From NCBI RefSeq assembly GCF_033100135.1, contig NZ_CP136920.1, positions 3,901,001 through 3,965,000 on the forward strand: DNA of 64,000 nt, in the 5' to 3' direction. This DNA is from Rubellicoccus peritrichatus (GTDB taxonomy: Bacteria > Verrucomicrobiota > Verrucomicrobiia > Opitutales > Cerasicoccaceae). The notes under the pieces are model-generated. The model was not told where the DNA came from. It worked only from the letters and a program-made list of their open reading frames with translations, and made no database searches. Made by a program: the position numbers and the translations under genes. Within the stretch, counting starts at the first letter, position 1. Every line of letters begins with the position of its first letter. This document shows, one piece after another, positions 1 to 64,000 of this stretch.

Positions 1-534
1 CGCTTCGACTTCGTTGGGATACGAAGTCTGCTGTTGATCTCCGAGGAGATGGGCAAAACGAGCCTCCTTGCGCCCTGCCTGACGCGGGAGTTGCGTCACC
101 AAAGGCTCTTCGAAGTCTTCCTGCAGCGTTTTGAGCGCCTCCAATACAGCATTTGGGTTGGCAAATGAATGCAAACGTTCCGTTCGTGTCCTAAGCTCAC
201 CTGGAGTTTGTGGGCCACGTAGACACAACACACAAAGCAAAGCTTTTTGAGGGAGATTGAACTGATCGACCGAATCCAAATCGTAACGGTATTTCGCAAC
301 TCTTGAGCCAGCCGTATCAACCCGATAAACCAGTCTCTTTTCGCGCAGAGAATCCAGGGCATCGAGCACCTCATCCTCCTCAAGTTCAAGAACAGGGTCA
401 CGACTACTCTTCTGGTTGCATGCATTGACCAGACTATTGAGTGTCAGTGGATAATTTTCCGGTGTGGTTGACTCTTTCTCAATCAGACAACCTAAGACAC
501 GGATTTCAACGGATGACAATGACGGGGCTTCCAT
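1..534 (-). CDS. YceH-like DUF480 protein, cut by the window edge
   Basis: The reading frame is open from the ATG at 534 down to base 1, giving 178 residues without a stop. It begins MEAPSLSSVEIRVLGCLIEK and contains the region NPLTLN-like 'YPLTLNSLVNACNQKSSR' followed by 'CVLCLRGPQTPGEL', which are hallmark stretches of the UPF0502/DUF480 (YceH) family of paired winged-helix proteins. Family members are about 215 residues, so roughly 40 C-terminal residues lie outside the window. The biochemical role of the family is not established; the fold suggests nucleic acid binding. The next gene upstream is on the same strand but 45 bases away. Confidence 0.85.
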   Translation of the reverse strand, partial: MEAPSLSSVEIRVLGCLIEKESTTPENYPLTLNSLVNACNQKSSRDPVLELEEDEVLDALDSLREKRLVYRVDTAGSRVAKYRYDLDSVDQFNLPQKALLCVLCLRGPQTPGELRTRTERLHSFANPNAVLEALKTLQEDFEEPLVTQLPRQAGRKEARFAHLLGDQQQTSYPNEVEA

Positions 535-579
535 GCACTAGATGCGATGATGAGAAAAACGTTCAGGCAAACGAAAAAT

Positions 580-1443
580 TCAAACTGACGCCAAGGCTGC
601 ACTGAATTTCTGTTTCTCCAGCCATTTTTCAATCCTCGAGATGGCATCTCCGCGCTTTGGGTCGTTCTCCTTCATACGGTTCAAAACATTGAGAGCGGTT
701 TCCGCATAATCAATCGCTGTGGCTGAGCTCAAATTATCCAATTCGGAGTGCTTGATTTCCCCATTGCGGATCATGGTACGAGCTTCAGCCTCGATTTCAG
801 CATTGCTGCCACCTGGATTTGGAACCTCGCCTTTGGGCTTCCCACCAGCAGAGCCCCCACCGGAATCACTTGAGCTTGCCTCAGTTTTTCCACGGGGTTC
901 ACGCTCGATTCCACTTGGGTATTGCTTGCCGTCCTTACCGGTTACGGCCTCACGTTTTTCAATCCTTTCCTCTTTCTCCAGATCAAGGCGTGTTCGGCGA
1001 ACGAGATCTGTAGAAATTCGACATAATTCTGCGATAACACCATTTGACAATTCTGGCCATTCCTCGAGCGCGATCTCAGCCGCATTGCGTTTGTCGCCAT
1101 TTGAACGATAAATTCCATTCGTCGCATTTGCCCCCAGAGCATGCTTGAGTGCATCGGTTCGAGACCCCTCATTGACCTCAGCGCTTATGGCGGCATAACC
1201 ATTACGTTGTGCCGCAAGAAAGCGATGAAAACCATCGGCGAGCCAGTATTTGGCCCCGTCAAAGTAGACAACAATCGGAGGAAAAACAGCGCCAGCCAGC
1301 ATCTCTTCCGCATAGCTTGAAATAGCATCGTCGTTCGTTGCAACACGCGTTTGCGTACCGCCATAAATGTCAATCTGGTCGAGGGAAATATCTTTACTTT
1401 GCATCTGAAAAAGCTGGCGGTTTTGCCTTTTCATGAAGCCCAA
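580..1443 (-). CDS. ParB-like N-terminal domain protein
   Basis: The 287-residue protein has a ParB/sulfiredoxin-type N-terminal domain at about residues 15-105: an opening 'ISLDQID', then 'FPPIVVYFDG' and the signature-like 'LADGFHRFLAAQRNG', matching the G-x-HR-x2-A loop of ParB domains. A helical region follows (about 110-165), then a Gly/Ser/Glu-rich low-complexity linker (about 165-215) and a helical C-terminus. No ParA partner lies nearby and the protein lacks the full length of a chromosomal ParB, so it is more likely an orphan DNA-binding or regulatory protein than the partition protein. An in-frame ATG three codons downstream is an equally possible start. Confidence 0.7.
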   Translation of the reverse strand: MGFMKRQNRQLFQMQSKDISLDQIDIYGGTQTRVATNDDAISSYAEEMLAGAVFPPIVVYFDGAKYWLADGFHRFLAAQRNGYAAISAEVNEGSRTDALKHALGANATNGIYRSNGDKRNAAEIALEEWPELSNGVIAELCRISTDLVRRTRLDLEKEERIEKREAVTGKDGKQYPSGIEREPRGKTEASSSDSGGGSAGGKPKGEVPNPGGSNAEIEAEARTMIRNGEIKHSELDNLSSATAIDYAETALNVLNRMKENDPKRGDAISRIEKWLEKQKFSAALASV

Positions 1444-1585
1444 GACAAGGGTTTTTTCTGACTCTTCTCCCTATCCTCGTAAACAATCAGCACTAAAACT
1501 GCCATGCAACTCCAGCTCTTGGCTGAATTTTGTAACGGAGAGGATTTGTCTGGCATTCAGGCCAAAGCGTATGATTCTCAGTCCG

Positions 1586-2467
1586 ATGGAAAATTTTAAG
1601 CTGATCGTGACTCACCCAGGTGGTGCCCACAAAGATGACCTCCTGGCATGTTGTGTCTTGCTGGCCGTTAATCCGTCACCAATAGAGCGGCGTGAGCCCA
1701 CAGCTGAAGATCTGGATGATTCTGACATCTGCGTTGTTGATGTTGGTCATGAACATAAACCGGAGAAAAGGAATTTCGATCACCATCAGTTTCCTAGAGA
1801 CCATGAGCCGACATGCTCCCTTTCATTAGTTCTCCAGTATTTAGGTGTTTATGAAGATGCACGGAAGTTTTGCGATTGGCTGGAGCCAGCGGAGTGGTTT
1901 GACTGTCGTGGTGCGAAGGATACAGCAAAATGGCTCGGTATTGAGCGCGACATTGTCACCAAGCTGAACTCCCCTATCGATGTGACAATCTTAAGACGTT
2001 TTGCCAGAGAATCCCGTCTGGATGCAGGAAGCCCGATCTGGGAGTTAATGAAAATGATCGGTGACGACCTACTGGACTATCTTAAGAACTTAAGATCACG
2101 TCTGGATTATGTTGGAGAAACTTCAGAAGTGTGGGAGCTCAATAACGGTTCCGGATTGAAGGTCCTCTTCATGCCTCGCACTGATCCACTTCCAACAGAA
2201 CCATCCATGGGACTGGGACGTTACATTGAGGAACTCGATCCCGATGGTAAGTCGTTTGTTGGCATGATTTATCCTGATCGTAGAGGCGATGGTTACGGAC
2301 TTTCTCGTTTCAATGATGACCTGCGGCTTGATTTCACAAAAATCGATGAAGCAACAGATGTTCATTTTACGCATGCCAGCGGTTTTATCGCAAAAACATC
2401 AGCTACAAATATGGCCAGACTGCGTGAATTGCTGGAAATGGCTTATGTCGAAGAGCTTATGAAATAG
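1586..2467 (+). CDS. MYG1/UPF0160-like protein (DHH-type hydrolase fold)
   Basis: Protein of 293 residues from the ATG at 1586 (an alternative ATG is at 1571; the frame extends further upstream but there overlaps the start of the divergent ParB-like gene and reads as non-coding). Near the N-terminus 'VTHPGGAHKDDLLA' resembles the metal-binding H-x3-D motif of MYG1, and 'VVDVGHEHKP...FDHHQF' at about residues 50-70 matches the second conserved block with paired histidines. The C-terminus 'FTHASGFIAKT' fits the family's terminal H-x-SGF block. MYG1 relatives are exonucleases or sugar-metabolism-linked proteins in eukaryotes; the bacterial role is unclear. Catalytic-type residues appear intact. 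Confidence 0.65.
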   Translation: MENFKLIVTHPGGAHKDDLLACCVLLAVNPSPIERREPTAEDLDDSDICVVDVGHEHKPEKRNFDHHQFPRDHEPTCSLSLVLQYLGVYEDARKFCDWLEPAEWFDCRGAKDTAKWLGIERDIVTKLNSPIDVTILRRFARESRLDAGSPIWELMKMIGDDLLDYLKNLRSRLDYVGETSEVWELNNGSGLKVLFMPRTDPLPTEPSMGLGRYIEELDPDGKSFVGMIYPDRRGDGYGLSRFNDDLRLDFTKIDEATDVHFTHASGFIAKTSATNMARLRELLEMAYVEELMK

Positions 2468-2537
2468 GGATATAATGCCATATAATTTGAAATTTTGCTT
2501 GGTTTTTGGGATATAATTGTTTACGAATTATGTCGTC

Positions 2538-2723
2538 ATGCAGGCCGAGTCTTCATGTGCGGTTACTTGCCCCTTCTGCTTTCAGGAGTTTTCCGTTTAT
2601 GCTCCAGCACCTGACGAGTGCCCAACGGAATGGGACTACGATTGTGAAGTCTGCTGTCGACCAATGCTTCTTCGCTTCACTGTGGACGAAGAGGCAATCG
2701 ATGCCGAAGTGAAAGAACTTTAG
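2538..2723 (+). CDS. CPXCG-type cysteine-rich zinc-ribbon protein
   Basis: A 61-residue protein starting MQAESSCAVTCPFC. Two cysteine pairs, CPFC near residue 11 and CEVCC near residue 40 followed by PM, give the zinc-ribbon layout of the small CPXCG/Cys-rich family (Zn_ribbon_21 type). The ATG at 2538 is the only in-frame ATG before the first Cys pair; a TTG lies 21 bases upstream. Two copies of GGGATATAAT (2467-2477 region and 2508-2517 region) precede it and may contain a -10 box. Function of the family is unknown. Confidence 0.75.
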   Translation: MQAESSCAVTCPFCFQEFSVYAPAPDECPTEWDYDCEVCCRPMLLRFTVDEEAIDAEVKEL

Positions 2724-2736
2724 GCTGCGTTCTTCT

Positions 2737-3489
2737 CTACCGTTTTTGCCAAACACTCCCCTGCGCGACAGTCCATTGAAACTTCCGGGCAGTTTCCCTG
2801 ATAATAAAGGGCATGTCTTTGGTTTTCATCAGTTCGAAATCAGTTTCGAGGGCTGAGCGAAGACCATTGAATGAATCTCCAGTCTCGGCGGTTCCACCCA
2901 GCCAGTTTTCCGGCGGAGTGTATTCTTCCAACCAGGTAAAGGGCGTGGTAATCACCAACTGACCACCGGGTTTAACGAGTTGCGGCAAACGTCGTAAAAA
3001 CAACATGGGGTCTGGCAAGCGGCAGATCAAATTACAGGCCAAAACAAGATCAAACTGACCAAGGTCATCACGCAAGTATTGAGCATCGCCCACCTCAAAG
3101 CTGGCTCGACTTCTATCAATTACCTCTGGGACAGCAGCAACACTACGTAAACTGATTTGTCCTTCATATTTTCGACCATAGTCGAGGAACCCTTTTGCTC
3201 CAAGAATCTGCGCTGCTTCAATAAAGCTCTGCGAGAAATCAATTCCGATGACCTCCTTGCAGTGCTTGGCCAGTTCAAAAGTGCTTCGCCCAACAGAGCA
3301 GCCCACATCCAAAGCTCTTGCATCAGAAGGTATTGCAGCCAAGTCGAAGGTTTCCTGAACGCAGCGAGCAGGAAACTCGAGAGCATCCTTGGGCCCAAAA
3401 GCATAAGGCAGGATTTCATCTGCGGTTCCAAAATGCAAAAGCAGGTATTGAGCGAGTAGCTCATCCGTTTCATATAGATTTTCAGGCAT
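2737..3489 (-). CDS. Putative 4-mercaptohistidine N1-methyltransferase (stand-alone OvoA C-terminal domain type)
   Basis: The 250-residue protein opens with 'NLYETDELLAQYLLLHFG', the entry motif of the methyltransferase domain found at the C-terminus of OvoA. A Rossmann SAM motif follows ('ALDVGCSVGRS', about residues 60-70, then 'VIGIDFSQSFI'), then 'DLVLACNLICRLPDP' and the family-specific 'TPFTWLEEYTPPENWLGG' (about 185-205). In OvoA this domain methylates N1 of 5-histidylcysteine-derived mercaptohistidine in ovothiol synthesis. Here it is free-standing, and no sulfoxide synthase is visible in the window. Members of this stand-alone group may instead methylate a related thiol or selenol substrate. 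Family call is by motif memory; substrate is inferred. Confidence 0.75.
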   Translation of the reverse strand: MPENLYETDELLAQYLLLHFGTADEILPYAFGPKDALEFPARCVQETFDLAAIPSDARALDVGCSVGRSTFELAKHCKEVIGIDFSQSFIEAAQILGAKGFLDYGRKYEGQISLRSVAAVPEVIDRSRASFEVGDAQYLRDDLGQFDLVLACNLICRLPDPMLFLRRLPQLVKPGGQLVITTPFTWLEEYTPPENWLGGTAETGDSFNGLRSALETDFELMKTKDMPFIIRETARKFQWTVAQGSVWQKR

Positions 3490-3573
3490 ATTACTAAAAT
3501 TTACAGTGACTTTACCTAAGTGTCCTAAAAAGAACCTTTTCCGTGCAACCTAAATTCCCTAGCCTCGACTTAT

Positions 3574-4440
3574 ATGGACAAAAAAATCCTCTGCTTCGGT
3601 GAAATCCTTTGGGATTCCCTACCCGCTGGTTTGTTTCTTGGCGGTGCCCCTTTGAATGTTGCGAGCCATTTACGCAGGCTTGGTGCCGAACCCATTGTCG
3701 TTTCTGCAGTTGGAGATGATTTTCTCGGTGAAGAGTCGCTGGCACGAATTAGAAAACAAGATCTCGCGATAACCGATATCGCTGTAGTTGAAAACACACG
3801 AACTGGCGTTGCAAAGGCTGAACTGGATGCCGATGGTAATGCAAATTACCATTTTCCGGAACCTTGTGCCTGGGATTCCATACTCGTAGAGCCCGCCCTG
3901 GTACTCATCTCTCAGTTGGATGCAATTGTTTTTGGGACCCTGGCGGCCCGCTCTGAACACAACGAGGCAGCACTTGAGGCAATCCTCGAAAAAGACGGTC
4001 CATTGAAGATTTTGGACGTAAATATCCGCCCTCCCCACTTTGATCGGCTCGCAGTTTCCGTTTTGGCTCAAAAGGCTGACGTAATCAAGCTGAACGACGA
4101 AGAGCTGGAGTTATTATCCGGTATGGAGGTTGGCGAAGAAGCTCCGGAAGGTCCTTTGCAGATGCTCTCAACCATAACGGGCTGTCGGAAGATCTGCCTA
4201 ACCCGGGGATCCGCTGGAGCAATATTCTGGGATCATGGCAAAATGACGTTAGCCGATGCACCTCAGGTCGATGTCAGGGATACAGTTGGCGCAGGTGATG
4301 CATTCACTGCCCTCGTCGCTCTTGCATTGTGCAATGGAAAGTCAGCCGATAGTTTCCTTTCGCAAGCATGCCATCTGGGAGCCATTGTTGCGAGCCATGA
4401 CGGTGCCGTCCCATATTATGATCCCGGACTGTTTGCTTGA
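3574..4440 (+). CDS. PfkB-family carbohydrate kinase, probable fructokinase
   Basis: This 288-residue protein has the first PfkB signature near the N-terminus ('FLGGAPLNVASHLRRLGAE', about 25-43) with a following 'VGDDFLG', and the second signature 'DTVGAGDAFTAL' at about residues 240-252, carrying the catalytic Asp and the anion-hole GAGD. Length is normal for ribokinase-like enzymes. The short opening 'ILCFGEILWDSLPAG' is typical of fructokinases, which phosphorylate fructose with ATP, but sugar specificity cannot be fixed by eye. It faces the divergent methyltransferase gene and converges with PPK2. Confidence 0.85.
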   Translation: MDKKILCFGEILWDSLPAGLFLGGAPLNVASHLRRLGAEPIVVSAVGDDFLGEESLARIRKQDLAITDIAVVENTRTGVAKAELDADGNANYHFPEPCAWDSILVEPALVLISQLDAIVFGTLAARSEHNEAALEAILEKDGPLKILDVNIRPPHFDRLAVSVLAQKADVIKLNDEELELLSGMEVGEEAPEGPLQMLSTITGCRKICLTRGSAGAIFWDHGKMTLADAPQVDVRDTVGAGDAFTALVALALCNGKSADSFLSQACHLGAIVASHDGAVPYYDPGLFA

Positions 4441-4451
4441 ACTCAGAACTT

Positions 4452-4514
4452 ATTTATAGCGCCGTATTTTTAAGAAGATGTCTATGAAGTCTTAAAAGTC
4501 ACTTTGCTATAAAT
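4452..4514. terminator. Nested inverted repeat between convergent genes, possible bidirectional terminator
   Basis: The gap between the sugar kinase and PPK2 genes carries two nested complementary pairs: ATTTATAGC (4452-4460) with GCTATAAAT (4506-4514), and TTTTAAGA (4468-4475) with TCTTAAAA (4490-4497). Both stems are perfect but AT-rich with an internal loop between them, so folding strength is modest. Position between convergent stops is what suggests termination. Confidence 0.35.
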
Positions 4515-4524
4515 CAGCTGTTAC

Positions 4525-5562
4525 TCAAATATCCGTGTAATAATTGGGGACTTTCATCTCATCAGGAACCGGCGTACGCACGTAATCTTCATGATGAACC
4601 CTGGAAGGAAGAACAATTTTCTCGTGCTCAATCTGCTTATAAGGGACCTGACTCAGCAAATGGCGAATACAATTCAAGCGGGCTGTCTTTTTGTCGTTTG
4701 CCTGAACTACATTCCAACGGGCATACGGAAAGTTGGTCATCTGAAAATTGAGTTCTTTTGCCTTCGTATAGTCTTCCCATCGAATTCGAGACTCCAGATC
4801 CATCGGGCTTAACTTCCACTGCTTGAGTGGATCAAGGATACGGGATTGGAAACGCCATTCCTGTTCTTCGTCTTCGATAGAAAACCAATACTTGACCAAC
4901 TTGATCCCCGAATTGACCAGCAATTGCTCAAAAAGGGGCACGTCATTGAAAAACTGATCAACCTGCTCAGGAGTGGCAAAGCCCATCACGGACTCAACCC
5001 CTGCGCGATTATACCAGCTTCTATCAAAGAGAACAATTTCGCCGCCCGCAGGAAGGTGCGGCACATATCTTTGAAAATACCACTGTGTCTTTTCACGATC
5101 ACTTGGCGCCGGCAAGGCAACCGTTCTGCATATGCGCGGATTCAGCCGCTGCATAAAGCGCTTGATCACCCCACCCTTGCCAGCAGCATCGCGCCCCTCA
5201 AATATCACTGCCAGTTTATAGCCTGTCTCCTGAACCCAGTCCTGCATTCTGACGAGTTCAATCTGGAGTCGTCGAAGCTCTTTGAAATAGAAACGGCGAA
5301 AGCGCTTATAGTCTTCTGTGTCAAAATCGGTTCTCCCGCCATCGCGCTTGACTTGCTCGTCGAAGAGGTCTTCGAGATCCAACTCCATCTCCTCTTCCAG
5401 ATCATCCATGATCTCGGAATGGAGCTTCTTGTAGGCTTCATGATTCTTCTCAGAATAGTAGTCCTTGATGGTTTCAGGCTTTTTGTCATCCAGGTTGCCT
5501 TGAGAATCAGCTCCATCCGGTTGATCATCTGAAGGAGTCTGAGAATTGGTATTGGCGCACAT
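4525..5562 (-). CDS. ppk2: Polyphosphate kinase 2 (PPK2 family)
   Basis: The 345-residue protein contains the PPK2 core: Walker A 'FEGRDAAGKGG' at about residue 115, 'RTVALPAPSDREKTQWYFQRY', and the Walker B block 'FDRSWYNRAGVE' with its Asp-Arg pair, then the lid region 'DPLKQWKLSPMD'. PPK2 enzymes transfer phosphate from polyphosphate to nucleoside di- or monophosphates. The first 85 or so residues are an acidic, helical extension ahead of the core, consistent with the longer single-domain PPK2 form. It stands alone, with no ppk1 or ppx neighbour. Confidence 0.92.
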   Translation of the reverse strand: MCANTNSQTPSDDQPDGADSQGNLDDKKPETIKDYYSEKNHEAYKKLHSEIMDDLEEEMELDLEDLFDEQVKRDGGRTDFDTEDYKRFRRFYFKELRRLQIELVRMQDWVQETGYKLAVIFEGRDAAGKGGVIKRFMQRLNPRICRTVALPAPSDREKTQWYFQRYVPHLPAGGEIVLFDRSWYNRAGVESVMGFATPEQVDQFFNDVPLFEQLLVNSGIKLVKYWFSIEDEEQEWRFQSRILDPLKQWKLSPMDLESRIRWEDYTKAKELNFQMTNFPYARWNVVQANDKKTARLNCIRHLLSQVPYKQIEHEKIVLPSRVHHEDYVRTPVPDEMKVPNYYTDI

Positions 5563-5718
5563 GATTAAATGTAAATTTCTTTAGTGGATCGGTTATTGAG
5601 TCAGAAAAACACTGTTGGAGTCAAGTTTGTCAGAGTTACGATACTGCGATCCCACAGCAGCAGAATATTCCAGCTTGAAAAAAACTCTACCAGCTGCAGA
5701 ATACATTGTGTTAATAAA

Positions 5719-7647
5719 ATGCCAAAAACGAAATATAAGGGGTTGGGCCAGGTACTACTTGTCCTTCTTCTTTTCAGCCTCTCTTTAGGGCAAAGCCATG
5801 CCCAGGATAAACCACTTCTGAAAGGTGCTGACGGAAAGTTCATTTCCGGCGAAATCTTGCGCATATCCGGTAGTGATGCTGAAGTGGCGACACTGGATGG
5901 CTCAACAATACGAATCCCTATCGAACACCTCTCAGAGGACAGTCAGAAAGCGGTTTGGGCCTGGGGCCTGGCTAAAGTATTACCAAATCCGCAAATGCTA
6001 AAAATTCAGCCCAGGATTTCAAGGAGTGAACATGGCAGTCGTGGTTATGAAATAACGCTCACCAACCAATCGCCCATGGAAATCCCTGCCGGGTTGGAGA
6101 TTCAGTATGGCATTCGGGTTGATAAAAGAGAAATCACAGTAACCAACACACGCGAACGCGGGGCAAATGGAGATAATCAGTCCAACAAGCAACGCTCTGT
6201 CCAAATATTAGCCAGTCAGCATGAAGGCTATTCACTGCACTCAGAAAAAATACCTCAAGGCGGCTCATGGTCCTTCAAAACGCATCTCGCAGCAAATCCC
6301 AATGACCATCCAAGAAGCTCACCTCACGCCTCCAACTACTCTCAGCAGACTTTCACCGAAAGTTCGCTTGCCGAAATACAGCTCAAACTATTCTACGCCG
6401 GCTCAGAGCTCCGGCACTGGCAACAATATGCCCAGTCTGATTCCTTTCTTGAGGATCCTGAACTGAGTTTTCCAGCGCTTGATAACTTAAGTTCCTATGA
6501 TCCCCGGCACCCTGATTACGCTGGACGCAGACCGCAAAAAACAGAGCCTTTGCCTCTCCTGGACCTTGCAGAGATGAACAATGCCAGTGAGCCAGATGAA
6601 GATGGCGATCCCTTTGCTTCCAGAGCAGTTCCAACCAAGAGTGTTCCTAAAGCACCGATCAACTACAGTGCATTACTGGTGGTCGAAGGAGACGATGGTG
6701 TTGGTTCCGGGTTTCTCGCAGAAATCAAGGGACGCTATTTCATTGTAACAAATATCCACGTCATTGCTGGAAACAAGAACGTCCAATTTAAAACTGCTGA
6801 TGGTGACGAAATTGCTCACCCAAGGAACTTCTTTATCTCCAAAGATCGCGACATTGCGATTTTCCCAATCGAGAAACCGGAAGAATACTACAAGACTTCA
6901 GAAAACATAACCGATCTCGCTGATATTGGTGACCTGGTGACGGTATACGGCAACGAAGGCGGAGCATCAGTCGTTACACGCCTTCAAGGTGCCATCAACG
7001 GCATTGGCCCAGACCGGATTGAAGTTGATGCAGAATTTATCCCGGGAAACAGCGGGAGTCCGGTTATTCATCGTGAAACTGGCACTGTTATTGGTATTGC
7101 CAGTTTCCTGATTGAGTATGATTTGGATGAATCCGGCCGAAGTCGGGAGCGCGATGACAATGATGACCAAGGCAACCCACCATACTCTCGCAATCCGGAA
7201 GAAAAACCACCGGAGGCACATCAGAAAACTCGCCGCTTTGCAGAAAGGCTTGATAAAGAAAAGGACTGGGAGCAAACCAACCTGGCTACATTAAGAAGAG
7301 AGGCAAAAGAACTCGAAGCTTACACTGAGACGGTACTCGGCGTGATGGATGTTTCTATAGGTATCATGCAGCAAAGCCGTATCATAAGCAGTGGCAAAGC
7401 CCGTGAACCAATCCGCTGGCGAATCGAGGAATTTCACCGTATTTACGACAACAGTCGCCAAAGAGGCTCTGAAGGCAATCTTCGTGCCCTGGAAACGCTG
7501 AAACGCAACCTGATTTCCGATATGGATAGTGATTATCAGCGTGGCATGAAAAACATCAACAGTGGCTATTTTAAACGTGAAATGAAACGCCATCGCCAGC
7601 TAAATGAAGCGATCCGCGATTATCTCGAGGGCGTTTATACCTATTAA
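5719..7647 (+). CDS. Secreted trypsin-like serine protease with SHD1-like domain
   Basis: From the ATG at 5719 the protein is 642 residues and starts with a basic n-region and hydrophobic signal peptide ending near 'SLGQSHAQD'; the frame extends 45 codons upstream but without signal-like content. Residues about 33-75 ('DGKFISGEILRISGSDAEVATLDG...IPIEHLSEDSQ') resemble the SLA1-homology (SHD1) beta domain common in PVC secreted proteins. The protease domain (about 310-470) shows the full triad: His in 'VTNIHVIAG', Asp in 'KDRDIAIF', Ser in 'PGNSGSPVI'. A charged linker and helical C-terminal region follow. Substrate is unknown; an envelope or extracellular site is expected. Confidence 0.78.
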   Translation: MPKTKYKGLGQVLLVLLLFSLSLGQSHAQDKPLLKGADGKFISGEILRISGSDAEVATLDGSTIRIPIEHLSEDSQKAVWAWGLAKVLPNPQMLKIQPRISRSEHGSRGYEITLTNQSPMEIPAGLEIQYGIRVDKREITVTNTRERGANGDNQSNKQRSVQILASQHEGYSLHSEKIPQGGSWSFKTHLAANPNDHPRSSPHASNYSQQTFTESSLAEIQLKLFYAGSELRHWQQYAQSDSFLEDPELSFPALDNLSSYDPRHPDYAGRRPQKTEPLPLLDLAEMNNASEPDEDGDPFASRAVPTKSVPKAPINYSALLVVEGDDGVGSGFLAEIKGRYFIVTNIHVIAGNKNVQFKTADGDEIAHPRNFFISKDRDIAIFPIEKPEEYYKTSENITDLADIGDLVTVYGNEGGASVVTRLQGAINGIGPDRIEVDAEFIPGNSGSPVIHRETGTVIGIASFLIEYDLDESGRSRERDDNDDQGNPPYSRNPEEKPPEAHQKTRRFAERLDKEKDWEQTNLATLRREAKELEAYTETVLGVMDVSIGIMQQSRIISSGKAREPIRWRIEEFHRIYDNSRQRGSEGNLRALETLKRNLISDMDSDYQRGMKNINSGYFKREMKRHRQLNEAIRDYLEGVYTY

Positions 7648-7756
7648 GCAGTTTCAGCTAAGCTGTTAAAGACACTTTGCACTTCTCTGCAGATGAGCCA
7701 GGAAATGAATGCTGTTCAAATTCCACTATTCTCGAGATTCCAAAACCCTGCCTAAG

Positions 7757-7830
7757 TGGCAGGCCCGCAGGGACTCGAACCCCAACTAAAGGTACCAAAA
7801 ACCTCTGTGCTACCATTACACCACGGGCCT
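7757..7830 (-). tRNA. tRNA-Gln (anticodon TTG)
   Basis: On the minus strand the 74 bases fold into a full cloverleaf: acceptor AGGCCCG/CGGGCCT, D stem GTGT/GCAC with the loop GG pair, anticodon stem GAGGT/ACCTT with loop TTTTGGT, variable TAGT, and T stem TGGGG/CCCTG around TTCGAGT. The anticodon TTG (bases 7798-7796) reads CAA for glutamine. The discriminator is G and CCA is encoded in the DNA. Confidence 0.96.
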
Positions 7831-7951
7831 ATTGAAAGCGAGGAACATAGGAATGAAATCCCACTCGTCAAGAAGACAATTTCACTTATCTTTTCGATAA
7901 CATGCAAGCAGTGATTGACGTGGCCACCTTCGATCCTCCATAACCACAAAT

Positions 7952-8701
7952 ATGGCTGGTGACGCAGATTCTGAAACAAAGGGAAAACCTAAATATAAAC
8001 GCATCGTTCTGAAAATCAGTGGTGAAGCTTTGAAAGGTGACGTAACTGGTGAAGTCATCGATGGAAGTATCCTTCAGGCTATGGCTGATGAAGTTAAGAA
8101 GGTGCACGAGCTTGGCGTGCAAGTCGGCATGGTTGTTGGCGGAGGCAATATATTCCGTGGTCAATTGGGCGAGAAATATCGCGGCATAGACCGCACCACT
8201 GGCGACCATATGGGCATGCTCGCTACTGCAATCAATGCGCTGGCTTTGATGGATTGCCTGGAAAAAAATGGTGTTCCCGTTCGAGTCCAAAGCGCTATTC
8301 CGATGGACAAAGTGGCTGAACCGTACATTCAACGCCGTGCCATTCGTCATATGGAAAAAGGCCGCGTGGTTATTTTTGCGGCAGGCACAGGTAATCCATA
8401 TTTCTCGACTGATACAACGGCAGCGCTTCGAGCCAATGAAATCCAGGCAGATGTAATTATGAAGGCCACCAATGTTGACGGTGTCTATGATAAGGACCCG
8501 GCAAAGCACAACGATGCGGTTCGATATGACGAATTGACCTTCATGGATGCGTTGAAAAATCGACTTAACGTCATGGACTCGACCGCATTTTCAATGTGCA
8601 TGGATAACGACATGCCGATTCTCGTCTTCAGCATGGCTGAAAAAAACAGTGTAATTCGAGCAACACTGGGTGAGGAAATCGGGACAATTGTCCACAATTG
8701 A
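7952..8701 (+). CDS. pyrH: UMP kinase
   Basis: This 249-residue protein is a full-length bacterial-type UMP kinase of the amino acid kinase fold, making UDP from UMP and ATP. Visible motifs are '[13 protein letters not shown]' at the N-terminus, '[12 protein letters not shown]' (about 55-66), '[15 protein letters not shown]', '[20 protein letters not shown]' (about 145-165) and '[14 protein letters not shown]'. It is followed by frr 65 bases downstream, the common pyrH-frr pairing, and then proB. An upstream tRNA is on the other strand. Confidence 0.97.
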
Positions 8702-8766
8702 GTTTCGTAGCTTTCCCCCAACTTTTTTACTGCCTAAATCCTCAAACCTTAACTAAATTACATCTC

Positions 8767-9327
8767 ATGGAACCCGATCAAGTCGTCAAAAAAGCGCGCG
8801 CAGATATGCAAAAAGCGCTCGAACACACCCTTCACGAGCTGAATAGCATTCACACTGGTAAAGCTTCACCCAGCATGGTTGAAAGCATTCCGGTCAATGC
8901 TTACGGAAGCAGCATGCAAATGAAGGAAGTCGCTGCGATCACAACTCCTGATGCCCGGACAATCCAAATTGAGCCATGGGATAAAGGTCTACTACAGGAA
9001 GTTGAAAAAGGCATCCAGACGGCAAACATCGGAATCAATCCTACCGTTCGTGGCAGCACCATTTTCTGCCCTTTACCTGAACTCAGCGGTGATCGTCGTA
9101 AGGACTTGATTAAGATCAGTCACGGCATGGGCGAACAGGGGCGTGTCGGTGTTCGTGCAGCACGTCGCGATGCTATGGATGCGATCAAGCAACTGGTTAA
9201 GGACAAGGCAATCTCCGAAGATGACCAGAAGCGATTGGAAAAAGAAGTTCAGTCAGAAACGGATAGTTTTGTCGCTGAAATCGAACAGCATCTAAAAGCC
9301 AAGGAAGCTGAGCTTCTCCAAGTTTAG
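8767..9327 (+). CDS. frr: Ribosome recycling factor
   Basis: Starting at the ATG 8767 (MEPDQVVKKARADM) the protein is 186 residues, the standard RRF length; an upstream in-frame start would add 23 unlikely residues. Conserved RRF blocks are 'ALEHTLHELNSIHTGKASPSMVE', 'AAITTPDARTIQIEPWDK', 'GINPTVRGSTIFCPLPELSGDRRKDLIK' and 'RRDAMDAIKQL'. With EF-G it splits post-termination ribosomes. It sits between pyrH and proB on the same strand. Confidence 0.97.
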   Translation: MEPDQVVKKARADMQKALEHTLHELNSIHTGKASPSMVESIPVNAYGSSMQMKEVAAITTPDARTIQIEPWDKGLLQEVEKGIQTANIGINPTVRGSTIFCPLPELSGDRRKDLIKISHGMGEQGRVGVRAARRDAMDAIKQLVKDKAISEDDQKRLEKEVQSETDSFVAEIEQHLKAKEAELLQV

Positions 9328-9358
9328 GTTTAGGCCCCGCGCCTGGCCTCTCAGATCT

Positions 9359-10462
9359 ATGCCACCATTACAAGATGCACAGCGGATTGTCATCAAGCTG
9401 GGCACCGGTATTCTAACATCCGGCATTGGCCAACTGGATACTGAGCGGATTGATGAAATCGGTCGCCAGGTGGCTTCTCTGAAGGCCGAAGGCAAGCAAG
9501 TCATTCTCGTCAGCTCTGGTGCAGTCGGCTTGGGGATGGGGCGTTTGGGTTTATCCGAAAAACCACGTAGGCTCGCTTCATTGCAAAAGTGTGCCGCGAT
9601 CGGGCAAAGTCGTTTGACCGAAACCTGGCAGAAGGCATTTGATCCGCATGGTATCGTCGTTGCCCAGATTCTACTGACACGGGATGATGTCCAGTCTCGC
9701 AAGCGCCATCTCGCTCTGAGAGAGCTGCTCGATGAAATCCTGAGCGATGGCATCATCCCAATCGTTAACGAGAACGACTCTGTCAGTGCTGACGAAATCA
9801 AATTCGGCGACAATGATGTCCTGTCCTCGTTAGTTGCGAGTTTGGCTAAAGCAGATATGCTTTGCATACTTTCAACAGCCAATGGTTTGGAGAACCGTTC
9901 AGCAGATGGAAGTATCATCCCAATTGTCGACGAGATCACCGATGTCCATATGGCAATGGCTGGTGGAACAGAAAGTGCCACTGGCACTGGTGGAATGACC
10001 ACAAAGCTCGAAGCTGCAAAAATTGCTACGAAGTCTGGTTGCGGCGTATACATTGGCAACGGCAATATACCCAATGTGATACAAGAGCTATTTTCTGGAT
10101 CCGCTTCCGGAACCATATTTCTTCCAAAGAAATTACCAATAGCATCGCGTAAACGATGGCTCGCATTTTTTCAAAATCCCAATGGAGACCTCGTCATTGA
10201 TGACGGGGCAGTCAAGGCATTGTGTGAGCGTGGAAGTAGCCTTCTTGCAAAAGGCATTTTGAATTTAAGTGGAACTTTCAAAGCTGGCGAAACTGTCACC
10301 ATTTCAGCGCAAAGCGGAACAAAGGTAGCGCGTGGCATTGTGACATTTGACGCCGATGAAATCGAACAACTTCGCGGCAAGCGAACGGACGAAGTTAAGC
10401 AGCTTTATCCTGAGAGAAAGCGCGCCGAAATTATCCATCGCGACGCACTTGTTTTGCTTTAG
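9359..10462 (+). CDS. proB: Glutamate 5-kinase with PUA domain
   Basis: This 367-residue protein catalyses the first step of proline synthesis. The kinase domain (about 1-255) shows 'RIVIKLGTGIL', 'ILVSSGAVGLGMGRLGL', 'PIVNENDSVSADEIKFGDNDVLSSLVA' and 'GTGGMTTKLEAAKIA'. A PUA domain follows (about 275-350: 'GDLVIDDGAVKALCERGSSLLAKGI'). The next-step gene proA is not in the window. It lies 31 bases after frr on the same strand, so co-transcription with pyrH-frr is plausible. Confidence 0.95.
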   Translation: MPPLQDAQRIVIKLGTGILTSGIGQLDTERIDEIGRQVASLKAEGKQVILVSSGAVGLGMGRLGLSEKPRRLASLQKCAAIGQSRLTETWQKAFDPHGIVVAQILLTRDDVQSRKRHLALRELLDEILSDGIIPIVNENDSVSADEIKFGDNDVLSSLVASLAKADMLCILSTANGLENRSADGSIIPIVDEITDVHMAMAGGTESATGTGGMTTKLEAAKIATKSGCGVYIGNGNIPNVIQELFSGSASGTIFLPKKLPIASRKRWLAFFQNPNGDLVIDDGAVKALCERGSSLLAKGILNLSGTFKAGETVTISAQSGTKVARGIVTFDADEIEQLRGKRTDEVKQLYPERKRAEIIHRDALVLL

Positions 10463-10483
10463 CTATTTACCTGCTTAATAGAT

Positions 10484-13400
10484 TTATCCTCTTTTGCGAC
10501 GGCGCAGGAAGGCAAGCAAGCCGCAGGAACCAATTAACAAAGCGGCTATTGAAGGCTCTGGGACGATTGAGATATCAAATAATTCAATATCATTTCCTGC
10601 AATACGGGCAAAACCAGTTCCTCCAAGAAAGCTGAAAGATCCATCTCCGGCAACATTGGTGAAATCTCCAATTGAGCCAAGAATAGAGCTTGCCTGAACA
10701 ACAGTGAATACATCACTGATTCCCGGAATGTAGCCGCCAAGCAAAGTCAGCTCGAGTTCACCATCTATCTCGAAACTACCGTTCACCACTAGAAGGTCGT
10801 TGGTTGGGCCAGTAGCCAGCTCAAGCGTCAGCACTGAAGTAGAGCTATTATCAACATTGTCGTTGATTGTCAGGGTGCCAATTGAATTGCCGGGAGCAAT
10901 CGTACCATTATTAATGAAGTCACCACCACTTACAGCAAATGAGCCGGCACCCATAACTGTTCCACCGGATTCGTTGGTGAATGTTCCAGTAATGGCGACA
11001 CCGAAATCATTGACGGTAACCGTACCGGAATTTGCTAAAGTCGCGATCAGATTGTGAGAATCCTGGGTCGAATTGAAATTGATGGTACCTGTGTTATTTA
11101 ATGTGCCTGAACTGACGGTCAATTGAGCGGTTTCGCCAACATCAGTGTTGCCATTAAAATTGATGGTTCCAGCATTGGTGAATCCATTTGCTGCGGTGAC
11201 TGTTGCATTGGCTGTTGTGGCAGTGATATTTATGGTTTGAGCTGCTGCAACATTGCCGGATAAATCATGACCGCCGTTGGTGAAAGTGAAAACACCAGCT
11301 CCATCATGTTGTAAATCGAGATCTGCATTGGTCCCCAGGCTGATTGCATTTCCAGTGATAGTGCCACCAGTATACTCAAAAGTGGCACTCGTCATATTGA
11401 AAGCACCATTGTTGGCCAGTGTTCCATTGGCCTGCGTAAAGGTCTCACTAGAGTTATCGATAAAAATGGAAGCACCGCTGTTAATCGTAAATGCTGCATT
11501 ATTGGTAAACTGATTTACCGCACCACCATTTAAAGCAACACCAGCATCGCCGACCGTTACGATTCCGTTGTTGATCAATCCACCAGTAAAAGCGATTGCA
11601 TCACTGGAAGTATCAAAGGTTAGGGTGCCATTGTTGGTCAAACTGCCTGTAGTTAAAATCAAACTGGAGGTTTCCCCTACATCTGTATTACCATCGAGAA
11701 TAATTGTTCCGTCATTTGTGAAGCCACTTGCAGAAGTCACCGTGGCTGAGGCGGTTGTCGTCTGAATCAGAAGTTGCTGACCGGCATGAACGTCACCGGT
11801 GAAGTCATGCCCTGCCCCGGTGAAAGTAACATCCAATGATCCCGTTCCAGTTCCCGTGATTTCAAGATCTGAGTTAGAACCGAAGTTCAATGTATTACCC
11901 GTGACATTACCTCCGCTAAAAACAAAGGTGGCATTTGTGATATCAAAACTGCCATTATTGGCCAGTGTCCCTGCTGCCTGGGTAAAAGTCTCACTCGCAT
12001 TATCGATGACAATGGAAGCACCGCTGTTAATAGTAAATGCTGAGTTGTTTGTGAACTGATTCGCAGCTCCTCCATTTAAGGCAACACCAGCATCGCTAAC
12101 CGCTACCGTTCCGTTGTTGATCAATCCACCGGTAAAGGCGATTGCATCACTTGAACTATCAAAGGTTAGCGCTCCGTTGTTGGTCAAACTGCCTGTAGTT
12201 AAGATCAAGCTGGAGGTCTCACCAGTATCATTATTACCATCGAGGATGATCGTACCATCATTGATAAAACTACTCGCCGAAGTCACAGTTGCTGAAGCTG
12301 TGGTAGACTGAATCAGAAGTTGCTGACCACTATGCAAATCGCCGGTAAAGTCATGACCTGCTCCTGTAAAAGTGACATCAAGTGATCCTGTTCCCGTTCC
12401 CGTGATCTCAAGATCAGAGTTGGAGCCAAAGTTTAATGTATTACCTGTGACATTGCCTCCGCTGAAAATAAAGCTAGCATTTGTGATATTGAAACTCCCA
12501 TCATTAGCCAGTGTTCCAGCTGCCTGGGTGAAAGTCTCACTCGCATTATCGATGACAATGGAAGCACCGCTGTTAATCGTAAATGCTGAGTTGTTTGTGA
12601 ACTGATTCGCAGCTCCTCCATTTAAGGCAACACCAGCATCGCTAACCGCTACCGTTCCGTTGTTGATCAATCCACCGGTAAAGGCGATTACATCACTTGA
12701 AGTATCAAAGGTCAGTGCTCCGTTGTTGGTCAAGCTGCCACTCGTTAATATCAAACTGGAGGTTTCACCTGTATCATTATTACCATCGAGAATAATTGTT
12801 CCGTCATTCGTGAAACCACTTGCGGAGGTCACTGTAGCTGAAGCCGTTGTCGACTGAATCAATATTTGCTGTCCGCTATGAACATCACCGGTGAAGTCAT
12901 GACCCGCACCCGTAAAAGTGACATCGAGTGAACCGGTGCCTGTCCCTGCAATCTCGAGATCAGCATTCGACCCTAAAGCCAGAGTATTGCCTGTGACGTT
13001 GCCACCACTGAAAACAAAAGTGGCATTTGTCATATTAAAAGCGCCATCGTTAACCAGTGTTCCACCTGCTTGAGTAAAGGTCTCATTGGAATTATCAATT
13101 GTTAATGACCCTGTATTTTCGATAGTGAAAACCGCATTATTGGTGAATTGATTTGCGCTTCCGCCGTTAAAGTCGACTCCGGCATCTCTAATGTTAACAG
13201 ACCCGTTGTTGATAAGACCACCGGTAAAATCCAATGAATCACTTGAGCTATCGAAATCGAATGTACCATCATTCGTGAGGCTCCCGGTGGTTATGGTCAG
13301 GAAAGCAGCCTCGCCGGTGTCGTTATTTCCATCCAAACGAATGGTTCCTGAATTCGTAAAGCCATTTGCCACTGTCAGGCCTGAGCCTGCTGTCGTTGCA

Positions 13401-13702
13401 TTGATCGCCAAAATGGCATCAGCTGAAGAAAGTGTTAGATTATTCAAACTCCGAATGGTGCCGTTAATACTGACAGTATAGGCCACACCACTATTATCAA
13501 AATTGATCACGGCGTCATCAGGGGCTCCCGGAGGCCCTCCGCCCGGAGTCCAATGTGCTGCATCCGTAAACAAGCCATTGAGTGTGCCAGAATCCTCCTG
13601 CCAAGTAAAAGTAACCGCATAAGAACGAATACTTGAGACAAAGGATGTGATTAGTGCACAGGTTAAGAGCAACGTGCGAAACGTCGTAGCAGTGGAGTTC
13701 AT
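10484..13702 (-). CDS. PEP-CTERM-anchored tandem-repeat surface protein
   Basis: The 1072-residue protein has an N-terminal signal peptide (hydrophobic 'LLLTCALITSFVSSIRSYA'), an opening 'FTWQEDSGTLNGLFTDAAHWTPGG' seen in autotransporter-like adhesins, and about 800 residues of Asn/Gly/Thr-rich beta-strand repeats. Five copies of a unit of about 182 residues are marked by 'GFTN(D)GTI-LDGN'. The C-terminus 'VPEPSIAALLIGSCGLLAF' plus RRRKRG is a PEP-CTERM signal: Pro-Glu-Pro, one membrane helix and a basic tail, recognised by exosortase. An extracellular matrix or surface role is likely. It converges with proB, 21 bases away, and no exosortase is seen nearby. Confidence 0.85.
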   Translation of the reverse strand: MNSTATTFRTLLLTCALITSFVSSIRSYAVTFTWQEDSGTLNGLFTDAAHWTPGGGPPGAPDDAVINFDNSGVAYTVSINGTIRSLNNLTLSSADAILAINATTAGSGLTVANGFTNSGTIRLDGNNDTGEAAFLTITTGSLTNDGTFDFDSSSDSLDFTGGLINNGSVNIRDAGVDFNGGSANQFTNNAVFTIENTGSLTIDNSNETFTQAGGTLVNDGAFNMTNATFVFSGGNVTGNTLALGSNADLEIAGTGTGSLDVTFTGAGHDFTGDVHSGQQILIQSTTASATVTSASGFTNDGTIILDGNNDTGETSSLILTSGSLTNNGALTFDTSSDVIAFTGGLINNGTVAVSDAGVALNGGAANQFTNNSAFTINSGASIVIDNASETFTQAAGTLANDGSFNITNASFIFSGGNVTGNTLNFGSNSDLEITGTGTGSLDVTFTGAGHDFTGDLHSGQQLLIQSTTASATVTSASSFINDGTIILDGNNDTGETSSLILTTGSLTNNGALTFDSSSDAIAFTGGLINNGTVAVSDAGVALNGGAANQFTNNSAFTINSGASIVIDNASETFTQAAGTLANNGSFDITNATFVFSGGNVTGNTLNFGSNSDLEITGTGTGSLDVTFTGAGHDFTGDVHAGQQLLIQTTTASATVTSASGFTNDGTIILDGNTDVGETSSLILTTGSLTNNGTLTFDTSSDAIAFTGGLINNGIVTVGDAGVALNGGAVNQFTNNAAFTINSGASIFIDNSSETFTQANGTLANNGAFNMTSATFEYTGGTITGNAISLGTNADLDLQHDGAGVFTFTNGGHDLSGNVAAAQTINITATTANATVTAANGFTNAGTINFNGNTDVGETAQLTVSSGTLNNTGTINFNSTQDSHNLIATLANSGTVTVNDFGVAITGTFTNESGGTVMGAGSFAVSGGDFINNGTIAPGNSIGTLTINDNVDNSSTSVLTLELATGPTNDLLVVNGSFEIDGELELTLLGGYIPGISDVFTVVQASSILGSIGDFTNVAGDGSFSFLGGTGFARIAGNDIELFDISIVPEPSIAALLIGSCGLLAFLRRRKRG
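11151..13420. repeat. Tandem ~546-bp repeats inside the PEP-CTERM gene
   Basis: The same codon block (complement of the 'ILDGN' region) recurs at 13329, 12783, 12237, 11691 and 11151, giving exact periods of 546, 546, 546 and 540 bases. The three central copies are close to identical at DNA level over long stretches, while the outer two have diverged. This points to recent unequal crossing-over or gene conversion within an older repeat array. Confidence 0.9.
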
Positions 13703-13873
13703 CGAGAGTGCAGAATAGAAATCAGCACCCCGGGAGCAAGATTATAGAGCGAACGCAGGATGAATCTTACAATGACTTAACATTCTTTGATGCAATCCCC
13801 CCAAGTTACATGAGGTTTAAGCCCTAAAAGAGTATCAATCTATCTTCTGCTCAATACATGATTTGAGCTAAAT

Positions 13874-15763
13874 TTAGAACGATATTTGAAAAGGCAGACG
13901 TGCATAGATGCCTCTAGGATCATTGAAAGCTCTTAAGGTATCCAGTTCTGAGCGTAGCCGTGTCAAGGTGCTGCCAAAAACACTTGGCTGAACAGAAACA
14001 ACTGGTGCTTCACCATCCGGCGCTGCCAGAAATTCACTGATCGCTTCACTCAGGTTACGTTTCTCAGGAACTTGAATTACCATCCAGTCATCGCCTAAAT
14101 CACTGGCCTTAGCTGCATAGCTAATGGCATCTTCAAGTCCACCCAGCTCATCAACCAGGCCAATCTCGTGAGCCTGCTCTCCAGTCCATACCCTACCCTG
14201 TGCAATTTCCTGAACTGCCTCAAGTGTCATCCCACGACCAGTTGCAACTTTCTCGATAAACTCATCATAGATGAAATCGGTGAACTCTTGAATCAGAGCC
14301 ATCTCTTCAACCGTTTTTTCACGACTGATCGTGTAGAGATCTGCAAACTCCGACGTTTTCACACCATCAAAAGTGACCCCATGTTCGTTAGCCAAATCTT
14401 TAAAGTTAAACATCAGTCCCCAAACGCCAATTGAGCCTGTGATTGTTGTAGGCTCAGCGTAGATTTTGTCAGCAGAAGCCGATATCCAATAACCTCCACT
14501 TGCTGCAAGAGATCCCATTGAGACGATAACAGGCATACCTGCATTTTGCGCGAGAACTATCTCGCGCTGAATCAGCTCGGCAGCCACGGCACTTCCGCCT
14601 GGGCTGTTTACACGAAGAACAATCGCTGCAACATCAGGGTCATCTCGCAAACTACGAAGTTCACGGGCCAGCCGCTCTCCACCAACCTGATCCGGGAAGC
14701 CTTCTCCACCAACGATATCGCCTTCGGCATAGACGACAGCGACCTTCGATGCAGAACTAAAAATATCTGTTTTAGAGCGAAACCCTTCAGACTTGATATA
14801 AGTGGCAATGCCAATCTGCTCAAACGTGTCATAATCCCAATCGAAGTCTGCTACCGTCTCCAGTTCATCAATGACTTCATCGAAATATCCGACTTCATCA
14901 ACTAATCCCATTTCAAGGGCTGTTTCCGCACTGAAAAAGCCCCTTGTGTTGGCGAGCTCAAGTAATTCTTCCGGATCGACTGCCCGACTGTCTGCAATAT
15001 CAAAAACAATCTGTTCCCAGATATCCGTAAGCAGTTCAGCAACCTGTTCACGATTCGCAGGGCTCATCTTTTCTTCCGTAAAGACTTCGACCGCTGACTT
15101 ATACTTACCTACTCTCGTCGTCTGAACACCGATCCCATACTTGTCGAATGCGTTTCCAAGGAACATCATTTCTGATGCAAGACCATTTAGTCCAAGCACA
15201 CCAAAAGGGTTCATTGTCAAATTGTCGGCAGTTGACATCAGGTAAAAGTCACGAAGTGACGGATCTGTGGTATATGCATAGACTGCTTTCCCTGATGCTT
15301 TGAAACGACCAATCGCATCTCTCACTTCGCGCAGGGCAGCAAGACCGGAACCATAGTTTTCGGGTAAAAGGCTGCCTTGGAGGAAAAGCGCTTCAATGCG
15401 ATCATCTGTTGCAGCACGATCAATTGCGTCAACCACCTCAAGAAGATACAAGTTTCTTGTGCTGGGCCCCCAGATGGCTTCATCAAAAATATTGCCAACA
15501 TCATTTACTGGTGGTGAATCGGAAATATTCATCCATAGATCAACGACCAGGACAGCATTATTTGGCACGGAGGCTTTCTCCTGTCCGCCTGCTGCCAATG
15601 AGAGGACAACAAGTAAATAGATGCCTCCTCCAAAGAACAGACCAGCCATAATGGACATCGCGGCCAGGTTCCCAAGCAAGCTGCTGAGAAAAATATTTGG
15701 TTTTTTGTCTCTCGGCTTTCGGATGGTCATGTTTCTTGCTGTATGGCGTTCGTTATTAGTCAT
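13874..15763 (-). CDS. sppA: Signal peptide peptidase SppA, 67K type
   Basis: The 629-residue protein has an N-terminal transmembrane helix (about 35-58), then duplicated S49 peptidase domains. The catalytic lysine is expected in 'RVGKYKSAVEVFTEEKMSP' of the first domain (about 220-240), and the nucleophile serine in 'SMGSLAASGGYWISASADKI' of the second (about 425-445), which follows 'LRVNSPGGSAVAAELI'. The length matches the full two-domain SppA that degrades cleaved signal peptides in the membrane. In-frame ATG at 15730 is an alternative start. The 171 bases separating it from the PEP-CTERM gene hold no clear signal. Confidence 0.93.
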   Translation of the reverse strand: MTNNERHTARNMTIRKPRDKKPNIFLSSLLGNLAAMSIMAGLFFGGGIYLLVVLSLAAGGQEKASVPNNAVLVVDLWMNISDSPPVNDVGNIFDEAIWGPSTRNLYLLEVVDAIDRAATDDRIEALFLQGSLLPENYGSGLAALREVRDAIGRFKASGKAVYAYTTDPSLRDFYLMSTADNLTMNPFGVLGLNGLASEMMFLGNAFDKYGIGVQTTRVGKYKSAVEVFTEEKMSPANREQVAELLTDIWEQIVFDIADSRAVDPEELLELANTRGFFSAETALEMGLVDEVGYFDEVIDELETVADFDWDYDTFEQIGIATYIKSEGFRSKTDIFSSASKVAVVYAEGDIVGGEGFPDQVGGERLARELRSLRDDPDVAAIVLRVNSPGGSAVAAELIQREIVLAQNAGMPVIVSMGSLAASGGYWISASADKIYAEPTTITGSIGVWGLMFNFKDLANEHGVTFDGVKTSEFADLYTISREKTVEEMALIQEFTDFIYDEFIEKVATGRGMTLEAVQEIAQGRVWTGEQAHEIGLVDELGGLEDAISYAAKASDLGDDWMVIQVPEKRNLSEAISEFLAAPDGEAPVVSVQPSVFGSTLTRLRSELDTLRAFNDPRGIYARLPFQISF

Positions 15764-15899
15764 GATCCTAAGAAATACATCATCCAGCTATCTCGCAAGC
15801 CTTTCCAAGCCTTTGTTGATGCAGGAAACTATGACATTTACGTTAAGTGAGGACTGATAGATTGCACCCGACACAGAAATTCTTCTACATCAGCTCAAT

Positions 15900-17390
15900 A
15901 TGGCAATGAAAGACCCACAGATGGAGCCCAAAGAGCTCACTACGAATCGTAAAGCGTTTTTGGTGAATCTGGACCAAAATGTATATGGCACTTTTGCTGA
16001 AATCGGAGCAGGTCAGGAAGTCGCACGGCATTTCTTCAAGGTTGGCGGAGCTGCTGGGACCATCGCCAAAAGCATGTCGGCTTACGACATGAAATTCAGT
16101 GACGAAATTTACGGAAAAGCATCCCGCTATGTTTCACGTGAGCGTTTGATACAAATGCTCGATCACGAATATGCGCTTTTGAACGAGCGTTTGTCTGCAG
16201 ACCGGGGCAAAGACAGCACTTTCTTTGTTTATGCCAATACTGTGGCGGCGGCGAGTTATCACAGCAATAAGAACTGTCATGGTTGGATGGGGATGCGATA
16301 CCAGATTAGGCCGGAAGCACCGCCCAACGATATTATTGTTCATGTACGCATGTGGGATAAAACTCCAACTGCTCAGCAGGAAGCACTTGGCATGTTTGGG
16401 GTCAACTTTATCTGGGCTTCGCTGATTTACTTCGAAGACATTGATATGTTTGTCTCTTCCCTCATTGACCATCTGGGAATTGAGCGAATTGAAGTTGATA
16501 TGCTGGAATTCCACGGTCCCGATTTCAAAAAATTGGATAATCGCATTGTGGCGATGAAACTAGTTGAGAATGGACTGACTAATGCCGTCATGTTTGGCCC
16601 TGATGGTAATGTACGACAGCCCTCCGAGGAACTTTACAAGAAATGCATTTTGGTTGAACGCGGCTCATTTCGCCCTGTTACTCATGTCAATCTCGATATG
16701 TTGACCTGTGCTGGCGCGCAATTTGTGCAGGAAGATGGTGTTCAGGGTGAAGAAGTCATGGCCATGCTGGAAATGACGATGAAAAACCTGCTGGGCAAGG
16801 ACGAACAGATCGACTACGACGATTTCAAAGCCCGCATTGATACGATTTCAGCACTTGGCTATCATGTCCTGGTTTCCAATTACATGGAGTATTACCGGCT
16901 GAGTGCCTACTTTCGCCGATTCACTCAAAAGACAGTTGGAATGGTTCTCGGCATTAACCACCTTCAGGCTATCTTTGATGAAGATTATTACGACCATCTT
17001 GATGGAGGTATTTTGGAGTCAGTCGGACGCTTATTTAAGGCAAATGTAAAGATGTACGTCTATCCAATGAAAGGTGAAGGCTACAATAGCTTTATCACAG
17101 GATCTAATGAGAAGACATCATCTGATAACTTTGCCAGGGAAATGGTTATCACGGCCGACAATTTGAAGGTCCAGTCTGATCTACGACATCTATATGCATA
17201 TTTGCTGGAAAACCATTACATCGAGCCAGTTGTTGGAGCTAACATATCGCATTTAGAGATTTTCTCACGTGAAACTCTGAAACAGATCGCTGAAGGTGAT
17301 CCTGAGTGGGAAAAGTCGGTTCCGCGGGAAGTAGTCGATGTTATTAAAGAGCGAAATTTTTGGGGATATTCGGAAAAAAATGACGAATAA
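15900..17390 (+). CDS. Conserved protein of unknown function (496 residues)
   Basis: The protein has no signal peptide or membrane helix and looks cytosolic and globular. It carries long blocks that look strongly conserved, such as 'AFLVNLDQNVYGTFAEIGAGQEVARHFFKVGGAAGTIAKSMSAYDM' near residues 20-65 and 'VLVSNYMEYYRLSAYFRRFT' near 335. From memory, similar proteins in Bacteroidota and Verrucomicrobiota sometimes carry a nicotinate-nucleotide adenylyltransferase label, but I find no HxGH nucleotidyltransferase motif to justify it. No function is assigned. It is divergent from sppA and followed by an orphan prepilin gene. Confidence 0.8.
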   Translation: MAMKDPQMEPKELTTNRKAFLVNLDQNVYGTFAEIGAGQEVARHFFKVGGAAGTIAKSMSAYDMKFSDEIYGKASRYVSRERLIQMLDHEYALLNERLSADRGKDSTFFVYANTVAAASYHSNKNCHGWMGMRYQIRPEAPPNDIIVHVRMWDKTPTAQQEALGMFGVNFIWASLIYFEDIDMFVSSLIDHLGIERIEVDMLEFHGPDFKKLDNRIVAMKLVENGLTNAVMFGPDGNVRQPSEELYKKCILVERGSFRPVTHVNLDMLTCAGAQFVQEDGVQGEEVMAMLEMTMKNLLGKDEQIDYDDFKARIDTISALGYHVLVSNYMEYYRLSAYFRRFTQKTVGMVLGINHLQAIFDEDYYDHLDGGILESVGRLFKANVKMYVYPMKGEGYNSFITGSNEKTSSDNFAREMVITADNLKVQSDLRHLYAYLLENHYIEPVVGANISHLEIFSRETLKQIAEGDPEWEKSVPREVVDVIKERNFWGYSEKNDE

Positions 17391-17452
17391 GTTGGCAAAA
17401 TTTGCAACCACTCACATGATTGAATATTCTCAATAGTATTCTCACTTCCTGC

Positions 17453-18313
17453 ATGCATAAAGGTCTGTTTCATAGGCCAGGATTCACCTTGGTCGAGCTG
17501 CTTGTGGTCATCGCAATTGTCGGCGTATTGGCTTCACTGCTATTTGGCAGCCTGGGTGATGCCAGAAAGAAGGCTGAAATGGCAACCGGCGCGACGATGC
17601 TTAGGCAAATTGGGACAGCAATTAATCTATATGCCTTGGATAATGATGATCAGTTTCCCGGGCCTCTTGCTCCAGAGCAATGGATGCATCACGATCCTTC
17701 AAGCTCTGATCGAAGGCAAAACCAGCAAATAGCTACATTTCTAAATGAATATTTAGATATACCGGAAAATCATGAATATTACGCTGAAGGCTTGGTACCT
17801 CCTGCCTTTCCAACTGAATTGGGTGAACGAGCAATTGTATATGTCATTGAAACACGGATTCCAAAGCCAAACCCTCCACTAGGCGCGTCCTTAAGTGAAC
17901 GAATGTGGTTTCCCTTTGCAGATCCAAAAAATGGCGTCACGGAACCACTTTATCGCAGCCAGCTTCAGCCGGATGGTGATGCGGTTTTGATGAGTGATGC
18001 AGATCAACAGCATCATTTGATTAAGCGTTCGCCCTTTGCCAGTCGAGCGCCTGAGGATCCAATATACGTTGAAGTCAGAAACACACTCTTTCACGACGGC
18101 CGTGTTGAAACTGTGCCAATCGGCGAAGCAAGCCCTGGCGGACCCGGTGGAGGAGGCCCCGGTGGGGGCGGTCCTGGCGGTGGTGGAGGCCCTGGTGGTC
18201 CTGGCGGCGGTCCTGGAGGCCCCGGTGGGGGCGGTCCTGGTGGTCCCGGAGGTCCCCCTCCTAAGGGTGGCGGTGGCCCAGGTGGTGGCGGTGGTCCACC
18301 GCCAAGGCGTTAA
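17453..18313 (+). CDS. Orphan type IV/type II-like prepilin with Gly/Pro-rich tail
   Basis: From ATG 17453 the 286-residue protein has a short basic leader and the prepilin peptidase site G-FTLVE ('RPGFTLVELLVVIAIVGVLAS'), with the +5 glutamate present. The ectodomain resembles Verrucomicrobial pseudopilins that end with an 'H-x-DG' type block; here 'TLFHDGRVETVPIG' at about 215. After that, about 60 residues are almost only Gly and Pro with a few charged residues, ending PPRR. A TTG 33 bases upstream could start translation but would add an atypical leader. Likely exported and processed by the same prepilin peptidase as the T2SS pseudopilins. Confidence 0.8.
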   Translation: MHKGLFHRPGFTLVELLVVIAIVGVLASLLFGSLGDARKKAEMATGATMLRQIGTAINLYALDNDDQFPGPLAPEQWMHHDPSSSDRRQNQQIATFLNEYLDIPENHEYYAEGLVPPAFPTELGERAIVYVIETRIPKPNPPLGASLSERMWFPFADPKNGVTEPLYRSQLQPDGDAVLMSDADQQHHLIKRSPFASRAPEDPIYVEVRNTLFHDGRVETVPIGEASPGGPGGGGPGGGGPGGGGGPGGPGGGPGGPGGGGPGGPGGPPPKGGGGPGGGGGPPPRR

Positions 18314-18328
18314 GCGCCCTAAGTTAAA

Positions 18329-19501
18329 TCACTGAGCTATCCATTCGATCCAGAATCCTACTGGGTGCATGAAAGCGAGCACCTCGTTGGTATGGATCCC
18401 GTTTCGCCAAGTCGTAGCTGTAAGCGTAGCAAAGGATTCTTTTTTTTCACGAGCGATAACAGAATCGTCTAATACAATCCCGCTGGTAGTGTGATCGCCC
18501 ACAGGTCCAGGTGGCATGGGTGCGTTGATAGATAGCCAGATGACAGGGCGTCGTTTTCCAATAACTGCTAGTAGCTCGCGAAATGTAACTAGCTGATCTT
18601 CTGTCATGAACAATGAAACATATGTGTCAGTAAGAACCAACGGACGCCCTGGCGGTAATTTCGCTTCAAAGACAGGGATGAGATCCATCGCATTGCCTTT
18701 TTGCACACGCACTCCTTTTTCCTTGGTTAGTTCAATTGCTTTGTTCCAACGTTTAATCGAATCGACATCGGGTAGTATGCAGGCACGAAGCCATGCCAGC
18801 ATTTTTTCGTCATGGATATCAGGCGGATCAAGATCAAGTGCGAAACGCTCTTTGATTTCAGGTAAAACCAAATCTGCCGGAGGACGTTTATCCCCCAGTA
18901 GCAGAGTGCTTACACACGTTTGAGGATCACGCGCCTTGACGATTGTAGCGCCATCTTTGTCGATGAACTCAACCAGCCCCAAAAGCGTCCCAATGCCGGT
19001 AGCACTGCCTACATCAATATGAGCCATAGGTTCGTCCGGCCAGTCCTGTGTGACATAAGCAAGGCCCACTGCTAATTGAGCAACTCGCTGAGGTGGGTTA
19101 CACTGATACCAGTGTGCTTCCATCAGTGATCGCAACTTGACCTCATGCTTTACCAGAAAGGCTTGGACTACCACAGGGAAGTTATCATCCAGCACCTGCT
19201 CTGGACTAATTACATCACCTGATAAAAGATATTTTGGATAGTATTTCCCCAGATCTTCACTATCGCCCTGATCAACAATATATTTGACGGCAGCAGCAAG
19301 CAGTAAGGCAGGTTGCTTAATAACAGGTTGAGACTCAAATAGTCGGTGCGCAAACGAATCGGAAGCAAACGCCCTCATCAATGCTGCCATGAAGAAGCCT
19401 TCCTGGCTATCACTATGGGATGCGTCCTCAAGCATCGTTGCAAGTAACTCACACATCGAAATTTGATTCTCGAGCGGGGTTTGTTCCGAATTGGATTCCA
19501 T
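18329..19501 (-). CDS. DUF2332 family protein
   Basis: The 390-residue protein has features of DUF2332: 'FFMAALMRAFASDSF', 'ALLLAAAVKYIVDQGDSEDLGKYYP', 'LRSLMEAHWYQCNPPQRVAQLAVGLAYV', 'HIDVGSATGIGTLLGL' and a C-terminal 'VIWLSINAP'. The family usually has 'QTNEV' where this one has 'QCNPPQ', and an SAM-methyltransferase-like glycine loop ('DVGSATGIGT'). Function is unknown. It converges with the prepilin gene, leaving 15 bases between stops. Confidence 0.7.
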   Translation of the reverse strand: MESNSEQTPLENQISMCELLATMLEDASHSDSQEGFFMAALMRAFASDSFAHRLFESQPVIKQPALLLAAAVKYIVDQGDSEDLGKYYPKYLLSGDVISPEQVLDDNFPVVVQAFLVKHEVKLRSLMEAHWYQCNPPQRVAQLAVGLAYVTQDWPDEPMAHIDVGSATGIGTLLGLVEFIDKDGATIVKARDPQTCVSTLLLGDKRPPADLVLPEIKERFALDLDPPDIHDEKMLAWLRACILPDVDSIKRWNKAIELTKEKGVRVQKGNAMDLIPVFEAKLPPGRPLVLTDTYVSLFMTEDQLVTFRELLAVIGKRRPVIWLSINAPMPPGPVGDHTTSGIVLDDSVIAREKKESFATLTATTWRNGIHTNEVLAFMHPVGFWIEWIAQ

Positions 19502-19604
19502 GAAGTATTTTTTTAGCGTGTACTGTGATTTGTTAGAAGACTTTATTAAATAAGCAATTCATCCGGCTTGCTAAATTGAGGCTCAAAGTTATTTCGTATC
19601 TACT

Positions 19605-20813
19605 GTGAAAAGCACAAAACGCTTATTGCTCCTTGGTCTCCTGGCGCTGTTTTCGGTGAATACCTCCGTGGCCAAAATAGACGAAGAGGATGAAAAATCA
19701 TGGGAGCATGTTGATGATAAGGAAATCAGAGCCGAGCTTTCTAATTACGCAGAAGACTTCAGTGGCTTAGCTCTAACATTGCTGGCAAATGACTCTTTTG
19801 AAGAAGCATCAACTGATGAACAAATTGCGATCCTTGGCTGGGCATATCGAACAGTTCCCTATGTCCGTGAACTGCAATATGAGGTGAACCCGGCAGTTGG
19901 CTTGGTTGATCTGGTGATTATGACGTCACGGATGAACAACTACATGGCCACTGATGAAGCCATCCGCTATTACGGCTCACTCCAGGATGAGCTGGCCAAG
20001 TCCATCGAGGAAGCCAATGCAAAGTCATGGGCTATGGTTGGTAAAATCCTGAACAGCAAAGAGTATCTGCGATTTTACAAAAAAGTATATCACTGGGTGC
20101 ATAAACATCCAATGACTGGCTACATCGGAAGACAATCAGTCGTCGGCCTGGCCGCGGATCGTGATTTAGTCACTGGAATTGAGACCGCCGCCCCGTCGTT
20201 TTTCCTGGGTGATCTGGGAAGTCAACTTCAGGACACCACATTGCAGATGCATTATTTAAATCTGACTGCCGAACGCATCGAAGATCAAATTGAATGGATG
20301 CCAATATATTCCATCTGGATAGCCAAAATATTTATTCTCCAAGACATCGGGAAGAGCTCAATGGCGGATGCAATCGACAGCGTCAGCCAACTGTCTGCCG
20401 AACTAGCTCCTTTGCAGGAATTGAGTCGTGATCTCGACAGCGTAGCGTTAAACCTTAAAGAGCTGAATCAGCTACAAAACAATGTCCAACGCCTGGCTCG
20501 GGATCTCAACAAGCTAACAGCCACCATTGAGCCGGGAATCAAGGCAATAGCCGGGTTGGATGAGAAAACTGGCAATATGACTGCTCAGCTTCAAGGCATG
20601 GCGCTTGAGGCAAAGCAGGCAAGAAACACGCTGGACGCACAGAAAGATGAACTGAAAGTGGCCGCCAATTCTCTGGTCACCCTCGCCAATTTCACGAGTA
20701 AAAGCGAAACACTCGTCTGGACGGCGACTAAAGCGGCCCTGGTTGTAATCGTAGCCTTTTTCCTCTGTCTAATGGCTTATCGTATAATACTGTCTCGATT
20801 CCGAAAATCATAA
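19605..20813 (+). CDS. Exported coiled-coil protein with C-terminal membrane anchor, unknown function
   Basis: Translation appears to start at a GTG (19605), since the signal peptide 'RLLLLGLLALFSVNTSVA' begins at once after it and no ATG is available. The 402-residue protein then has an acidic helical domain (about 25-270), a heptad-like coiled coil (about 275-365, 'LAPLQELSRDLDSVALNLKELNQL') and one membrane helix at about 372-393 ('AALVVIVAFFLCLMAYRII') with a basic cytoplasmic tail. It would face the periplasm anchored at its C-terminus. I do not recognise the family. galK follows 47 bases downstream. Confidence 0.75.
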   Translation: MKSTKRLLLLGLLALFSVNTSVAKIDEEDEKSWEHVDDKEIRAELSNYAEDFSGLALTLLANDSFEEASTDEQIAILGWAYRTVPYVRELQYEVNPAVGLVDLVIMTSRMNNYMATDEAIRYYGSLQDELAKSIEEANAKSWAMVGKILNSKEYLRFYKKVYHWVHKHPMTGYIGRQSVVGLAADRDLVTGIETAAPSFFLGDLGSQLQDTTLQMHYLNLTAERIEDQIEWMPIYSIWIAKIFILQDIGKSSMADAIDSVSQLSAELAPLQELSRDLDSVALNLKELNQLQNNVQRLARDLNKLTATIEPGIKAIAGLDEKTGNMTAQLQGMALEAKQARNTLDAQKDELKVAANSLVTLANFTSKSETLVWTATKAALVVIVAFFLCLMAYRIILSRFRKS

Positions 20814-20860
20814 ATAAAAGGCTTTGCAGCCTTGCCTTAAAGCGCCATGGATATGTTGCC

Positions 20861-22012
20861 ATGGACCCTGTTCAGACATTTAAGAGCTTCTATTCAGCTA
20901 AGCCCGAAGTGGTCACTGCCGCTCCAGGACGATTGGAATTTGTTGGAAATCACACTGACTACAATGGTGGCCTTGTCATGGGCGTAGCGGTAGATCGTGG
21001 GATTCGCGTTGCAGCATCGAAACGAACAGATGGCGCAATCATTCTGCGAAGCGAAGGCATGGATAGCATCGCCGAATCCAATATCAACGAAATCAAGCCC
21101 TTGAACAGCGACAAAAGTTGGGCCAACTACGCCCTCGGTGTTTTTGACGAACTGCGGAAGGCTGGCATGAGTGTCTCGAGTGGATTTGAAATGTCTGTTT
21201 CAAGTGATCTGCCATACGGCGCTGGCATGAGTAGTAGTGCAGCTTTTGAGCTATCCTCTGGATTGGCACTTGGGTCAATCTATGGCTTTGAAACGAGCAC
21301 CGCAAATTGGGCCAGGATTGGTCGGCGCGCGGAAAACAATTTCGTAGGTATGCCCTGTGGTATTCTGGACCAAGGTGTTTCTGCCTTTGGACAAAGAGAT
21401 CATATCGTTCGTATCGATTGTAAGGCCGAGACCTTTGATCGAGTTTCCCTACCCCATGGCGTTCACTTCTGGGTGTTCAATACCAGCGTAAAGCATGCTT
21501 TGGTAGATTCGCTTTACGCGACCAGACATAAGGAATGCACTGAAGCCTTTGAAATCCTCAAGCAGGCAGACGCACAATTGGAATGCCTGGCTGATGCCTC
21601 TCCACAGCTTGTGGAAGAGAACAAAGCAGCACTGGGTGAAGTTTGCTATAAACGAGCCAGACACGTGACTGAAGAGACACAGCGCGTACGGGAAATGGAA
21701 ACAGCGCTTTCTACTGGAGATCTTAAGCAGGCAGGTGCGCTTTTGTTTGGATCACACGACAGTTCGCAACATCTTTTTGAAAACAGCTGTCCTGAGCTGG
21801 ATCTTATTGTTGAGAAGCTCAAAGGCATTGATTCTGTTTATGGTGCACGTCTCACCGGCGGTGGCTTTGGTGGTGCCGTCATGGCAGTCACCTCTTCCGA
21901 GTTTGATGAATCCTTTGCTGAAGAGTTGGCGACTGAATACGGCCAGCGCTTCGATCATAAGCCTGCGATTTTCCACACTCAGAGCGGTGATGGTGCTCGC
22001 GTCATTTCCTGA
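20861..22012 (+). CDS. galK: Galactokinase
   Basis: This 383-residue GHMP kinase carries the galactokinase signature 'GRLEFVGNHTDYNGG' (about 26-40, with the substrate-binding His-Thr-Asp-Tyr), the ATP loop 'PYGAGMSSSAAFE' (about 123-135), a catalytic Asp in 'CGILDQGVSAFG', and the C-terminal GHMP motif 'RLTGGGFGGAVMA'. It phosphorylates galactose at C1 in the Leloir pathway. Glu in 'GRLEFVGNH' replaces the more usual Val-Asn-Leu-Ile-Gly spacing only in minor residues. No galT or galE is seen nearby. pcm follows after 24 bases. Confidence 0.92.
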   Translation: MDPVQTFKSFYSAKPEVVTAAPGRLEFVGNHTDYNGGLVMGVAVDRGIRVAASKRTDGAIILRSEGMDSIAESNINEIKPLNSDKSWANYALGVFDELRKAGMSVSSGFEMSVSSDLPYGAGMSSSAAFELSSGLALGSIYGFETSTANWARIGRRAENNFVGMPCGILDQGVSAFGQRDHIVRIDCKAETFDRVSLPHGVHFWVFNTSVKHALVDSLYATRHKECTEAFEILKQADAQLECLADASPQLVEENKAALGEVCYKRARHVTEETQRVREMETALSTGDLKQAGALLFGSHDSSQHLFENSCPELDLIVEKLKGIDSVYGARLTGGGFGGAVMAVTSSEFDESFAEELATEYGQRFDHKPAIFHTQSGDGARVIS

Positions 22013-22036
22013 CGACCACGCCTGTCGCCTTCGATC

Positions 22037-22648
22037 ATGCCCCGTCGTCCCGATTTCAGTTTTCGTTATCGGCTCAGTCCCCGAGTCGATCGAGCGGTGA
22101 GTCACGTAGACAGAAACTGCTTCGTCCCGGAAAAATATGCATCTGAGGCTTATGCGGATTACCCACTTCCGATTGGTCACGGGCAAACTATTTCACAGCC
22201 CAGTTTGGTTGCTTACATGACCGAAGAACTGGATTTGCACGAGGATAGTCGTGTGTTGGAAATAGGGACCGGTTGTGGTTATCAGACAGCTCTCCTGAGC
22301 GAACTCTGCGCTGAAGTCTATACGATCGAATTTGTTCCCAAGCTGGCAAAGGCGGCAAAGGAACGCTTGGATTCTCTTGGCTACACCAACATCCATTTCC
22401 GAACAGGCGATGGACATATCGGCTGGCCTGAGGCGACTCCCTTCGATGCGATCATTGCCACCGCCGCTGCCAAAGAGGTTCCTGAGCCCCTGAAAGAGCA
22501 ATTAGCCACAGGTGGCCGCATGGTAATCCCCATAGGCCCGCCCAATGGAAGCCAGATTCTCTACATGTTGGAAAAGGAAGAAGATGATTTTCGCAGTCGA
22601 AAGCTTCTGGATGTTCGCTTCGTTCCGATGGTAAAGGATGAGGCATGA
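22037..22648 (+). CDS. pcm: Protein-L-isoaspartate O-methyltransferase
   Basis: The 203-residue protein has PIMT features: 'DRNCFVPEKYASEAYADYPLPIGHGQTISQPSLVAYMTE' near residues 25-65, the SAM motif 'VLEIGTGCGYQTALLSEL' (about 75-92) and 'GDGHIGWPEATPFDAIIATAAAKEVPEPL'. It methylates isoaspartyl residues in damaged proteins to start repair. The gene is on the same strand as galK and ends 2 bases before the convergent cupin gene's stop. Confidence 0.93.
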   Translation: MPRRPDFSFRYRLSPRVDRAVSHVDRNCFVPEKYASEAYADYPLPIGHGQTISQPSLVAYMTEELDLHEDSRVLEIGTGCGYQTALLSELCAEVYTIEFVPKLAKAAKERLDSLGYTNIHFRTGDGHIGWPEATPFDAIIATAAAKEVPEPLKEQLATGGRMVIPIGPPNGSQILYMLEKEEDDFRSRKLLDVRFVPMVKDEA

Positions 22649-22649
22649 A

Positions 22650-23057
22650 TTACTGCGCATCGTTCTTGCCAAAGCCAGGAGGCACATTTCCGACAAAATA
22701 AACATCATGGTCAGGACGACTGCCAGGCGTGTGGATGTTCAGCATGACTAAGGCATCTTCTCTTGTTACAAAACCATGAGTTGTTTCGGGAGGCAAACGG
22801 AGAAAGTCACCTGATTGCAGGACATGCTCTTTTCCATTCAGAATCGCGCTCCCCTGCCCCTCGATCACGTAATACAACTCTTCAGCGATTTTGTGGTAAC
22901 TGACAGCGGTAGTCTGATATGGTTCGATACGCACACGATAGGCAGTCAATGAAGCCTCCTCATCGGGCTGAATCAAAGATTGGATTGCATACGGCCCCAG
23001 TTGCTGAACTTCAACTGCAGAGCCCTGCTTCAAGTGGAGAATCGAAGAAGTTCCCAT
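22650..23057 (-). CDS. Single-domain cupin protein
   Basis: A 135-residue protein with one cupin domain: motif 1 'SYHKIAEELYYVIEGQGSAILNG' (about 55-77, with His and Glu metal ligands) and motif 2 'LRLPPETTHGFVTRED' (about 88-103, with His). No second domain and no signal peptide. Substrate cannot be read from the sequence. It is followed upstream by pyrD on the same strand with a 35-base gap. Confidence 0.85.
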   Translation of the reverse strand: MGTSSILHLKQGSAVEVQQLGPYAIQSLIQPDEEASLTAYRVRIEPYQTTAVSYHKIAEELYYVIEGQGSAILNGKEHVLQSGDFLRLPPETTHGFVTREDALVMLNIHTPGSRPDHDVYFVGNVPPGFGKNDAQ

Positions 23058-23092
23058 CGCAATAAAATCTGCTGAAGCGAAACGTTATCAGA

Positions 23093-24157
23093 TTACACCC
23101 ATTCGGCTGAGCGCCAAACAAGGGCTTGTGCGATATCCTTGGCAAAGAAAGGTCCACGGTAGACCATTCCTGTGTAAAGCTGGACCAGGCTCGCACCAGA
23201 GTCAAACAGCTGACCGGCACTTTTCGCATCCGTTACTCCGCCAACACCAATGATCGGCAACTTGCCCTTGGTCGCAAGATGCATGTAGCGAATAATCTGA
23301 GAACTACGCTGAATAATTGGTTTCCCGCTCAAACCACCAGCCTCATCTTTACCACCAAGATCAACAGGTCGCTCGATCATGGTGTTTGTTGCGATAATAC
23401 CGTCAAACCCAACATCCTGGACAACTTCCAGAATTGAATCAATCTCTCGGAATGATAGGTCGGGAGCGATTTTGACCAGCATCGGAATCCGTTCCTTGCC
23501 CAATTTCCTGGCACGCTCAGCATTGGTTTTATTCAGCTCGCCGAGCAGTTGCCTGAGAAAATCCGCCTCCTGAAGGCGACGCAACTCTGGCGTATTCGGA
23601 CTGCTTACATTGATCGCGAAATAGTCAGCGAAATCCGCCAGGATATTGAAAGTTTCGATATATTCAGGAGTGGCCTGATCAAGCGGAGTCGGTTTGCTCT
23701 TGCCGATATTGATCCCGATCGGGATGCCACGCCGCTTACTTCCGGCACGCTTAGCCAAACGCTTGGCAATGGCTTCCGCTCCATCATTGGGGAAGCCCAT
23801 ACGATTGATCAGAGCCTCATGCTCAGGAATACGTGACAAACGTGGACGTTGATTGCCAGGCTGGTCATGACGCGTGACTGTACCAATTTCGACATGCCCG
23901 AAACCAAATGCCCCCATGACGTTCCAGCAAAGTGCATTCTTGTCGAATCCTGCAGCCAGTCCAACCGCATTGGGGAAGCTCAAGCCGAAGAGTTCTATCG
24001 GTTCTCCATGACGAGGACGGTTGTAGTGCTCCATCATCCGAATGGCAGGACCAAAGCGGCCCATCATCTTCAGCCAACCGATTGCTCGCTCGTGCGCAAG
24101 TTCCGCGTCACCGCGGAATAATACTGGTCTGATAACACTCTCGTAGACGGAACCCAT
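23093..24157 (-). CDS. pyrD: Dihydroorotate dehydrogenase (quinone), class 2
   Basis: The 354-residue protein is a membrane-associated class 2 enzyme oxidising dihydroorotate with quinone in pyrimidine synthesis. An amphipathic helical N-terminus (about 1-35) is followed by 'FPNAVGLAAGFDKNA' (about 55-70), 'GHVEIGTVTRHDQPGN', the catalytic region 'FAINVSSPNTPELRRLQ' (about 180-195, with Ser as base, the class 2 hallmark), 'LVKIAPDLS', 'GIIATNTM' and 'IIGVGGVTDAKSA'. Length and motifs are complete. Confidence 0.95.
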   Translation of the reverse strand: MGSVYESVIRPVLFRGDAELAHERAIGWLKMMGRFGPAIRMMEHYNRPRHGEPIELFGLSFPNAVGLAAGFDKNALCWNVMGAFGFGHVEIGTVTRHDQPGNQRPRLSRIPEHEALINRMGFPNDGAEAIAKRLAKRAGSKRRGIPIGINIGKSKPTPLDQATPEYIETFNILADFADYFAINVSSPNTPELRRLQEADFLRQLLGELNKTNAERARKLGKERIPMLVKIAPDLSFREIDSILEVVQDVGFDGIIATNTMIERPVDLGGKDEAGGLSGKPIIQRSSQIIRYMHLATKGKLPIIGVGGVTDAKSAGQLFDSGASLVQLYTGMVYRGPFFAKDIAQALVWRSAEWV

Positions 24158-24376
24158 AAGTGAAAAAACAGCGGGAGTGTAGATTGACTGACGAACTCCA
24201 CGAGAAAAAATTTATAAAATCTTCATTTTGCTCTTGGAAAAGAGTCAAAACTCCCGCAATCCCTTGCCTTTAACATCCAGTTTCTTTCAAAACCCAAAAA
24301 AGATTGGAACGGAATTGGAAATACATAAATCATACACGTTTCGGAATATTATTAGGGATTACCCTCGAATCTAATT

Positions 24377-25156
24377 ATGGCTAAAGCAGCTCCTAAACTC
24401 GAATGGTGTGTCGTCCGTCTGGGCGAAGACATGAATTGGTGGGTCGAGGAAATCAGTGACGAAGTTCACTGGGACGTCGATGGGCTTAGCATCATTGACC
24501 CCAGACAGATGAACCACATCATTGATCAGATCGACTTGCTCCGCGAGTACGACTTTCAAGACGACATTTACGAGGCCGCGTTTTATCGGTTCAAGATCGA
24601 TAAGCAGCTCGATAATAATCGTCTGCGATTAGTCCGTACACGAGACTCCATCGCAGATACGGAAGATATGCTTTTCTACCTTCCGGACATTATTGATGAG
24701 GAAAAAGGGCCCTATGCCGATCTGATCGATCATATGAGCCGCCTACGTGTGCGAATGCTTAACGATTCAATCGATCTTGAGCAAAAGCTAACAGTCGAGG
24801 ATCTGGAAGAAGAGATTCGTGAGGAACAGAATAATGATTTCCTCGAAGGCCGTGCCGTCCATGTGTTCCGCGAAGTTAACTCGGTTCTCGAATATGTCCC
24901 TGCTGGTTTTGAATTGGATGCCGATCCGGATGATGACGATGAGAAACCCACAAAGAAGGCAATCGACCAGGACTTTTCCGATATCGAAGTCGAAGTCGAA
25001 GAAAAGATCGAGGAAGACGAGACCATGAAGTGGGACGAAGACGAGGAAGAAGAATCCGAAGAGGAAGGCGAAGAAGAAGGCGGACCACCTCCACCACCAG
25101 ATGCTGATGGTGAGGAAAGCCTCGACGACCTTGAAGACGAAGATGAAAAGAAATAG
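24377..25156 (+). CDS. Protein of unknown function with highly acidic tail
   Basis: The 259-residue protein has a globular N-terminal part (about 1-180) opening 'KLEWCVVRLGEDMNWWVEEISDEVHWDVDG', with many Trp and acidic residues, and a tail from about residue 185 made largely of Asp and Glu, broken by a 'GGPPPPPDADG' stretch. No signal peptide or membrane helix. I do not recognise a family. The start follows a 219-base divergent gap shared with pyrD, and a Wza-like gene begins 18 bases after its stop, so the two may be co-transcribed. Confidence 0.75.
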   Translation: MAKAAPKLEWCVVRLGEDMNWWVEEISDEVHWDVDGLSIIDPRQMNHIIDQIDLLREYDFQDDIYEAAFYRFKIDKQLDNNRLRLVRTRDSIADTEDMLFYLPDIIDEEKGPYADLIDHMSRLRVRMLNDSIDLEQKLTVEDLEEEIREEQNNDFLEGRAVHVFREVNSVLEYVPAGFELDADPDDDDEKPTKKAIDQDFSDIEVEVEEKIEEDETMKWDEDEEEESEEEGEEEGGPPPPPDADGEESLDDLEDEDEKK

Positions 25157-25174
25157 CAGCATTCTATCTGGGGC

Positions 25175-25795
25175 ATGAATACAGCCGCCAGGCATACTCA
25201 CTTCTTACCGACCGGAGGAATGCTCTTCCGCTACTTCCTTGTCGTTTTTGCTTTATTGGCCATTGTCGGTTGCGAAACCACCGACAATGGTCTTGAAGAA
25301 CTCCCGAAAGCACCGAAGCAGGCTGCTGTCTTGCGCTCGGGAGATGGTATTGAGGTTCTCTTGCAGGGGATTCCGGATCCATCTGTCAATGAAGTCCAGA
25401 TAGACGACCAGGGCTACATCAGCCTTCCCTACATTGGAAAGGTTCGAGCTTCAGGCCTGGCGCCCTCTGAACTCGCGGCAGATATACGCAAAGCCTATGT
25501 TGATCAGAAAATATATCGAAGTGTCGATATTTCGGTTCGGGTAACGGATCGCTTTGTCTATGTTGGTGGCGAAGTGGCAAATCCGGGTCGTGTCATCTGG
25601 ACCCCGGATCTCACATTCCTCAAAGCCATTCAGTCAGCTGGTGGATTTAGCCTTTATGCACGCGAAGGTGCTGTTCAACTGTCCAGAGACCAGCAAACTT
25701 ATCAGGTGGATGCTGACAAGGCGCAGAATCAGCCTCAATTCGATCCTAAGCTATATCCTGGTGATTCAATCAACGTGCCGAGGTCACCGTTTTAA
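25175..25795 (+). CDS. Polysaccharide export lipoprotein (Wza-type, Poly_export domain)
   Basis: The 206-residue protein has a lipoprotein signal ending 'LLAIVGCE' (Cys at residue 34, or 19 from the ATG at 25220). The Poly_export domain follows ('LRSGDGIEVLLQGIPDPSVNEVQIDDQGYISLPYIGKVRASGLAPSEL') and a single SLBB-like segment ('FVYVGGEVANPGRVIWTP'). Wza-type proteins form the outer membrane channel for capsule or EPS. It is short, with one SLBB segment, and has no Wzc kinase or glycosyltransferases beside it, so the role in export is inferred. GGAGG directly abuts the 25220 ATG, too close to decide the start. Confidence 0.8.
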   Translation: MNTAARHTHFLPTGGMLFRYFLVVFALLAIVGCETTDNGLEELPKAPKQAAVLRSGDGIEVLLQGIPDPSVNEVQIDDQGYISLPYIGKVRASGLAPSELAADIRKAYVDQKIYRSVDISVRVTDRFVYVGGEVANPGRVIWTPDLTFLKAIQSAGGFSLYAREGAVQLSRDQQTYQVDADKAQNQPQFDPKLYPGDSINVPRSPF

Positions 25796-25804
25796 AAGCA
25801 GTTC

Positions 25805-26284
25805 TTAGTCCAGTTGCCTGAGCGCTTCGTAAACAGCAATTCCAGTGGCTGTGGCGAGATTGAGAGACCGCAGGTCGTTATTGTAATGAGGTATGGTCAA
25901 TCGATTATGATCATCAAACGCATCGTGCAACCACTGAGGGCACCCATGACCTTCATTGCCAAACAGCAGGCCGTCTTCTGCTTCAAAAGTAGCGTCCCAG
26001 TGTCGATTTGGAGCATGCGTTGAAAACAACCAGAGCCGCTTCGGCTTTTTATCAGATTCCTGAAAAGCCTCCCATGAAGCATGATGATGGATATCGAGGG
26101 AATACCAGTAGTCCATTCCACTCCGTTTCAGGTGCTTGTCCGTGATGGTGAAGCCCAGTGGATGAATCAAGTGCAGACGGCATTGCGTGATCGCACAGAG
26201 ACGACCAATGCTACCAGTGTTTTGTGGTATCTCCGGACGAAATAGCACAACATGCAAACGAGGCTTTGTCTCTGGTTCACTCAT
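25805..26284 (-). CDS. trmL: tRNA (cytidine/uridine-2'-O-)-methyltransferase, TrmL type
   Basis: A 159-residue SPOUT methyltransferase: 'VLFRPEIPQNTGSIGRLCAIT' near residue 13 (the N-terminal signature of TrmL), 'LHLIHPLGF', 'LLFGNEGHGCPQW' (about 105-118, the knot region) and 'IPHYNNDLRSLNLATATGIAVYEALRQ' at the C-terminus. TrmL 2'-O-methylates position 34 of some tRNA-Leu species. The start overlaps the stop of smpB by four bases, indicating translational coupling with it. Confidence 0.9.
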   Translation of the reverse strand: MSEPETKPRLHVVLFRPEIPQNTGSIGRLCAITQCRLHLIHPLGFTITDKHLKRSGMDYWYSLDIHHHASWEAFQESDKKPKRLWLFSTHAPNRHWDATFEAEDGLLFGNEGHGCPQWLHDAFDDHNRLTIPHYNNDLRSLNLATATGIAVYEALRQLD

Positions 26285-26760
26285 CTATGACGGCCACGCA
26301 CAAAACGTTCCGCCTCGCGCATCTGTGTTTTGCGTTTCAAGTCTTCACGCTTATCAAACAGTTTCTTACCTTTGCAGAGTGCTATCTCGATTTTAATCAG
26401 GCCTTCTTTGAAATAAAGCCGTGTTGGAATCAAGGCCTGACCACCAGCCTCCAACTCAAATTTAAGCCGATCTATTTGCTTTTTGTGTAATAAAAGTAAA
26501 CGCGGACGGGTCGGGTTGTGGTTGTTTTCATTACCAAACGCATACTCGTCGATATGGGCATGATAAAGTGTTGGCTTGTCACCTTTCTCGACGCGAACGA
26601 AAGAATCATTGATCTGAGCTTTCCCAGCTCGAACAGACTTTACCTCGGTGCCGGTCAGCTTGATTCCAGCTTCCAGCTTTTCGCCCACAAAATAACTGCG
26701 CCCGACTTTTGAATTGCGAACCTCGCGGGGTCTTTCGACTTTCTTCTTAGCAGCAGCCAT
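26281..26760 (-). CDS. smpB: SsrA-binding protein
   Basis: The 159-residue protein is SmpB, which escorts tmRNA to stalled ribosomes. Motifs: 'RNSKVGRSYFVGEKLEAGIKLTGTEVKSVRAGKAQINDSFV' (about 14-55), 'HIDEYAFGNENNHNPTRPRLLLLHKKQIDRL' and 'GQALIPTRLYFKEGLIKIEIALCKGKKLFDKREDLKRK' with the basic C-tail. Length is normal. The tmRNA gene itself was not recognised in the window. Confidence 0.96.
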   Translation of the reverse strand: MAAAKKKVERPREVRNSKVGRSYFVGEKLEAGIKLTGTEVKSVRAGKAQINDSFVRVEKGDKPTLYHAHIDEYAFGNENNHNPTRPRLLLLHKKQIDRLKFELEAGGQALIPTRLYFKEGLIKIEIALCKGKKLFDKREDLKRKTQMREAERFVRGRHR

Positions 26761-26850
26761 GACTATTCACCGGCTTTGTTAGCCGTATCTTACAAGTGAG
26801 CAAAAGGCACTGGGCCCGCCTATGACTATAACCCCGAATTCCCCCGGCCA

Positions 26851-27078
26851 TTAGCCGCGAGGCAAGTCAGCGTCGTCACTAGGATCGTAAAGCTCGTAGC
26901 TGATTTTGCCTTCAATAATTTCGCGCAAGGCAATATCCTCAGGCTCGAGTTTCTCGAGTGACTCTACGAGTGGTTTCATCCCATATTTCAACTGTTTACT
27001 GCGGCGTGAAACCACATTAATCAAAATGTTGGGATCAGAAATAACGTCTTGGGCTTGTATTAAGTATTCGTCTCTCAA
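26851..27078 (-). CDS. rpoZ: DNA-directed RNA polymerase omega subunit, TTG start
   Basis: Read from a TTG at 27078-27076 the protein is 75 residues: (M)RDEYLIQAQDVISDPNILI. The blocks 'LINVVSRRSKQLKYGMKPLV' and 'EDIALREIIEGKISYEL' match omega. A Shine-Dalgarno TGGAG sits seven bases before the TTG, and no ATG is in range; the only in-frame ATG lies 27 codons upstream in unrelated basic sequence. Omega helps assemble RNA polymerase and binds ppGpp in many bacteria. Downstream are smpB and trmL on the same strand. Confidence 0.9.
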   Translation of the reverse strand: MRDEYLIQAQDVISDPNILINVVSRRSKQLKYGMKPLVESLEKLEPEDIALREIIEGKISYELYDPSDDADLPRG

Positions 27079-27212
27079 AGTGTTTCTCCAGTTGGATTTC
27101 GCGAAACGGGAGAAAAAGGACCTGAAACGGATAGTTTGCAAGGACAAAATCGCCTGCAAAGTGTCTGAAAATCAGAATTGTCTGTAGTAAAAGCGTTCTA
27201 CATCATGCTTTT

Positions 27213-27530
27213 ATGAGTAAGTTAATGGTAGGCTGGACCACTGTGGCAAATGAAGACGACGCGGATAAACTAGCCAGGAACCTCCTTAATCACAAACTTG
27301 CTGCCTGTGTTCAGGTGGATCCCCCCATCCGCTCTTACTACAATTGGGAGGGAACAATGCATTGCGACACGGAGTATCGTTTGAAAATCAAATTTGTAAC
27401 AAAAGATGAAGCACATCTGATGGAATGGCTCAAGAAGCACCACCCTTACACCATTCCTCAATGGTATGCCATGGAAGCCAGCACCCTGCCCGCCTACCTC
27501 AAGTGGGCTATAGAAACGACTGAGAGGTAA
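27213..27530 (+). CDS. cutA: CutA-like divalent ion tolerance protein
   Basis: The 105-residue protein has the CutA1 pattern: 'VGWTTVANEDDADKLARNLLNHKLAACVQVDPPIRSYYNWEG' across residues 6-47, with the conserved Cys, and the terminal 'HPYTIPQWYAMEASTLPAYLKWAIETTE'. CutA proteins are trimeric and linked to copper or divalent metal tolerance, although the physiological role is uncertain. It is divergent from rpoZ, and a 52-residue basic protein gene follows. Confidence 0.9.
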   Translation: MSKLMVGWTTVANEDDADKLARNLLNHKLAACVQVDPPIRSYYNWEGTMHCDTEYRLKIKFVTKDEAHLMEWLKKHHPYTIPQWYAMEASTLPAYLKWAIETTER

Positions 27531-27631
27531 GATTGATTGCTTTTTTAAGACACTGCACACTTTTTCAGTTGACTGCTGAAATTTATGTGATTCTCTACGT
27601 CGTTTTTCCAATTTCAACAGCAGTAATACCA

Positions 27632-27790
27632 ATGTCCCAACATCCAAGCTTTTCCAAAGGCGCAGCAGCAGCCCTTAAAAAACGTAGCGTTCTCAAACGC
27701 TTTGAGCGCGTTGACCTTCTCCGCAAACGTGGCGACTGGAAAGACGGCGACCGTGTGATTGGTCTTCGCAAGACCAAGCCTGAGGCTTAA
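27632..27790 (+). CDS. PVC-group small basic protein
   Basis: The ATG at 27632 gives a 52-residue very basic protein starting MSQHPSFSKGAAAALKKRSV and ending RKTKPEA, with the core 'VLKRFERVDLLRKRGDWKDGDRVIGL'. This matches the 'small basic protein' family described for Verrucomicrobia, Planctomycetes and Chlamydiae, whose function is unknown but whose charge suggests RNA or ribosome binding. The frame extends 33 codons upstream but that part is hydrophobic and unlike the family. A strong terminator follows 26 bases after the stop. Confidence 0.88.
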   Translation: MSQHPSFSKGAAAALKKRSVLKRFERVDLLRKRGDWKDGDRVIGLRKTKPEA

Positions 27791-27816
27791 TTGCCGCTTC
27801 TAAATCCTTTTCTGAG

Positions 27817-27845
27817 ACCCTCCATTACTGGAGGGTTTTTTGTTT
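27817..27845 (+). terminator. Rho-independent terminator after the small basic protein gene
   Basis: ACCCTCCA (27817-27824) pairs with TGGAGGGT (27829-27836) around a TTAC loop, and a run of nine or so T residues follows directly. This is the classical intrinsic terminator shape. Confidence 0.92.
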
Positions 27846-27878
27846 TTGCGAATCTAGTGTGGTGAATCCAAAGTTCCT

Positions 27879-28009
27879 GTCATAAATATTTTTTAGCCAC
27901 GAAAATGCACGAAAAGACACAAAGGCTAGCATACATGCGACTTAGTTGATTACTTTTTGTGAATTTTTGTACCTCTTTGTGGCTAAAAATTATGCTGCAA
28001 ATTTATGAC
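27879..28009. repeat. Long imperfect inverted repeat with 'TTTTTAGCCAC' arms
   Basis: The outer nine bases match perfectly: GTCATAAAT (27879-27887) and ATTTATGAC (28001-28009). Next, TTTTTTAGCCACGAAA... on the left mirrors ...TTTGTGGCTAAAAAT on the right, and the inner arms carry runs of 'CACAAA/CACGAAA' and 'TTTTTGTGAATTTTTGTACC'. The whole 131-bp stretch could form one long hairpin. Arms with 'TTAGCCAC(A/G)AA' followed by short repeated 'GCAC(A/G)AAA' words resemble dispersed intergenic elements I have met in other environmental bacteria. No protein is encoded. Confidence 0.75.
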
Positions 28010-28041
28010 TCACGATACTGGAGCAATCTATGTAGAATGCT

Positions 28042-29403
28042 CTAAACGACTCCGGCCAAAACCAAATCGCCTGTGCAGTAACTGACACTTGCTTCTTTGA
28101 TCTGAACCGGGACAAGTTGGCCAATCAGGCGCTCACTGCCAGAAAAGAGAATCTTGCGGTGACCGCGATTGCGCCCCTGAAACATTCCATTTCCACGTTT
28201 GGCCGGACACTCGACCAGAACTTCCTGTTCAGTGCCGATAAGTGATTCATTGCGGCGAAGCGAAGACCGATGGAGAATATCCAGCAAGATTTGATTACGC
28301 TCCTCCTTTACTTCTGACGGAATCGGGTCTCCCAATGGTGCGGCCGCGGTATCAGGGCGAACACTGTATTTGAAAATGTAGGCCATATCGAAACCAATCT
28401 CCTCAAAAACCTGGCGGGTCATCTCGAAGTCCTCTTCCGTTTCTCCCGGGAAGCCTACGATCACGTCGGTGGAAACGGTAAGGTCGGGGCAACGTGCCCT
28501 CAAGGCATTCAATATCCGGCGAAAACGTTCGACCGTATACGGACGACGCATTTCTTTGAGGATTCTGTCGCTGCCGCTTTGCAAAGGAAAATGAATGTAC
28601 TCACAGAGCTTGTCCAGACGACCGTAACAATCGATCAGATCCTGACGAAAACCAACCGGATGCGGACTGGTGAAACGAATACGCTCAAGCCCCGGCACTT
28701 CATTGACGCGCTCGAGCAACTGCACAAAAGGACTCTTACCATCCAGATACGGAATTTCTCTAACCGCATATTGATTCACAATCTGTCCGAGTAATGTGAC
28801 TTCGCGAGTCCCCTTACTAACCAGCTCTTCGACTTCGCTGACAATATCATCAATCGGCCGGGCTCGTTCCTGCCCGCGCGTCTTGGGGACAATGCAAAAA
28901 CTGCACTTCATGTTACAGCCTTGCATGATGCTAACATATGCGCTGACTTGCGGCCCCGCATCGACGTGTTCACGGATTGTGTTCTGGCTGCCCTCCTCTT
29001 CCTCGATATCAACAATCGATGAAGGGCGTGGCCCCTGCCCCTGAAGCGAAGTTAGGATGTTATCCAGGTGATCAGGAACCCGGTGGAATTTTTGAGTTCC
29101 AATCAGCAAATCGAGATCGGGCAGACGATCCACCAGATCTGAACCCCGGTTTTGCACCATGCAGCCCATGACACCGAGGACAAAATTCGGATTCTTACGC
29201 TTGCGCTTGGCCAGATGGCCCGCCTTGCCGATAGCCTTTTGCTCTGCCTGCTCACGCACGCTACAGGTATTGAGCAGCACCACATCAGCATCGTTTTCAT
29301 GCTGAACGATACTGTAGCCACGGCCCCGGAGCATGGCAGCAACCGCCTCAGAATCACGTTCGTTCATCTGGCAGCCGTATGTCTTGATGTAAACTCGGTT
29401 CAT
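28042..29403 (-). CDS. miaB: tRNA-2-methylthio-N6-dimethylallyladenosine synthase
   Basis: From the ATG at 29403 the protein is 453 residues (a start 14 codons upstream is possible but adds a non-family stretch). It has the three MiaB domains: UPF0004 ('VYIKTYGCQMNERDSEAVAAML', 'VVLLNTCSVREQAEQKAIG', 'VLGVMGCMVQ'), a radical SAM core with C-x3-C-x2-C in 'GCNMKCSFCIVP' (about 150-160), and a C-terminal TRAM domain ('TEQEVLVECPAK...'). The first-domain Cys residues that hold the second cluster are intact. It methylthiolates A37 of tRNAs reading U-starting codons. Confidence 0.95.
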   Translation of the reverse strand: MNRVYIKTYGCQMNERDSEAVAAMLRGRGYSIVQHENDADVVLLNTCSVREQAEQKAIGKAGHLAKRKRKNPNFVLGVMGCMVQNRGSDLVDRLPDLDLLIGTQKFHRVPDHLDNILTSLQGQGPRPSSIVDIEEEEGSQNTIREHVDAGPQVSAYVSIMQGCNMKCSFCIVPKTRGQERARPIDDIVSEVEELVSKGTREVTLLGQIVNQYAVREIPYLDGKSPFVQLLERVNEVPGLERIRFTSPHPVGFRQDLIDCYGRLDKLCEYIHFPLQSGSDRILKEMRRPYTVERFRRILNALRARCPDLTVSTDVIVGFPGETEEDFEMTRQVFEEIGFDMAYIFKYSVRPDTAAAPLGDPIPSEVKEERNQILLDILHRSSLRRNESLIGTEQEVLVECPAKRGNGMFQGRNRGHRKILFSGSERLIGQLVPVQIKEASVSYCTGDLVLAGVV

Positions 29404-29511
29404 TCCGTAAAGGCGGAAACAACTATTTTGTAGCGACTTCGTCAAGGAAACAAGAAAGTCACGATACTCCTTATCTTGTCAAAACGCGGAAAATGATGAA
29501 TCTCATCCAGT

Positions 29512-29973
29512 GTGGGCAATCGTGAAAATCATGATATTGATGGCAAAAGCTCCCAAGAAGCGATCCGAGTTTTTGTTTACGGAACACTCAAACCCGGCGG
29601 CCATTACTGGGATCGTTTTTGTGAAGGCAAAGTGACAGATGCGACCGAAGCCAAAGTCCGAGGAAAACTCTATGATTTGCCTGTAGGATATCCAGCTATG
29701 ACAGAGTCGACGAATGAGTGGTGCTATGGTCACGTCCTGACCTTAAAGAATCAGAGCGCACTTGACGGATTGGATTACCTTGAAGGCTACATCCCAGGCA
29801 GAAAAGAATCGGAAAATGAATATCAGCGTATCACCGTGGAAGCTTTCAATAAACTTAGTGAACCACTTGGTAAAGTCTGGTGCTATGTTATGTTATCAGA
29901 CATTATTTACAAACAACATGGCAGTTTCATACCCAGCGGCGTATGGCCTTTGAAGCAACATGAAAACCACTAA
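29512..29973 (+). CDS. Gamma-glutamylcyclotransferase-like (AIG2/GGCT) protein
   Basis: A GTG at 29512 starts a 153-residue protein; no ATG lies before the signature. The GGCT fold is marked by 'VFVYGTLKPGGHYWDRF' at about residues 20-36 (the YGTLx2G loop), 'GKLYDLPVGYPAMTE', 'CYGHVLTL' and 'LDGLDYLEGYIPG' with an acidic catalytic position in the 'EGY' region. Family members cyclise gamma-glutamyl amines or glutamyl peptides; substrate is unknown here. It is divergent from miaB and precedes a DapB-like dehydrogenase by 36 bases. Confidence 0.85.
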   Translation: MGNRENHDIDGKSSQEAIRVFVYGTLKPGGHYWDRFCEGKVTDATEAKVRGKLYDLPVGYPAMTESTNEWCYGHVLTLKNQSALDGLDYLEGYIPGRKESENEYQRITVEAFNKLSEPLGKVWCYVMLSDIIYKQHGSFIPSGVWPLKQHENH

Positions 29974-30009
29974 CCCTCACAACATCTGCTATAAGCGTAC
30001 ATTTGTCTC

Positions 30010-31011
30010 ATGAGTAAAAAAATCCGTATCGCACAGTTCGGCTTGGGGCCAATTGGATTGTCCTGCTTAAAACTACTGGCCCGCAAGTCGTGGGTTGAAG
30101 TTGTTGGAGGCATCGACATACGTCCTGAATTGATCGGTGAAGATCTTGCTGAACTCACTGGAGAGCCTGCTCTAAAGAGCGCAAAGATTTATGAAAGCTT
30201 TGAAGAGCTTGTTACCAAACAACCGGTTGATGCGGTTCTGCATACAGCGGGGTCGAGAGCTGCGATTTCCCTTCAGCAAATGCAACCCATGCTGGAGAAA
30301 GGAATAGCTGTCGTTTCATCCTGCGAAGAGTTACTCTACCCCGCCCTGCGTGCCCCTGAAGAAACCGCCCAAGCTGATGCTCTTTGCCAGCAAACAGGCG
30401 CACGAGTGCTTGGCACTGGAGTCAACCCAGGTTTTGTTCTCGATGTTCTGCCTGCATGCCTGAGTGGTGTTTGCGCTTCGGTTTCCGGTGTTTATGGCGA
30501 GCGTATTGTCGATGCGACGACTCGACGTCAACCTTTGCAGAAGAAGATTGGCAGTGGCATGGAGCCCGATGCTTTTCGTCGTCTCGGTGCAGAAGGCAAA
30601 GCAGGGCATGCTGGCTTTAAAGAGTCGCTCATGCTTATTGCCAATGCGTTAGGCTGGGAAGTTGGAACCATCACGGAAACAATAGATGCGATCGTTGCTG
30701 ATCATCGAATCAGCACGGATTACTTTTCGGTTGAAGTCGGTCAAGCTGCTGGACTGCATCAAATTGTTGAAGCAGAAACTGCAGAAGGCTTGAGCATTCA
30801 CCTTGATTTGAAAATGTATCTTGATGCCCCAAATCCTCACGACACATTACGGTTGGATTCAGAACCGCCAATTGAAGCAACTATCTCTAATGGCGTAGCA
30901 GGAGACATAGCAACAGTCGCAGCTCTGGTTAATGCAGTTCCACGTTTGCTGGATGCACGCCCCGGTGTTCGGTTAATGACCGATCTCAGCCTGCCGCGCT
31001 GCTTTTCCTAA
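30010..31011 (+). CDS. DapB-like / 2,4-diaminopentanoate dehydrogenase-type oxidoreductase
   Basis: The 333-residue protein has a Rossmann N-terminus 'IRIAQFGLGPIGLSCLKLL' (about 5-23), 'VGGIDIRPELIGEDLAELTG', 'VDAVLHTAGSRA' and 'TGVNPGFVLDVLP' (about 138-150), the arrangement of the 2,4-diaminopentanoate dehydrogenase family related to dihydrodipicolinate reductase. The C-terminal half lacks the DapB tetramerisation signature, so it is not DapB itself. Substrate is unknown. It ends 35 bases before the convergent flavoprotein gene's stop. Confidence 0.7.
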   Translation: MSKKIRIAQFGLGPIGLSCLKLLARKSWVEVVGGIDIRPELIGEDLAELTGEPALKSAKIYESFEELVTKQPVDAVLHTAGSRAAISLQQMQPMLEKGIAVVSSCEELLYPALRAPEETAQADALCQQTGARVLGTGVNPGFVLDVLPACLSGVCASVSGVYGERIVDATTRRQPLQKKIGSGMEPDAFRRLGAEGKAGHAGFKESLMLIANALGWEVGTITETIDAIVADHRISTDYFSVEVGQAAGLHQIVEAETAEGLSIHLDLKMYLDAPNPHDTLRLDSEPPIEATISNGVAGDIATVAALVNAVPRLLDARPGVRLMTDLSLPRCFS

Positions 31012-31046
31012 GAACATCAATTACTGGGACTGCTCCTTACTGTGGA

Positions 31047-32861
31047 TCAATAAACGTCACGCTGGTAGCGCTTAGACTTTTGCAGATCCTTGACGTAAGC
31101 TTCGGCATCTTCCGGAGACTTGGCTCCTTCTTTCTGCACGATGCTGATCAGTGCTTCGTGAACATCCCCTGCCATACGTGATGCGTCTCCACATACGTAA
31201 AAGTGAGCACCTTCCTCAAGCCAGCCATAGAGTTCCTTACTGCGCTCAAGCATCCGCTGCTGCACATAAATCTTCTGCTTCTGGTCACGTGAAAAAGCAA
31301 CATCGAGACGATCTAATACACCGTCCTTCAAGTATTCCTGCCATTCCAACTGATAAAGGAAGTCATAAGAATAATGCTGGTCACCGAAAAAGAGCCAGTT
31401 CTTACCCTTGGCACCATCTGCCTGACGGTCTTCAACAAAAGAACGGAAAGGCGCCACACCGGTTCCCGGACCAACCATGATAACTGGAGTATCGCCGGAA
31501 GCAGGCAGCTTGAAATTTTTGTTGGCGTGAGTGTAAACCGGGACTGTTTCACCAAGCGCAACCCTGTCCGCAATATAAGTTGAGGCGACTCCCTTCCGAC
31601 TACGCCCGTGACTGTCATAGCGTACCGCTGCGATAGTCAAATGAACCTCATCCGGATGTGCCTTCATGCTCGAGGCAATCGAATAAAGCCTTGGTGGCAT
31701 TTTTCTGAGAATCGAAACAAAATCGCGGCCCGAAACACCTTTCACAGGAAACTCCGTCAACGCATCCACCACCTGGCGTCCCCAGAGATATTCCTTCAGC
31801 TTTTCTTTAGAGTCGTCAGCCAGTAGCTTTTCAATATCTGAGGACTTTGCCAGCGAGTTGTATTTCTTCAACACTGGTTTGGTCAGACCTGTAATGTCAT
31901 AATACTGGAAAAGCACTTCGCGAAGCGGACCTTCACTGCCATCCGGTGCCGGAACAGCTTCTTCCGGATCAAACTTACCGGCTGCAACCACAGCATTAAC
32001 ATCGTCCGGGCAATTCTTGGGAATCAAAGCCAGAGCGTCACCTGCGTCATATTTCAGGCCGGAACCTTCAAGCGAAAGCTCGAAATGTAAAGTCTCCTTG
32101 GCTGAACCGCGACCATTCAGTAAAACGCGATTCTTCAGTTCTGACGGGAATGCATTTTTCTTGCCGTAGGCAATGGCAGGAGCAGCAGGAGCAACAACCG
32201 CAGCGGACCCAACAGCTACGCCATTCGACGCTGGCTTAACTACAGTTGAAAGATCATGCAGCGCACCATCGATCCATTTTTTGTAAGGTTCGTCGTAGTC
32301 AACATCGCAATCCGTCCGAGGATGGAAGCGCTGTGCACCAAGATTTTCCAGGCGCAAATCGAAATCCTTTCCAATCTTGCAGAAATGCTCGTAGGAGGTG
32401 TCTCCCAGTGCCAGTACTGAAAAGCGGACATTCTCAAGCTTGGGAGCGCCATCACCCATCACTTCTTCGTAAAATGCGCCAGCCCGGTCAGGCGGGTCAC
32501 CTTCACCCCAGGTACTGACCAGTACGAGGAGATTTTCCGCCTTGGGCAAATCTTTCGCTGTCAAATCACCCATATCCTTCACAGTGACCTGGAAACCTTG
32601 AGCAGCGGCCAGTTTCTTTGAGTCCTGTGCCAGGTTTTCACAATTGCCGGACTCACTACCGTAAACAATCGTCAATGGAGTCTTGCCTGCTGGAGCAGCT
32701 GCAACCGCAGTTGCTGGTGTTGAAGCCTCAGCAGATTCCGCCTGCAGGCCAGCCAGAAAGCCGCTCAACCACAATTTCTGGTCATGGTTTAGCCCGGTGA
32801 GAGCCGTGCTTAGGTTGGCACGTTGATTGTCGTCGAAAGGCGCTGTCGTGGGAAGGTTCAT
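31047..32861 (-). CDS. cysJ: CysJ-like sulfite reductase flavoprotein (FMN/FAD reductase)
   Basis: The 604-residue protein has a CysJ-type leader ('LNHDQKLWLSGFLAGLQ', about 22-38), a flavodoxin domain ('TIVYGSESGNCENLAQ', about 63-78; 'LVLVSTWGEGDPPDRAGAFYE'), then FAD-binding ('PRLYSIASS', about 400) and NADPH-binding ('VMVGPGTGVAPFRSFVEDRQADG', about 465-487) domains, ending 'RYQRDVY'. These pass electrons from NADPH via FAD and FMN to a hemoprotein. An Ala/Pro-rich linker joins the domains. No cysI is beside it, so another diflavin partner cannot be ruled out. Confidence 0.88.
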   Translation of the reverse strand: MNLPTTAPFDDNQRANLSTALTGLNHDQKLWLSGFLAGLQAESAEASTPATAVAAAPAGKTPLTIVYGSESGNCENLAQDSKKLAAAQGFQVTVKDMGDLTAKDLPKAENLLVLVSTWGEGDPPDRAGAFYEEVMGDGAPKLENVRFSVLALGDTSYEHFCKIGKDFDLRLENLGAQRFHPRTDCDVDYDEPYKKWIDGALHDLSTVVKPASNGVAVGSAAVVAPAAPAIAYGKKNAFPSELKNRVLLNGRGSAKETLHFELSLEGSGLKYDAGDALALIPKNCPDDVNAVVAAGKFDPEEAVPAPDGSEGPLREVLFQYYDITGLTKPVLKKYNSLAKSSDIEKLLADDSKEKLKEYLWGRQVVDALTEFPVKGVSGRDFVSILRKMPPRLYSIASSMKAHPDEVHLTIAAVRYDSHGRSRKGVASTYIADRVALGETVPVYTHANKNFKLPASGDTPVIMVGPGTGVAPFRSFVEDRQADGAKGKNWLFFGDQHYSYDFLYQLEWQEYLKDGVLDRLDVAFSRDQKQKIYVQQRMLERSKELYGWLEEGAHFYVCGDASRMAGDVHEALISIVQKEGAKSPEDAEAYVKDLQKSKRYQRDVY

Positions 32862-32985
32862 TTTGGAAAACCGGATACGATACCAAAGTAAACCGCTTCG
32901 ACAAGCGAAACTTGTTGATTTAACAAGATTGGGAAAACAGCTGATTAAAACGCTCGCAAACGAACTCCAATCGAGTTTTCAGGCA

Positions 32986-33540
32986 TCATTCCTCAACTTT
33001 TGGCATTGTATTGATCTGCACTGGGAAGCTCTCCAATGCCCATGCCACCGAATTTTGGATATCGGCAATCGTGGCGTAACGGACATCAAACGGCCAGGGG
33101 GAAGTGTTCCGCCACATCAGTTCGTTGGTATCGCCTTCGTTTACTGCGATACTGATTGAAGCAACTCGAGAGAGCTCCGGGATCTGCCTTGAAGTCTCAA
33201 CACTACCAGCATTAAGAAGCTGAGCGCGATTATTCTGAGTCGAAATCATCCATTGCGGGTTAACCGTAAAATCCGGCGTTTGCCCTTCACCAACCAAGGT
33301 GTATCCTTTGGCCGTCATTTTCTCGATAATAGAGTCTGTCGTAGTTTGGCGTACCCGCTCAGGACTAGATGACATAATTGCGTTATAGTTACCCTTGACT
33401 GGTAAAACAGCGAAAGTCTGCAGCGGAGAAATTTCCGAATCCAGCATAGGATTGTTTCCAAATTCCAAAGTCTTACAGCCGCTAAGAAAGAATAGGCCCA
33501 GTAATCCAGATACAATGAATGAATAATGTTTGTAAGTCAT
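32986..33540 (-). CDS. DUF4136 lipoprotein
   Basis: The 184-residue protein has a lipoprotein signal 'IVSGLLGLFFLSGCKT' with Cys at about residue 22. The remainder ('TFAVLPVKGNYN', 'TDSIIEKMTAKGYTLVGEGQTPDFTVNPQW') follows the DUF4136 layout: a strand with 'F-V-P', a helix ending in 'GY', and 'PDF-V'. Located in the envelope, function unknown. The divergent DUF1800 gene starts 102 bases away. Confidence 0.75.
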   Translation of the reverse strand: MTYKHYSFIVSGLLGLFFLSGCKTLEFGNNPMLDSEISPLQTFAVLPVKGNYNAIMSSSPERVRQTTTDSIIEKMTAKGYTLVGEGQTPDFTVNPQWMISTQNNRAQLLNAGSVETSRQIPELSRVASISIAVNEGDTNELMWRNTSPWPFDVRYATIADIQNSVAWALESFPVQINTMPKVEE

Positions 33541-33642
33541 TTTGAGTTAGCGAATTGAAGTTGAAATATAACCTCATAGTTCCTTACACTGTTGTCACCG
33601 CGTTTGCAACTTTTCACTTTCAGTGGTTTTAAACTAATTGCT

Positions 33643-35133
33643 ATGTCCGTTAACCCTAATGATCTGACGCCCAGACAAGCCTGGATGCCACTATCCCAAA
33701 GCGCCTGGACGGAGGAGAATGCAAGGCATCTGCTGCGCAGAATCGGGTTTTCGGCAATGCCCAATGAGGTCGAAAATGCGATGAAGCGTGGCCTCCCGAT
33801 GACCGTTGAGCATTATTTTGGAAAAACACACCCTTTTGAGATCCCCTATCGCCTGCAGCGACTTGTTGCAGAAGCCCCAAAAATCCAGCAGAAGATCAGA
33901 AAATCCAAGGATGAGGAGGAAAAACGCGAATTAAGGCGTGAGCAACGGATGATGAGCGACTCAGCTTATCAGGATTTTGCAATCAAATGGCTTCAATTTG
34001 CCAGGGAGCCTGAAAATAGCCCTCAGGAAAAATACATCATGTTCCTTCAGGATGTATTTGTAGTCGCACGTTCAAAAGTCCGGGCAACTGGCTATCTCTT
34101 TCAACATCAGAATCTTATGAGGCGCGAGGGCTTTGGCCGTTATTCTGAATTGGTCAAATCAGTAAGCCGTTCGCCAGCCATGATCCAATATCTCGATCTC
34201 AATCGAAGCTCAAAGAAAGCTCCGAATGAGAACTTTGCGCGTGAACTCTTCGAGTTGTTCACGCTTGGTGAGGGCAATTACACTGAGAAAGACATCAAGG
34301 AGGCCGCCCGTGCTTTTACTGGTTATCGTTTTCGAGGTGGAGACTATCGCTTTGACAAAAACGCCTATGATAGCGGTACGAAAACGGTTTTCGGTCAGAC
34401 TGGGCTTTGGAATGGTGACGAGATCATTGATATCGTCTATCAGCAGCCCGCCGCAGGCACATTTGTCCCAAAGGAGTTTCTCCGTTTTTATTTGTCGGAG
34501 CAACCGCTGCCCGAACCTTATATCGAGCGACTGGCTGATCTCTGGAGGAATAAGGGCTACGACATGCGTTTTCTAATCGAAACGGTTTTCAACAGCAGAA
34601 TATTTTACCAGCCCCAATATCGCGGTAATCTTATCAAAAGTCCGATCCACTACTATGTAGGACTTTGCCAGGACCTGAATCTCGATATTGCCCCATTCCC
34701 AAGTAAAGTGCTATCTGGTCTACGTGGCATGGGACAGATCTTTCAGGATCCACCAAACGTCCGCGGCTGGGTTGGAGGCAAACACTGGATCAACACAACA
34801 ACCATTGCCGCCCGCCGACAAGTTGCCCAAGCGCTCTTCACAAAGATCAATGAAGAAAATTTGAATGCCGACGAATACGTCGACCTCCAGGCGGCAAGGG
34901 CTAATGGGCGTGACGCTTTCGTCGTGACGGAAGATCGCTTAAGCGGATTGACCGAGGAATCTCCAGAATTCATTGCCGAGCATTTCTCTCGGTATTTTCT
35001 CCCAAATCCAACTGGGAAAAGATTTCAGAGAACTTTAACCGACTATCTTAAGAAAAGTAAGAAAAACTACCTTTCCGGCATTAAGGATGTGGCTATAGCC
35101 GTCCTCCAGTCGCCGCAATATCAACTTAGTTAG
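33643..35133 (+). CDS. DUF1800 family protein
   Basis: Starting at ATG 33643 the protein is 496 residues; the frame runs 17 codons further upstream without good signals. DUF1800 marks: 'ARHLLRRIGFSAMPNEVENAMKRGL' (about 23-47), 'KWLQFAREPENSPQEKYIMFLQDVFVVA', 'SPAMIQYLDLNRSSKKAPNENFARELFELFTLGEGNYTEKDIKEAARAFTGY' (about 180-230) and 'VRGWVGGKHWINTTT' near 365. These proteins are paired with DUF1501 throughout PVC bacteria and are thought to act in the cell envelope, but the activity is unknown. The DUF1501 gene follows after 34 bases. Confidence 0.92.
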   Translation: MSVNPNDLTPRQAWMPLSQSAWTEENARHLLRRIGFSAMPNEVENAMKRGLPMTVEHYFGKTHPFEIPYRLQRLVAEAPKIQQKIRKSKDEEEKRELRREQRMMSDSAYQDFAIKWLQFAREPENSPQEKYIMFLQDVFVVARSKVRATGYLFQHQNLMRREGFGRYSELVKSVSRSPAMIQYLDLNRSSKKAPNENFARELFELFTLGEGNYTEKDIKEAARAFTGYRFRGGDYRFDKNAYDSGTKTVFGQTGLWNGDEIIDIVYQQPAAGTFVPKEFLRFYLSEQPLPEPYIERLADLWRNKGYDMRFLIETVFNSRIFYQPQYRGNLIKSPIHYYVGLCQDLNLDIAPFPSKVLSGLRGMGQIFQDPPNVRGWVGGKHWINTTTIAARRQVAQALFTKINEENLNADEYVDLQAARANGRDAFVVTEDRLSGLTEESPEFIAEHFSRYFLPNPTGKRFQRTLTDYLKKSKKNYLSGIKDVAIAVLQSPQYQLS

Positions 35134-35167
35134 TGGACGATCTATAAATTTCAAAGGAGAAGAACAG

Positions 35168-36412
35168 ATGCACAACCATTCCACCCCATTACCCGTTACC
35201 CGAAGAGAATTCCTCAAAGCCTCAGGCGGTGCGCTCGGTGTGCTGTCTTTCAGCAACTTTGCACCATCCCTGCTCGCGCAAACCGCTTTGTCGCAAACAC
35301 CCAAGGCGGGCAAGGACATGCCAATACTCGTTCTTGTTCAACTGGCGGGTGGCAATGATGGCTTGAATACGGTTATCCCGGTAACAGATGACAATTACTA
35401 TCGACTCCGCCCGAACATCGCGATCGCCCCAAAGGATGCCCTACCGATTGGCGACGGTCTTGGTCTACATCCTTCCTGTGATCCAATGCGACAGATGTTG
35501 GACGATGGAAAGCTTTCAATCATCCAGAATGTGGGCTACCCAAACCCAAATCGCAGCCACTTTCGTTCCACGGAAATCTGGGAAACAGCCTCGGATAGTG
35601 ACCAAACTGCCCATACTGGCTGGATCGGGCGTTATTTTGACAATCATTGCTCCGGCAGTGCAGCAAATGGCCCTTTGGGGGTTCATATCAGCAACGAGTT
35701 CCCGCAAATGTTTTCAGCAGATGAAGTTCACAATGTCTTTGGCCTCAAGGCACGTGGAAACGTAGCCAAAAAGCAAAAAGACGACAGCATGATGCTGCTG
35801 GAGAATCTGACTGATTCTCCGGCCTATGATGAAAACGAATCTTACCTGCAGCACACCATGATGGATGCGCTTGTTACTGAGAAGCGGGTCCAAAAAATCA
35901 TTGATAGCTATCGCCCCATGTCACAGTATCAGGGCAACGGCCTCGCTCAGTCGCTTCGCCGTGTGGCAGCGCTCATCGCGGGCGGGATGGAAACCCGGGT
36001 TTATTTTGTTTCGCAAGGTGGTTATGATACGCACTCAAACCAGCTGGGTAATCATGCAAGACTCATGGGAGAACTCTCTGGTGCGCTTGCCGCATTTCAG
36101 AGAGATCTGGAAAACCACAGGCTCGATGATCAAGTCCTCACCATGACGTTTTCCGAGTTTGGACGCCGTCCCAGTGAAAATGGTAGCCAAGGTACTGATC
36201 ATGGAACCGCGGCCCCTCTCTTTGTCGTTGGCTCTTCAGTCAACGAATCAATCGTAGGCCAGCAACCCGACCTGAATCTTGAAAAGAACAAGGACCTGGA
36301 ATTCGGAACCGACTTTCGTCAGATCTACTCAACCGTGATCGACAAATGGTTCATGGCTAATCCGGAGCCCGTGATTGGTGGCCAATACGACTCGATGGAG
36401 TTCATATCGTAA
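35168..36412 (+). CDS. DUF1501 family protein with Tat-type leader
   Basis: The 414-residue protein starts after a GGAGAAG Shine-Dalgarno. 'VTRREFLKASGGALGVLSFSNFAPSLLA' at residues 9-36 is a twin-arginine export signal, with cleavage likely after AQTA. DUF1501 blocks are 'LVLVQLAGGNDGLNTVIPVTDDNYYRLRPNIAI' (about 53-85), 'SHFRSTEIWETAS', 'GGYDTHSNQLGNHARLMGELSGALAAFQRDL' (about 285-315) and 'TFSEFGRRPSENGSQGTDHGTAAPLFV' (about 328-355, with His/Asp that resemble phosphatase-type metal ligands). Likely exported folded, with a partner of the DUF1800 protein. Confidence 0.92.
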   Translation: MHNHSTPLPVTRREFLKASGGALGVLSFSNFAPSLLAQTALSQTPKAGKDMPILVLVQLAGGNDGLNTVIPVTDDNYYRLRPNIAIAPKDALPIGDGLGLHPSCDPMRQMLDDGKLSIIQNVGYPNPNRSHFRSTEIWETASDSDQTAHTGWIGRYFDNHCSGSAANGPLGVHISNEFPQMFSADEVHNVFGLKARGNVAKKQKDDSMMLLENLTDSPAYDENESYLQHTMMDALVTEKRVQKIIDSYRPMSQYQGNGLAQSLRRVAALIAGGMETRVYFVSQGGYDTHSNQLGNHARLMGELSGALAAFQRDLENHRLDDQVLTMTFSEFGRRPSENGSQGTDHGTAAPLFVVGSSVNESIVGQQPDLNLEKNKDLEFGTDFRQIYSTVIDKWFMANPEPVIGGQYDSMEFIS

Positions 36413-36424
36413 GCGTGGAATACC

Positions 36425-36518
36425 TTTGAGGTAGGGCGCCGTCTCCAGACAAGCCGAGCGTCACGCAAAGCTTTACGCTGTGGTGGCGGCTTGTCTGGAG
36501 ACTGCGCCCTACCTCAAA
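36425..36518. repeat. Near-perfect inverted repeat, likely MITE/REP-like element
   Basis: Left arm 36425-36456 and right arm 36487-36518 are complementary over 32 bases with one mismatch: TTTGAGGTAGGGCGCCGTCT opens the left arm and its complement closes the right. A smaller AGCGT/ACGCT stem lies inside the 30-base spacer. The unit sits just downstream of the DUF1501 stop and upstream of the aminotransferase stop, in a place where a bidirectional terminator could also act. A related half copy is at 39616-39641. Confidence 0.85.
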
Positions 36519-36599
36519 ACGTGAGCTGGAACTCGGCGTTCTCGGAGCAATATACTGCTCCATTATAGCTACAAAGCTTGAATGACTCTGGCCACTTAG

Positions 36600-37730
36600 C
36601 TAACTAAAAAACCCACTTACGGTTTTGCCAACCCGCTCGATTTGTCCATCGGTCATCGTTGGAAAAATCGGGAGATTAATACAGGTCTTCGCTGCAGCCT
36701 CGGAAACAGGAAAGTCACCCTCCTTGTGCCCTAGCTCAGCATAGCATGGCTGGAGATGCATTGGCTTCGGATAATGAGCGGAATAGCCAATCTGGTTTGC
36801 TTTTAAATGTTCTTTTAAACCTTCTGCCTCGGTTGTCCGAATCGTAAAAAGATGATAGGCACTGAGTGCTCCGGGAGCTTCACGTGGTAACAAAAGAGGT
36901 GTGTCAGCCAGTAATTCAAGATACCGATGTGCAATCTTACGCCGCGCATCGTTCCAACTTTGCAAGCTTTTCAAATGAATGCGCAAAGCGGCTCCCTGGA
37001 TTGCTTCCATCCGATAATTATAACCAACTTCTTCGTGGAAATAGCGCTGGAATGAACCGTGGTTCCGCAAAGCGCGACAACGTTCGGCCAAGTCCGCACG
37101 ATTTGTGACCAATGCCCCACCCTCCCCACAAGCAGGCAGGTTTTTGGTTGGATAAAAGCTAAAACAGGCAACATCGCCCAGCACTCCAGCCCGTTTTCCA
37201 TTCAACTCAGCACCATGTGCCTGGGCGGCATCTTCGATCAGGGCGAGATTATGTTTTTGGCAAATTTCAGACAACGCCTCAGTGTCAGCCGGATGTCCGT
37301 AGAGGTGAACGGCAATGATTGCCTTGGTTTTGTCGGTAATCGCTGCCTCAACCGCAGCTGGGTCGAGGTTGAAAGTCGCCTCGTCAATCTCGACAAATAC
37401 AGGTTTGGCTCCCACATAAGAAGGAGCCCAGGCCGTGGATGCGAAGGTGTAAGGCGGGATAATCACCTCATCACCCACACCGATGTCAAACAAGCGCATG
37501 GCCAAATGCAGCGCTGAAGTGCCACTATTGAGCCCGACACAGTGCTCTGCAGTGCAGAATGTCGCAAATTCCTTTTCAAAAGCTTCAACTTCTGGCCCAA
37601 GCACGTAAATCCCGCTGTCGAGCACACGCCCGATTGCTTCGTGGACTTCTGCGCGGTGCGGCGCTAACTGAGTCCCCACATCAAGGGCTGGAATCGGCTG
37701 AAAAGTGGTCTGATCTGATTCGGAAGACAT
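36600..37730 (-). CDS. DegT/DnrJ/EryC1/StrS family sugar aminotransferase
   Basis: The 376-residue protein is a PLP enzyme of the nucleotide-sugar aminotransferase family: 'HCVGLNSGTSALHLAMRLFDIGVGDEVIIPPYTF' (about 62-95), 'NLALIEDAAQAHGAELNG', and the PLP lysine in 'VACFSFYPTKNLPACGEGGALVTN' (about 195-218), with 'GYNYRMEAIQGAALRI' after it. The 'NLPACGEGG' context is usual for family members acting on UDP- or dTDP-keto sugars for surface polysaccharides. No other sugar-nucleotide gene is adjacent. The divergent ABC exporter starts 94 bases away. Confidence 0.88.
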   Translation of the reverse strand: MSSESDQTTFQPIPALDVGTQLAPHRAEVHEAIGRVLDSGIYVLGPEVEAFEKEFATFCTAEHCVGLNSGTSALHLAMRLFDIGVGDEVIIPPYTFASTAWAPSYVGAKPVFVEIDEATFNLDPAAVEAAITDKTKAIIAVHLYGHPADTEALSEICQKHNLALIEDAAQAHGAELNGKRAGVLGDVACFSFYPTKNLPACGEGGALVTNRADLAERCRALRNHGSFQRYFHEEVGYNYRMEAIQGAALRIHLKSLQSWNDARRKIAHRYLELLADTPLLLPREAPGALSAYHLFTIRTTEAEGLKEHLKANQIGYSAHYPKPMHLQPCYAELGHKEGDFPVSEAAAKTCINLPIFPTMTDGQIERVGKTVSGFFS

Positions 37731-37824
37731 GCTGGACTCTAGGTCATTGTCTTTGGCCGCCGAAGCAAACGCAAAAAAGGACGAATTTCCCCACCTTGAC
37801 TTTCTCCTCAGGATAGCGCGGGAT

Positions 37825-39582
37825 ATGTGGTTTCACGATTTACAGTCCTTGAAAGCAATCATCCCTTACCTGAGTTACCTGAAGCCACACCGGAAGCTGT
37901 TCCTTCTGGGAACCGCCCTGAGCATCCTGTTCGGATTGTCCAGCGGCTTGGGGATACCTGTCATCGTAGAAACGCTGATGAAGGATGTTCTCGAAAATCG
38001 TGAGCAGATCAAAACGATCTGGCCCATCGTTGGGATTGGAGCGATCACGGTCGGAATCTTTGTTGTGCGTGGCCTGGCCGGTTTTTTTGGAGGCTATCTG
38101 CTGAGTAGTGTTGGCATGGCAATATCAGTTCGCTTACGACAGGATCTTTTTGAAAAGATGCAGGCCCTCCCCCTGGCTTATTTTGAGAAAAACAAGACAG
38201 GTGATCTTCTGACCAAGGTGAACAATGACGCCAATGCCATCCAAACCATGATCATTGAAGTGGCTGGGGAAAGCATCCGGCAGCCTGCAACCATGATCGC
38301 AGCGATCGGCACGCTTATTTACATGTCGATCACCAACGGTGAATTCTTTTACCTGCTGCTGTTTCTCCTCACGGTCCCGATTCTTGTCATACCTGTGAAA
38401 TTAATCGGGAGACATCTGAAAAAGCGTGGCAGGCAATTGCAGGACTCCCACGCAGAGGTCATGCAGCATCTCAATGAAAATCTCGATGCGCTGCAGGAGG
38501 TCCGCTCATTCAGTTTGGAAGAGCCGCAACAGCGAGAATTCAACAACAGGCTGGAAACAAATAAAACGATTCAACTCAAACTGAAAAAATATGAGCTGAG
38601 TCAGCAGCCATCTATGGAAATTATTATTTCCATCGCCATCGTGGCAGTATTCGTTTTTGCCTTCCAGGCTGGGATTGAATTTTCCATATTCGCCAAGCTT
38701 GCCGTGTTGCTTTACTTCACTTTTGATCCGCTCAAGCGTATCATGAAAATGGTAAACCTGGTGAACAAAACCGAAGGTTCCCTGCATCGTGTCGAAGAAA
38801 TAATGGATATGCCATTACCGATGGTCGATCCACCCGACCCCAAACCACTCGATGTGGCCAATGGCGAAATCGCATTCAAGGACGTCAACTTTGCTTATGA
38901 CGAAGAGCCGGTTTTGCGAAAAATGACAGTCGCCCTGGACGCCGGCAAAAGCGTGGCTCTGGTTGGTCCAAGTGGTGCCGGTAAATCGACTTTTGCAAAA
39001 CTCGTCCCACGTTTTTATGACACGAGCGATGGTGTCATCTCCATCGATGGCACAGATGTGCGCGATGTGCGACAAGCGGATTTGCGACGTAACATTGCAG
39101 TGGTTTCGCAACACCCTGTTCTCTTTGATGCATCCATTATGGATAACATCCGTATCGGCAAACCAGATGCTTCACGCGAGGAAGTAGAAGAAGCGGCCAA
39201 GCGCGCTTTTGCGCATGACTTTATTGAAAGGTTCGACGATGGTTATGAAACCATCTGTGGTGAACGTGGTGACCGTTTATCCGGTGGTCAAAAACAACGC
39301 ATCGCACTGGCCAGAGCTTTCTTGAAAGATGCGCCAATTCTCATACTCGATGAAGCCACCAGTGCACTGGACTCCGAAAGCGAACGCTTCATTCAGAAGG
39401 CACTGGCAGATTTGATGCATGGGAAAACGGTCCTCATCATTGCCCATAGATATAGCACCATTCAACATGCCGACCGCATTCTGGTTTTTGAAAAAGGCCA
39501 GATAGCTGAAGATGGAAGCCACGATGAACTCCATGAAGCCAACGGACTTTATCGCAGGTTATACGAACAGCAAAAATTTTAA
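37825..39582 (+). CDS. MsbA-like ABC exporter (fused membrane and ATPase domains)
   Basis: From the ATG at 37825 the protein is 585 residues; an upstream ATG at 37729 overlaps the divergent aminotransferase start. The membrane domain (about 20-315) has six predicted helices with an ABC-exporter type coupling region ('LPLAYFEKNKTGDLLTKVNNDANAIQTMI'). The ATPase domain shows Walker A 'VGPSGAGKST' (about 375-384), the signature 'LSGGQKQRIALARAF' and Walker B 'PILILDEATSALDSESE', and the switch His in 'LIIAHRYST'. Half-transporters of this class dimerise and flip lipids, peptides or drugs; the cargo is not readable from sequence. Confidence 0.9.
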   Translation: MWFHDLQSLKAIIPYLSYLKPHRKLFLLGTALSILFGLSSGLGIPVIVETLMKDVLENREQIKTIWPIVGIGAITVGIFVVRGLAGFFGGYLLSSVGMAISVRLRQDLFEKMQALPLAYFEKNKTGDLLTKVNNDANAIQTMIIEVAGESIRQPATMIAAIGTLIYMSITNGEFFYLLLFLLTVPILVIPVKLIGRHLKKRGRQLQDSHAEVMQHLNENLDALQEVRSFSLEEPQQREFNNRLETNKTIQLKLKKYELSQQPSMEIIISIAIVAVFVFAFQAGIEFSIFAKLAVLLYFTFDPLKRIMKMVNLVNKTEGSLHRVEEIMDMPLPMVDPPDPKPLDVANGEIAFKDVNFAYDEEPVLRKMTVALDAGKSVALVGPSGAGKSTFAKLVPRFYDTSDGVISIDGTDVRDVRQADLRRNIAVVSQHPVLFDASIMDNIRIGKPDASREEVEEAAKRAFAHDFIERFDDGYETICGERGDRLSGGQKQRIALARAFLKDAPILILDEATSALDSESERFIQKALADLMHGKTVLIIAHRYSTIQHADRILVFEKGQIAEDGSHDELHEANGLYRRLYEQQKF

Positions 39583-39615
39583 AGACTGATCAAGGTCTTA
39601 TTGTGTATCTAAAAA

Positions 39616-39641
39616 GTTAGGGCGCAGTCTCCAGATAAGCC
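39616..39641 (+). repeat. Half copy of the 36425 inverted-repeat family
   Basis: The 26 bases beginning GTTAGGGCGCAGTCTCCAG and ending ATAAGCC match one arm of the 36425-36518 element (differences: T for G near the start, A for C in the right position, T for C in AGACAAGCC). The match carries on into 'GTCACG', also present just inside that element. No right arm is visible, so this copy is decayed or truncated. It sits between the ABC exporter and the AraC gene. Confidence 0.7.
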
Positions 39642-39668
39642 AAAAGTCACGTATGTCGGCATCAATAA

Positions 39669-40520
39669 ATGAAATCCTCAAGTGAATCTCTGGGTGGAAA
39701 ACTGGGCTTTCGTATTGGTCGCTGTTTAACGGGCCCTTCGCCACAGCCTTTTGCACACATTCATCATGATATTGAGCTGAACTACATTTTTGCTGGAAGT
39801 GTAACCTACCTCCATGGCAGTCGTGTCATCACACTACCAAGTGAACGTCTGATTCTGTTCTGGGCAGGAATACCACACCGTGTTATTCAATGGAGTGATG
39901 ATGCCCGAATGGATTATATCACCATTCCGTTGGAATGGTTTCTTTCATGGGGTGCCAAAGATTCTCGACGAAGCGAGGTCTTATCCGGAGCAATGCTCTT
40001 TGACAGCAAAGTTGATGATGAATGGAGGCACTTTGACGCCTGGTGTGTTACTCGCTGGTTGAATGAGTTTGAGCAAACGAAAGATGAAAATCATGAATGC
40101 CTTAAAATAGAAGTGTCTGCCCGTATTCGTCGCCTGCTGAAAACAGGTGAGATGAATACGAAACAGCGGAAAAACGCATCTATCGGTCACGACAAACTAG
40201 CCCTAGCACTTGAATATATTTCAACGCACTTCGACCAATCCATTACAGCAGAGGACATTGCTCACGCAGTTGGCTATCATCCAAATTACTTTCAGAGTCT
40301 CTTCAGAAAAACGTGCAATCTGACGCTATGGGATTATCTGACCCACTATCGTGTCAGTCAGGCTCAACGCATGTTACTCGAAACAGATTGGCCGGTCACT
40401 ACGATTGCCTTCGAGTGTGGCTTTGGTTCAAGCAGCTCTTTTTATCGGGCTTTCGAGAAAATCAATGCAGGTGAAAGCCCGGTTGACTTTCGAAAACGTG
40501 TCACTGCAGTTTCAAAGTAA
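39669..40520 (+). CDS. AraC-family transcriptional regulator with cupin sensor domain
   Basis: The 283-residue protein has an N-terminal cupin domain: 'PFAHIHHDIELNYIFAGSVTYLHGSRVITLPSERLILFWAGIPHRVIQW' at about residues 25-75, and a C-terminal AraC DNA-binding domain with two helix-turn-helix units ('ALEYISTHFDQSITAEDIAHAVGYHPNYFQSLFRKTCNLTLWDYLTHYRVSQAQRMLLETDWPVTTIAFECGFGSSSSFYRAFEKI', about 178-265). The cupin likely senses a small sugar-like effector. The downstream dioxygenase gene, 75 bases away on the same strand, is a natural target. Confidence 0.93.
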   Translation: MKSSSESLGGKLGFRIGRCLTGPSPQPFAHIHHDIELNYIFAGSVTYLHGSRVITLPSERLILFWAGIPHRVIQWSDDARMDYITIPLEWFLSWGAKDSRRSEVLSGAMLFDSKVDDEWRHFDAWCVTRWLNEFEQTKDENHECLKIEVSARIRRLLKTGEMNTKQRKNASIGHDKLALALEYISTHFDQSITAEDIAHAVGYHPNYFQSLFRKTCNLTLWDYLTHYRVSQAQRMLLETDWPVTTIAFECGFGSSSSFYRAFEKINAGESPVDFRKRVTAVSK

Positions 40521-40595
40521 TAAAATCTTAGAATATGGGACACATATGAGCGCATGTGAGATGCATGCTTCATACTTCTCTGGTAGACTATTAGC

Positions 40596-41438
40596 ATGTC
40601 TACCATATCCAATAAAGTAACACCTCTGGAAGAATATCTCTTTGATTTAAATGGTTATATCATCCTGCGCAATGTCATCGACGCGCATCAGCTTGCATCC
40701 GCCAATGCGATTGTCGATTCATGCCCGAAGGATTTAAAGACAGGCGAATGGTGGGGCAATGTCCAGGTTCAAAGCTATAGCGAAACAGACGGGATCAATC
40801 TGCAGCAGATCTATGAAGCGGGTAAGCCTTTTGAGGAGCTCATAGACCAGCCAGGGTGGATCGAAAAAGTGAAGCACTTTGTCGGAGGTGAAGGGACATT
40901 TGATTGGCTTCATGGGCCGCTTTTCCTGGACGAAAATTTCTTTAGCATCCGGGGACCAGGACAGGCTATCGGACTGCATTCCGGGGGCGAGACCGGGACC
41001 AAACGCACGCAGTTCCGTTATCACAATGGTCATTTTCAATGCGGTCAGATCAATATTCTAATGGCTTTCAATGACATTGGCCCGGGCGACGGCGCCACTA
41101 TGGTTATTCCCGGTTCGCATAAGGCGAATTTCCCACATCCATCTTTTGAGGAACACAAGATGAAACATGGTGAAACCAAATCTGTAGAAGGCGTTGAGGG
41201 AGCGATCGAAGTATATCTCAATGCGGGAGATGCCATTCTTTTTGTCGACGCGATCTCTCATGGTTCCGCTGCACGTGTGAACGACGGTGAGCGTCGAATA
41301 TGTGTTTACCGTTATGGTCCATCGTGGGGCTACTTCCGTCATGGTTATCGCCCGTCGGAAGCCCTTCTTGATCGATTGGCGCCAGAGAAAAGAAAAATGG
41401 TTCATCCTCATGAGGCGGCATTGCTCCCACCACAATAA
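40596..41438 (+). CDS. Phytanoyl-CoA dioxygenase family protein
   Basis: The 280-residue protein matches the PhyH fold: 'EYLFDLNGYIILRNVIDAHQLASANAIVDS' at the N-terminus, 'GQAIGLHSGGETGTKRTQFRYHNGHFQCGQINILMAFNDIGPGDGATMVIPGSHKANFPHP' (about 128-190) and 'AISHGSAARVNDGERRICVYRYGPSWG' (about 222-248). The distal His and Arg of the iron/2-oxoglutarate site are in 'SHGSAARV...RR'. The classical H-x-D is not obvious; 'LHSGG' is where it is expected. Many PVC members of this broad family have a similar non-classical site. Substrate unknown. Confidence 0.82.
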   Translation: MSTISNKVTPLEEYLFDLNGYIILRNVIDAHQLASANAIVDSCPKDLKTGEWWGNVQVQSYSETDGINLQQIYEAGKPFEELIDQPGWIEKVKHFVGGEGTFDWLHGPLFLDENFFSIRGPGQAIGLHSGGETGTKRTQFRYHNGHFQCGQINILMAFNDIGPGDGATMVIPGSHKANFPHPSFEEHKMKHGETKSVEGVEGAIEVYLNAGDAILFVDAISHGSAARVNDGERRICVYRYGPSWGYFRHGYRPSEALLDRLAPEKRKMVHPHEAALLPPQ

Positions 41439-41448
41439 AGTTTTTGTG

Positions 41449-42264
41449 TCAGTTTAAAGTATCAATACTTTGAGGTGCTCCCAAACCAACGTTTCTCAGA
41501 CCTAGTGTGAAGAATGCACCAAGAAACCGCGCATCATTTGCCCAGTCAAAAGCCTTTCCATTGAGTCGCAAGGCAACTTGAGCCCGATGCATGCGCCATG
41601 GATCATGGTCAACCTGGAAACGCATCGCCTCATGACCACGCAAGGTATAAGCATGATAACGTTCGTGCAGAAAAAACTCAGGCGTATCTGGTTTAGCAGC
41701 ATCCAATGGCGCCAACGCGTAACCAGCCTCCAACTCCAACTGGTCGCTCAATCCATGAACATTTGCTCGAAAACGACGCTGGTGACGATCATGTTGATAA
41801 TTAATTTTCGCCAAATGGTAGGGCAACCCGTAAAGCAAAGGCCCGATAATTCTTGCTAGAGCATTGTTAATATATTCTGTCATAAAGAAGATCGCACTGA
41901 GTCCTTCATGTTTCACATAAGTTCTGATATTCAGAAAGGCATGACCATCCACCGGCCAGGTTAATGCCTTGGCCCATGGCCCATACTCAGCGAAGCGTAG
42001 ATGCGTCTGCCGAAATGCCACAAACGTAACGAAGGCCTCACCTTCAAATGTATCTAAATGAAAAGGGACCTGCCCCTGGATCACTTCGGGAGTCACCGCA
42101 AAGTGAACCATGAGCAGGTCCTCCCAATCCGCATAAAACAACGGAAAGGGTTTCTTTTGACCATAACCTTCAGTTAGCATTGTTTGAGCTACCGGAGGCC
42201 TATGGTCAGGCATGGCGGGAGGAATTGTTTTCATGGTAGAGATGATCGGAATTCTTATAAGCAA
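41449..42264 (-). CDS. DUF2071 (YqjF-like) protein
   Basis: The 271-residue protein begins at ATG 42264, or at 42234 (MKTIPP). DUF2071 features: 'PFPLFYADWEDLLMVHFAVTPEVIQGQVPFHLDTFEGEAFVTFVAFRQTHLRF' (about 40-90), 'GHAFLNIRTYVKHEGLSAIFFMTEYINNALA' and 'LPYHLAKINYQHD'. The fold is related to acetoacetate decarboxylase; enzymatic activity is unproven. The 42234 start leaves the upstream gene's stop separated by 31 bases; the 42264 start overlaps it. It is the last gene of the acyltransferase cluster. Confidence 0.85.
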   Translation of the reverse strand: MLIRIPIISTMKTIPPAMPDHRPPVAQTMLTEGYGQKKPFPLFYADWEDLLMVHFAVTPEVIQGQVPFHLDTFEGEAFVTFVAFRQTHLRFAEYGPWAKALTWPVDGHAFLNIRTYVKHEGLSAIFFMTEYINNALARIIGPLLYGLPYHLAKINYQHDRHQRRFRANVHGLSDQLELEAGYALAPLDAAKPDTPEFFLHERYHAYTLRGHEAMRFQVDHDPWRMHRAQVALRLNGKAFDWANDARFLGAFFTLGLRNVGLGAPQSIDTLN

Positions 42265-42265
42265 C

Positions 42266-42709
42266 TCAGTCTGTGACTGGCCACTGGTTCACGATAAAGA
42301 CGAGCACATAGACAACTGCCAGGTATCCAAAGAGAAGATTGAATGCCCAGGCACCGATGCGAAATAGTCGTTTCTTTTCGGTGATTTCCTCTGTGTTGTA
42401 ATAGGTTAAGGCAACAATCAGTCGTCCGCCCCAATATACTCCAATGATCAGGGCTAGTGCCGCGACTATGATGTTGGTTTCAAGAAACACGGGTGCGAAC
42501 AACAAGGTCAACAGACCAAATGCAAAATTAAGTCCCTGGATGTAACGGCTGTATGTATTCGTGATCTGCCGATTCCAAACATGCTTCATGCGCGCAAGGT
42601 CTGCATCCCATTCAAGGATACGCCGCACCCACTCATAAATCAGTGCTACGAAAACCTGGCCCGCACCTGCAATATAAAGCATTAGAATTAGTGTATCTGT
42701 ATTTCTCAT
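42266..42709 (-). CDS. Four-helix membrane protein, paralog A of the acyltransferase cluster
   Basis: A 147-residue protein with four hydrophobic segments (about 5-25, 60-80, 85-105, 120-140). It opens 'LYIAGAGQVFVALIYEWVRRI' and contains 'TYSRYIQGLNFAFGLLTLLFAP', which is nearly identical to the 44174 gene ('TYGRYIQGLNFAFGLIAIIYAP'), and the C-terminal 'RIGAWAFNLLFGYLAVVYVLV'. It is a paralog of the 43681 and 44174 proteins. I do not recognise a named family. It starts 15 bases after the MBOAT gene's stop. Confidence 0.8.
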   Translation of the reverse strand: MRNTDTLILMLYIAGAGQVFVALIYEWVRRILEWDADLARMKHVWNRQITNTYSRYIQGLNFAFGLLTLLFAPVFLETNIIVAALALIIGVYWGGRLIVALTYYNTEEITEKKRLFRIGAWAFNLLFGYLAVVYVLVFIVNQWPVTD

Positions 42710-42724
42710 GATATGTTCAGAATT

Positions 42725-43681
42725 TTATTTGATTAACGGAAGAATGATTTCCATGATGAAGGCTGGGTGAAATAAAAGTGGCAGCGGTAGTAGAACCCAA
42801 ACAGCCGTCCAAATCCGACCTGCCCGTTTCCAATTTTTCTCGTAGGCCATTGCTACGGCCTGGATTCCAAAATAAGTTGTCGGAAGGCCGTAACCGGCAT
42901 TTACCGGAACGCTAATTGCCAGTTCATGGGCTAGGCCGCTAAAGACAAAAGCTCCAGTCCTTGCTATCGTTTCTCCAAAGCGAGCTTTCAAAGGCCGAAA
43001 GATCGCCAAAGTCGTCATTTCAGTGAATGCGATGTTCCAACGGCGTCCCCAAAATTCAGCCAAGGTTCGAGCCTTGAATGGTGCATTGAATAGATTGCCA
43101 ACCGGAACACCGATCCAACGCCAGAATCCGGCCATAACATTGAACAAGCCAAAATGTAGCACCAAGCTAAGCCCCGGCATCAAAAGAAGTAATGCAACCG
43201 GAATTTTCAAGATACCCGGCATTCCATCGTTCACATCTGCCCAGAAGAATCGCGCTCCAAGAATGAGAAGGAAACCAAGAATAATGCGAAGTGCTCCTTT
43301 TCTTATTAACCGCCCAGTTCCAGCAATCCTGCCTTGACCCATTTTCTTAAAGACCATTGGACGCATGCCGAACCAACCAACTGTATATGCAATCCATTGA
43401 ACAAAATTGAGGGCATTTCCATTAGTCATCTGATGTGTGGCGACCACCGCCTTCATTCCGTAAAGCAAGGCCAATATAAGAACAATCATACGAAAGCCAG
43501 GAGGTTGATCTAGCGTGATCAAGAACATCGCAAAAACTCCAATGGTCGTTAAGCCCCAGGCCATCACCACCCTCGTCTTGTTTTGATTTTTTTGGATAGC
43601 AAAACCAAATAGAATCTCGACCAAAAGAATTATTGCCCCCTGGATGGCTTGCTCAATACCAGTTGGAAAGTAAGCATTCAT
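42725..43681 (-). CDS. MBOAT / wax-synthase-like membrane O-acyltransferase
   Basis: The ATG at 43681 gives a 318-residue protein; a start 27 codons upstream is within the preceding gene and less likely. It has about eight hydrophobic segments. The wax synthase domain is marked by 'LAEFWGRRWNIAFTEMTTLAIFRPL' (about 205-230) and the catalytic His in 'FSGLAHELAISVPVNAGYGLP' (about 245-265), as in plant-type wax ester synthase and MBOAT_2 proteins. These transfer acyl groups from acyl-CoA to alcohols. The start ATG overlaps the upstream stop by one base (TAATG), suggesting translational coupling. Confidence 0.8.
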   Translation of the reverse strand: MNAYFPTGIEQAIQGAIILLVEILFGFAIQKNQNKTRVVMAWGLTTIGVFAMFLITLDQPPGFRMIVLILALLYGMKAVVATHQMTNGNALNFVQWIAYTVGWFGMRPMVFKKMGQGRIAGTGRLIRKGALRIILGFLLILGARFFWADVNDGMPGILKIPVALLLLMPGLSLVLHFGLFNVMAGFWRWIGVPVGNLFNAPFKARTLAEFWGRRWNIAFTEMTTLAIFRPLKARFGETIARTGAFVFSGLAHELAISVPVNAGYGLPTTYFGIQAVAMAYEKNWKRAGRIWTAVWVLLPLPLLFHPAFIMEIILPLIK

Positions 43682-44118
43682 TAGATGGCCTCCTGTAGAT
43701 TGAGGCCAAAAGCCCATCCGTAAACAGCTGTGAAAAAAGTAAACAAAAGAGTCAGAACCCAATCGCCTACTTTGAACATCAAACCTTTAGGAGCTGCGGC
43801 TTTATCAATAACAAACAGCTGCAGCACAAGTCGTACTGCCCAATACAGGAACATAAAGCCAGTCAAAGCAGTAACAAGCGGAGTATGTGCAATGAGTTCG
43901 ACCGGAAACCCAACCGTTACAAATCCGATAAAGAGATTTGTCGTAAAGATATAGCCGGCATAAATCCAGAACACCTGCCGCGTAACAGGCTCTAGCTTTG
44001 CGGTTTCAGCACGCCAGTTTAACCAGACCGGCAAACGAATGACCGCTGTCATCATCACAACCTGACCCGCGCCAACTGCTATTAGTAAAAAGCTTAGTAG
44101 TGTTTGCATGTCTCTCAT
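43681..44118 (-). CDS. Four-helix membrane protein, paralog B of the acyltransferase cluster
   Basis: A 145-residue protein with about four hydrophobic segments. It begins 'TLLSFLLIAVGAGQVVMMTAVIRLPVWLNWRAETAKLEPVTRQVFWIYAGYIFTTNLFIG' and ends 'MFKVGDWVLTLLFTFFTAVYGWAF', aligning with paralogs A and C at the GAGQ start, the 'A-K-L-P' cytoplasmic loop and the 'F+(I/V)G-W' helix, though it is the most diverged of the three. An 18-bp palindrome (44140-44157) sits 22 bases upstream. Its stop overlaps the MBOAT start. Confidence 0.78.
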   Translation of the reverse strand: MRDMQTLLSFLLIAVGAGQVVMMTAVIRLPVWLNWRAETAKLEPVTRQVFWIYAGYIFTTNLFIGFVTVGFPVELIAHTPLVTALTGFMFLYWAVRLVLQLFVIDKAAAPKGLMFKVGDWVLTLLFTFFTAVYGWAFGLNLQEAI

Positions 44119-44139
44119 TTTTATTCCCTTTTTAAAAAC

Positions 44140-44157
44140 TTTCAGTTTTTACTGAAA
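44140..44157. promoter_or_regulatory. 18-bp palindromic operator, copy 2
   Basis: TTTCAGTTTTTACTGAAA: arms TTTCAGTT and TACTGAAA pair at seven of eight positions around a TT centre. It lies 22 bases upstream of the start of membrane paralog B, and matches the copies at 44626 and 45369 in sequence and spacing. It is therefore a likely binding site for the GbsR-like regulator encoded upstream. Confidence 0.75.
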
Positions 44158-44173
44158 CTTCATGCTTAAAAAA

Positions 44174-44608
44174 TCAGTGATACTGCTCCCAAAGGTTTGC
44201 AACGAACAGCAAGGTGTAGAGCACTGCAAAGTAGATGAACAAAATATTCATACCAATCTCTCCGATACGAAATATCATCTTCTTAGGGATCTCATACATT
44301 GGGTAATGCAGGAACTGGACTGCGATTTTTCCAACCCAGTATGCTGCTATCAGACCTGTCAACGCAACAGCCAGCGGTGTGCCATCAATCAGATCGGGGG
44401 CATAAATAATCGCAATTAATCCGAAAGCAAAATTAAGCCCCTGAATGTAACGACCATATGTTTTAGCAATTTGTTGATTCAATGGCCGCAGTTTTTTGAT
44501 ATCTTCATACCAGCCAAAAACGACATGGCGAATGTATGGGTAAATTATAGCGGTAAATATCTGCCCTATTCCACCCACAATTATTGCATATTCTATCCAG
44601 GTTTTCAT
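44174..44608 (-). CDS. Four-helix membrane protein, paralog C of the acyltransferase cluster
   Basis: A 144-residue protein with four hydrophobic segments. It opens 'WIEYAIIVGGIGQIFTAIIYPYIRHVVFGWYEDIKKLRPLNQQIAKTYGRYIQGLNFAFGLIAIIYAP' and ends with a 'RIGEIGMNILFIYFAVLYTLLFV' helix. Strong identity to paralog A around 'YIQGLNFAFGL' shows gene duplication. A near-palindrome (44626-44643) lies 17 bases before the start codon. It is the first structural gene of the block after the regulator and small basic ORF. Confidence 0.8.
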   Translation of the reverse strand: MKTWIEYAIIVGGIGQIFTAIIYPYIRHVVFGWYEDIKKLRPLNQQIAKTYGRYIQGLNFAFGLIAIIYAPDLIDGTPLAVALTGLIAAYWVGKIAVQFLHYPMYEIPKKMIFRIGEIGMNILFIYFAVLYTLLFVANLWEQYH

Positions 44609-44625
44609 TTTATTAAATATCGAAT

Positions 44626-44643
44626 TTTCAGTAAATATTGAAA
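44626..44643. promoter_or_regulatory. 18-bp palindromic operator, copy 3
   Basis: TTTCAGTAAATATTGAAA: arms TTTCAGTA and TATTGAAA pair at seven of eight positions around an AA centre. It lies 17 bases before the start of paralog C and directly beside the stop of the 49-residue ORF, so it could be bound to control the downstream membrane genes separately from the regulator. Confidence 0.72.
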
Positions 44644-44644
44644 G

Positions 44645-44794
44645 TTAAATCTTAAAAATAAAGTAGAATAAACCAAATCCACGGAACGCTTGTAAATTAC
44701 GAGCCAAACGACGTCGATGACCACCCGTCACCTTGCGATATGGACGTTTTGCTATAATATCTTTCTTTCGCTTATCATAAGTGGTCTTTTTCAT
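44645..44794 (-). CDS. Small basic protein, 49 residues (unlisted short ORF)
   Basis: The ATG at 44794 is preceded by AGAGGA, five bases away, a good Shine-Dalgarno. The protein runs MKKTTYDKRKKDIIAKRPYR, then about 20 more basic residues ('VTGGHRRRLARNLQAFRGFG') and a hydrophobic end 'LFYFIFKI'. It is the first gene after the regulator, with a 30-base gap, and its stop abuts operator copy 3. A match to a named family is not obvious; a nucleic-acid- or membrane-surface-binding peptide is possible. Confidence 0.7.
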   Translation of the reverse strand: MKKTTYDKRKKDIIAKRPYRKVTGGHRRRLARNLQAFRGFGLFYFIFKI

Positions 44795-44824
44795 CACATT
44801 CCTCTCTCGATTGAATATTTTCCT

Positions 44825-45361
44825 CTACCCTTTCTTTGCTCCGAGTGCCTTAAGGATCATGGGGACGACTTTGCTGCGTTCGCTTCGTGATATCCTGTCC
44901 ATTGCGGTATCTGCCAAGGCTACAAAATCAGCCAAATCGTCCATCATGGTATGAAAAGCAACTCCTTCCTTGGAGCGTTCCCCTTTAGTCACATCAGCAC
45001 AATCGCGCAACACCTCTAGGGCTGGTTGTATCTCGCGACGCTTCCGCTCTTTACTGATGGCACAAAACATTTTCCAAACATCTTTTTCCGCTTCAAAGAA
45101 CTCCTTACGCTCACCAGGAACAAAATAGCTGCGGATCAAGCCCCACCCCACAAGGTCGCGGAGGTTGGTATTTGCATTTCCACGACTGATCTGGAGCTCT
45201 TCCATGATCGTATTGGTATCAAGTGGTTCGGCACTGATCATTAGAAATGCATGAATCTGGGCCATTGTCCGATTGATTCCCCAGCTGCTACCCATCGCTC
45301 CCCACTGACGAATGAAATTTTCACGGGCATCGTTGAGCTTATCTGCATTTGTACTTTTCAT
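44825..45361 (-). CDS. GbsR/MarR-type transcriptional regulator
   Basis: The 178-residue protein has a winged-helix DNA-binding domain of GbsR type: 'FIRQWGAMGSSWGINRTMAQIHAFLMISAEPLDTNTIMEELQISRGNANTNLRDLVGWGLIRSYFVPGERKEFFEAEKDVW' (about 15-95). The rest is helical with 'FVALADTAMDRI'. GbsR relatives control osmoprotectant or membrane-related genes. A perfect 18-bp palindrome lies eight bases before its ATG, so autoregulation is likely, and matching sites precede the two membrane-protein genes downstream. Confidence 0.85.
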   Translation of the reverse strand: MKSTNADKLNDARENFIRQWGAMGSSWGINRTMAQIHAFLMISAEPLDTNTIMEELQISRGNANTNLRDLVGWGLIRSYFVPGERKEFFEAEKDVWKMFCAISKERKRREIQPALEVLRDCADVTKGERSKEGVAFHTMMDDLADFVALADTAMDRISRSERSKVVPMILKALGAKKG

Positions 45362-45368
45362 TTTATAC

Positions 45369-45386
45369 TTTCAGTATTTACTGAAA
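45369..45386. promoter_or_regulatory. 18-bp palindromic operator, copy 1 (regulator's own promoter)
   Basis: TTTCAGTATTTACTGAAA is a perfect palindrome of two 8-base arms around TT. It lies just upstream of the GbsR-like gene's start codon (start at 45361), the expected place for autorepression. The same motif recurs at 44140 and 44626 with one mismatch in each. Confidence 0.78.
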
Positions 45387-45499
45387 CATCAAGCAAGTCA
45401 AATAGTTTCTGCAAAAATTAGATTCTAAGCAAATCAACAGCAAACAGCCTTGATGCTGTTGACAACTCGAATCCATTGCCTAGTCCTCGACTAATTGAA

Positions 45500-46468
45500 A
45501 TGAAAACTCAAAGCATACTGATTCTTGCCTTTATCTTCGTTATTGTGGGCGGTTGTTCCAATCGAGACGATCAGAACATACCTGGAAATAAGGAAAAAGT
45601 CATCGTCCAGCTGGATTGGGTCCCAGAGCCGGAGCATGGCGGACTATATCAGGCACTTGCCAAAGGATATTTCGCGGATGCAGGCCTGGATGTTACGCTT
45701 CTTCCCGGAGGTGCCAATATAGCAGTGATTGAGAGTGTCGCAGTTGGCCAGGCGGATGTTGGACAATCGGCAAGTACCCAAGTCATCACTGCGGCATCCC
45801 GTGATCTGCCGATAAAGAATATCGCAAGTGTATTTCATCAGATCCCAACGGCTTTGATGCTTCATGAAGATAACCCCATTGATAGTTTTTCCGAATTGGA
45901 TAAAAAAACGATCATGGCACGCCCGGAGGCACTCTACATACCCTTCATAAAAGAAAAGTATGGAATCGATTTCGATGTTATCCCGCAGAATTTCGGCCTC
46001 GGGATGCTCATCAATGATCCGAAATTCATTCAAGAAGGTTTCTATATTGCAGAGCCTTTCTTCGCTGAAAAAGAAGGCGTCAAATTAAAGTTTCTTCGGC
46101 TTTCGGAGGCAGGTTATGAGGTCTATGCCACATTATTTGCAAACGACAATTTTCTCGAGTCCCGCCCAGAGGTTGCTGCAGCCTTTGTCGATGCCTTCAT
46201 AAAAGGCTGGGCTGATTACCTTGAAGGTGACCCTACTCCAGCCCACGAAGCAATCAAAGCAGCCCGCAATGGCGAGGTGGATGATGACTTTCTCAATTTC
46301 TCTCGGGAGATGATTATTACAGAAAACCTTGGACGTGGTAATCCGAAAAAAAATGAGACTTACGGTTCTATCAACAAGAGCCGACTGGCAAATGAGATTA
46401 AAATGCTGGAAGCGTTAGGCGCTATTGAGTCGGGGAGCGTAAGCGTTGAGGAAATTCTTTATGAGTAA
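45500..46468 (+). CDS. NMT1/THI5-like substrate-binding lipoprotein (ABC type)
   Basis: The ATG at 45500 gives 322 residues (a TTG 24 bases upstream would add eight residues). It has a lipoprotein signal 'LILAFIFVIVGGCSN' with Cys at about residue 19. The 'QLDWVPEPEHGGLYQALAKGYFADAGLDVTLLPGGANIAVIESVAVGQADVGQ' stretch (about 35-90) is the NMT1-like domain that binds pyrimidine, sulfonate or nitrate-type substrates. No permease or ATPase genes adjoin it; an orphan binding protein. Divergent from the regulator. Confidence 0.82.
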   Translation: MKTQSILILAFIFVIVGGCSNRDDQNIPGNKEKVIVQLDWVPEPEHGGLYQALAKGYFADAGLDVTLLPGGANIAVIESVAVGQADVGQSASTQVITAASRDLPIKNIASVFHQIPTALMLHEDNPIDSFSELDKKTIMARPEALYIPFIKEKYGIDFDVIPQNFGLGMLINDPKFIQEGFYIAEPFFAEKEGVKLKFLRLSEAGYEVYATLFANDNFLESRPEVAAAFVDAFIKGWADYLEGDPTPAHEAIKAARNGEVDDDFLNFSREMIITENLGRGNPKKNETYGSINKSRLANEIKMLEALGAIESGSVSVEEILYE

Positions 46469-46498
46469 GCAGCAATGCCTGCAAACTCATTTCAAGTC

Positions 46499-47794
46499 TC
46501 ACTGCGAAAGCAGGCTCTGACTCATATTCAGGATACTAAGTACAATTCCAAGCGTCAGGACGAACACCATGACAAAGGCAAAGGTCAACGCAAGCCCGGC
46601 AACTAGTGTAGTCAAAAACTTGAGGCGATCCGAAAGCTCTTGAGCGTGAGTTCGGTAGATCTCTTCAAAGCTCCCCACCATGGAGCCAGTGTTTTCACCG
46701 ATACTCAAAATATCCAGATCCAGTTCCGGCAAAAATGCGTGTTTACGAAATGCCGAAGTAAATGGCGCTCCATCGTTGATTAATTGCCTGCTTGCCTGAA
46801 ACCGCCTAAGCAACACGCGATTCTGGAGCGTATTTTCCGCCAGGCGCAGGCTTTCAGTCGTATTGATACCATTCCCAAGCAGGATCGTCATGACATTCGT
46901 TACCCGGCAAAGGTCATTATTATAAAATACTTGCTTGAGCATTGGCAAGCGCAAGAGCCAGCGGTCCGTTTTTTCACGTCCTTTGTCTGTTCGTCTCCAT
47001 TGATACAACGATAAACCGCCAACAATCAATCCAGCTAAAATGAACGGTCCCTGCTTGAGTGCAAAATCAGAAGAACCAATCATAAAGCGAGCTGCGATAT
47101 TCAATTCCCCACCAAGCGAAGCCATCATCGATTCAATACGTGGCAAGAGAAAGAACAGAAATAATCCAATAACCCCAAAAGCAACTGAACAAATCAAAAT
47201 CGGATAGGCCATTGCCGAACGAACCTTACGCTTTAGCTCCGCATTCTGCTCCAGAGAGTCGATAATATTTGTCAGAATAGGAACGACATTCCCCGTGGCT
47301 TCGCCAGCCTCTAGCAGATATGTCATCGTGTCATCGAAATGCTCCGGCATGGTGCGCATGGATGCCGCCAAGGTCCGACCTTCACTTAAATCTTTAAAAA
47401 CACGCTGGCATAAATCCTTCAGCTTAGGATCGGTCATCCGTTGGCTCATCAGGCTGACCGCATCGCCTACAGGCATACCGCTGGAATGAAGCTGTAACAA
47501 TTTCTTGAAGAAAGGCAGTGCCAGATTCTTTCCACTGGAAAGCCGTGCCATGATTCCGCCACTAGAGGTGGCTTTCTCAACACCAATCGATGCATCATCC
47601 TCATCGACTACACGCGTTTCCCGGACACTCTTACCGCTCTTCCCACCCTTGCCACTATCCGCCAGGCGAATCTGAAGAGGTTGGATACGCTTGGCACGCA
47701 GACGTTGCATGGCTTGCCTACGATCAACGGCTTCAATCTCCCCGGTCACCGAGGTCTTGCTGGCATCAACTCCTTTATAGGCAAACGTAGGCAT
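46499..47794 (-). CDS. gspF: Type II secretion system inner membrane platform protein GspF
   Basis: The 431-residue protein has a 'FAYKGVDASKTSVTGEIEAVDRRQAMQRLRAKRIQPLQI' N-terminal domain, a long acidic linker (about 50-85), and two T2SSF domains with three membrane helices ('MAYPILICSVAFGVIGLFLFFLLPRIESMMA', 'LTTLVAGLALTFAFVMVFVLTLGIVLSILNM' at the end). It is the last gene of the ten-gene T2SS operon, 31 bases after gspE. A membrane platform that couples ATPase and pseudopilus. Confidence 0.93.
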   Translation of the reverse strand: MPTFAYKGVDASKTSVTGEIEAVDRRQAMQRLRAKRIQPLQIRLADSGKGGKSGKSVRETRVVDEDDASIGVEKATSSGGIMARLSSGKNLALPFFKKLLQLHSSGMPVGDAVSLMSQRMTDPKLKDLCQRVFKDLSEGRTLAASMRTMPEHFDDTMTYLLEAGEATGNVVPILTNIIDSLEQNAELKRKVRSAMAYPILICSVAFGVIGLFLFFLLPRIESMMASLGGELNIAARFMIGSSDFALKQGPFILAGLIVGGLSLYQWRRTDKGREKTDRWLLRLPMLKQVFYNNDLCRVTNVMTILLGNGINTTESLRLAENTLQNRVLLRRFQASRQLINDGAPFTSAFRKHAFLPELDLDILSIGENTGSMVGSFEEIYRTHAQELSDRLKFLTTLVAGLALTFAFVMVFVLTLGIVLSILNMSQSLLSQ

Positions 47795-47825
47795 TTAGCT
47801 TTGTTGTAAATGGTTATCCATTCAA

Positions 47826-49622
47826 TCAGGATTCAGGCATTTCCTCTGAAAGACTTTCATTTTCGATTACTTCAGTGGACACGACCTCTTCTTCATCATA
47901 ACCGCCTTCTTCATCGCTGATAATGTCAGCGTAACGCATTACTTCTTCAAGCGATGCGACACCGCGCACTGCTTGAGACCAACCACTCCCCTGCAAAGTG
48001 CTCATACCACCGGCTTCAGCAACTTCACGTATCTCACGGGCTGACTTACGTTGAATAATCATCTCGTGGATGCTTTCTTCGACACGCAGAATTTCAAAAA
48101 GACCAACTCGACCACGATATCCCAAACCACGGCAATAATCGCAACCTCCAGGTTTTCTCAATTTATGACCATTCTCTATTTCTTTAGGATCAACATGAAG
48201 TGCCACCAGACAGGATGCCAAATGGGCAAGCTCGTGATCTGCTGGTTGATTGCACTCAGGGCAAAGCCGACGAACCAGACGTTGAGCAATAATCATCTCG
48301 ACAGATGAAGCGATCAAGAACGGCTCGATGTCCATATCAATCAATCGAGTCAAAGCACCAGGCGCATCATTGGTATGGAGAGTGGAAAGAACCAAGTGGC
48401 CCGTGAGTGATGAACGGATCGCGATTTCTGCAGTCTCGCGGTCACGAATCTCACCAATCATGATTACGTCCGGGTCTTGGCGTAAAGTACTGCGCAAAGT
48501 GCTGGCGAAAGTAAGTCCGATCTCATGATGGACCTGCACCTGATTAACCCCCTCAATTTCATACTCAACCGGGTCTTCAATCGTGATAATTCGACGACGC
48601 GGATCACGCACCTGCCGAAGGAAGGCACTCAATGTCGTCGACTTACCAGCTCCGGTAGGCCCTGTTGCCAGGATAATGCCATGTGGCCGAGCGAGGATTC
48701 GATCAATCATGCGAATATCCGCAGGCAGAAAGCCAAGGTCCTCGATCGTAACTGGCTGAGTTTTGTTGCTCAACAGGCGAAGACTGACACTCTCACCATA
48801 AAGCGTGGGCAATGATGATATACGAATATCCAATTCATCCCCTGGCATCTTAAAGGCGATACGCCCATCCTGAGGTCGACGTCGCTCAGAGATATTGAGC
48901 TTCGCCATAATCTTCAAACGAGAAATAATGGCCCTTTGGAAGTGAACCAGATTTTCAGGAACACGAACAGGGACAAGCTCACCATCAATGCGGTAACGAA
49001 TGTGCAGCATTTCCCGTTGCGGCTCAAAGTGAATATCCGTAGCACGGTCGGCCACAGCCTTGGTGATCACTTCATTGACGAAACGAATGAGTGCTGCATC
49101 TTCATCCTCTTCTTCGTCTGCTTCGTCATCAGCAAACCCCTCCATATCCTGGTCTTCGAGACTACTTGAGCCGACACCAAAAACTTGGGTAATGGTTTCC
49201 GATATTTTCTTGGGTAACCCTAAGTGCCAGTGAGGCTCCATGCCGCAGGATGCCAGGATCCAATCATCCATAACAGCATCAGGCGGCCAAACCGTTACGA
49301 GATGAAGCTCATGTTCATTCTCACCTTCGGGCGGTATTATAGGGAGGCAGCGATATTCATTGATGATACGTAAAGGTACTCCGCCTCTTGGGTCTTCGGG
49401 CAAATTCAGACTCTCAACAACATTCAAGCCGGACTCGTTTGCCAGTCTCTCAACCAGTTCCTTTTCCGGCTCATCCCATAATAGAGACAACCAACCCACA
49501 CGTTCATCCCGGGGAAGTTCAAGAAAGAGCTCACGCTGTTCTTCATCCAAGCGAGAAAGAAAGGGCATGGCAAAAACATCGGGCATTTCGTTAACTGAGC
49601 TACTCATATCTCTACTCTTCAA
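47826..49622 (-). CDS. gspE: Type II secretion ATPase GspE
   Basis: The 598-residue protein has an N-terminal MshEN-like domain (about 20-150), an acidic insert ('[15 protein letters not shown]', about 165-180) and the ATPase core: Walker A 'GPTGAGKST' at about 320-328, '[80 protein letters not shown]' with Asp and Walker B, and the zinc site CPEC...CDYC at about 460-500. It powers pseudopilus assembly. The gene lies 24 bases after gspD. Confidence 0.95.
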
Positions 49623-49646
49623 TGCTTCCGGAAAAGTGCATCATCT

Positions 49647-52046
49647 TTACTTTCCCTTTGTGCCCCTACTTCTAAAGATTTTAGGAGTCAGTTCTTCCTT
49701 CTGCTCCTGTTCTTCTTTTTCGAAAACCGCACTTATATTCTGAGTCTCCATAAACAGGTCGACATCCTCTCCATTATCCAGATTACCAATGGCGAGATCA
49801 ACGCCCGCTGTTGCATCCTTTTGATTGTAAATCACGTATGGCTTGATAAAGAGCATCAACTCGCGACGAGCATCAGCAATGGTATCGTTTGAAAAAAGCC
49901 AGTCACCGATAAGTGGCAGATCTCCAAGAAGCCAGATTTTCCCATCAGCCGTATCAATTTGACTCTGTTGCAATCCAGCCAAGACAATCGTCTGTTGGTC
50001 TGTAACACTAATAAAAGAAGTGGCCTCACGTTTATCAATAAAGGGTTGCGGTGTTCCGTTGACATCAACACTGCCGCCCGTGAAGTTTTCGACAATCTGC
50101 TCAATCTCCATCTGAACAACACCGTTGCTTCCAATCAGTGGCGTTACTTTAAGTTGAATACCAACATCTCGATATTGAACAGAATTGGTTACTTGTCCTG
50201 ATACACTGCCATCCTGGGTCGTAATACCGCCTGTAATAAATGGTCGCGACTGACTGACATTAATCGTGGCCTCCTGATTATGCGTGGTTACAATTACTGG
50301 AGCCGATAGAACTCTTGACTTGCTGTTAACTAAACTTTCTCCAAGGGCAATTGAAACCGTATCTGTGTCGGTGGCTCCAAAGAAAGTAAAAGGAGGGTCA
50401 AGTGTTGTATTACCTTTACCAGTTACTCCTCCACTTAGACCTGATAAATCAGCAATATTGTAATCAAGGTTCAATGCGCTGATCCCATTTACCTCATCAT
50501 GATTAAGTTGTACTTCGGCAATAATAACCTCTATGTGAACCTGAGCAAGAAGGACATCGATCTGATCAATCAATGATTCGATCTGATCAAGGTCTGCTTT
50601 AGTACCGTATGCCACGATCGCATTACTGCGTTCATCGGCAACAATCGTGATGAATTCACTAAAACGCACCCCACTTGTATCAACCTGGCCAACACTTATG
50701 GTTTGAGTTTGTGGCTGATTTGGTTGGTTGGGCTGATTCCCTCGTTGTGGTCGATTTTGACCCGTGTTTGCATTGTTGGCTTCTTCGACTGCCTGTTGTT
50801 GGCCAGTAATGACTTCTTCTAGAAGAGAGTCGATATCCACTGCTTTGGCGTGCTTGATATAAAAAACGCGACTGGTCGTGACGGGAGCGACATCTATATC
50901 AAGTTTCTTGATGAAATTCGCAATCATAGGCTCATTGCTTGGATGCGTTAATACAATGAGTTGGTTTGTCCGTTCATCTGCCTCAATCGTTGTATTATTA
51001 ATGAAGTAACGTGATATCGCACTGTTCTGATTTTGAATCAATGCCTGTAAACGCCCTTGAAGGTCCGTGGCTTTAACATTGGTCAATTGAAAGAAGAGAA
51101 CCTCCTCATCCGGTACCTGCGGCTGGTCAGCATCCATCAGGACCTTCTCGATGCGCTGGAGATTGACCAGAGCATCCGTAATCAACATGGAGTTGGTCTT
51201 GGTAAATGGAACCAATGCCCCGGCGGCATTCATCGACATAAGTTGCTGGATCAGCGGTTGCGCCTCAGCCTGAACGCTGAGGTATTCCAATTTGAACAGT
51301 TTCGAATAAACAGCCTGGCTAGGTGACAAACCGAGTGTTGAGCCTGTTATAAAAATAGGGACCTGCTGAGCCACGGTATTAAGCGGTACAACTTTGATGA
51401 AACGTTCTCCAAGGTCGGTAATAGCAATACCGTTCAAACTTAACAGCGACTCAATCGCCAGGATGGCTTCACTTTTAGTCATAGGCCCCTGGCTGTTAAA
51501 GTTTATCTTTACTGCAGGTATACTCTGCTGTCTTAAAACTGCTTTGCCGGTGAGTTGCTCGAGAAGCTGGAGAACTTGTAGAGCAGAATCATCACTGAAA
51601 ACGATTGTTGTAACCATCTCTTCCGGTTCTTCAGGTTCCTGAATCTGAGACGCTGCTGCTGCCGCTTGGTTCTCTGCTTGAGGGACGACGGGATTTCGCG
51701 GTTGCGGCACAGCCGGTTGGCCACGAAACTGACGATCAGATTGACTTGCACCAAATGGTTCACCTGTTTGCGGATTAATGGTCTGGGTCGGCTGAACCTG
51801 TTCTGCCTCTGATTGTGCAGCACCACCTCTGACTCTATTCTTTAGGAAATCAGGGAGCTCAGGCGGTGGCCCAGGAGGTGGACCGGACGGAGGTGTTAAA
51901 TTCGGTGGCAAAGTTGGCACAGATGAAGGTGCCGACGGGATCTCTTCCTCCTGAGCTTGAACCGGAGCAGTATAGACAAATGCTAACACACCTAGCGCGA
52001 AGAGCTTTGGTATTATGGAAATTCTAATGATCATTTTAAAATTCAT
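49647..52046 (-). CDS. gspD: Type II secretion outer membrane secretin GspD
   Basis: The 799-residue protein has a signal peptide ending about residue 31 ('PVQAQEE'), a Pro-rich region (about 35-145), three to four N-domain modules ('QLLEQLTGKAVLRQQSIPAVKINFNSQGPMTKSEAILAIESLL'; 'DADQPQVPDEEVLFFQLTNV'; 'ARDERSNAIVAYGTKADLDQIESLIDQIDVLLAQVHIEVIIAEV'), and the secretin C-domain ending 'LVLAGLQQSQIDTADGKIWLLGDLPLIGDWLFSNDTIADARRELMLFIKPYVI' (about 720-770). A Gln/Asn/Pro linker sits near 435-455. It forms the export pore. Confidence 0.94.
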   Translation of the reverse strand: MNFKMIIRISIIPKLFALGVLAFVYTAPVQAQEEEIPSAPSSVPTLPPNLTPPSGPPPGPPPELPDFLKNRVRGGAAQSEAEQVQPTQTINPQTGEPFGASQSDRQFRGQPAVPQPRNPVVPQAENQAAAAASQIQEPEEPEEMVTTIVFSDDSALQVLQLLEQLTGKAVLRQQSIPAVKINFNSQGPMTKSEAILAIESLLSLNGIAITDLGERFIKVVPLNTVAQQVPIFITGSTLGLSPSQAVYSKLFKLEYLSVQAEAQPLIQQLMSMNAAGALVPFTKTNSMLITDALVNLQRIEKVLMDADQPQVPDEEVLFFQLTNVKATDLQGRLQALIQNQNSAISRYFINNTTIEADERTNQLIVLTHPSNEPMIANFIKKLDIDVAPVTTSRVFYIKHAKAVDIDSLLEEVITGQQQAVEEANNANTGQNRPQRGNQPNQPNQPQTQTISVGQVDTSGVRFSEFITIVADERSNAIVAYGTKADLDQIESLIDQIDVLLAQVHIEVIIAEVQLNHDEVNGISALNLDYNIADLSGLSGGVTGKGNTTLDPPFTFFGATDTDTVSIALGESLVNSKSRVLSAPVIVTTHNQEATINVSQSRPFITGGITTQDGSVSGQVTNSVQYRDVGIQLKVTPLIGSNGVVQMEIEQIVENFTGGSVDVNGTPQPFIDKREATSFISVTDQQTIVLAGLQQSQIDTADGKIWLLGDLPLIGDWLFSNDTIADARRELMLFIKPYVIYNQKDATAGVDLAIGNLDNGEDVDLFMETQNISAVFEKEEQEQKEELTPKIFRSRGTKGK

Positions 52047-52073
52047 GTCTTGGGGGAAATATGCCGGGATGGC

Positions 52074-52613
52074 TTAATCGGTTATATTTTTAAGCTCGAA
52101 TGATTTTAATACAAATTGTCCATCCAGTAATTCAGGGTTTCGCTTGTCGGCACTAATCCGAACACTCTCGAGATTGATGTAAGGAGATTCCTCCCTCAGC
52201 TTATCGGCAAATGCCAACCACTTATCGATCGGTGTCTTTCGGATCGTTACCCGCATTGTATGAAATTCAAACTTGTCGCCCTGTTGCGTTCGAGGTGTTG
52301 AAATGTCATGATTGACTCCAGTTTGGCGAGCCAACCCATCAATGCGACCAACTAAACTTTCGCTGTCAAAGGTACGCTCCGGATTAAAACGCTGGAGGCT
52401 TTCCTGTAGTTGTGCGTCTACCAAGGGTCCCGTCTTAAGGAGGGCTTCCTGACCCCGTAAAAGGCCACTCCATTTGGCCCATTCATTCTTCACTTCTTTG
52501 ATGCCATCGATAGAAAAAACAAACCAAATAAACACGATCACCCAAAGGAATCCTGATAAGAGTATTTTTTCTCTCAGACTAATGCGACGATAGTAGTATT
52601 TCAGTTTATTCAT
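52074..52613 (-). CDS. gspM: GspM-like inner membrane protein of the T2SS
   Basis: A 179-residue protein from the ATG at 52613 (a six-codon upstream extension lies within gspL). It has a short basic cytoplasmic start, one membrane helix ('LREKILLSGFLWVIVFIWFVFSI', about 12-34), then a periplasmic helical and alpha/beta ferredoxin-like domain ending 'INLESVRISADKRNPELLDGQFVLKSFE'. Sequence similarity to canonical GspM is too low to see by eye; the call rests on topology and position between gspL and gspD. Its start overlaps the gspL stop by eight bases (ATGAATAA). Confidence 0.75.
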   Translation of the reverse strand: MNKLKYYYRRISLREKILLSGFLWVIVFIWFVFSIDGIKEVKNEWAKWSGLLRGQEALLKTGPLVDAQLQESLQRFNPERTFDSESLVGRIDGLARQTGVNHDISTPRTQQGDKFEFHTMRVTIRKTPIDKWLAFADKLREESPYINLESVRISADKRNPELLDGQFVLKSFELKNITD

Positions 52614-53895
52614 CGGCCACCTCGCTCTCATTCATCACAACAGCTGCTTCCGGTTGAGACTCAACTTCTTCAGCCACCACAGATACATCTGATTCTACTT
52701 CTAACGCCACATCAGGATTAAACCGCAAATTGATGGTAAAGTTGACTTTTCCTTGCCGGGTTCGGACATCCACCAAGTCAACCTGATTGAAATAACCGCT
52801 TTGACGTAAGAGATTTGAATATTGGTTCACCTCATCCACGTTGTCGGAAACTCCCTGAATCGCGACTTCATCGGTATTCGAAACTGAAGCAGAATCAAAT
52901 TCGATTTTGCGAGGCTGACGTTCAAGCAGAACTCTATTTGCGATCTCAAGGATACTGAATGGGCGAAACGGAGCGCCCGAGAACTGTTCCAGCTCGTACA
53001 AAAAGTCGCTATTTTGTTGAACTGCAAAGGCGGCTTCACTTTGCCCTTCCACCAGTGCCTGCCTCCTATTAACCAGCCAATCACCAAAAAATGTCAGGAA
53101 GTTAACCAAAAGCATCAAAGCAGCAGCAATTCCGACACCGGCCATAACCCAGCCGAGACGGCTTTCAGAGATCCTTCGTTTGCGCTCCGAGTCAATGAAA
53201 TCAGGCTCTCGAATATCGGCGCGCCAGATAACATCATCTTCTGCAAAAGAAAGCGATTCAGCAGCCTCACTCTGATCACCAAAAAGCCTGAGTTCAAAAT
53301 CGATTTTTCCTTTGGAAGCAGAGCTACGAACAATTTCAAAGATACCCTCATCATCTGCATCATCCGGCAGGCGAAGGCGGGCTTTCAATTTATCGGCAAC
53401 AGCGAGGACGGCCGACGGATCCGGTTTGTCCTCATCTTCCTCTTTCACCAGAGGAGCACCCACAACTTGCTCAGGGAAACGTCCCTTACCGGAAAACCTT
53501 AACAGCGTAACACCACTTTCAGTGACGATTCCCATGGCACAGGGGCGCTCTCGCTTTTTCAAAAGCAAAGGCAGAAAAACAGGAAACACATTGTGCGCCT
53601 CTGGCCATAGTTCCTGCGATTCAGCAGGAATACGAGGGCGACACGCTGCATAAACGAAAATGGCTTGAGACTCATCATCAACCACACTCCCCCAGGCTAA
53701 CTGTTCGATGGGAAATGGAGAGAGCTCTTCCAGTGAGAGTTCGGTAAAGGAGTCCCACTCATCCCTTTCCAAACCTTCGGGAATTGCGACGATGCGACTG
53801 AAGAAGCAATAGCCATCCACAAAGCAGACATGCGCATCATCTTTTTCATTATGCGCTGCTTCTTCAGAAGGCTTAATTAAATCGGAAAGTTTCAC
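52606..53895 (-). CDS. gspL: GspL-like (PilM/PilN-type) protein of the T2SS
   Basis: The 429-residue protein has a cytoplasmic domain of actin-like (PilM/GspL) type (about 1-240), a membrane helix ('LGWVMAGVGIAAALMLLVNFLTFFGDWL', about 245-272) and a PilN-like periplasmic part (about 280-400), with an acidic C-terminus. GspL binds the ATPase GspE and GspM. The core is not classical in sequence; position between gspK and gspM supports the call. Confidence 0.8.
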   Translation of the reverse strand: MKLSDLIKPSEEAAHNEKDDAHVCFVDGYCFFSRIVAIPEGLERDEWDSFTELSLEELSPFPIEQLAWGSVVDDESQAIFVYAACRPRIPAESQELWPEAHNVFPVFLPLLLKKRERPCAMGIVTESGVTLLRFSGKGRFPEQVVGAPLVKEEDEDKPDPSAVLAVADKLKARLRLPDDADDEGIFEIVRSSASKGKIDFELRLFGDQSEAAESLSFAEDDVIWRADIREPDFIDSERKRRISESRLGWVMAGVGIAAALMLLVNFLTFFGDWLVNRRQALVEGQSEAAFAVQQNSDFLYELEQFSGAPFRPFSILEIANRVLLERQPRKIEFDSASVSNTDEVAIQGVSDNVDEVNQYSNLLRQSGYFNQVDLVDVRTRQGKVNFTINLRFNPDVALEVESDVSVVAEEVESQPEAAVVMNESEVADE

Positions 53896-53904
53896 TGAAA
53901 GGTA

Positions 53905-54999
53905 TTAATCGAAATTCGCGTTCTCTACGAGGCGGATGAGAGTGAATGGAGAGTTGCTCGAGTTGCCAGAAGAATTCTGTCCGGCGGAATCATGATTATC
54001 TTCATCTCCGTCGTCATCATCCGGGTCGCGAACCCTGTTCTCATTGTTGCTATTTGAATTATTGGCCCCCTGCAGCTCGACTAAAGCACTGAGACGAAAA
54101 CGTTTATCCCCGGAAGAGACATCGACATTGATTTTCGCAACTGCGACTTCATAGCCCACCCCACCGCTGTCACCTGTGTAACCTGCAGCCCGCAGGTCAT
54201 CCTCCGAACGGATAATATTATCGTCGTCATTACCCGGGATGCGATCTTGCCCGGCAAGCTCATCCCCAAATGATCTTTCATCAAAACCAGAACTCTCACC
54301 AAGCATGCCCATCACATCGGGACGCGCTGTATTGATATTGATTTTGTGAGTGTTGTGGAGTGAAACTGCATCGGTAAAGCTATAAAATTCTGGCTTGGGC
54401 ACACCATCTTCATCAAAGAAAAATTCATCAAAACCGCGGATATAACGCAGGGTTTCAAAACTTGTCAAAGGTCCATTCGCAGGCTTCAACGGCGGATCCT
54501 GGCGTTCATAGTAACTATCTTCAGCTCCATTGATTCGATGAAGGTCGTCCTCATCCGTCCAATCCATCAAGCTATCTACCATGATATCGGCATCTGTTAA
54601 ATCGATACCCAATTGATCTAATAGGAGTTTCAAATCAGCTTCCGGTGGTGGATTTAAAGGAAGCTTTCCTGTTTCATCTTCGATGGATACCTTGATATCA
54701 ACCCCCGCTGGCCACTGTAGATCTGCATACCCAATTGGATCTCCCCAGCCTTGTGCAGGGCTGTTGATGCCTTCGTCAATCTCCTTAAATTCATTCAGCA
54801 CAGCCAGTGTGACTTCCATTGCGGAATAGCCAGTCGTCCGCAAATCGGAACGTCCCAGCTCCACCGCGCGAGCCCGCATCTGGCGTGTCGCAATTTCCAA
54901 AAACTGAGTCACAAAAACCGCCATCAGGAAGACAAAGCCAAGCACCGCCATAAGAATGGCTCCACGGCTTCGATTGGTCTTCTGTACGAAATGGCTCAT
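53905..54999 (-). CDS. gspK: Minor pseudopilin GspK
   Basis: The 364-residue protein has a membrane-anchoring prepilin-like N-terminus ('RGAILMAVLGFVFLMAVFVTQFLEIATRQM', about 12-42), and the 'ELGRSDLRTTGYSAMEVTLAVLNEFKE' helix, followed by 'GINSPAQGWGDPIGYADLQWPAGVDIKVSIEDETGKLPLNPPP...LTDADIMVDSLMDWTDEDDLHRINGAEDSYYERQDPPLKPANGPLTSFETLRYIRGF', the GspK type globular region with Asp/Glu metal-binding segments. A typical prepilin cleavage residue is less clear than in the major pilin. The C-terminal 40 residues are acidic and Asn/Ser-rich. Confidence 0.87.
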   Translation of the reverse strand: MSHFVQKTNRSRGAILMAVLGFVFLMAVFVTQFLEIATRQMRARAVELGRSDLRTTGYSAMEVTLAVLNEFKEIDEGINSPAQGWGDPIGYADLQWPAGVDIKVSIEDETGKLPLNPPPEADLKLLLDQLGIDLTDADIMVDSLMDWTDEDDLHRINGAEDSYYERQDPPLKPANGPLTSFETLRYIRGFDEFFFDEDGVPKPEFYSFTDAVSLHNTHKININTARPDVMGMLGESSGFDERSFGDELAGQDRIPGNDDDNIIRSEDDLRAAGYTGDSGGVGYEVAVAKINVDVSSGDKRFRLSALVELQGANNSNSNNENRVRDPDDDDGDEDNHDSAGQNSSGNSSNSPFTLIRLVENANFD

Positions 55000-55007
55000 T
55001 TTAAAAG

Positions 55008-55733
55008 TTATGGAAGTGGACGTTCTGAATCAACTGCAGGTAAAAGCACCTGTCTCTTGGCTTCTCGCCCGTCGGGATAAACAAAAGAAAGACCAATAAA
55101 ATCCGGCATCATGGTCTCTCCCTCATCCGATTGTTCGGCTTCATCGGAATCCTCCCATTTATCATCCTCGCGATCATAATAATAGTAAATCAGCTCGGTC
55201 ACATAGGGGGAAATCACACTGGTTAAAGTCTCATCATCGTCCTCACTGGCCATTTCATCAGTACGCCAACGAAGTAGAAGGCCTTCTCCATCTTTGAACA
55301 CGAGGTAACAGGAGACCTCAGGCAGGTAACTGTCCTCTGCGACAAAAATGGGGATATCTCCAGGCAAACGAAAGGAAAGTGCTTCCGGATTCAAGCCAAT
55401 CTCCCCGGGAATGCGCTGCCAGGAAATTTTGGGTCTGCTATCATCTCCGGAATTACTCTGGTTGTTGGTGTTCCGTTGATTATTAGTGCCCTGGACTTCC
55501 TCATTCACAGCGCCTTCAGGCACAGGTAATGCCGTGGAAAAGGCATATTCAAGAAAACGTGTCGTACTATCAACGTGCTCCTCAAAGAGCGGCTCACGCT
55601 CTGCGATCAAGGACAGATTAAAAACACCCATCAAAAACGCGGATGCTGACACAAGAATCAGACCTCCCAATGCCACCGCCATGAGGATTTCAACCAGTGT
55701 AAAACCGCGCTGATGCTGTATCCTTCTATTCAT
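55008..55733 (-). CDS. gspJ: Pseudopilin GspJ-like
   Basis: The 241-residue protein has a prepilin signal 'QRGFTLVEILMAVALGGLILVSASAFLMG' at residues 7-35, with the G-F-T-L-V-E processing site, followed by an ectodomain with strands including 'YLPEVSCYLVFKDGEGLLLRWRT' and an acidic insert near 190-215. Position between gspI and gspK indicates GspJ. The start overlaps the gspI stop by four bases (ATGA). Confidence 0.83.
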   Translation of the reverse strand: MNRRIQHQRGFTLVEILMAVALGGLILVSASAFLMGVFNLSLIAEREPLFEEHVDSTTRFLEYAFSTALPVPEGAVNEEVQGTNNQRNTNNQSNSGDDSRPKISWQRIPGEIGLNPEALSFRLPGDIPIFVAEDSYLPEVSCYLVFKDGEGLLLRWRTDEMASEDDDETLTSVISPYVTELIYYYYDREDDKWEDSDEAEQSDEGETMMPDFIGLSFVYPDGREAKRQVLLPAVDSERPLP

Positions 55734-56194
55734 CGTACGCTTAGACGCTGATTCTGCAGTGCATCTTTTTTGTCAGTTAATAGTGAAGAACGATCAACTC
55801 CATCAGACCAACCTGGTCTAAAAACGTAGAGCTTTTCGACTCGAGATGGCTCACCGCTTGAAAATGATGGCTTATCATCAGCCAAAGACATTGAGACAGT
55901 TAACTGAAACAGATCAAGTATTTCAGTATCTTCGATTTCTGCATCCCAATCAACAGGACCATCTTCGGGAGTTTCAACCTGTCCACCGTCTTCCACCTCA
56001 TCGCGCTCCTCAATCAAAAGCACTTGGCGTAAGGCAAAGCGATAAAGTTGGTCTTTGTGTGAGTCGCTCTTGACCACTTCAAGCCCATGCATTGCGTTTT
56101 TGACTGACTCGGATAACATTGCCACCGCCAAAGCGAATATCGCCAATGCCACCAGAACCTCGATAAGAGAGAATCCTGCAGTGGCTTTCCTCAT
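55730..56194 (-). CDS. gspI: Pseudopilin GspI-like
   Basis: The 154-residue protein has a prepilin leader 'MRKATAGFSLIEVLVALAIFALAVAMLSESVKNA' (about 1-34; processing after G, then F-S-L-I-E), the short ectodomain with 'KDQLYRFALRQVLLIEERDE' and beta strands. Short length and the 'GFSLIEVLVALAI' signature fit GspI. It overlaps gspH and gspJ by four bases each, so the three are translationally coupled. Confidence 0.82.
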   Translation of the reverse strand: MRKATAGFSLIEVLVALAIFALAVAMLSESVKNAMHGLEVVKSDSHKDQLYRFALRQVLLIEERDEVEDGGQVETPEDGPVDWDAEIEDTEILDLFQLTVSMSLADDKPSFSSGEPSRVEKLYVFRPGWSDGVDRSSLLTDKKDALQNQRLSVR

Positions 56195-56775
56195 CGATAG
56201 TCCTCCTTGTCTTCCAGTGGCCCGGAACTGAAGGCATCCAGCAGGAACTCAAAATCATCCGCATTTGATCTGCGAATGACGACATTGGCTGGCGTGGCCG
56301 CACCACTGGGATGAAACACCAGATATTCAGCTGGTTCCCGCGCAAATTCATTTCCTGAAGCACTCAGACCGCCAGGCTGTGAAAGCTTTGGGTAGAAAAA
56401 CACTTCAACCTTGTCAGAGTTTCTAAAGCCAATTGAGGCTTGCTGCGGCCGTGGACTAGTCACCGGCTGAGGACCGAAACCATCCTCGTCATCAACAACA
56501 GGCTCAGGGCGAGTTCTCTCAACCAACTTAAACTTTTCCGTTTCCTCGTCATAGCTCATCAAGACAGGATTTCCTGATGTAACCGCCTGTATTCGAGCAT
56601 CTTGAACTGTTTCAACAAACACGCGCTCAAGCGGTTTCTCTTGAGCAGCCGGGATGAGTTTATCGAAATTCAAAGTCACAATCCCAGTCAATATCGCCAA
56701 AAACGCCATGACCACCAGGACTTCAAAAAGAGAGAAGCCTTGGGAAGGTAGTCTTTGGTATTGTCGGTAAATCAT
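56191..56775 (-). CDS. gspH: Pseudopilin GspH-like
   Basis: The 194-residue protein has a prepilin leader 'LPSQGFSLFEVLVVMAFLAILTGIVTLNFDKLIPAA' (about 9-43), then a GspH-like ectodomain with a helix ('PLERVFVETVQDARIQAVTSGNPVLMSYDEETEKFKLVERTRPEP'). It is the second gene of the operon, 72 bases after gspG, and overlaps gspI by four bases. Confidence 0.8.
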   Translation of the reverse strand: MIYRQYQRLPSQGFSLFEVLVVMAFLAILTGIVTLNFDKLIPAAQEKPLERVFVETVQDARIQAVTSGNPVLMSYDEETEKFKLVERTRPEPVVDDEDGFGPQPVTSPRPQQASIGFRNSDKVEVFFYPKLSQPGGLSASGNEFAREPAEYLVFHPSGAATPANVVIRRSNADDFEFLLDAFSSGPLEDKEDYR

Positions 56776-56847
56776 GACAGCCTAAAACGAGAGCTAACAA
56801 ATGAGCTCCTGAACGGCGGCTTGGTATAAGCTGATACCAGGTCTGGC

Positions 56848-57306
56848 TTAGTTCCAGTTTCCGATATCGTCAGCACTTTCAACGCCGTCGGCACCTAACG
56901 ACCAGATATCGTATTTGTCGGGATTTCGTGTTCCGGGATAACGGTATTGATAAGGATTACCCCAGGGATCTATTGCATCCTTCTCGATGTAAGGCCCTTT
57001 CCACTTTGTCCCGACACCAGATGGTGCTGTCCTTAAGGCGGCAAGTCCCTGCTCGGTCGTTGGATAACGTCCCGTATTCAAGCGAAATGCCATTAGGGCG
57101 GGGTCAACCCCCTGTGTGACAAAAATTTCGGCTACTTGCTCCTGGCCACCGCCAAAGAGCTTATTCAAAGCAACGATACTTGCGCCTGCCAGAGCGGCAA
57201 TGAGTGCAATAACGATAAGGATTTCAAGGATAGTAAAACCACGCCGACACCTCTTCACTAAAGAATGAGTGTGCCGCCGGGAGAGAGAGCGGTTGTCTAA
57301 GAGCAT
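56848..57306 (-). CDS. gspG: Major pseudopilin GspG, first gene of the T2SS operon
   Basis: The 152-residue protein has the prepilin signal 'RRGFTILEILIVIALIAALAGASIVALNKLF' (about 21-52) and the typical ectodomain 'TGRYPTTEQGLAALRTAP...WKGPYIEKDAIDPWGNPYQYRYPGTRNPDKYDIWSLGADGVESADDIGNWN', which carries the calcium-site type Asp residues ('GADGV-SADD') of GspG. The leader is longer than usual, about 22 residues. The operon promoter should lie in the 199 bases before the convergent-facing gene at 57506. Confidence 0.95.
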   Translation of the reverse strand: MLLDNRSLSRRHTHSLVKRCRRGFTILEILIVIALIAALAGASIVALNKLFGGGQEQVAEIFVTQGVDPALMAFRLNTGRYPTTEQGLAALRTAPSGVGTKWKGPYIEKDAIDPWGNPYQYRYPGTRNPDKYDIWSLGADGVESADDIGNWN

Positions 57307-57505
57307 TGAATTTTTGTTTAAGTTAACAACTGAAATAACCCTGCGAGCAAGCAGGGACGAACCATTCTAGTCAACACCACATCATTCAAAAGGTTTCGAT
57401 AAAATGAACAAAAAATCACTCGAAAACCAATTTTTGCAGAATTTGGAAAGAATTTTTCATTTTTCCCTTGCATTCATAAAATCCAAACGCATAAATATTA
57501 TACAG

Positions 57506-57892
57506 ATGAAAACAAAAAACCTGATAATGCTCCTGATCTGCCTAACTGGATCAACACTCTTTGCCAATGACACTGCTAAAAGCCCTGTTAAATTGGCTGC
57601 AGAAAATACCGAGCGCTTGCTTACATCTCTACGCGATGGTGACCGGGAAAAGTTTGTGGCCAATTCAACAGGGGAATTTGAACAAGCAATGACACCAGCA
57701 GCATTTGACGATGCACGCCAAAAGCTTCTCCCCATTTTGAGTCGGCCGTCCAAGCTAGACTTTCTGGGCTCACTTAACAAACAGACTTCCATTCTCTACC
57801 TGTATCGTCTTCGTCCTGAAGGAATTGGTGACGACTCCCTGGTTACAACAGCCATCAGCCAGGGAAAAGTCGCCGGTTTCTTCGTTAACTAA
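57506..57892 (+). CDS. Secreted protein of unknown function, DUF-like small domain
   Basis: ATG at 57506 gives 128 residues with a signal peptide 'NLIMLLICLTGSTLFANDT' (cleavage near residue 21). The mature part is about 105 residues: helical 'KLAAENTERLLTSLRDGDREKFVANSTGEFEQAMTPAAFDDARQKLLPIL', then 'LDFLGSLNKQTSILYLYRL', resembling the small NTF2/DUF3887-type fold, but only weakly. The upstream in-frame start at 57404 would add a non-signal-like segment. It begins divergently from gspG. Confidence 0.65.
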   Translation: MKTKNLIMLLICLTGSTLFANDTAKSPVKLAAENTERLLTSLRDGDREKFVANSTGEFEQAMTPAAFDDARQKLLPILSRPSKLDFLGSLNKQTSILYLYRLRPEGIGDDSLVTTAISQGKVAGFFVN

Positions 57893-57990
57893 AAATACTC
57901 ACCTGAAACTCCAGGGGCTGAGCCTCCCGCCATCTCTGCATAAAACACAGCCATCAACTCATATCAACTTGTTGTCCCTCAATTTTCGCC

Positions 57991-58530
57991 ATGTCAGAAC
58001 AAACCAAAACAGTCCCCATCAGTGGTCGTATTGCTCAGGCAGATTATGACTTCCTGATGGCCAATCGGTTCGGCGGGAAAGTTACCGCCAGCGAAAAACT
58101 GCGTCACATGGCATCATTCTTCCGCCATTATCATGAGAACTTTGGTGACTACGCAGATGGCCTGGAGGAACTCAGTCGCCTCCTTTTGCCATCTCGGAAA
58201 AACATCAAAGAACTTGAAAACCAACTCGCAATTCATTCCGAAGTGCTCGATCAGGCTGCCAACGTATTACCTCAGGCACTGGCATTTCTCATTTCCAGGC
58301 AATCACAACCACCGCAAAATGAAGCCCTCCCCTATCTTCTAAAAACCGAAGAAAGGCTATTGCAGTTGAGCCTCAGGATGATTGAGCAGATCCTCAGATT
58401 TGGCTTAACAAGCAATGCCCCGGCCTATAATCCTCGTCTTCTAGACGACAAACTGGACACAATTGTCGAATTGATTGGACTGCTTTCCAGCAGGGAGCAA
58501 AAATCGCCTAACACCGACAAACAATCATGA
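57991..58530 (+). CDS. Unknown helical protein, first gene of the PspA-flotillin operon
   Basis: A 179-residue helical protein: 'SGRIAQADYDFLMANRFGGKVTASEKLRHMASFFRHYHENFGDYADGLEELSRLL' (about 10-65), then leucine-rich helices ending 'LVELIGLLSSREQ'. The opening resembles ribbon-helix-helix-like sequences only loosely. No signal peptide. It overlaps terB by four bases (ATGA), so it belongs to the downstream operon. Function unknown. Confidence 0.75.
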   Translation: MSEQTKTVPISGRIAQADYDFLMANRFGGKVTASEKLRHMASFFRHYHENFGDYADGLEELSRLLLPSRKNIKELENQLAIHSEVLDQAANVLPQALAFLISRQSQPPQNEALPYLLKTEERLLQLSLRMIEQILRFGLTSNAPAYNPRLLDDKLDTIVELIGLLSSREQKSPNTDKQS

Positions 58531-58934
58531 GCTTATTCAGTAAAATTTTCAATAACGACAGATCAGAAAAGGATGGCCTAATACAAGACCAACGCGAAAG
58601 CCTCATTGATCTTCTCGTGCTGGCAATGTATGTAGACAACAAGCTTTCTCTCTCCGAAGACGCTGTGCTGAAAGCGCAAATCGATCAGTTCAGCTGGGAA
58701 GGACCAATGTCGGTGGATGATTACGTCAATTCTGCCATTGCGCGAATCCGCGATATGCGCAGCTCTGAACATTTCGTCAATGAACTACTGAAATCCATCA
58801 ATGAAAGACTCGGAGATTATGATGTTCGACTCACCGCAGCGGGCATATGTGAACGCTTACTCTCCGCCGACGGAAAAGAAACTTCTGAAAAGGAGTTTCT
58901 GAACAAAGTAAAAACCGAACTCCAAATCACTTAA
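58527..58934 (+). CDS. TerB-like tellurite-resistance domain protein
   Basis: A 135-residue protein of TerB/DjlA-like type: 'LIDLLVLAMYVDNKLSLSEDAVLKAQIDQFSW' (about 22-53) and 'ICERLLSADGKETSEKEFLNKVKTEL' (about 108-133), with the acidic metal-binding positions in the two conserved helical hairpins ('D-N-x-L' and 'S-A-D-G'). TerB is membrane-associated in tellurium stress operons. It starts within the upstream stop codon and is followed 20 bases later by the PspA gene. Confidence 0.78.
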   Translation: MSLFSKIFNNDRSEKDGLIQDQRESLIDLLVLAMYVDNKLSLSEDAVLKAQIDQFSWEGPMSVDDYVNSAIARIRDMRSSEHFVNELLKSINERLGDYDVRLTAAGICERLLSADGKETSEKEFLNKVKTELQIT

Positions 58935-58954
58935 CTATTAAATGAACAAGAACC

Positions 58955-59638
58955 ATGAATGACACCATCAGCAGCCGTATCAGAAGAATTATAACTGGAA
59001 CAGCCGGATCGATTGTATCTAAGATCGAAGGTCTGGCTCCGGAAGCTGTCCTTGAACAAGCGATTGCCGAAGTTGATAGCGCCCTTGATCAAGTCAAAGC
59101 CGAGCTGGGAAGCATCACGGCACAAAAGTATCATGTATCCAAGGCCATGACTAAGCTCAATGAAGAGCATGGCAAGATCGAGGAGCAAACAGTGACGGCT
59201 CAAAAAGAGGGGCGCAAGGACCTCCTGGAGGCCGCAATTTCACGTCAGATCGATATTGAGGATCAACTGCCCACGCTGGAAAGCCAGCTGGCAGATCTCG
59301 GTCGTCAGGAAGGCGAGCTAAATCAAGCCATCATCAGTTTGGTAGCAAAGCGAAATGAAATGGATGACGAGCTCTTCGATTTCAAGCAGGCGCAAAAGCA
59401 AGTAGCGGCAACTGGAGAAGCCTCTGCAGAAGCAGGTGCAGCACCTTCCGGAAATGCCGTCGCTCGCGCTGATAGAGCTGATAGAGCCTTTACTCGCGTG
59501 CTTCAGGACGCAACTGGCGTTCGCCGCACTGCAATAAAAGCCTCTTCTGAAGAAAGCGGAAAGCTCGTAGAGCTGGCCCGCTTAAACAAAGAGGCTCGCA
59601 TAGAAGCACGCCTAAAAGCTCTGGGAGCCAATTCCTGA
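58955..59638 (+). CDS. PspA/IM30-family coiled-coil membrane-remodelling protein
   Basis: The 227-residue protein has a helical core: 'SRIRRIITGTAGSIVSKIEGLAPEAVLEQAIAEVDSALDQVKAELGSITAQKYHVSKAMTKLNEEHGKIEEQTVTAQKEGRKDLLEAAISRQIDIEDQLPTLESQLADLGRQEGELNQAIISLVAKRNEMDDELFDFKQAQ' (about 5-150), typical of the PspA/Vipp1 ESCRT-III-like fold, with a short N-terminal helix 0 that is amphipathic. It would sit at the inner leaflet of the membrane. An Ala-rich linker then a C-terminal helix ('RVLQDATGVRRTAIKASSEESGKLVELARLNKEARIEARLKAL'). Confidence 0.85.
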   Translation: MNDTISSRIRRIITGTAGSIVSKIEGLAPEAVLEQAIAEVDSALDQVKAELGSITAQKYHVSKAMTKLNEEHGKIEEQTVTAQKEGRKDLLEAAISRQIDIEDQLPTLESQLADLGRQEGELNQAIISLVAKRNEMDDELFDFKQAQKQVAATGEASAEAGAAPSGNAVARADRADRAFTRVLQDATGVRRTAIKASSEESGKLVELARLNKEARIEARLKALGANS

Positions 59639-59672
59639 GCACACTCAACTCTCAAGCCATCTTTTCAAATCC

Positions 59673-59909
59673 ATGGAAACCTTATTTATTGCAGGTATTT
59701 TCCTCCTGGCCGCAGTCCTCTTTTGCGTCTACATCTATTCTATAATATGGTCTTATTCCGACGCTCAGGAACGCGGAAAGCCAGGTATTGCAGTCGCACT
59801 CCTAGTTGCACTTTTGTCGTGGCCGCTTGGCCTTCTTGCGTGGATTATATTTCGACCAGAGCAAGCCAGCTCATCCGCGTTTAATTCTCGATTTTATAAC
59901 TCTCGATAA
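59673..59909 (+). CDS. Small two-helix membrane protein
   Basis: A 78-residue protein with two membrane helices ('LFIAGIFLLAAVLFCVYIYSIIWSYS', about 4-28; 'GIAVALLVALLSWPLGLLAWIIF', about 38-60). The 'SDAQERGKPG' loop between them resembles the PLDc_N-like hairpin of small membrane proteins. Located between the PspA and YqiJ-like genes with short gaps, it is likely part of the same envelope operon. Confidence 0.7.
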   Translation: METLFIAGIFLLAAVLFCVYIYSIIWSYSDAQERGKPGIAVALLVALLSWPLGLLAWIIFRPEQASSSAFNSRFYNSR

Positions 59910-59924
59910 ATACAAAACATATCA

Positions 59925-60668
59925 ATGCTTAGCCACTTTACAGCTCCTGAAAATCTGCCATTTGCAGTGGCTTTGGGGTTGTTTTTCGTAATTGGAATAC
60001 TCCAAACCGTAAGTCTTTTCACTGGAATCAGTCTCTTTGGATGGATTGATGACCTATTGCCAGATCTTGATGCCGTTGGAGGTGATTTGGACCTGGAAGT
60101 AGGTGGCGACATAGATGTCGATGCCGATGTAAACATCGATGCAGACGCGGATACTGGCCCAGACAGTGTTAGTGAGGCTTCTTTCATCGCCCAAGTCTTT
60201 GCCTGGATGAATTTTGGGAAAGTGCCCTTTATCATCACTTTCCTTCTGTTTCTTTTTTTATTCTCCTTCTTTGGTTACAATATTCAGCTTTCCCTCAAAG
60301 AGATGGGACTAGGCCTGGCACCACCTCTTCTCCTCTCTCCTATCGCCCTGGTTGCGGCGATACTACCACTAAAATGGGGCAATGGCATCCTTGGACGAGT
60401 CATCCCCAAGGATGAAACCAATGCAGTCTCAAGTCATACATTCGTTGGGCGCATAGCCAAAATAACCATCGGCGAAGCCACTCACGATAAACCTGCAGAA
60501 GCCAAGCTAAGAGGGCCTCTTGGCCGCACCCACTATGTAATGGTTCTGGCCGATCGTGAAAATGTAAATTTCAAACAAGGCGACCACGTACTCCTTGTTG
60601 ACCAAAAAGGGCCAAACTTTACCTGTATCGCAGTTAAGAATGATAACTTAATATTAGACGGCGAATAG
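59925..60668 (+). CDS. YqiJ/NfeD-like membrane protein with OB-fold
   Basis: The 247-residue protein has three or four hydrophobic segments (about 12-32, 85-110, 120-145) and a cytoplasmic OB-fold-like C-terminus (about 160-245: 'GRIAKITIGEATHDKPAEAKLRGPLGRTHYVMVLADRENVNFKQGDHVLLVDQKGP'). The Asp-rich loop 'LDLEVGGDIDVDADVNIDADADTGPDS' (about 45-75) is unusual. E. coli YqiJ and Bacillus YuaF pair with flotillins in the same way; the flotillin gene follows 60 bases later. Confidence 0.85.
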   Translation: MLSHFTAPENLPFAVALGLFFVIGILQTVSLFTGISLFGWIDDLLPDLDAVGGDLDLEVGGDIDVDADVNIDADADTGPDSVSEASFIAQVFAWMNFGKVPFIITFLLFLFLFSFFGYNIQLSLKEMGLGLAPPLLLSPIALVAAILPLKWGNGILGRVIPKDETNAVSSHTFVGRIAKITIGEATHDKPAEAKLRGPLGRTHYVMVLADRENVNFKQGDHVLLVDQKGPNFTCIAVKNDNLILDGE

Positions 60669-60728
60669 GCGGTCCTCGACTTCATTTAATTTATAGAAAC
60701 AAAAACAAAAACCTAACCACATACAGCC

Positions 60729-62459
60729 ATGCCAATAAATATCATTATCTGGGTTGCCATCGCATTCGTAGCCCTCTTCTTCTTCGGAGTCGTCGTAGCG
60801 CGGCTTTATAAGCGATCTTCAAAGGAGGTCGCCTTTGTTCGAACAGGCTTAGGAGGAGAAAAAGTCATTCTTGACGGTGGTGCGATCAAGCTCCCGGTTT
60901 TTCAAGAAATCGTTGCGGTCAATATGCGGACACTACGCTTGCAAGTAGATCGTAAAAATGAAGACGGCCTGATTACCGCAGATCGAATGCGTGTCGATGT
61001 CACCGCCGAATTCTATGTTCGAGTTAAGCCGGAAAAGGAATCCATTGCTAAAGCGGCCCAAACCCTGGGGGATCGCACCCTCCAACCCGAAATGCTGAAA
61101 GAGCTGCTCCAAGGTAAGTTTGTCGATGCACTTCGTGCCGTTGCTGCTGGCCTAAGCATGGAGCAACTCCACGAACAGCGCGCAGATTTTGTTCAATCAG
61201 TTCAATCATCAGTCAGCGAGGACTTACTCAAAAACGGTCTCGAACTTGAGTCCGTCTCTCTCACTGCACTTGACCAAACCGGACGCAGCTACTTCAAAGA
61301 AGACAATGCTTTTGATGCCCAGGGCTTAGCCAAGTTGACCCTCATTACCGAAGCAAAACGCGAAGAGCGCAACCGGATCGAACAGGAAACGCGGGTTAAG
61401 ATTGAAACAAAGAATTTGGAGGCATCCAAGAAGAGTTTTACAATCTCACGTGATGAAGAAATGGCCCGACTTGATCAGGAGCGTGAAGTTGCCTTCGCAG
61501 CGGCCGAGCAGGAGTCTCTTGTTGCCTCGGAACAAGCCACTCGCAAACGTGAAGCTGAAGAAGCTCGAGTGCTACAGGAGCAAAAAGAGAAAGAAGCGAA
61601 CATCGCAGCGGAACAGGCAGTCCGTGAGCGCGACATTATACGCGAACAAACCATCAAGGAGCGTGATATTAATGCTAAGCGTCAAGTTGAAGAGACAGAT
61701 ATTATGCGCCATCAATCTGTCGAAATCAAAAAGCAGGAATCCGATATTGCTGTCGCGAAAAAATCAGAAGAACAATCTGAAGCAGAAGCGGAAGCAGCCA
61801 AAGCGCGCTCAATTATGGTCAAGGAAGAAGAGAACGTTGCAACCGTTCGCCAAACCTCTATCGCCAATCGTGATAAGGAAATCGAGCTGATCAAAGCGCG
61901 CGAATCCGCTGAAAAAGAAGCTATCGATATCAAAGTCGCTGCTGAAGCTCAGAAACAGGCAGCTATTGACCAGGCAGAAGCGATCGTCACTGAAGCCAAG
62001 GCAGAAGGTGAAAGAATTCGCATCGTCGCTGAAGCAGATGAGAAGCGTCTCGAAGTTGAAGCCTTTGGTGAAAGGGCAATCAATGAAGCGAAGAATCTCC
62101 TCAGTGAGGAAATCATCGCCTTCGAAGTTCGTAAAATCCTCGCCCAAGTCGCACCTGAAATTATCGAAGCCAGCGTCAAGCCAATTGAAAAGATCGACAG
62201 CATCAAGATTGTTTCAACGAATGGGTTCAACCTACCGGGGAACTCTGGAGGCAATGGCACCGGAAGTTCAGAAAATGGTGGAGCTCCTGCAGCATCCGGC
62301 GGGATGCCAAATCAACTAATGGAAGCACTGCTGGCCTATCGTATGAATTCACCAGTGGTTGACAAACTCCTGCACGAACTCGGTATTGATCCGGACAAGC
62401 CGGGTGGACTAACTGAAGAACTAGGCAAAGCCCTCGAAAGCGAGGCCAAGGAGAAATAG
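60729..62459 (+). CDS. Flotillin (YqiK-type SPFH protein)
   Basis: The 576-residue protein has an N-terminal membrane helix ('IIIWVAIAFVALFFFGVVVARLY', about 4-26), an SPFH domain (about 30-210: 'RTGLGGEKVILDGGAIKLPVFQEIVAVNMRTLRLQVDRKNEDGLITADRMRVDVTAEFYVRVKP'), a coiled-coil region rich in Glu/Lys/Gln (about 220-480, 'REKEANIAAEQAVRERDIIREQTIKER'), a Gly/Ser-rich linker (about 505-530) and a short C-terminal helical end. It scaffolds membrane microdomains. It completes the yqiJ-yqiK-like pair. Confidence 0.93.
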   Translation: MPINIIIWVAIAFVALFFFGVVVARLYKRSSKEVAFVRTGLGGEKVILDGGAIKLPVFQEIVAVNMRTLRLQVDRKNEDGLITADRMRVDVTAEFYVRVKPEKESIAKAAQTLGDRTLQPEMLKELLQGKFVDALRAVAAGLSMEQLHEQRADFVQSVQSSVSEDLLKNGLELESVSLTALDQTGRSYFKEDNAFDAQGLAKLTLITEAKREERNRIEQETRVKIETKNLEASKKSFTISRDEEMARLDQEREVAFAAAEQESLVASEQATRKREAEEARVLQEQKEKEANIAAEQAVRERDIIREQTIKERDINAKRQVEETDIMRHQSVEIKKQESDIAVAKKSEEQSEAEAEAAKARSIMVKEEENVATVRQTSIANRDKEIELIKARESAEKEAIDIKVAAEAQKQAAIDQAEAIVTEAKAEGERIRIVAEADEKRLEVEAFGERAINEAKNLLSEEIIAFEVRKILAQVAPEIIEASVKPIEKIDSIKIVSTNGFNLPGNSGGNGTGSSENGGAPAASGGMPNQLMEALLAYRMNSPVVDKLLHELGIDPDKPGGLTEELGKALESEAKEK

Positions 62460-62502
62460 ATCAACTAACTAGCGCTTGGAAATTTAGAATGCAGACTTTT
62501 CG

Positions 62503-62529
62503 AACCCGGGGTGAAATCCCGGGTTTTTT
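62503..62529 (+). terminator. Rho-independent terminator after the flotillin operon
   Basis: AACCCGGG (62503-62510) pairs with CCCGGGTT (62518-62525) around a seven-base loop, and TTTT follows the 3' arm. It lies 43 bases after the flotillin stop, so it closes the operon. Confidence 0.9.
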
Positions 62530-62671
62530 CATGTAAATAAGACAGGTCGAGAGATCAAACTCAGGCGAAGAAGATGCAATAAACACTAAAATTTGACTAA
62601 AAATGTAATTCAATTCAAAACAGGAATGCAAATTCCCTGGAGAATGACTAACATACTTAAATTCTGACATC

Positions 62672-63172
62672 ATGAAATCTTACGTTATTCCATCAGTACT
62701 CATTAGCTCGTTAATTGCCGCAGGTGGAGGTTTTTTCGCAGGCCGCATGTCAGTACAAGCATTCGACGAGAAACTACCAGCTCAGCAAGATCAGATTGAA
62801 ATAAAAGAATCTGAATTAACACCGACACACATTGAAGTAGTTGAAGAAACGGACATTGCTATAGTCATCGATCCAATCCCGGAGACTGATGCCAATGATG
62901 AATCGTCGACAAAGCGTTTTTCGGAACGAGCAGCACAACCAATGCAAACACTTACAGATGTCCAAGGGCGGTCAATTACAGTGGAGATCCTGGAAGTTGA
63001 CAATCAGATGGTGAAAATCAAAAAAGACGATGGCCGAGAATACAGCATTCCATTAAAAAACTTAAGTGAAGAGGACGTCGCATTTTGCGAATACATCAGA
63101 GAAAAAAACACAAAATCGCCAAAGCCAACTAAAACAAGCGACATTGACTGGGATGCAATATTTGGATCATGA
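62672..63172 (+). CDS. Membrane-anchored protein with SHD1-like domain
   Basis: The 166-residue protein has an N-terminal uncleaved or signal helix ('VIPSVLISSLIAAGGGFFAGRMSV', about 4-27), an acidic spacer (about 40-85), and a SHD1-like module at about 90-145 ('LTDVQGRSITVEILEVDNQMVKIKKDDGREYSIPLKNLSEEDVAFCEYI'), the same kind seen in the secreted protease at 5719. The domain often follows a signal in PVC extracytoplasmic proteins, and its role is unknown. No partner genes adjoin it. Confidence 0.75.
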   Translation: MKSYVIPSVLISSLIAAGGGFFAGRMSVQAFDEKLPAQQDQIEIKESELTPTHIEVVEETDIAIVIDPIPETDANDESSTKRFSERAAQPMQTLTDVQGRSITVEILEVDNQMVKIKKDDGREYSIPLKNLSEEDVAFCEYIREKNTKSPKPTKTSDIDWDAIFGS

Positions 63173-63381
63173 CCAGAATTTGAGCACTCCTCATTACTGT
63201 TACAAACTTGCCACTCTCAAGGTAACAGCATCAGGCTATGATGCAATCGATCAGTTATCTCGCTTTCAAAGACTAGAACATTTAGCCTACTCCATTCCTC
63301 TCACAGAGGAATTACTGACCACATAAGGTTCAGCATTCTACATAATAGCTTTCGTGAGCCTGTAATCAACTTTTTCAGCCC

Positions 63382-63416
63382 TTGACATTCACTATCCATT
63401 TAATATTTATTAAATG
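63382..63416 (+). promoter_or_regulatory. Promoter with a palindromic operator overlapping the -10 region
   Basis: TTGACA (63382-63387) is a perfect -35 box; the 17-base spacer leads to ATTTAT (63405-63410) as a weak -10. CATTTAATATTTATTAAATG (63397-63416) is a perfect palindrome of two 8-base arms around ATTT and overlaps that -10, as expected for a repressor site of the GntR or LacI type. The SDR start codon follows at once at 63418, which would leave almost no leader. Confidence 0.55.
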
Positions 63417-63417
63417 A

Positions 63418-64000
63418 ATGCTTGAACACATCCCTTCTAGTGGCCTCATAGGCAAACGCGCCCTGGTAACCGCAGGAGGGCAAGGTATCGGCAAAGCGAT
63501 TGCCCTCGATCTACTGGCCTCCGGTTGCAATGTTATCGTCCATTACTTCTCCAGTGAGGTTGACTGTGACGCACTTCTTAGTGAAGCCAAAGCTCGGGAA
63601 GATGTCTGCTGCCAGTCCCTTCAGGCTGATCTGACTTCTCGACAGGAAGCCCGTTCTATGGTCCAACAGGCAATAAAGATTTTAGGTGGACTCGACATTC
63701 TGGTAAACAATGCCGGCTCAATCGTTGAGAGGCGCTACCTGGAAGAAGTGGATGAAGCCATTTGGCAAAAGATTATGACCCTGAATCTGGATTCAGCACT
63801 ATGGGTGACTCAGGCCGCACAAGACGCACTCATCGCTACTGGCTCTGCGGCCATCGTGAACCTAGCTTCACTGGCTGGAAGAAAAGGCGGCCATCCTGGT
63901 TCACTTGCCTACTCTACTTCAAAGGGAGCCATCCTGACCTGGACACGTGCATTGGCAAATGAACTTGGTCCCAAGGGCGTTCGTGTCAATGCCGTCGCCC
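63418..64000 (+). CDS. Short-chain dehydrogenase/reductase, cut by the window edge
   Basis: The frame is open from ATG 63418 to the window end, giving 194 residues. It has the classical SDR pattern: the nucleotide loop 'VTAGGQGIGKAIALDLL' (TGxxxGxG type, with A for T), 'LVNNAGS' (NNAG), catalytic Ser in 'IVNLASLAG' and 'YSTSKGA' (YxxxK), and 'RVNAVAP' as the window ends. A 245-residue enzyme is expected, so about 50 residues are missing. Substrate cannot be told; this type often oxidises or reduces sugar acids or acyl groups. Confidence 0.92.
   Translation, partial: MLEHIPSSGLIGKRALVTAGGQGIGKAIALDLLASGCNVIVHYFSSEVDCDALLSEAKAREDVCCQSLQADLTSRQEARSMVQQAIKILGGLDILVNNAGSIVERRYLEEVDEAIWQKIMTLNLDSALWVTQAAQDALIATGSAAIVNLASLAGRKGGHPGSLAYSTSKGAILTWTRALANELGPKGVRVNAVA

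Follow-up and report, generated by a model that had tools for sequence, protein, structure and literature searches.

A candidate GbsR-regulated membrane-lipid module of mosaic origin in Rubellicoccus peritrichatus

We found that seven adjacent genes of Rubellicoccus peritrichatus probably constitute a membrane-lipid module, mosaic in origin and under a GbsR-type repressor, a reading drawn from sequence comparison to which we assign a probability of about two in three. The window, the whole stretch of 64,000 nucleotides that was analysed, carries these genes on its minus strand, and the gene order and coordinates reported in a first-pass annotation held upon re-checking. They comprise, in order, a GbsR-type regulator of the MarR fold (178 aa, 45361-44825), a small basic ORF (49 aa, 44794-44645), parC (44608-44174), parB (44118-43681), the gene of an MBOAT_2-family acyltransferase (318 aa, 43681-42725), parA (42709-42266) and a DUF2071 gene, which starts at 42264 (TTG) or 42234 (ATG) and extends to 41449. 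The parB gene lies immediately 5' of the MBOAT gene and overlaps it, with the parB TAA and the MBOAT ATG (43681) sharing one base and AGGAGG preceding the ATG. The DUF2071 protein, of an acetoacetate-decarboxylase-like fold family, passes PF09844 (E 1e-32, 113.5 bits against a cut-off of 27). The small basic ORF is putatively coding; among the loci searched its sole counterpart is at locus L256, which belongs to another genus of the family, where an ORF sits at an equivalent position and has a GGHRxRLxR core in common with it. Beside the regulator, a divergent gene at 45476 encodes an NMT1/THI5-like binding protein (Pfam), for which the OpuAC score is only sub-threshold (E 0.04). The locus is real, and it is very probably a regulon.

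The MBOAT enzyme passes the MBOAT_2 model (PF13813; E 2e-9, 37.9 bits, cut-off 25), and by its sequence it is DGAT1/wax-synthase-like, which upholds the acyltransferase identity proposed in the first-pass annotation. In a sequence-profile search of the PDB, DGAT1 was the sole acyltransferase found, and in a fold search with a homologous fusion DGAT1 ranked at the top (E 3e-4), with DltB nearly level (E 9e-4). Furthermore, an Asn (in FWGRRWN) and a His (in SGLAHE), which we take to be the catalytic residues of the active centre, are invariant in 17 aligned rows including the window enzyme; in a larger alignment the His is present in 70 of 70 homologues and the Asn in all rows having a letter at that position. 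The title of one PDB entry among the fold matches names a His mutant of DGAT1. These features ally the enzyme with the DGAT1 and wax synthase branch, from which it differs in being approximately 320 aa long, bacterial and accompanied by a four-helix partner gene or domain; wax or ester synthesis may be its activity.

The small four-helix membrane proteins ParA, ParB and ParC all have the GAGQ or GIGQ starts that had been described for them, and the core RYIQGLNFAFGL is indeed common to two of them, ParA and ParC. ParA is 42% identical to ParC and 32% to ParB, and a genome search with ParA alone retrieved ParC (E 8e-31) and ParB (E 1e-10), so that three homologues were found in the genome, all at this locus. 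No named family was matched: Pfam gave nothing for the three proteins at E 1, NCBIfam gave noise only, and PDB sequences gave no match up to E 10. Across 19 family members, 11 families were matched, each by one member (best E 0.015), and among viral contigs relatives of the three proteins were not found. At the structural level, the best Foldseek E was 0.4 over all chains, and the resemblance to the sigma-2 receptor, which has an EBP-like four-helix fold, had a Z of about 8, in a range common for helical bundles; a fold identity was dropped because the structure search gave no significant match.

When examining MBOAT loci in two sets, 80 named loci and 21 loci of the window's class, we observe that a small protein adjoins the enzyme in 79 of the former and 20 of the latter, one of the 20 being a single 459-aa MBOAT-Par fusion. 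The 21 class loci leave out 8 weaker MBOAT matches (E 7e-7 to 6e-4), none of which has a small protein. The gap between the two genes is 15 bases or less in 74 of the 78 pairs measured. MBOAT genes standing without a small protein are thus rare (1/80 named, 1/21 class), and ParB, whose gene overlaps that of the enzyme, is likely its partner. Exactly one small protein is present in 76 of the 80 named loci, and two are present in 3 of them and in 5 of the 20 other class loci, indicating that extra Par copies beside the enzyme recur. Additionally, an MBOAT match is lacking in 10 of the 31 class genomes where a small protein occurs, so these proteins are not exclusive companions of MBOAT. The proposed linkage of the enzyme to at least one small protein was borne out, with these rare exceptions, and linkage to the GbsR gene is frequent in the class, where the regulator is near MBOAT in 15/21 loci, but was seen in only 11/80 named loci; the absence of the regulator from the flanks examined in 6/21 class and 69/80 named loci is a point against the module reading. 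Neither outcome that the first-pass annotation named as refuting its proposal, a named unrelated family for the small proteins or an MBOAT gene mostly without them, came about. The structure model of the fusion had a pTM of 0.67 and a low-confidence linker, so that no interface could be read from it, and a contact surface was dropped given that the domain placement was not confident.

Gene switches of the GbsR kind are best known for salt-stress control, and an aromatic cage that holds a small-molecule inducer is a proposal for GbsR and OpuAR. The regulator, whose recognition helix reads ISRGNAN, matches the CudC model (E 8e-13, 48.6 bits, under the 218-bit equivalog cut-off) and MJ223 in the PDB (1ku9; E 3e-13), which places it in sequence kinship with GbsR/CudC and MJ223. 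It also resembles the family of MarR-type repressors that includes GbsR, OpuAR, OpcR, YvaV and CydE (PMC6207618) in being a small regulator beside its likely targets, whereas the likely targets here are of lipid type, and a Pfam scan of 8 genes of the window showed none for betaine synthesis, Opu transporters or cytochrome bd. In its passages on gene neighbourhoods, the 2018 survey of GbsR proteins describes four classes, none of them a lipid-gene class, and leaves 73 of 179 homologues without a class, primarily in Euryarchaeota and Bacteroidetes (PMC6207618).

The first-pass claim that the enzyme has its own GbsR-type regulator gains further support from an 18-bp palindrome, TTTCAGTAAWWACTGAAA, which lies shortly 5' of the regulator, parC and parB. 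On the minus strand, candidate operator 1 (TTTCAGTAAATACTGAAA, 45369..45386) spans bases -25 to -8 from the regulator start, candidate operator 2 (TTTCAATATTTACTGAAA, 44626..44643) spans -35 to -18 from parC, and candidate operator 3 (TTTCAGTAAAAACTGAAA, 44140..44157) spans -39 to -22 from parB. The end coordinate of the first-pass annotation, 45386, coincides with the edge of one palindrome, and its text omitted all three. In the window the palindrome gave 6 strand matches (3 sites, at most 3 mismatches) versus 0.29 expected, and no further site was found in the 5.8-Mb genome at up to 1 mismatch; genome-wide, three extra places have perfect half-sites, and only the one 5' of a small cupin gene is similar to the operator core. 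In a promoter-like hexamer pair, TTGACT-17-AATACT, the second hexamer and candidate operator 1 overlap; the 5 promoter-like matches in the region are not above the shuffled-sequence count of 7.5.

Upon partitioning the loci by their regulators, we observed that 32 of the 36 loci with closer regulators, which come from Bacteroidota and the window's class, carry the form TTTCA-N8-TGAAA between -120 and +60 relative to the regulator start, versus none of 10 with distant regulators, whereas a version shifted by one letter, TTTCT-N8-AGAAA, occurs in 5 of the 10 distant loci and none of the 36 (shuffled-sequence background, 0.045 and 0.04 loci, respectively). Recognition helix positions 59/61 are S/G in 36/36 closer regulators and A/S in 10/10 distant ones. 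At the level of sequence, regulator and palindrome thus covary between the two groups.

Regarding the origin of the locus, another genus of the family has a regulator 79% identical to that of the window, a ParA-type protein (59%) and a DUF2071 protein (61%), with no MBOAT; in this related locus regulator, parA and DUF2071 are present and parC, parB and MBOAT are absent. Five genomes that gave no MBOAT match have single proteins sharing 53-63% identity with ParA, and a stand-alone protein from another family (L260) shares 70% identity with ParC, which indicates that the three Par lineages are older than the locus. The MBOAT tree places the window enzyme with 36 rows from Bacteroidota and separates it from 16 MBOATs of the window's class, and in the small-protein tree ParB sits on a long branch with a position that is not settled. 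A recent tandem triplication is ruled out by the related loci and the tree. These comparisons suggest that an older unit of regulator, parA and DUF2071 acquired the ParB-MBOAT pair, which would represent a gain of MBOAT here, although the relatives may instead have lost it. An insertion signature in base composition was rejected, since the GC3 of MBOAT and parB (0.45) lies within the usual range of the window (0.47, sd 0.04).

In the proposed mechanism, the regulator would act as a dimeric winged-helix repressor that occupies the palindromes preceding its own gene, parC and the parB-MBOAT-parA-DUF2071 set, and a small ligand would free it from them; we infer binding, repression and release alike. 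Using its conserved Asn and His, MBOAT would acylate a lipid alcohol within the membrane with acyl-CoA as donor, in the style of DGAT1 and wax synthases, and the four-helix ParB would be its co-translated partner; the complex, the acyl-CoA donor and the lipid-alcohol acceptor are likewise what we infer. ParA would act with DUF2071 in the older GbsR-regulated unit of regulator, small ORF, parA and DUF2071, and ParC and the ParB-MBOAT pair would have been inserted between the small ORF and parA, thereby coming under the common repressor.

The first-pass annotation had proposed that the three small proteins, triplicated at the locus, are subunits of a single MBOAT complex. Their clustering within seven adjacent genes as the only three homologues found in the genome, the core of ParA and ParC, and the two small proteins in 5/20 other class MBOAT loci all fit this proposal, yet we regard it as unlikely: the ParA and ParC lineages occur in relatives without MBOAT or as a stand-alone gene, the three lineages predate the locus, and a single small protein is the rule in named MBOAT loci. 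ParA and ParC could nevertheless have been recruited later into an MBOAT complex. More improbable still is that MBOAT-ParB is self-contained and that the reach of the regulator is limited to its own gene, to the ParA-DUF2071 unit or to the divergent NMT1/THI5-like gene, which could be the real partner of the regulator. The absence of the regulator from the flanks of most named MBOAT loci and the related locus with just regulator, parA and DUF2071 are consistent with this, but a perfect palindrome lies immediately 5' of parB, MBOAT is near the regulator in 14 other class genomes, and in 11 Bacteroidota loci the regulator gene precedes the pair in the same orientation, the palindrome lying 5' of the regulator in 11/11 and of the next gene in 10/11.

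A different function for the enzyme, in which it moves acyl groups through the membrane onto a polymer of the wall or surface, as DltB or PatA do, and makes no lipid ester, is about as doubtful as the triplicated complex. It draws on the close second place of DltB in the fold search, on a weak score with the DltB sequence model (E 0.002, far under the cut-off) and on MBOAT-SGNH pairs, described as a common arrangement in bacteria (PMC12148441). As in DltB and PatA-PatB systems (for the latter pairing, PMC12148441), MBOAT adjoins a dedicated partner gene; unlike in those systems, the partner is a four-helix membrane protein and not an SGNH protein. The PDB sequence profile, moreover, retrieves DGAT1 and not DltB, and Pfam identifies the scanned neighbours as DUF2071, DCC and DUF1731-epimerase proteins.

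Beyond the membrane-lipid module itself, the locus may represent a new functional class of GbsR regulators, namely a lipid-remodelling regulon of Bacteroidota and the window's class in which the operator tracks the recognition helix, Par partners are exchangeable and cassettes are swapped; taken as a whole, we consider this wider reading evenly balanced. Its core would be a new four-helix membrane family partnering MBOAT, a membrane-anchored methyltransferase-like protein and DUF2071, and its cassettes would be enzyme-partner sets exchanged into the regulon in different lineages. In the open-licence literature on bacterial MBOAT/wax synthase, GbsR and DUF2071, a gene set of this make-up was not found described. 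If true, the wider reading would provide a function class, together with an operator, for GbsR-type regulators of the kind that the survey, in its neighbourhood passages, leaves without a class in Bacteroidetes (PMC6207618), and their specificity would be directly testable as one operator letter per half-site against three helix residues. The pairing also points to a companion of bacterial DGAT/wax-synthase-like enzymes that is both widespread and unannotated, and through which bacterial ester-lipid biology could become directly testable.

Seven genes run on the minus strand from 45361 to 41449 of the window, in the order GbsR-type regulator, a basic ORF of 49 amino acids, parC, parB, the MBOAT_2 acyltransferase gene, parA and a DUF2071 protein gene, where parA, parB and parC encode small four-helix membrane proteins. 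The parB stop codon contains the MBOAT start (TAATG), with AGGAGG upstream of it, which makes it unlikely that translation begins at the TTG listed at 43762. We find the palindrome TTTCAGTAAWWACTGAAA immediately upstream of the regulator (45369-45386), of parC (44626-44643) and of parB (44140-44157). Allowing up to three mismatches, there are 6 strand matches (3 sites) in the window versus 0.29 in shuffles, and across the whole genome, at up to one mismatch, no match was found beyond the three locus sites. A looser half-site search of the genome returned three further places, of which one resembles the operator core; this palindrome, at L221:3162-3179 (G000:C1:2832661-2832678 in the window's genome), stands ~30 bases upstream of a cupin-like gene of 106 aa, itself preceded by a flavoprotein-like gene (both identities assigned by eye). 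Divergent from the regulator is an NMT1/THI5-like substrate-binding protein gene (45476-46468, plus strand); the palindrome-bearing upstream region is common to both, and this gene might be an additional regulator target.

Next, we compared operator and recognition helix across 46 regulator loci, comprising the window, 34 stretches from other genomes of the window's class, presumably of the PVC group, and 11 named Bacteroidota loci, scanning from -120 to +60 of the called regulator start. The class stretches were hand-picked, from 20 regulator matches and from those of 20 MBOAT loci with a recognised regulator, and a fixed score placed the Bacteroidota regulators with the closer ones; their phmmer E-values are about 2e-41 to 6e-48, and their recognition helix is of the closer type. 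TTTCA-N8-TGAAA was found near the start in 32 of the 36 loci with a closer regulator (21/25 in the class and 11/11 in Bacteroidota), TTTCT-N8-AGAAA in 5 of the 10 loci of the more distant group, and the other group's form in 0 loci of either group, with shuffled flanks giving 0.045 and 0.04 loci for the two patterns. Recognition helix positions 59/61 are S/G in 36/36 closer regulators versus A/S in 10/10 distant ones; at position 63 the closer group has A or T and the distant group V. Of the 11 Bacteroidota loci, 10 carry a further site in the interval between regulator and following gene. Taken together, these sequence comparisons provide strong evidence for the palindrome as the predicted binding site of the regulator. 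In one genome of the same family, two palindromes flank the regulator gene (L180:4757-5517), the second preceding a PEP carboxykinase-like gene (named by eye).

The first-pass annotation had asked whether the MBOAT gene always occurs with a small protein and the GbsR gene. The pairing with the small protein was borne out, the link to the regulator only in part. The MBOAT query matches 29 of 236 class genomes, strongly (E 3.5e-15 or better) in 21, including the window's; all 21 contain a small protein, which adjoins the MBOAT in 20 of these loci and lies ~8 kb away in the single exception. Among the best 80 of 343 loci from a search with MBOAT only, 79 carry at least one small protein (76 with one, 3 with two), spanning, to judge by record titles, Planctomycetota, Bacteroidota, Bacillota, Myxococcota and others. 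For 74 of the 78 gene pairs measured the gap is no larger than 15 bases, 34 of them being four-base overlaps, and a natural fusion joins both in a single 459-aa frame (L024:1045-2424, with the same place in L199; single-contig genome). Other results argue against a fixed complex: 10 of 31 class genomes have a small protein without an MBOAT match (one such locus being on a 6.5-kb contig), in some of these (L237, L239, L244) the small protein stands in a run with a DUF2071-like and a membrane-anchored methyltransferase-like protein (the latter by eye), and two small proteins occur at 5 of the 20 other class MBOAT loci. The small proteins of L237, L239 and L244 form a second branch of the family, and two TTTCT-type sites flank L239.

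The regulator lies within the same 6-15 kb stretch as MBOAT in 15 of 21 class loci, and accompanies it in only 11 of the 80 named loci (best 80 of 343). The usual Bacteroidota order, with domain names taken from one locus (L084), is regulator, DCC-type protein or its membrane part, DUF1731 epimerase, small protein and MBOAT; across 41 mapped stretches, epimerase clusters occur in 16 and DUF2071 clusters in 10. A gene resembling a DUF805-SRPBCC lipid-binding fusion (by eye) is also seen at six class regulator loci (L182, L196, L197, L198, L200, L202).

Regarding protein identity, the MBOAT histidine is conserved in 70/70 homologues and the asparagine wherever the aligned row has a residue at that position. 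Against acyltransferases of known structure, the MBOAT sequence profile matched DGAT1 only, and a fold search with the homologous fusion ranked plant DGAT1 top (E 3e-4), with DltB near (E 9e-4). The ParC model is a four-helix bundle of high confidence (pLDDT 94) without a clear fold relative, and the small proteins matched no named family by sequence in Pfam, NCBIfam or PDB. The retrieved passages of a 2018 GbsR survey describe four neighbourhood classes that include no lipid genes, while 73 of 179 homologues stay unassigned there, primarily from Euryarchaeota and Bacteroidetes (PMC6207618); those of another paper relate DUF2071 to the acetoacetate decarboxylase fold, without the Schiff-base lysine (PMC4520260). 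Our search of open-licence literature found no paper describing the combination of regulator, MBOAT and small protein; the kinds of component are known, and the regulon, operator code and partner family look undescribed.

Finally, the parts of the locus have different relatives. A locus in another genus of the family (G236, locus L256) lacks C, B and MBOAT. It has a regulator 79% identical, a small basic ORF, a ParA-type protein at 59% identity and a DUF2071 protein at 61%, and half-sites that deviate by one mismatch precede both the regulator and par. In G238, G239 and G241, further genomes of this family, the regulator occurs with a single ParA-type protein and with DUF2071 or DCC-type genes, and in the small-protein tree ParA clusters with a 63%-identical protein of a regulator-par-DUF2071 locus in genome G203. 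ParC shares 70% identity with a protein from another family of the order, in a 9.5-kb stretch without the regulator, and ParB is placed among partners from Planctomycetota and Bacteroidota, but on a long branch with no starred support. The window's MBOAT joins 36 Bacteroidota rows (support 97/91), a grouping towards which the sampling leans because its named rows are the ones closest to the query; the 16 class MBOATs included in the tree form a separate group, typically with MBOAT preceding par. The MBOAT query matched 0 of 11 genomes (nine of the same family, G203 and G263) and does match other class genomes. Loss of MBOAT genes in the relatives, instead of gain in the window's genome, is possible; base composition at the locus supports neither insertion nor its opposite. 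On the simplest reading of these sequence relationships, an older regulator-parA-DUF2071 unit acquired parC and the parB-MBOAT pair, and these gained an operator.
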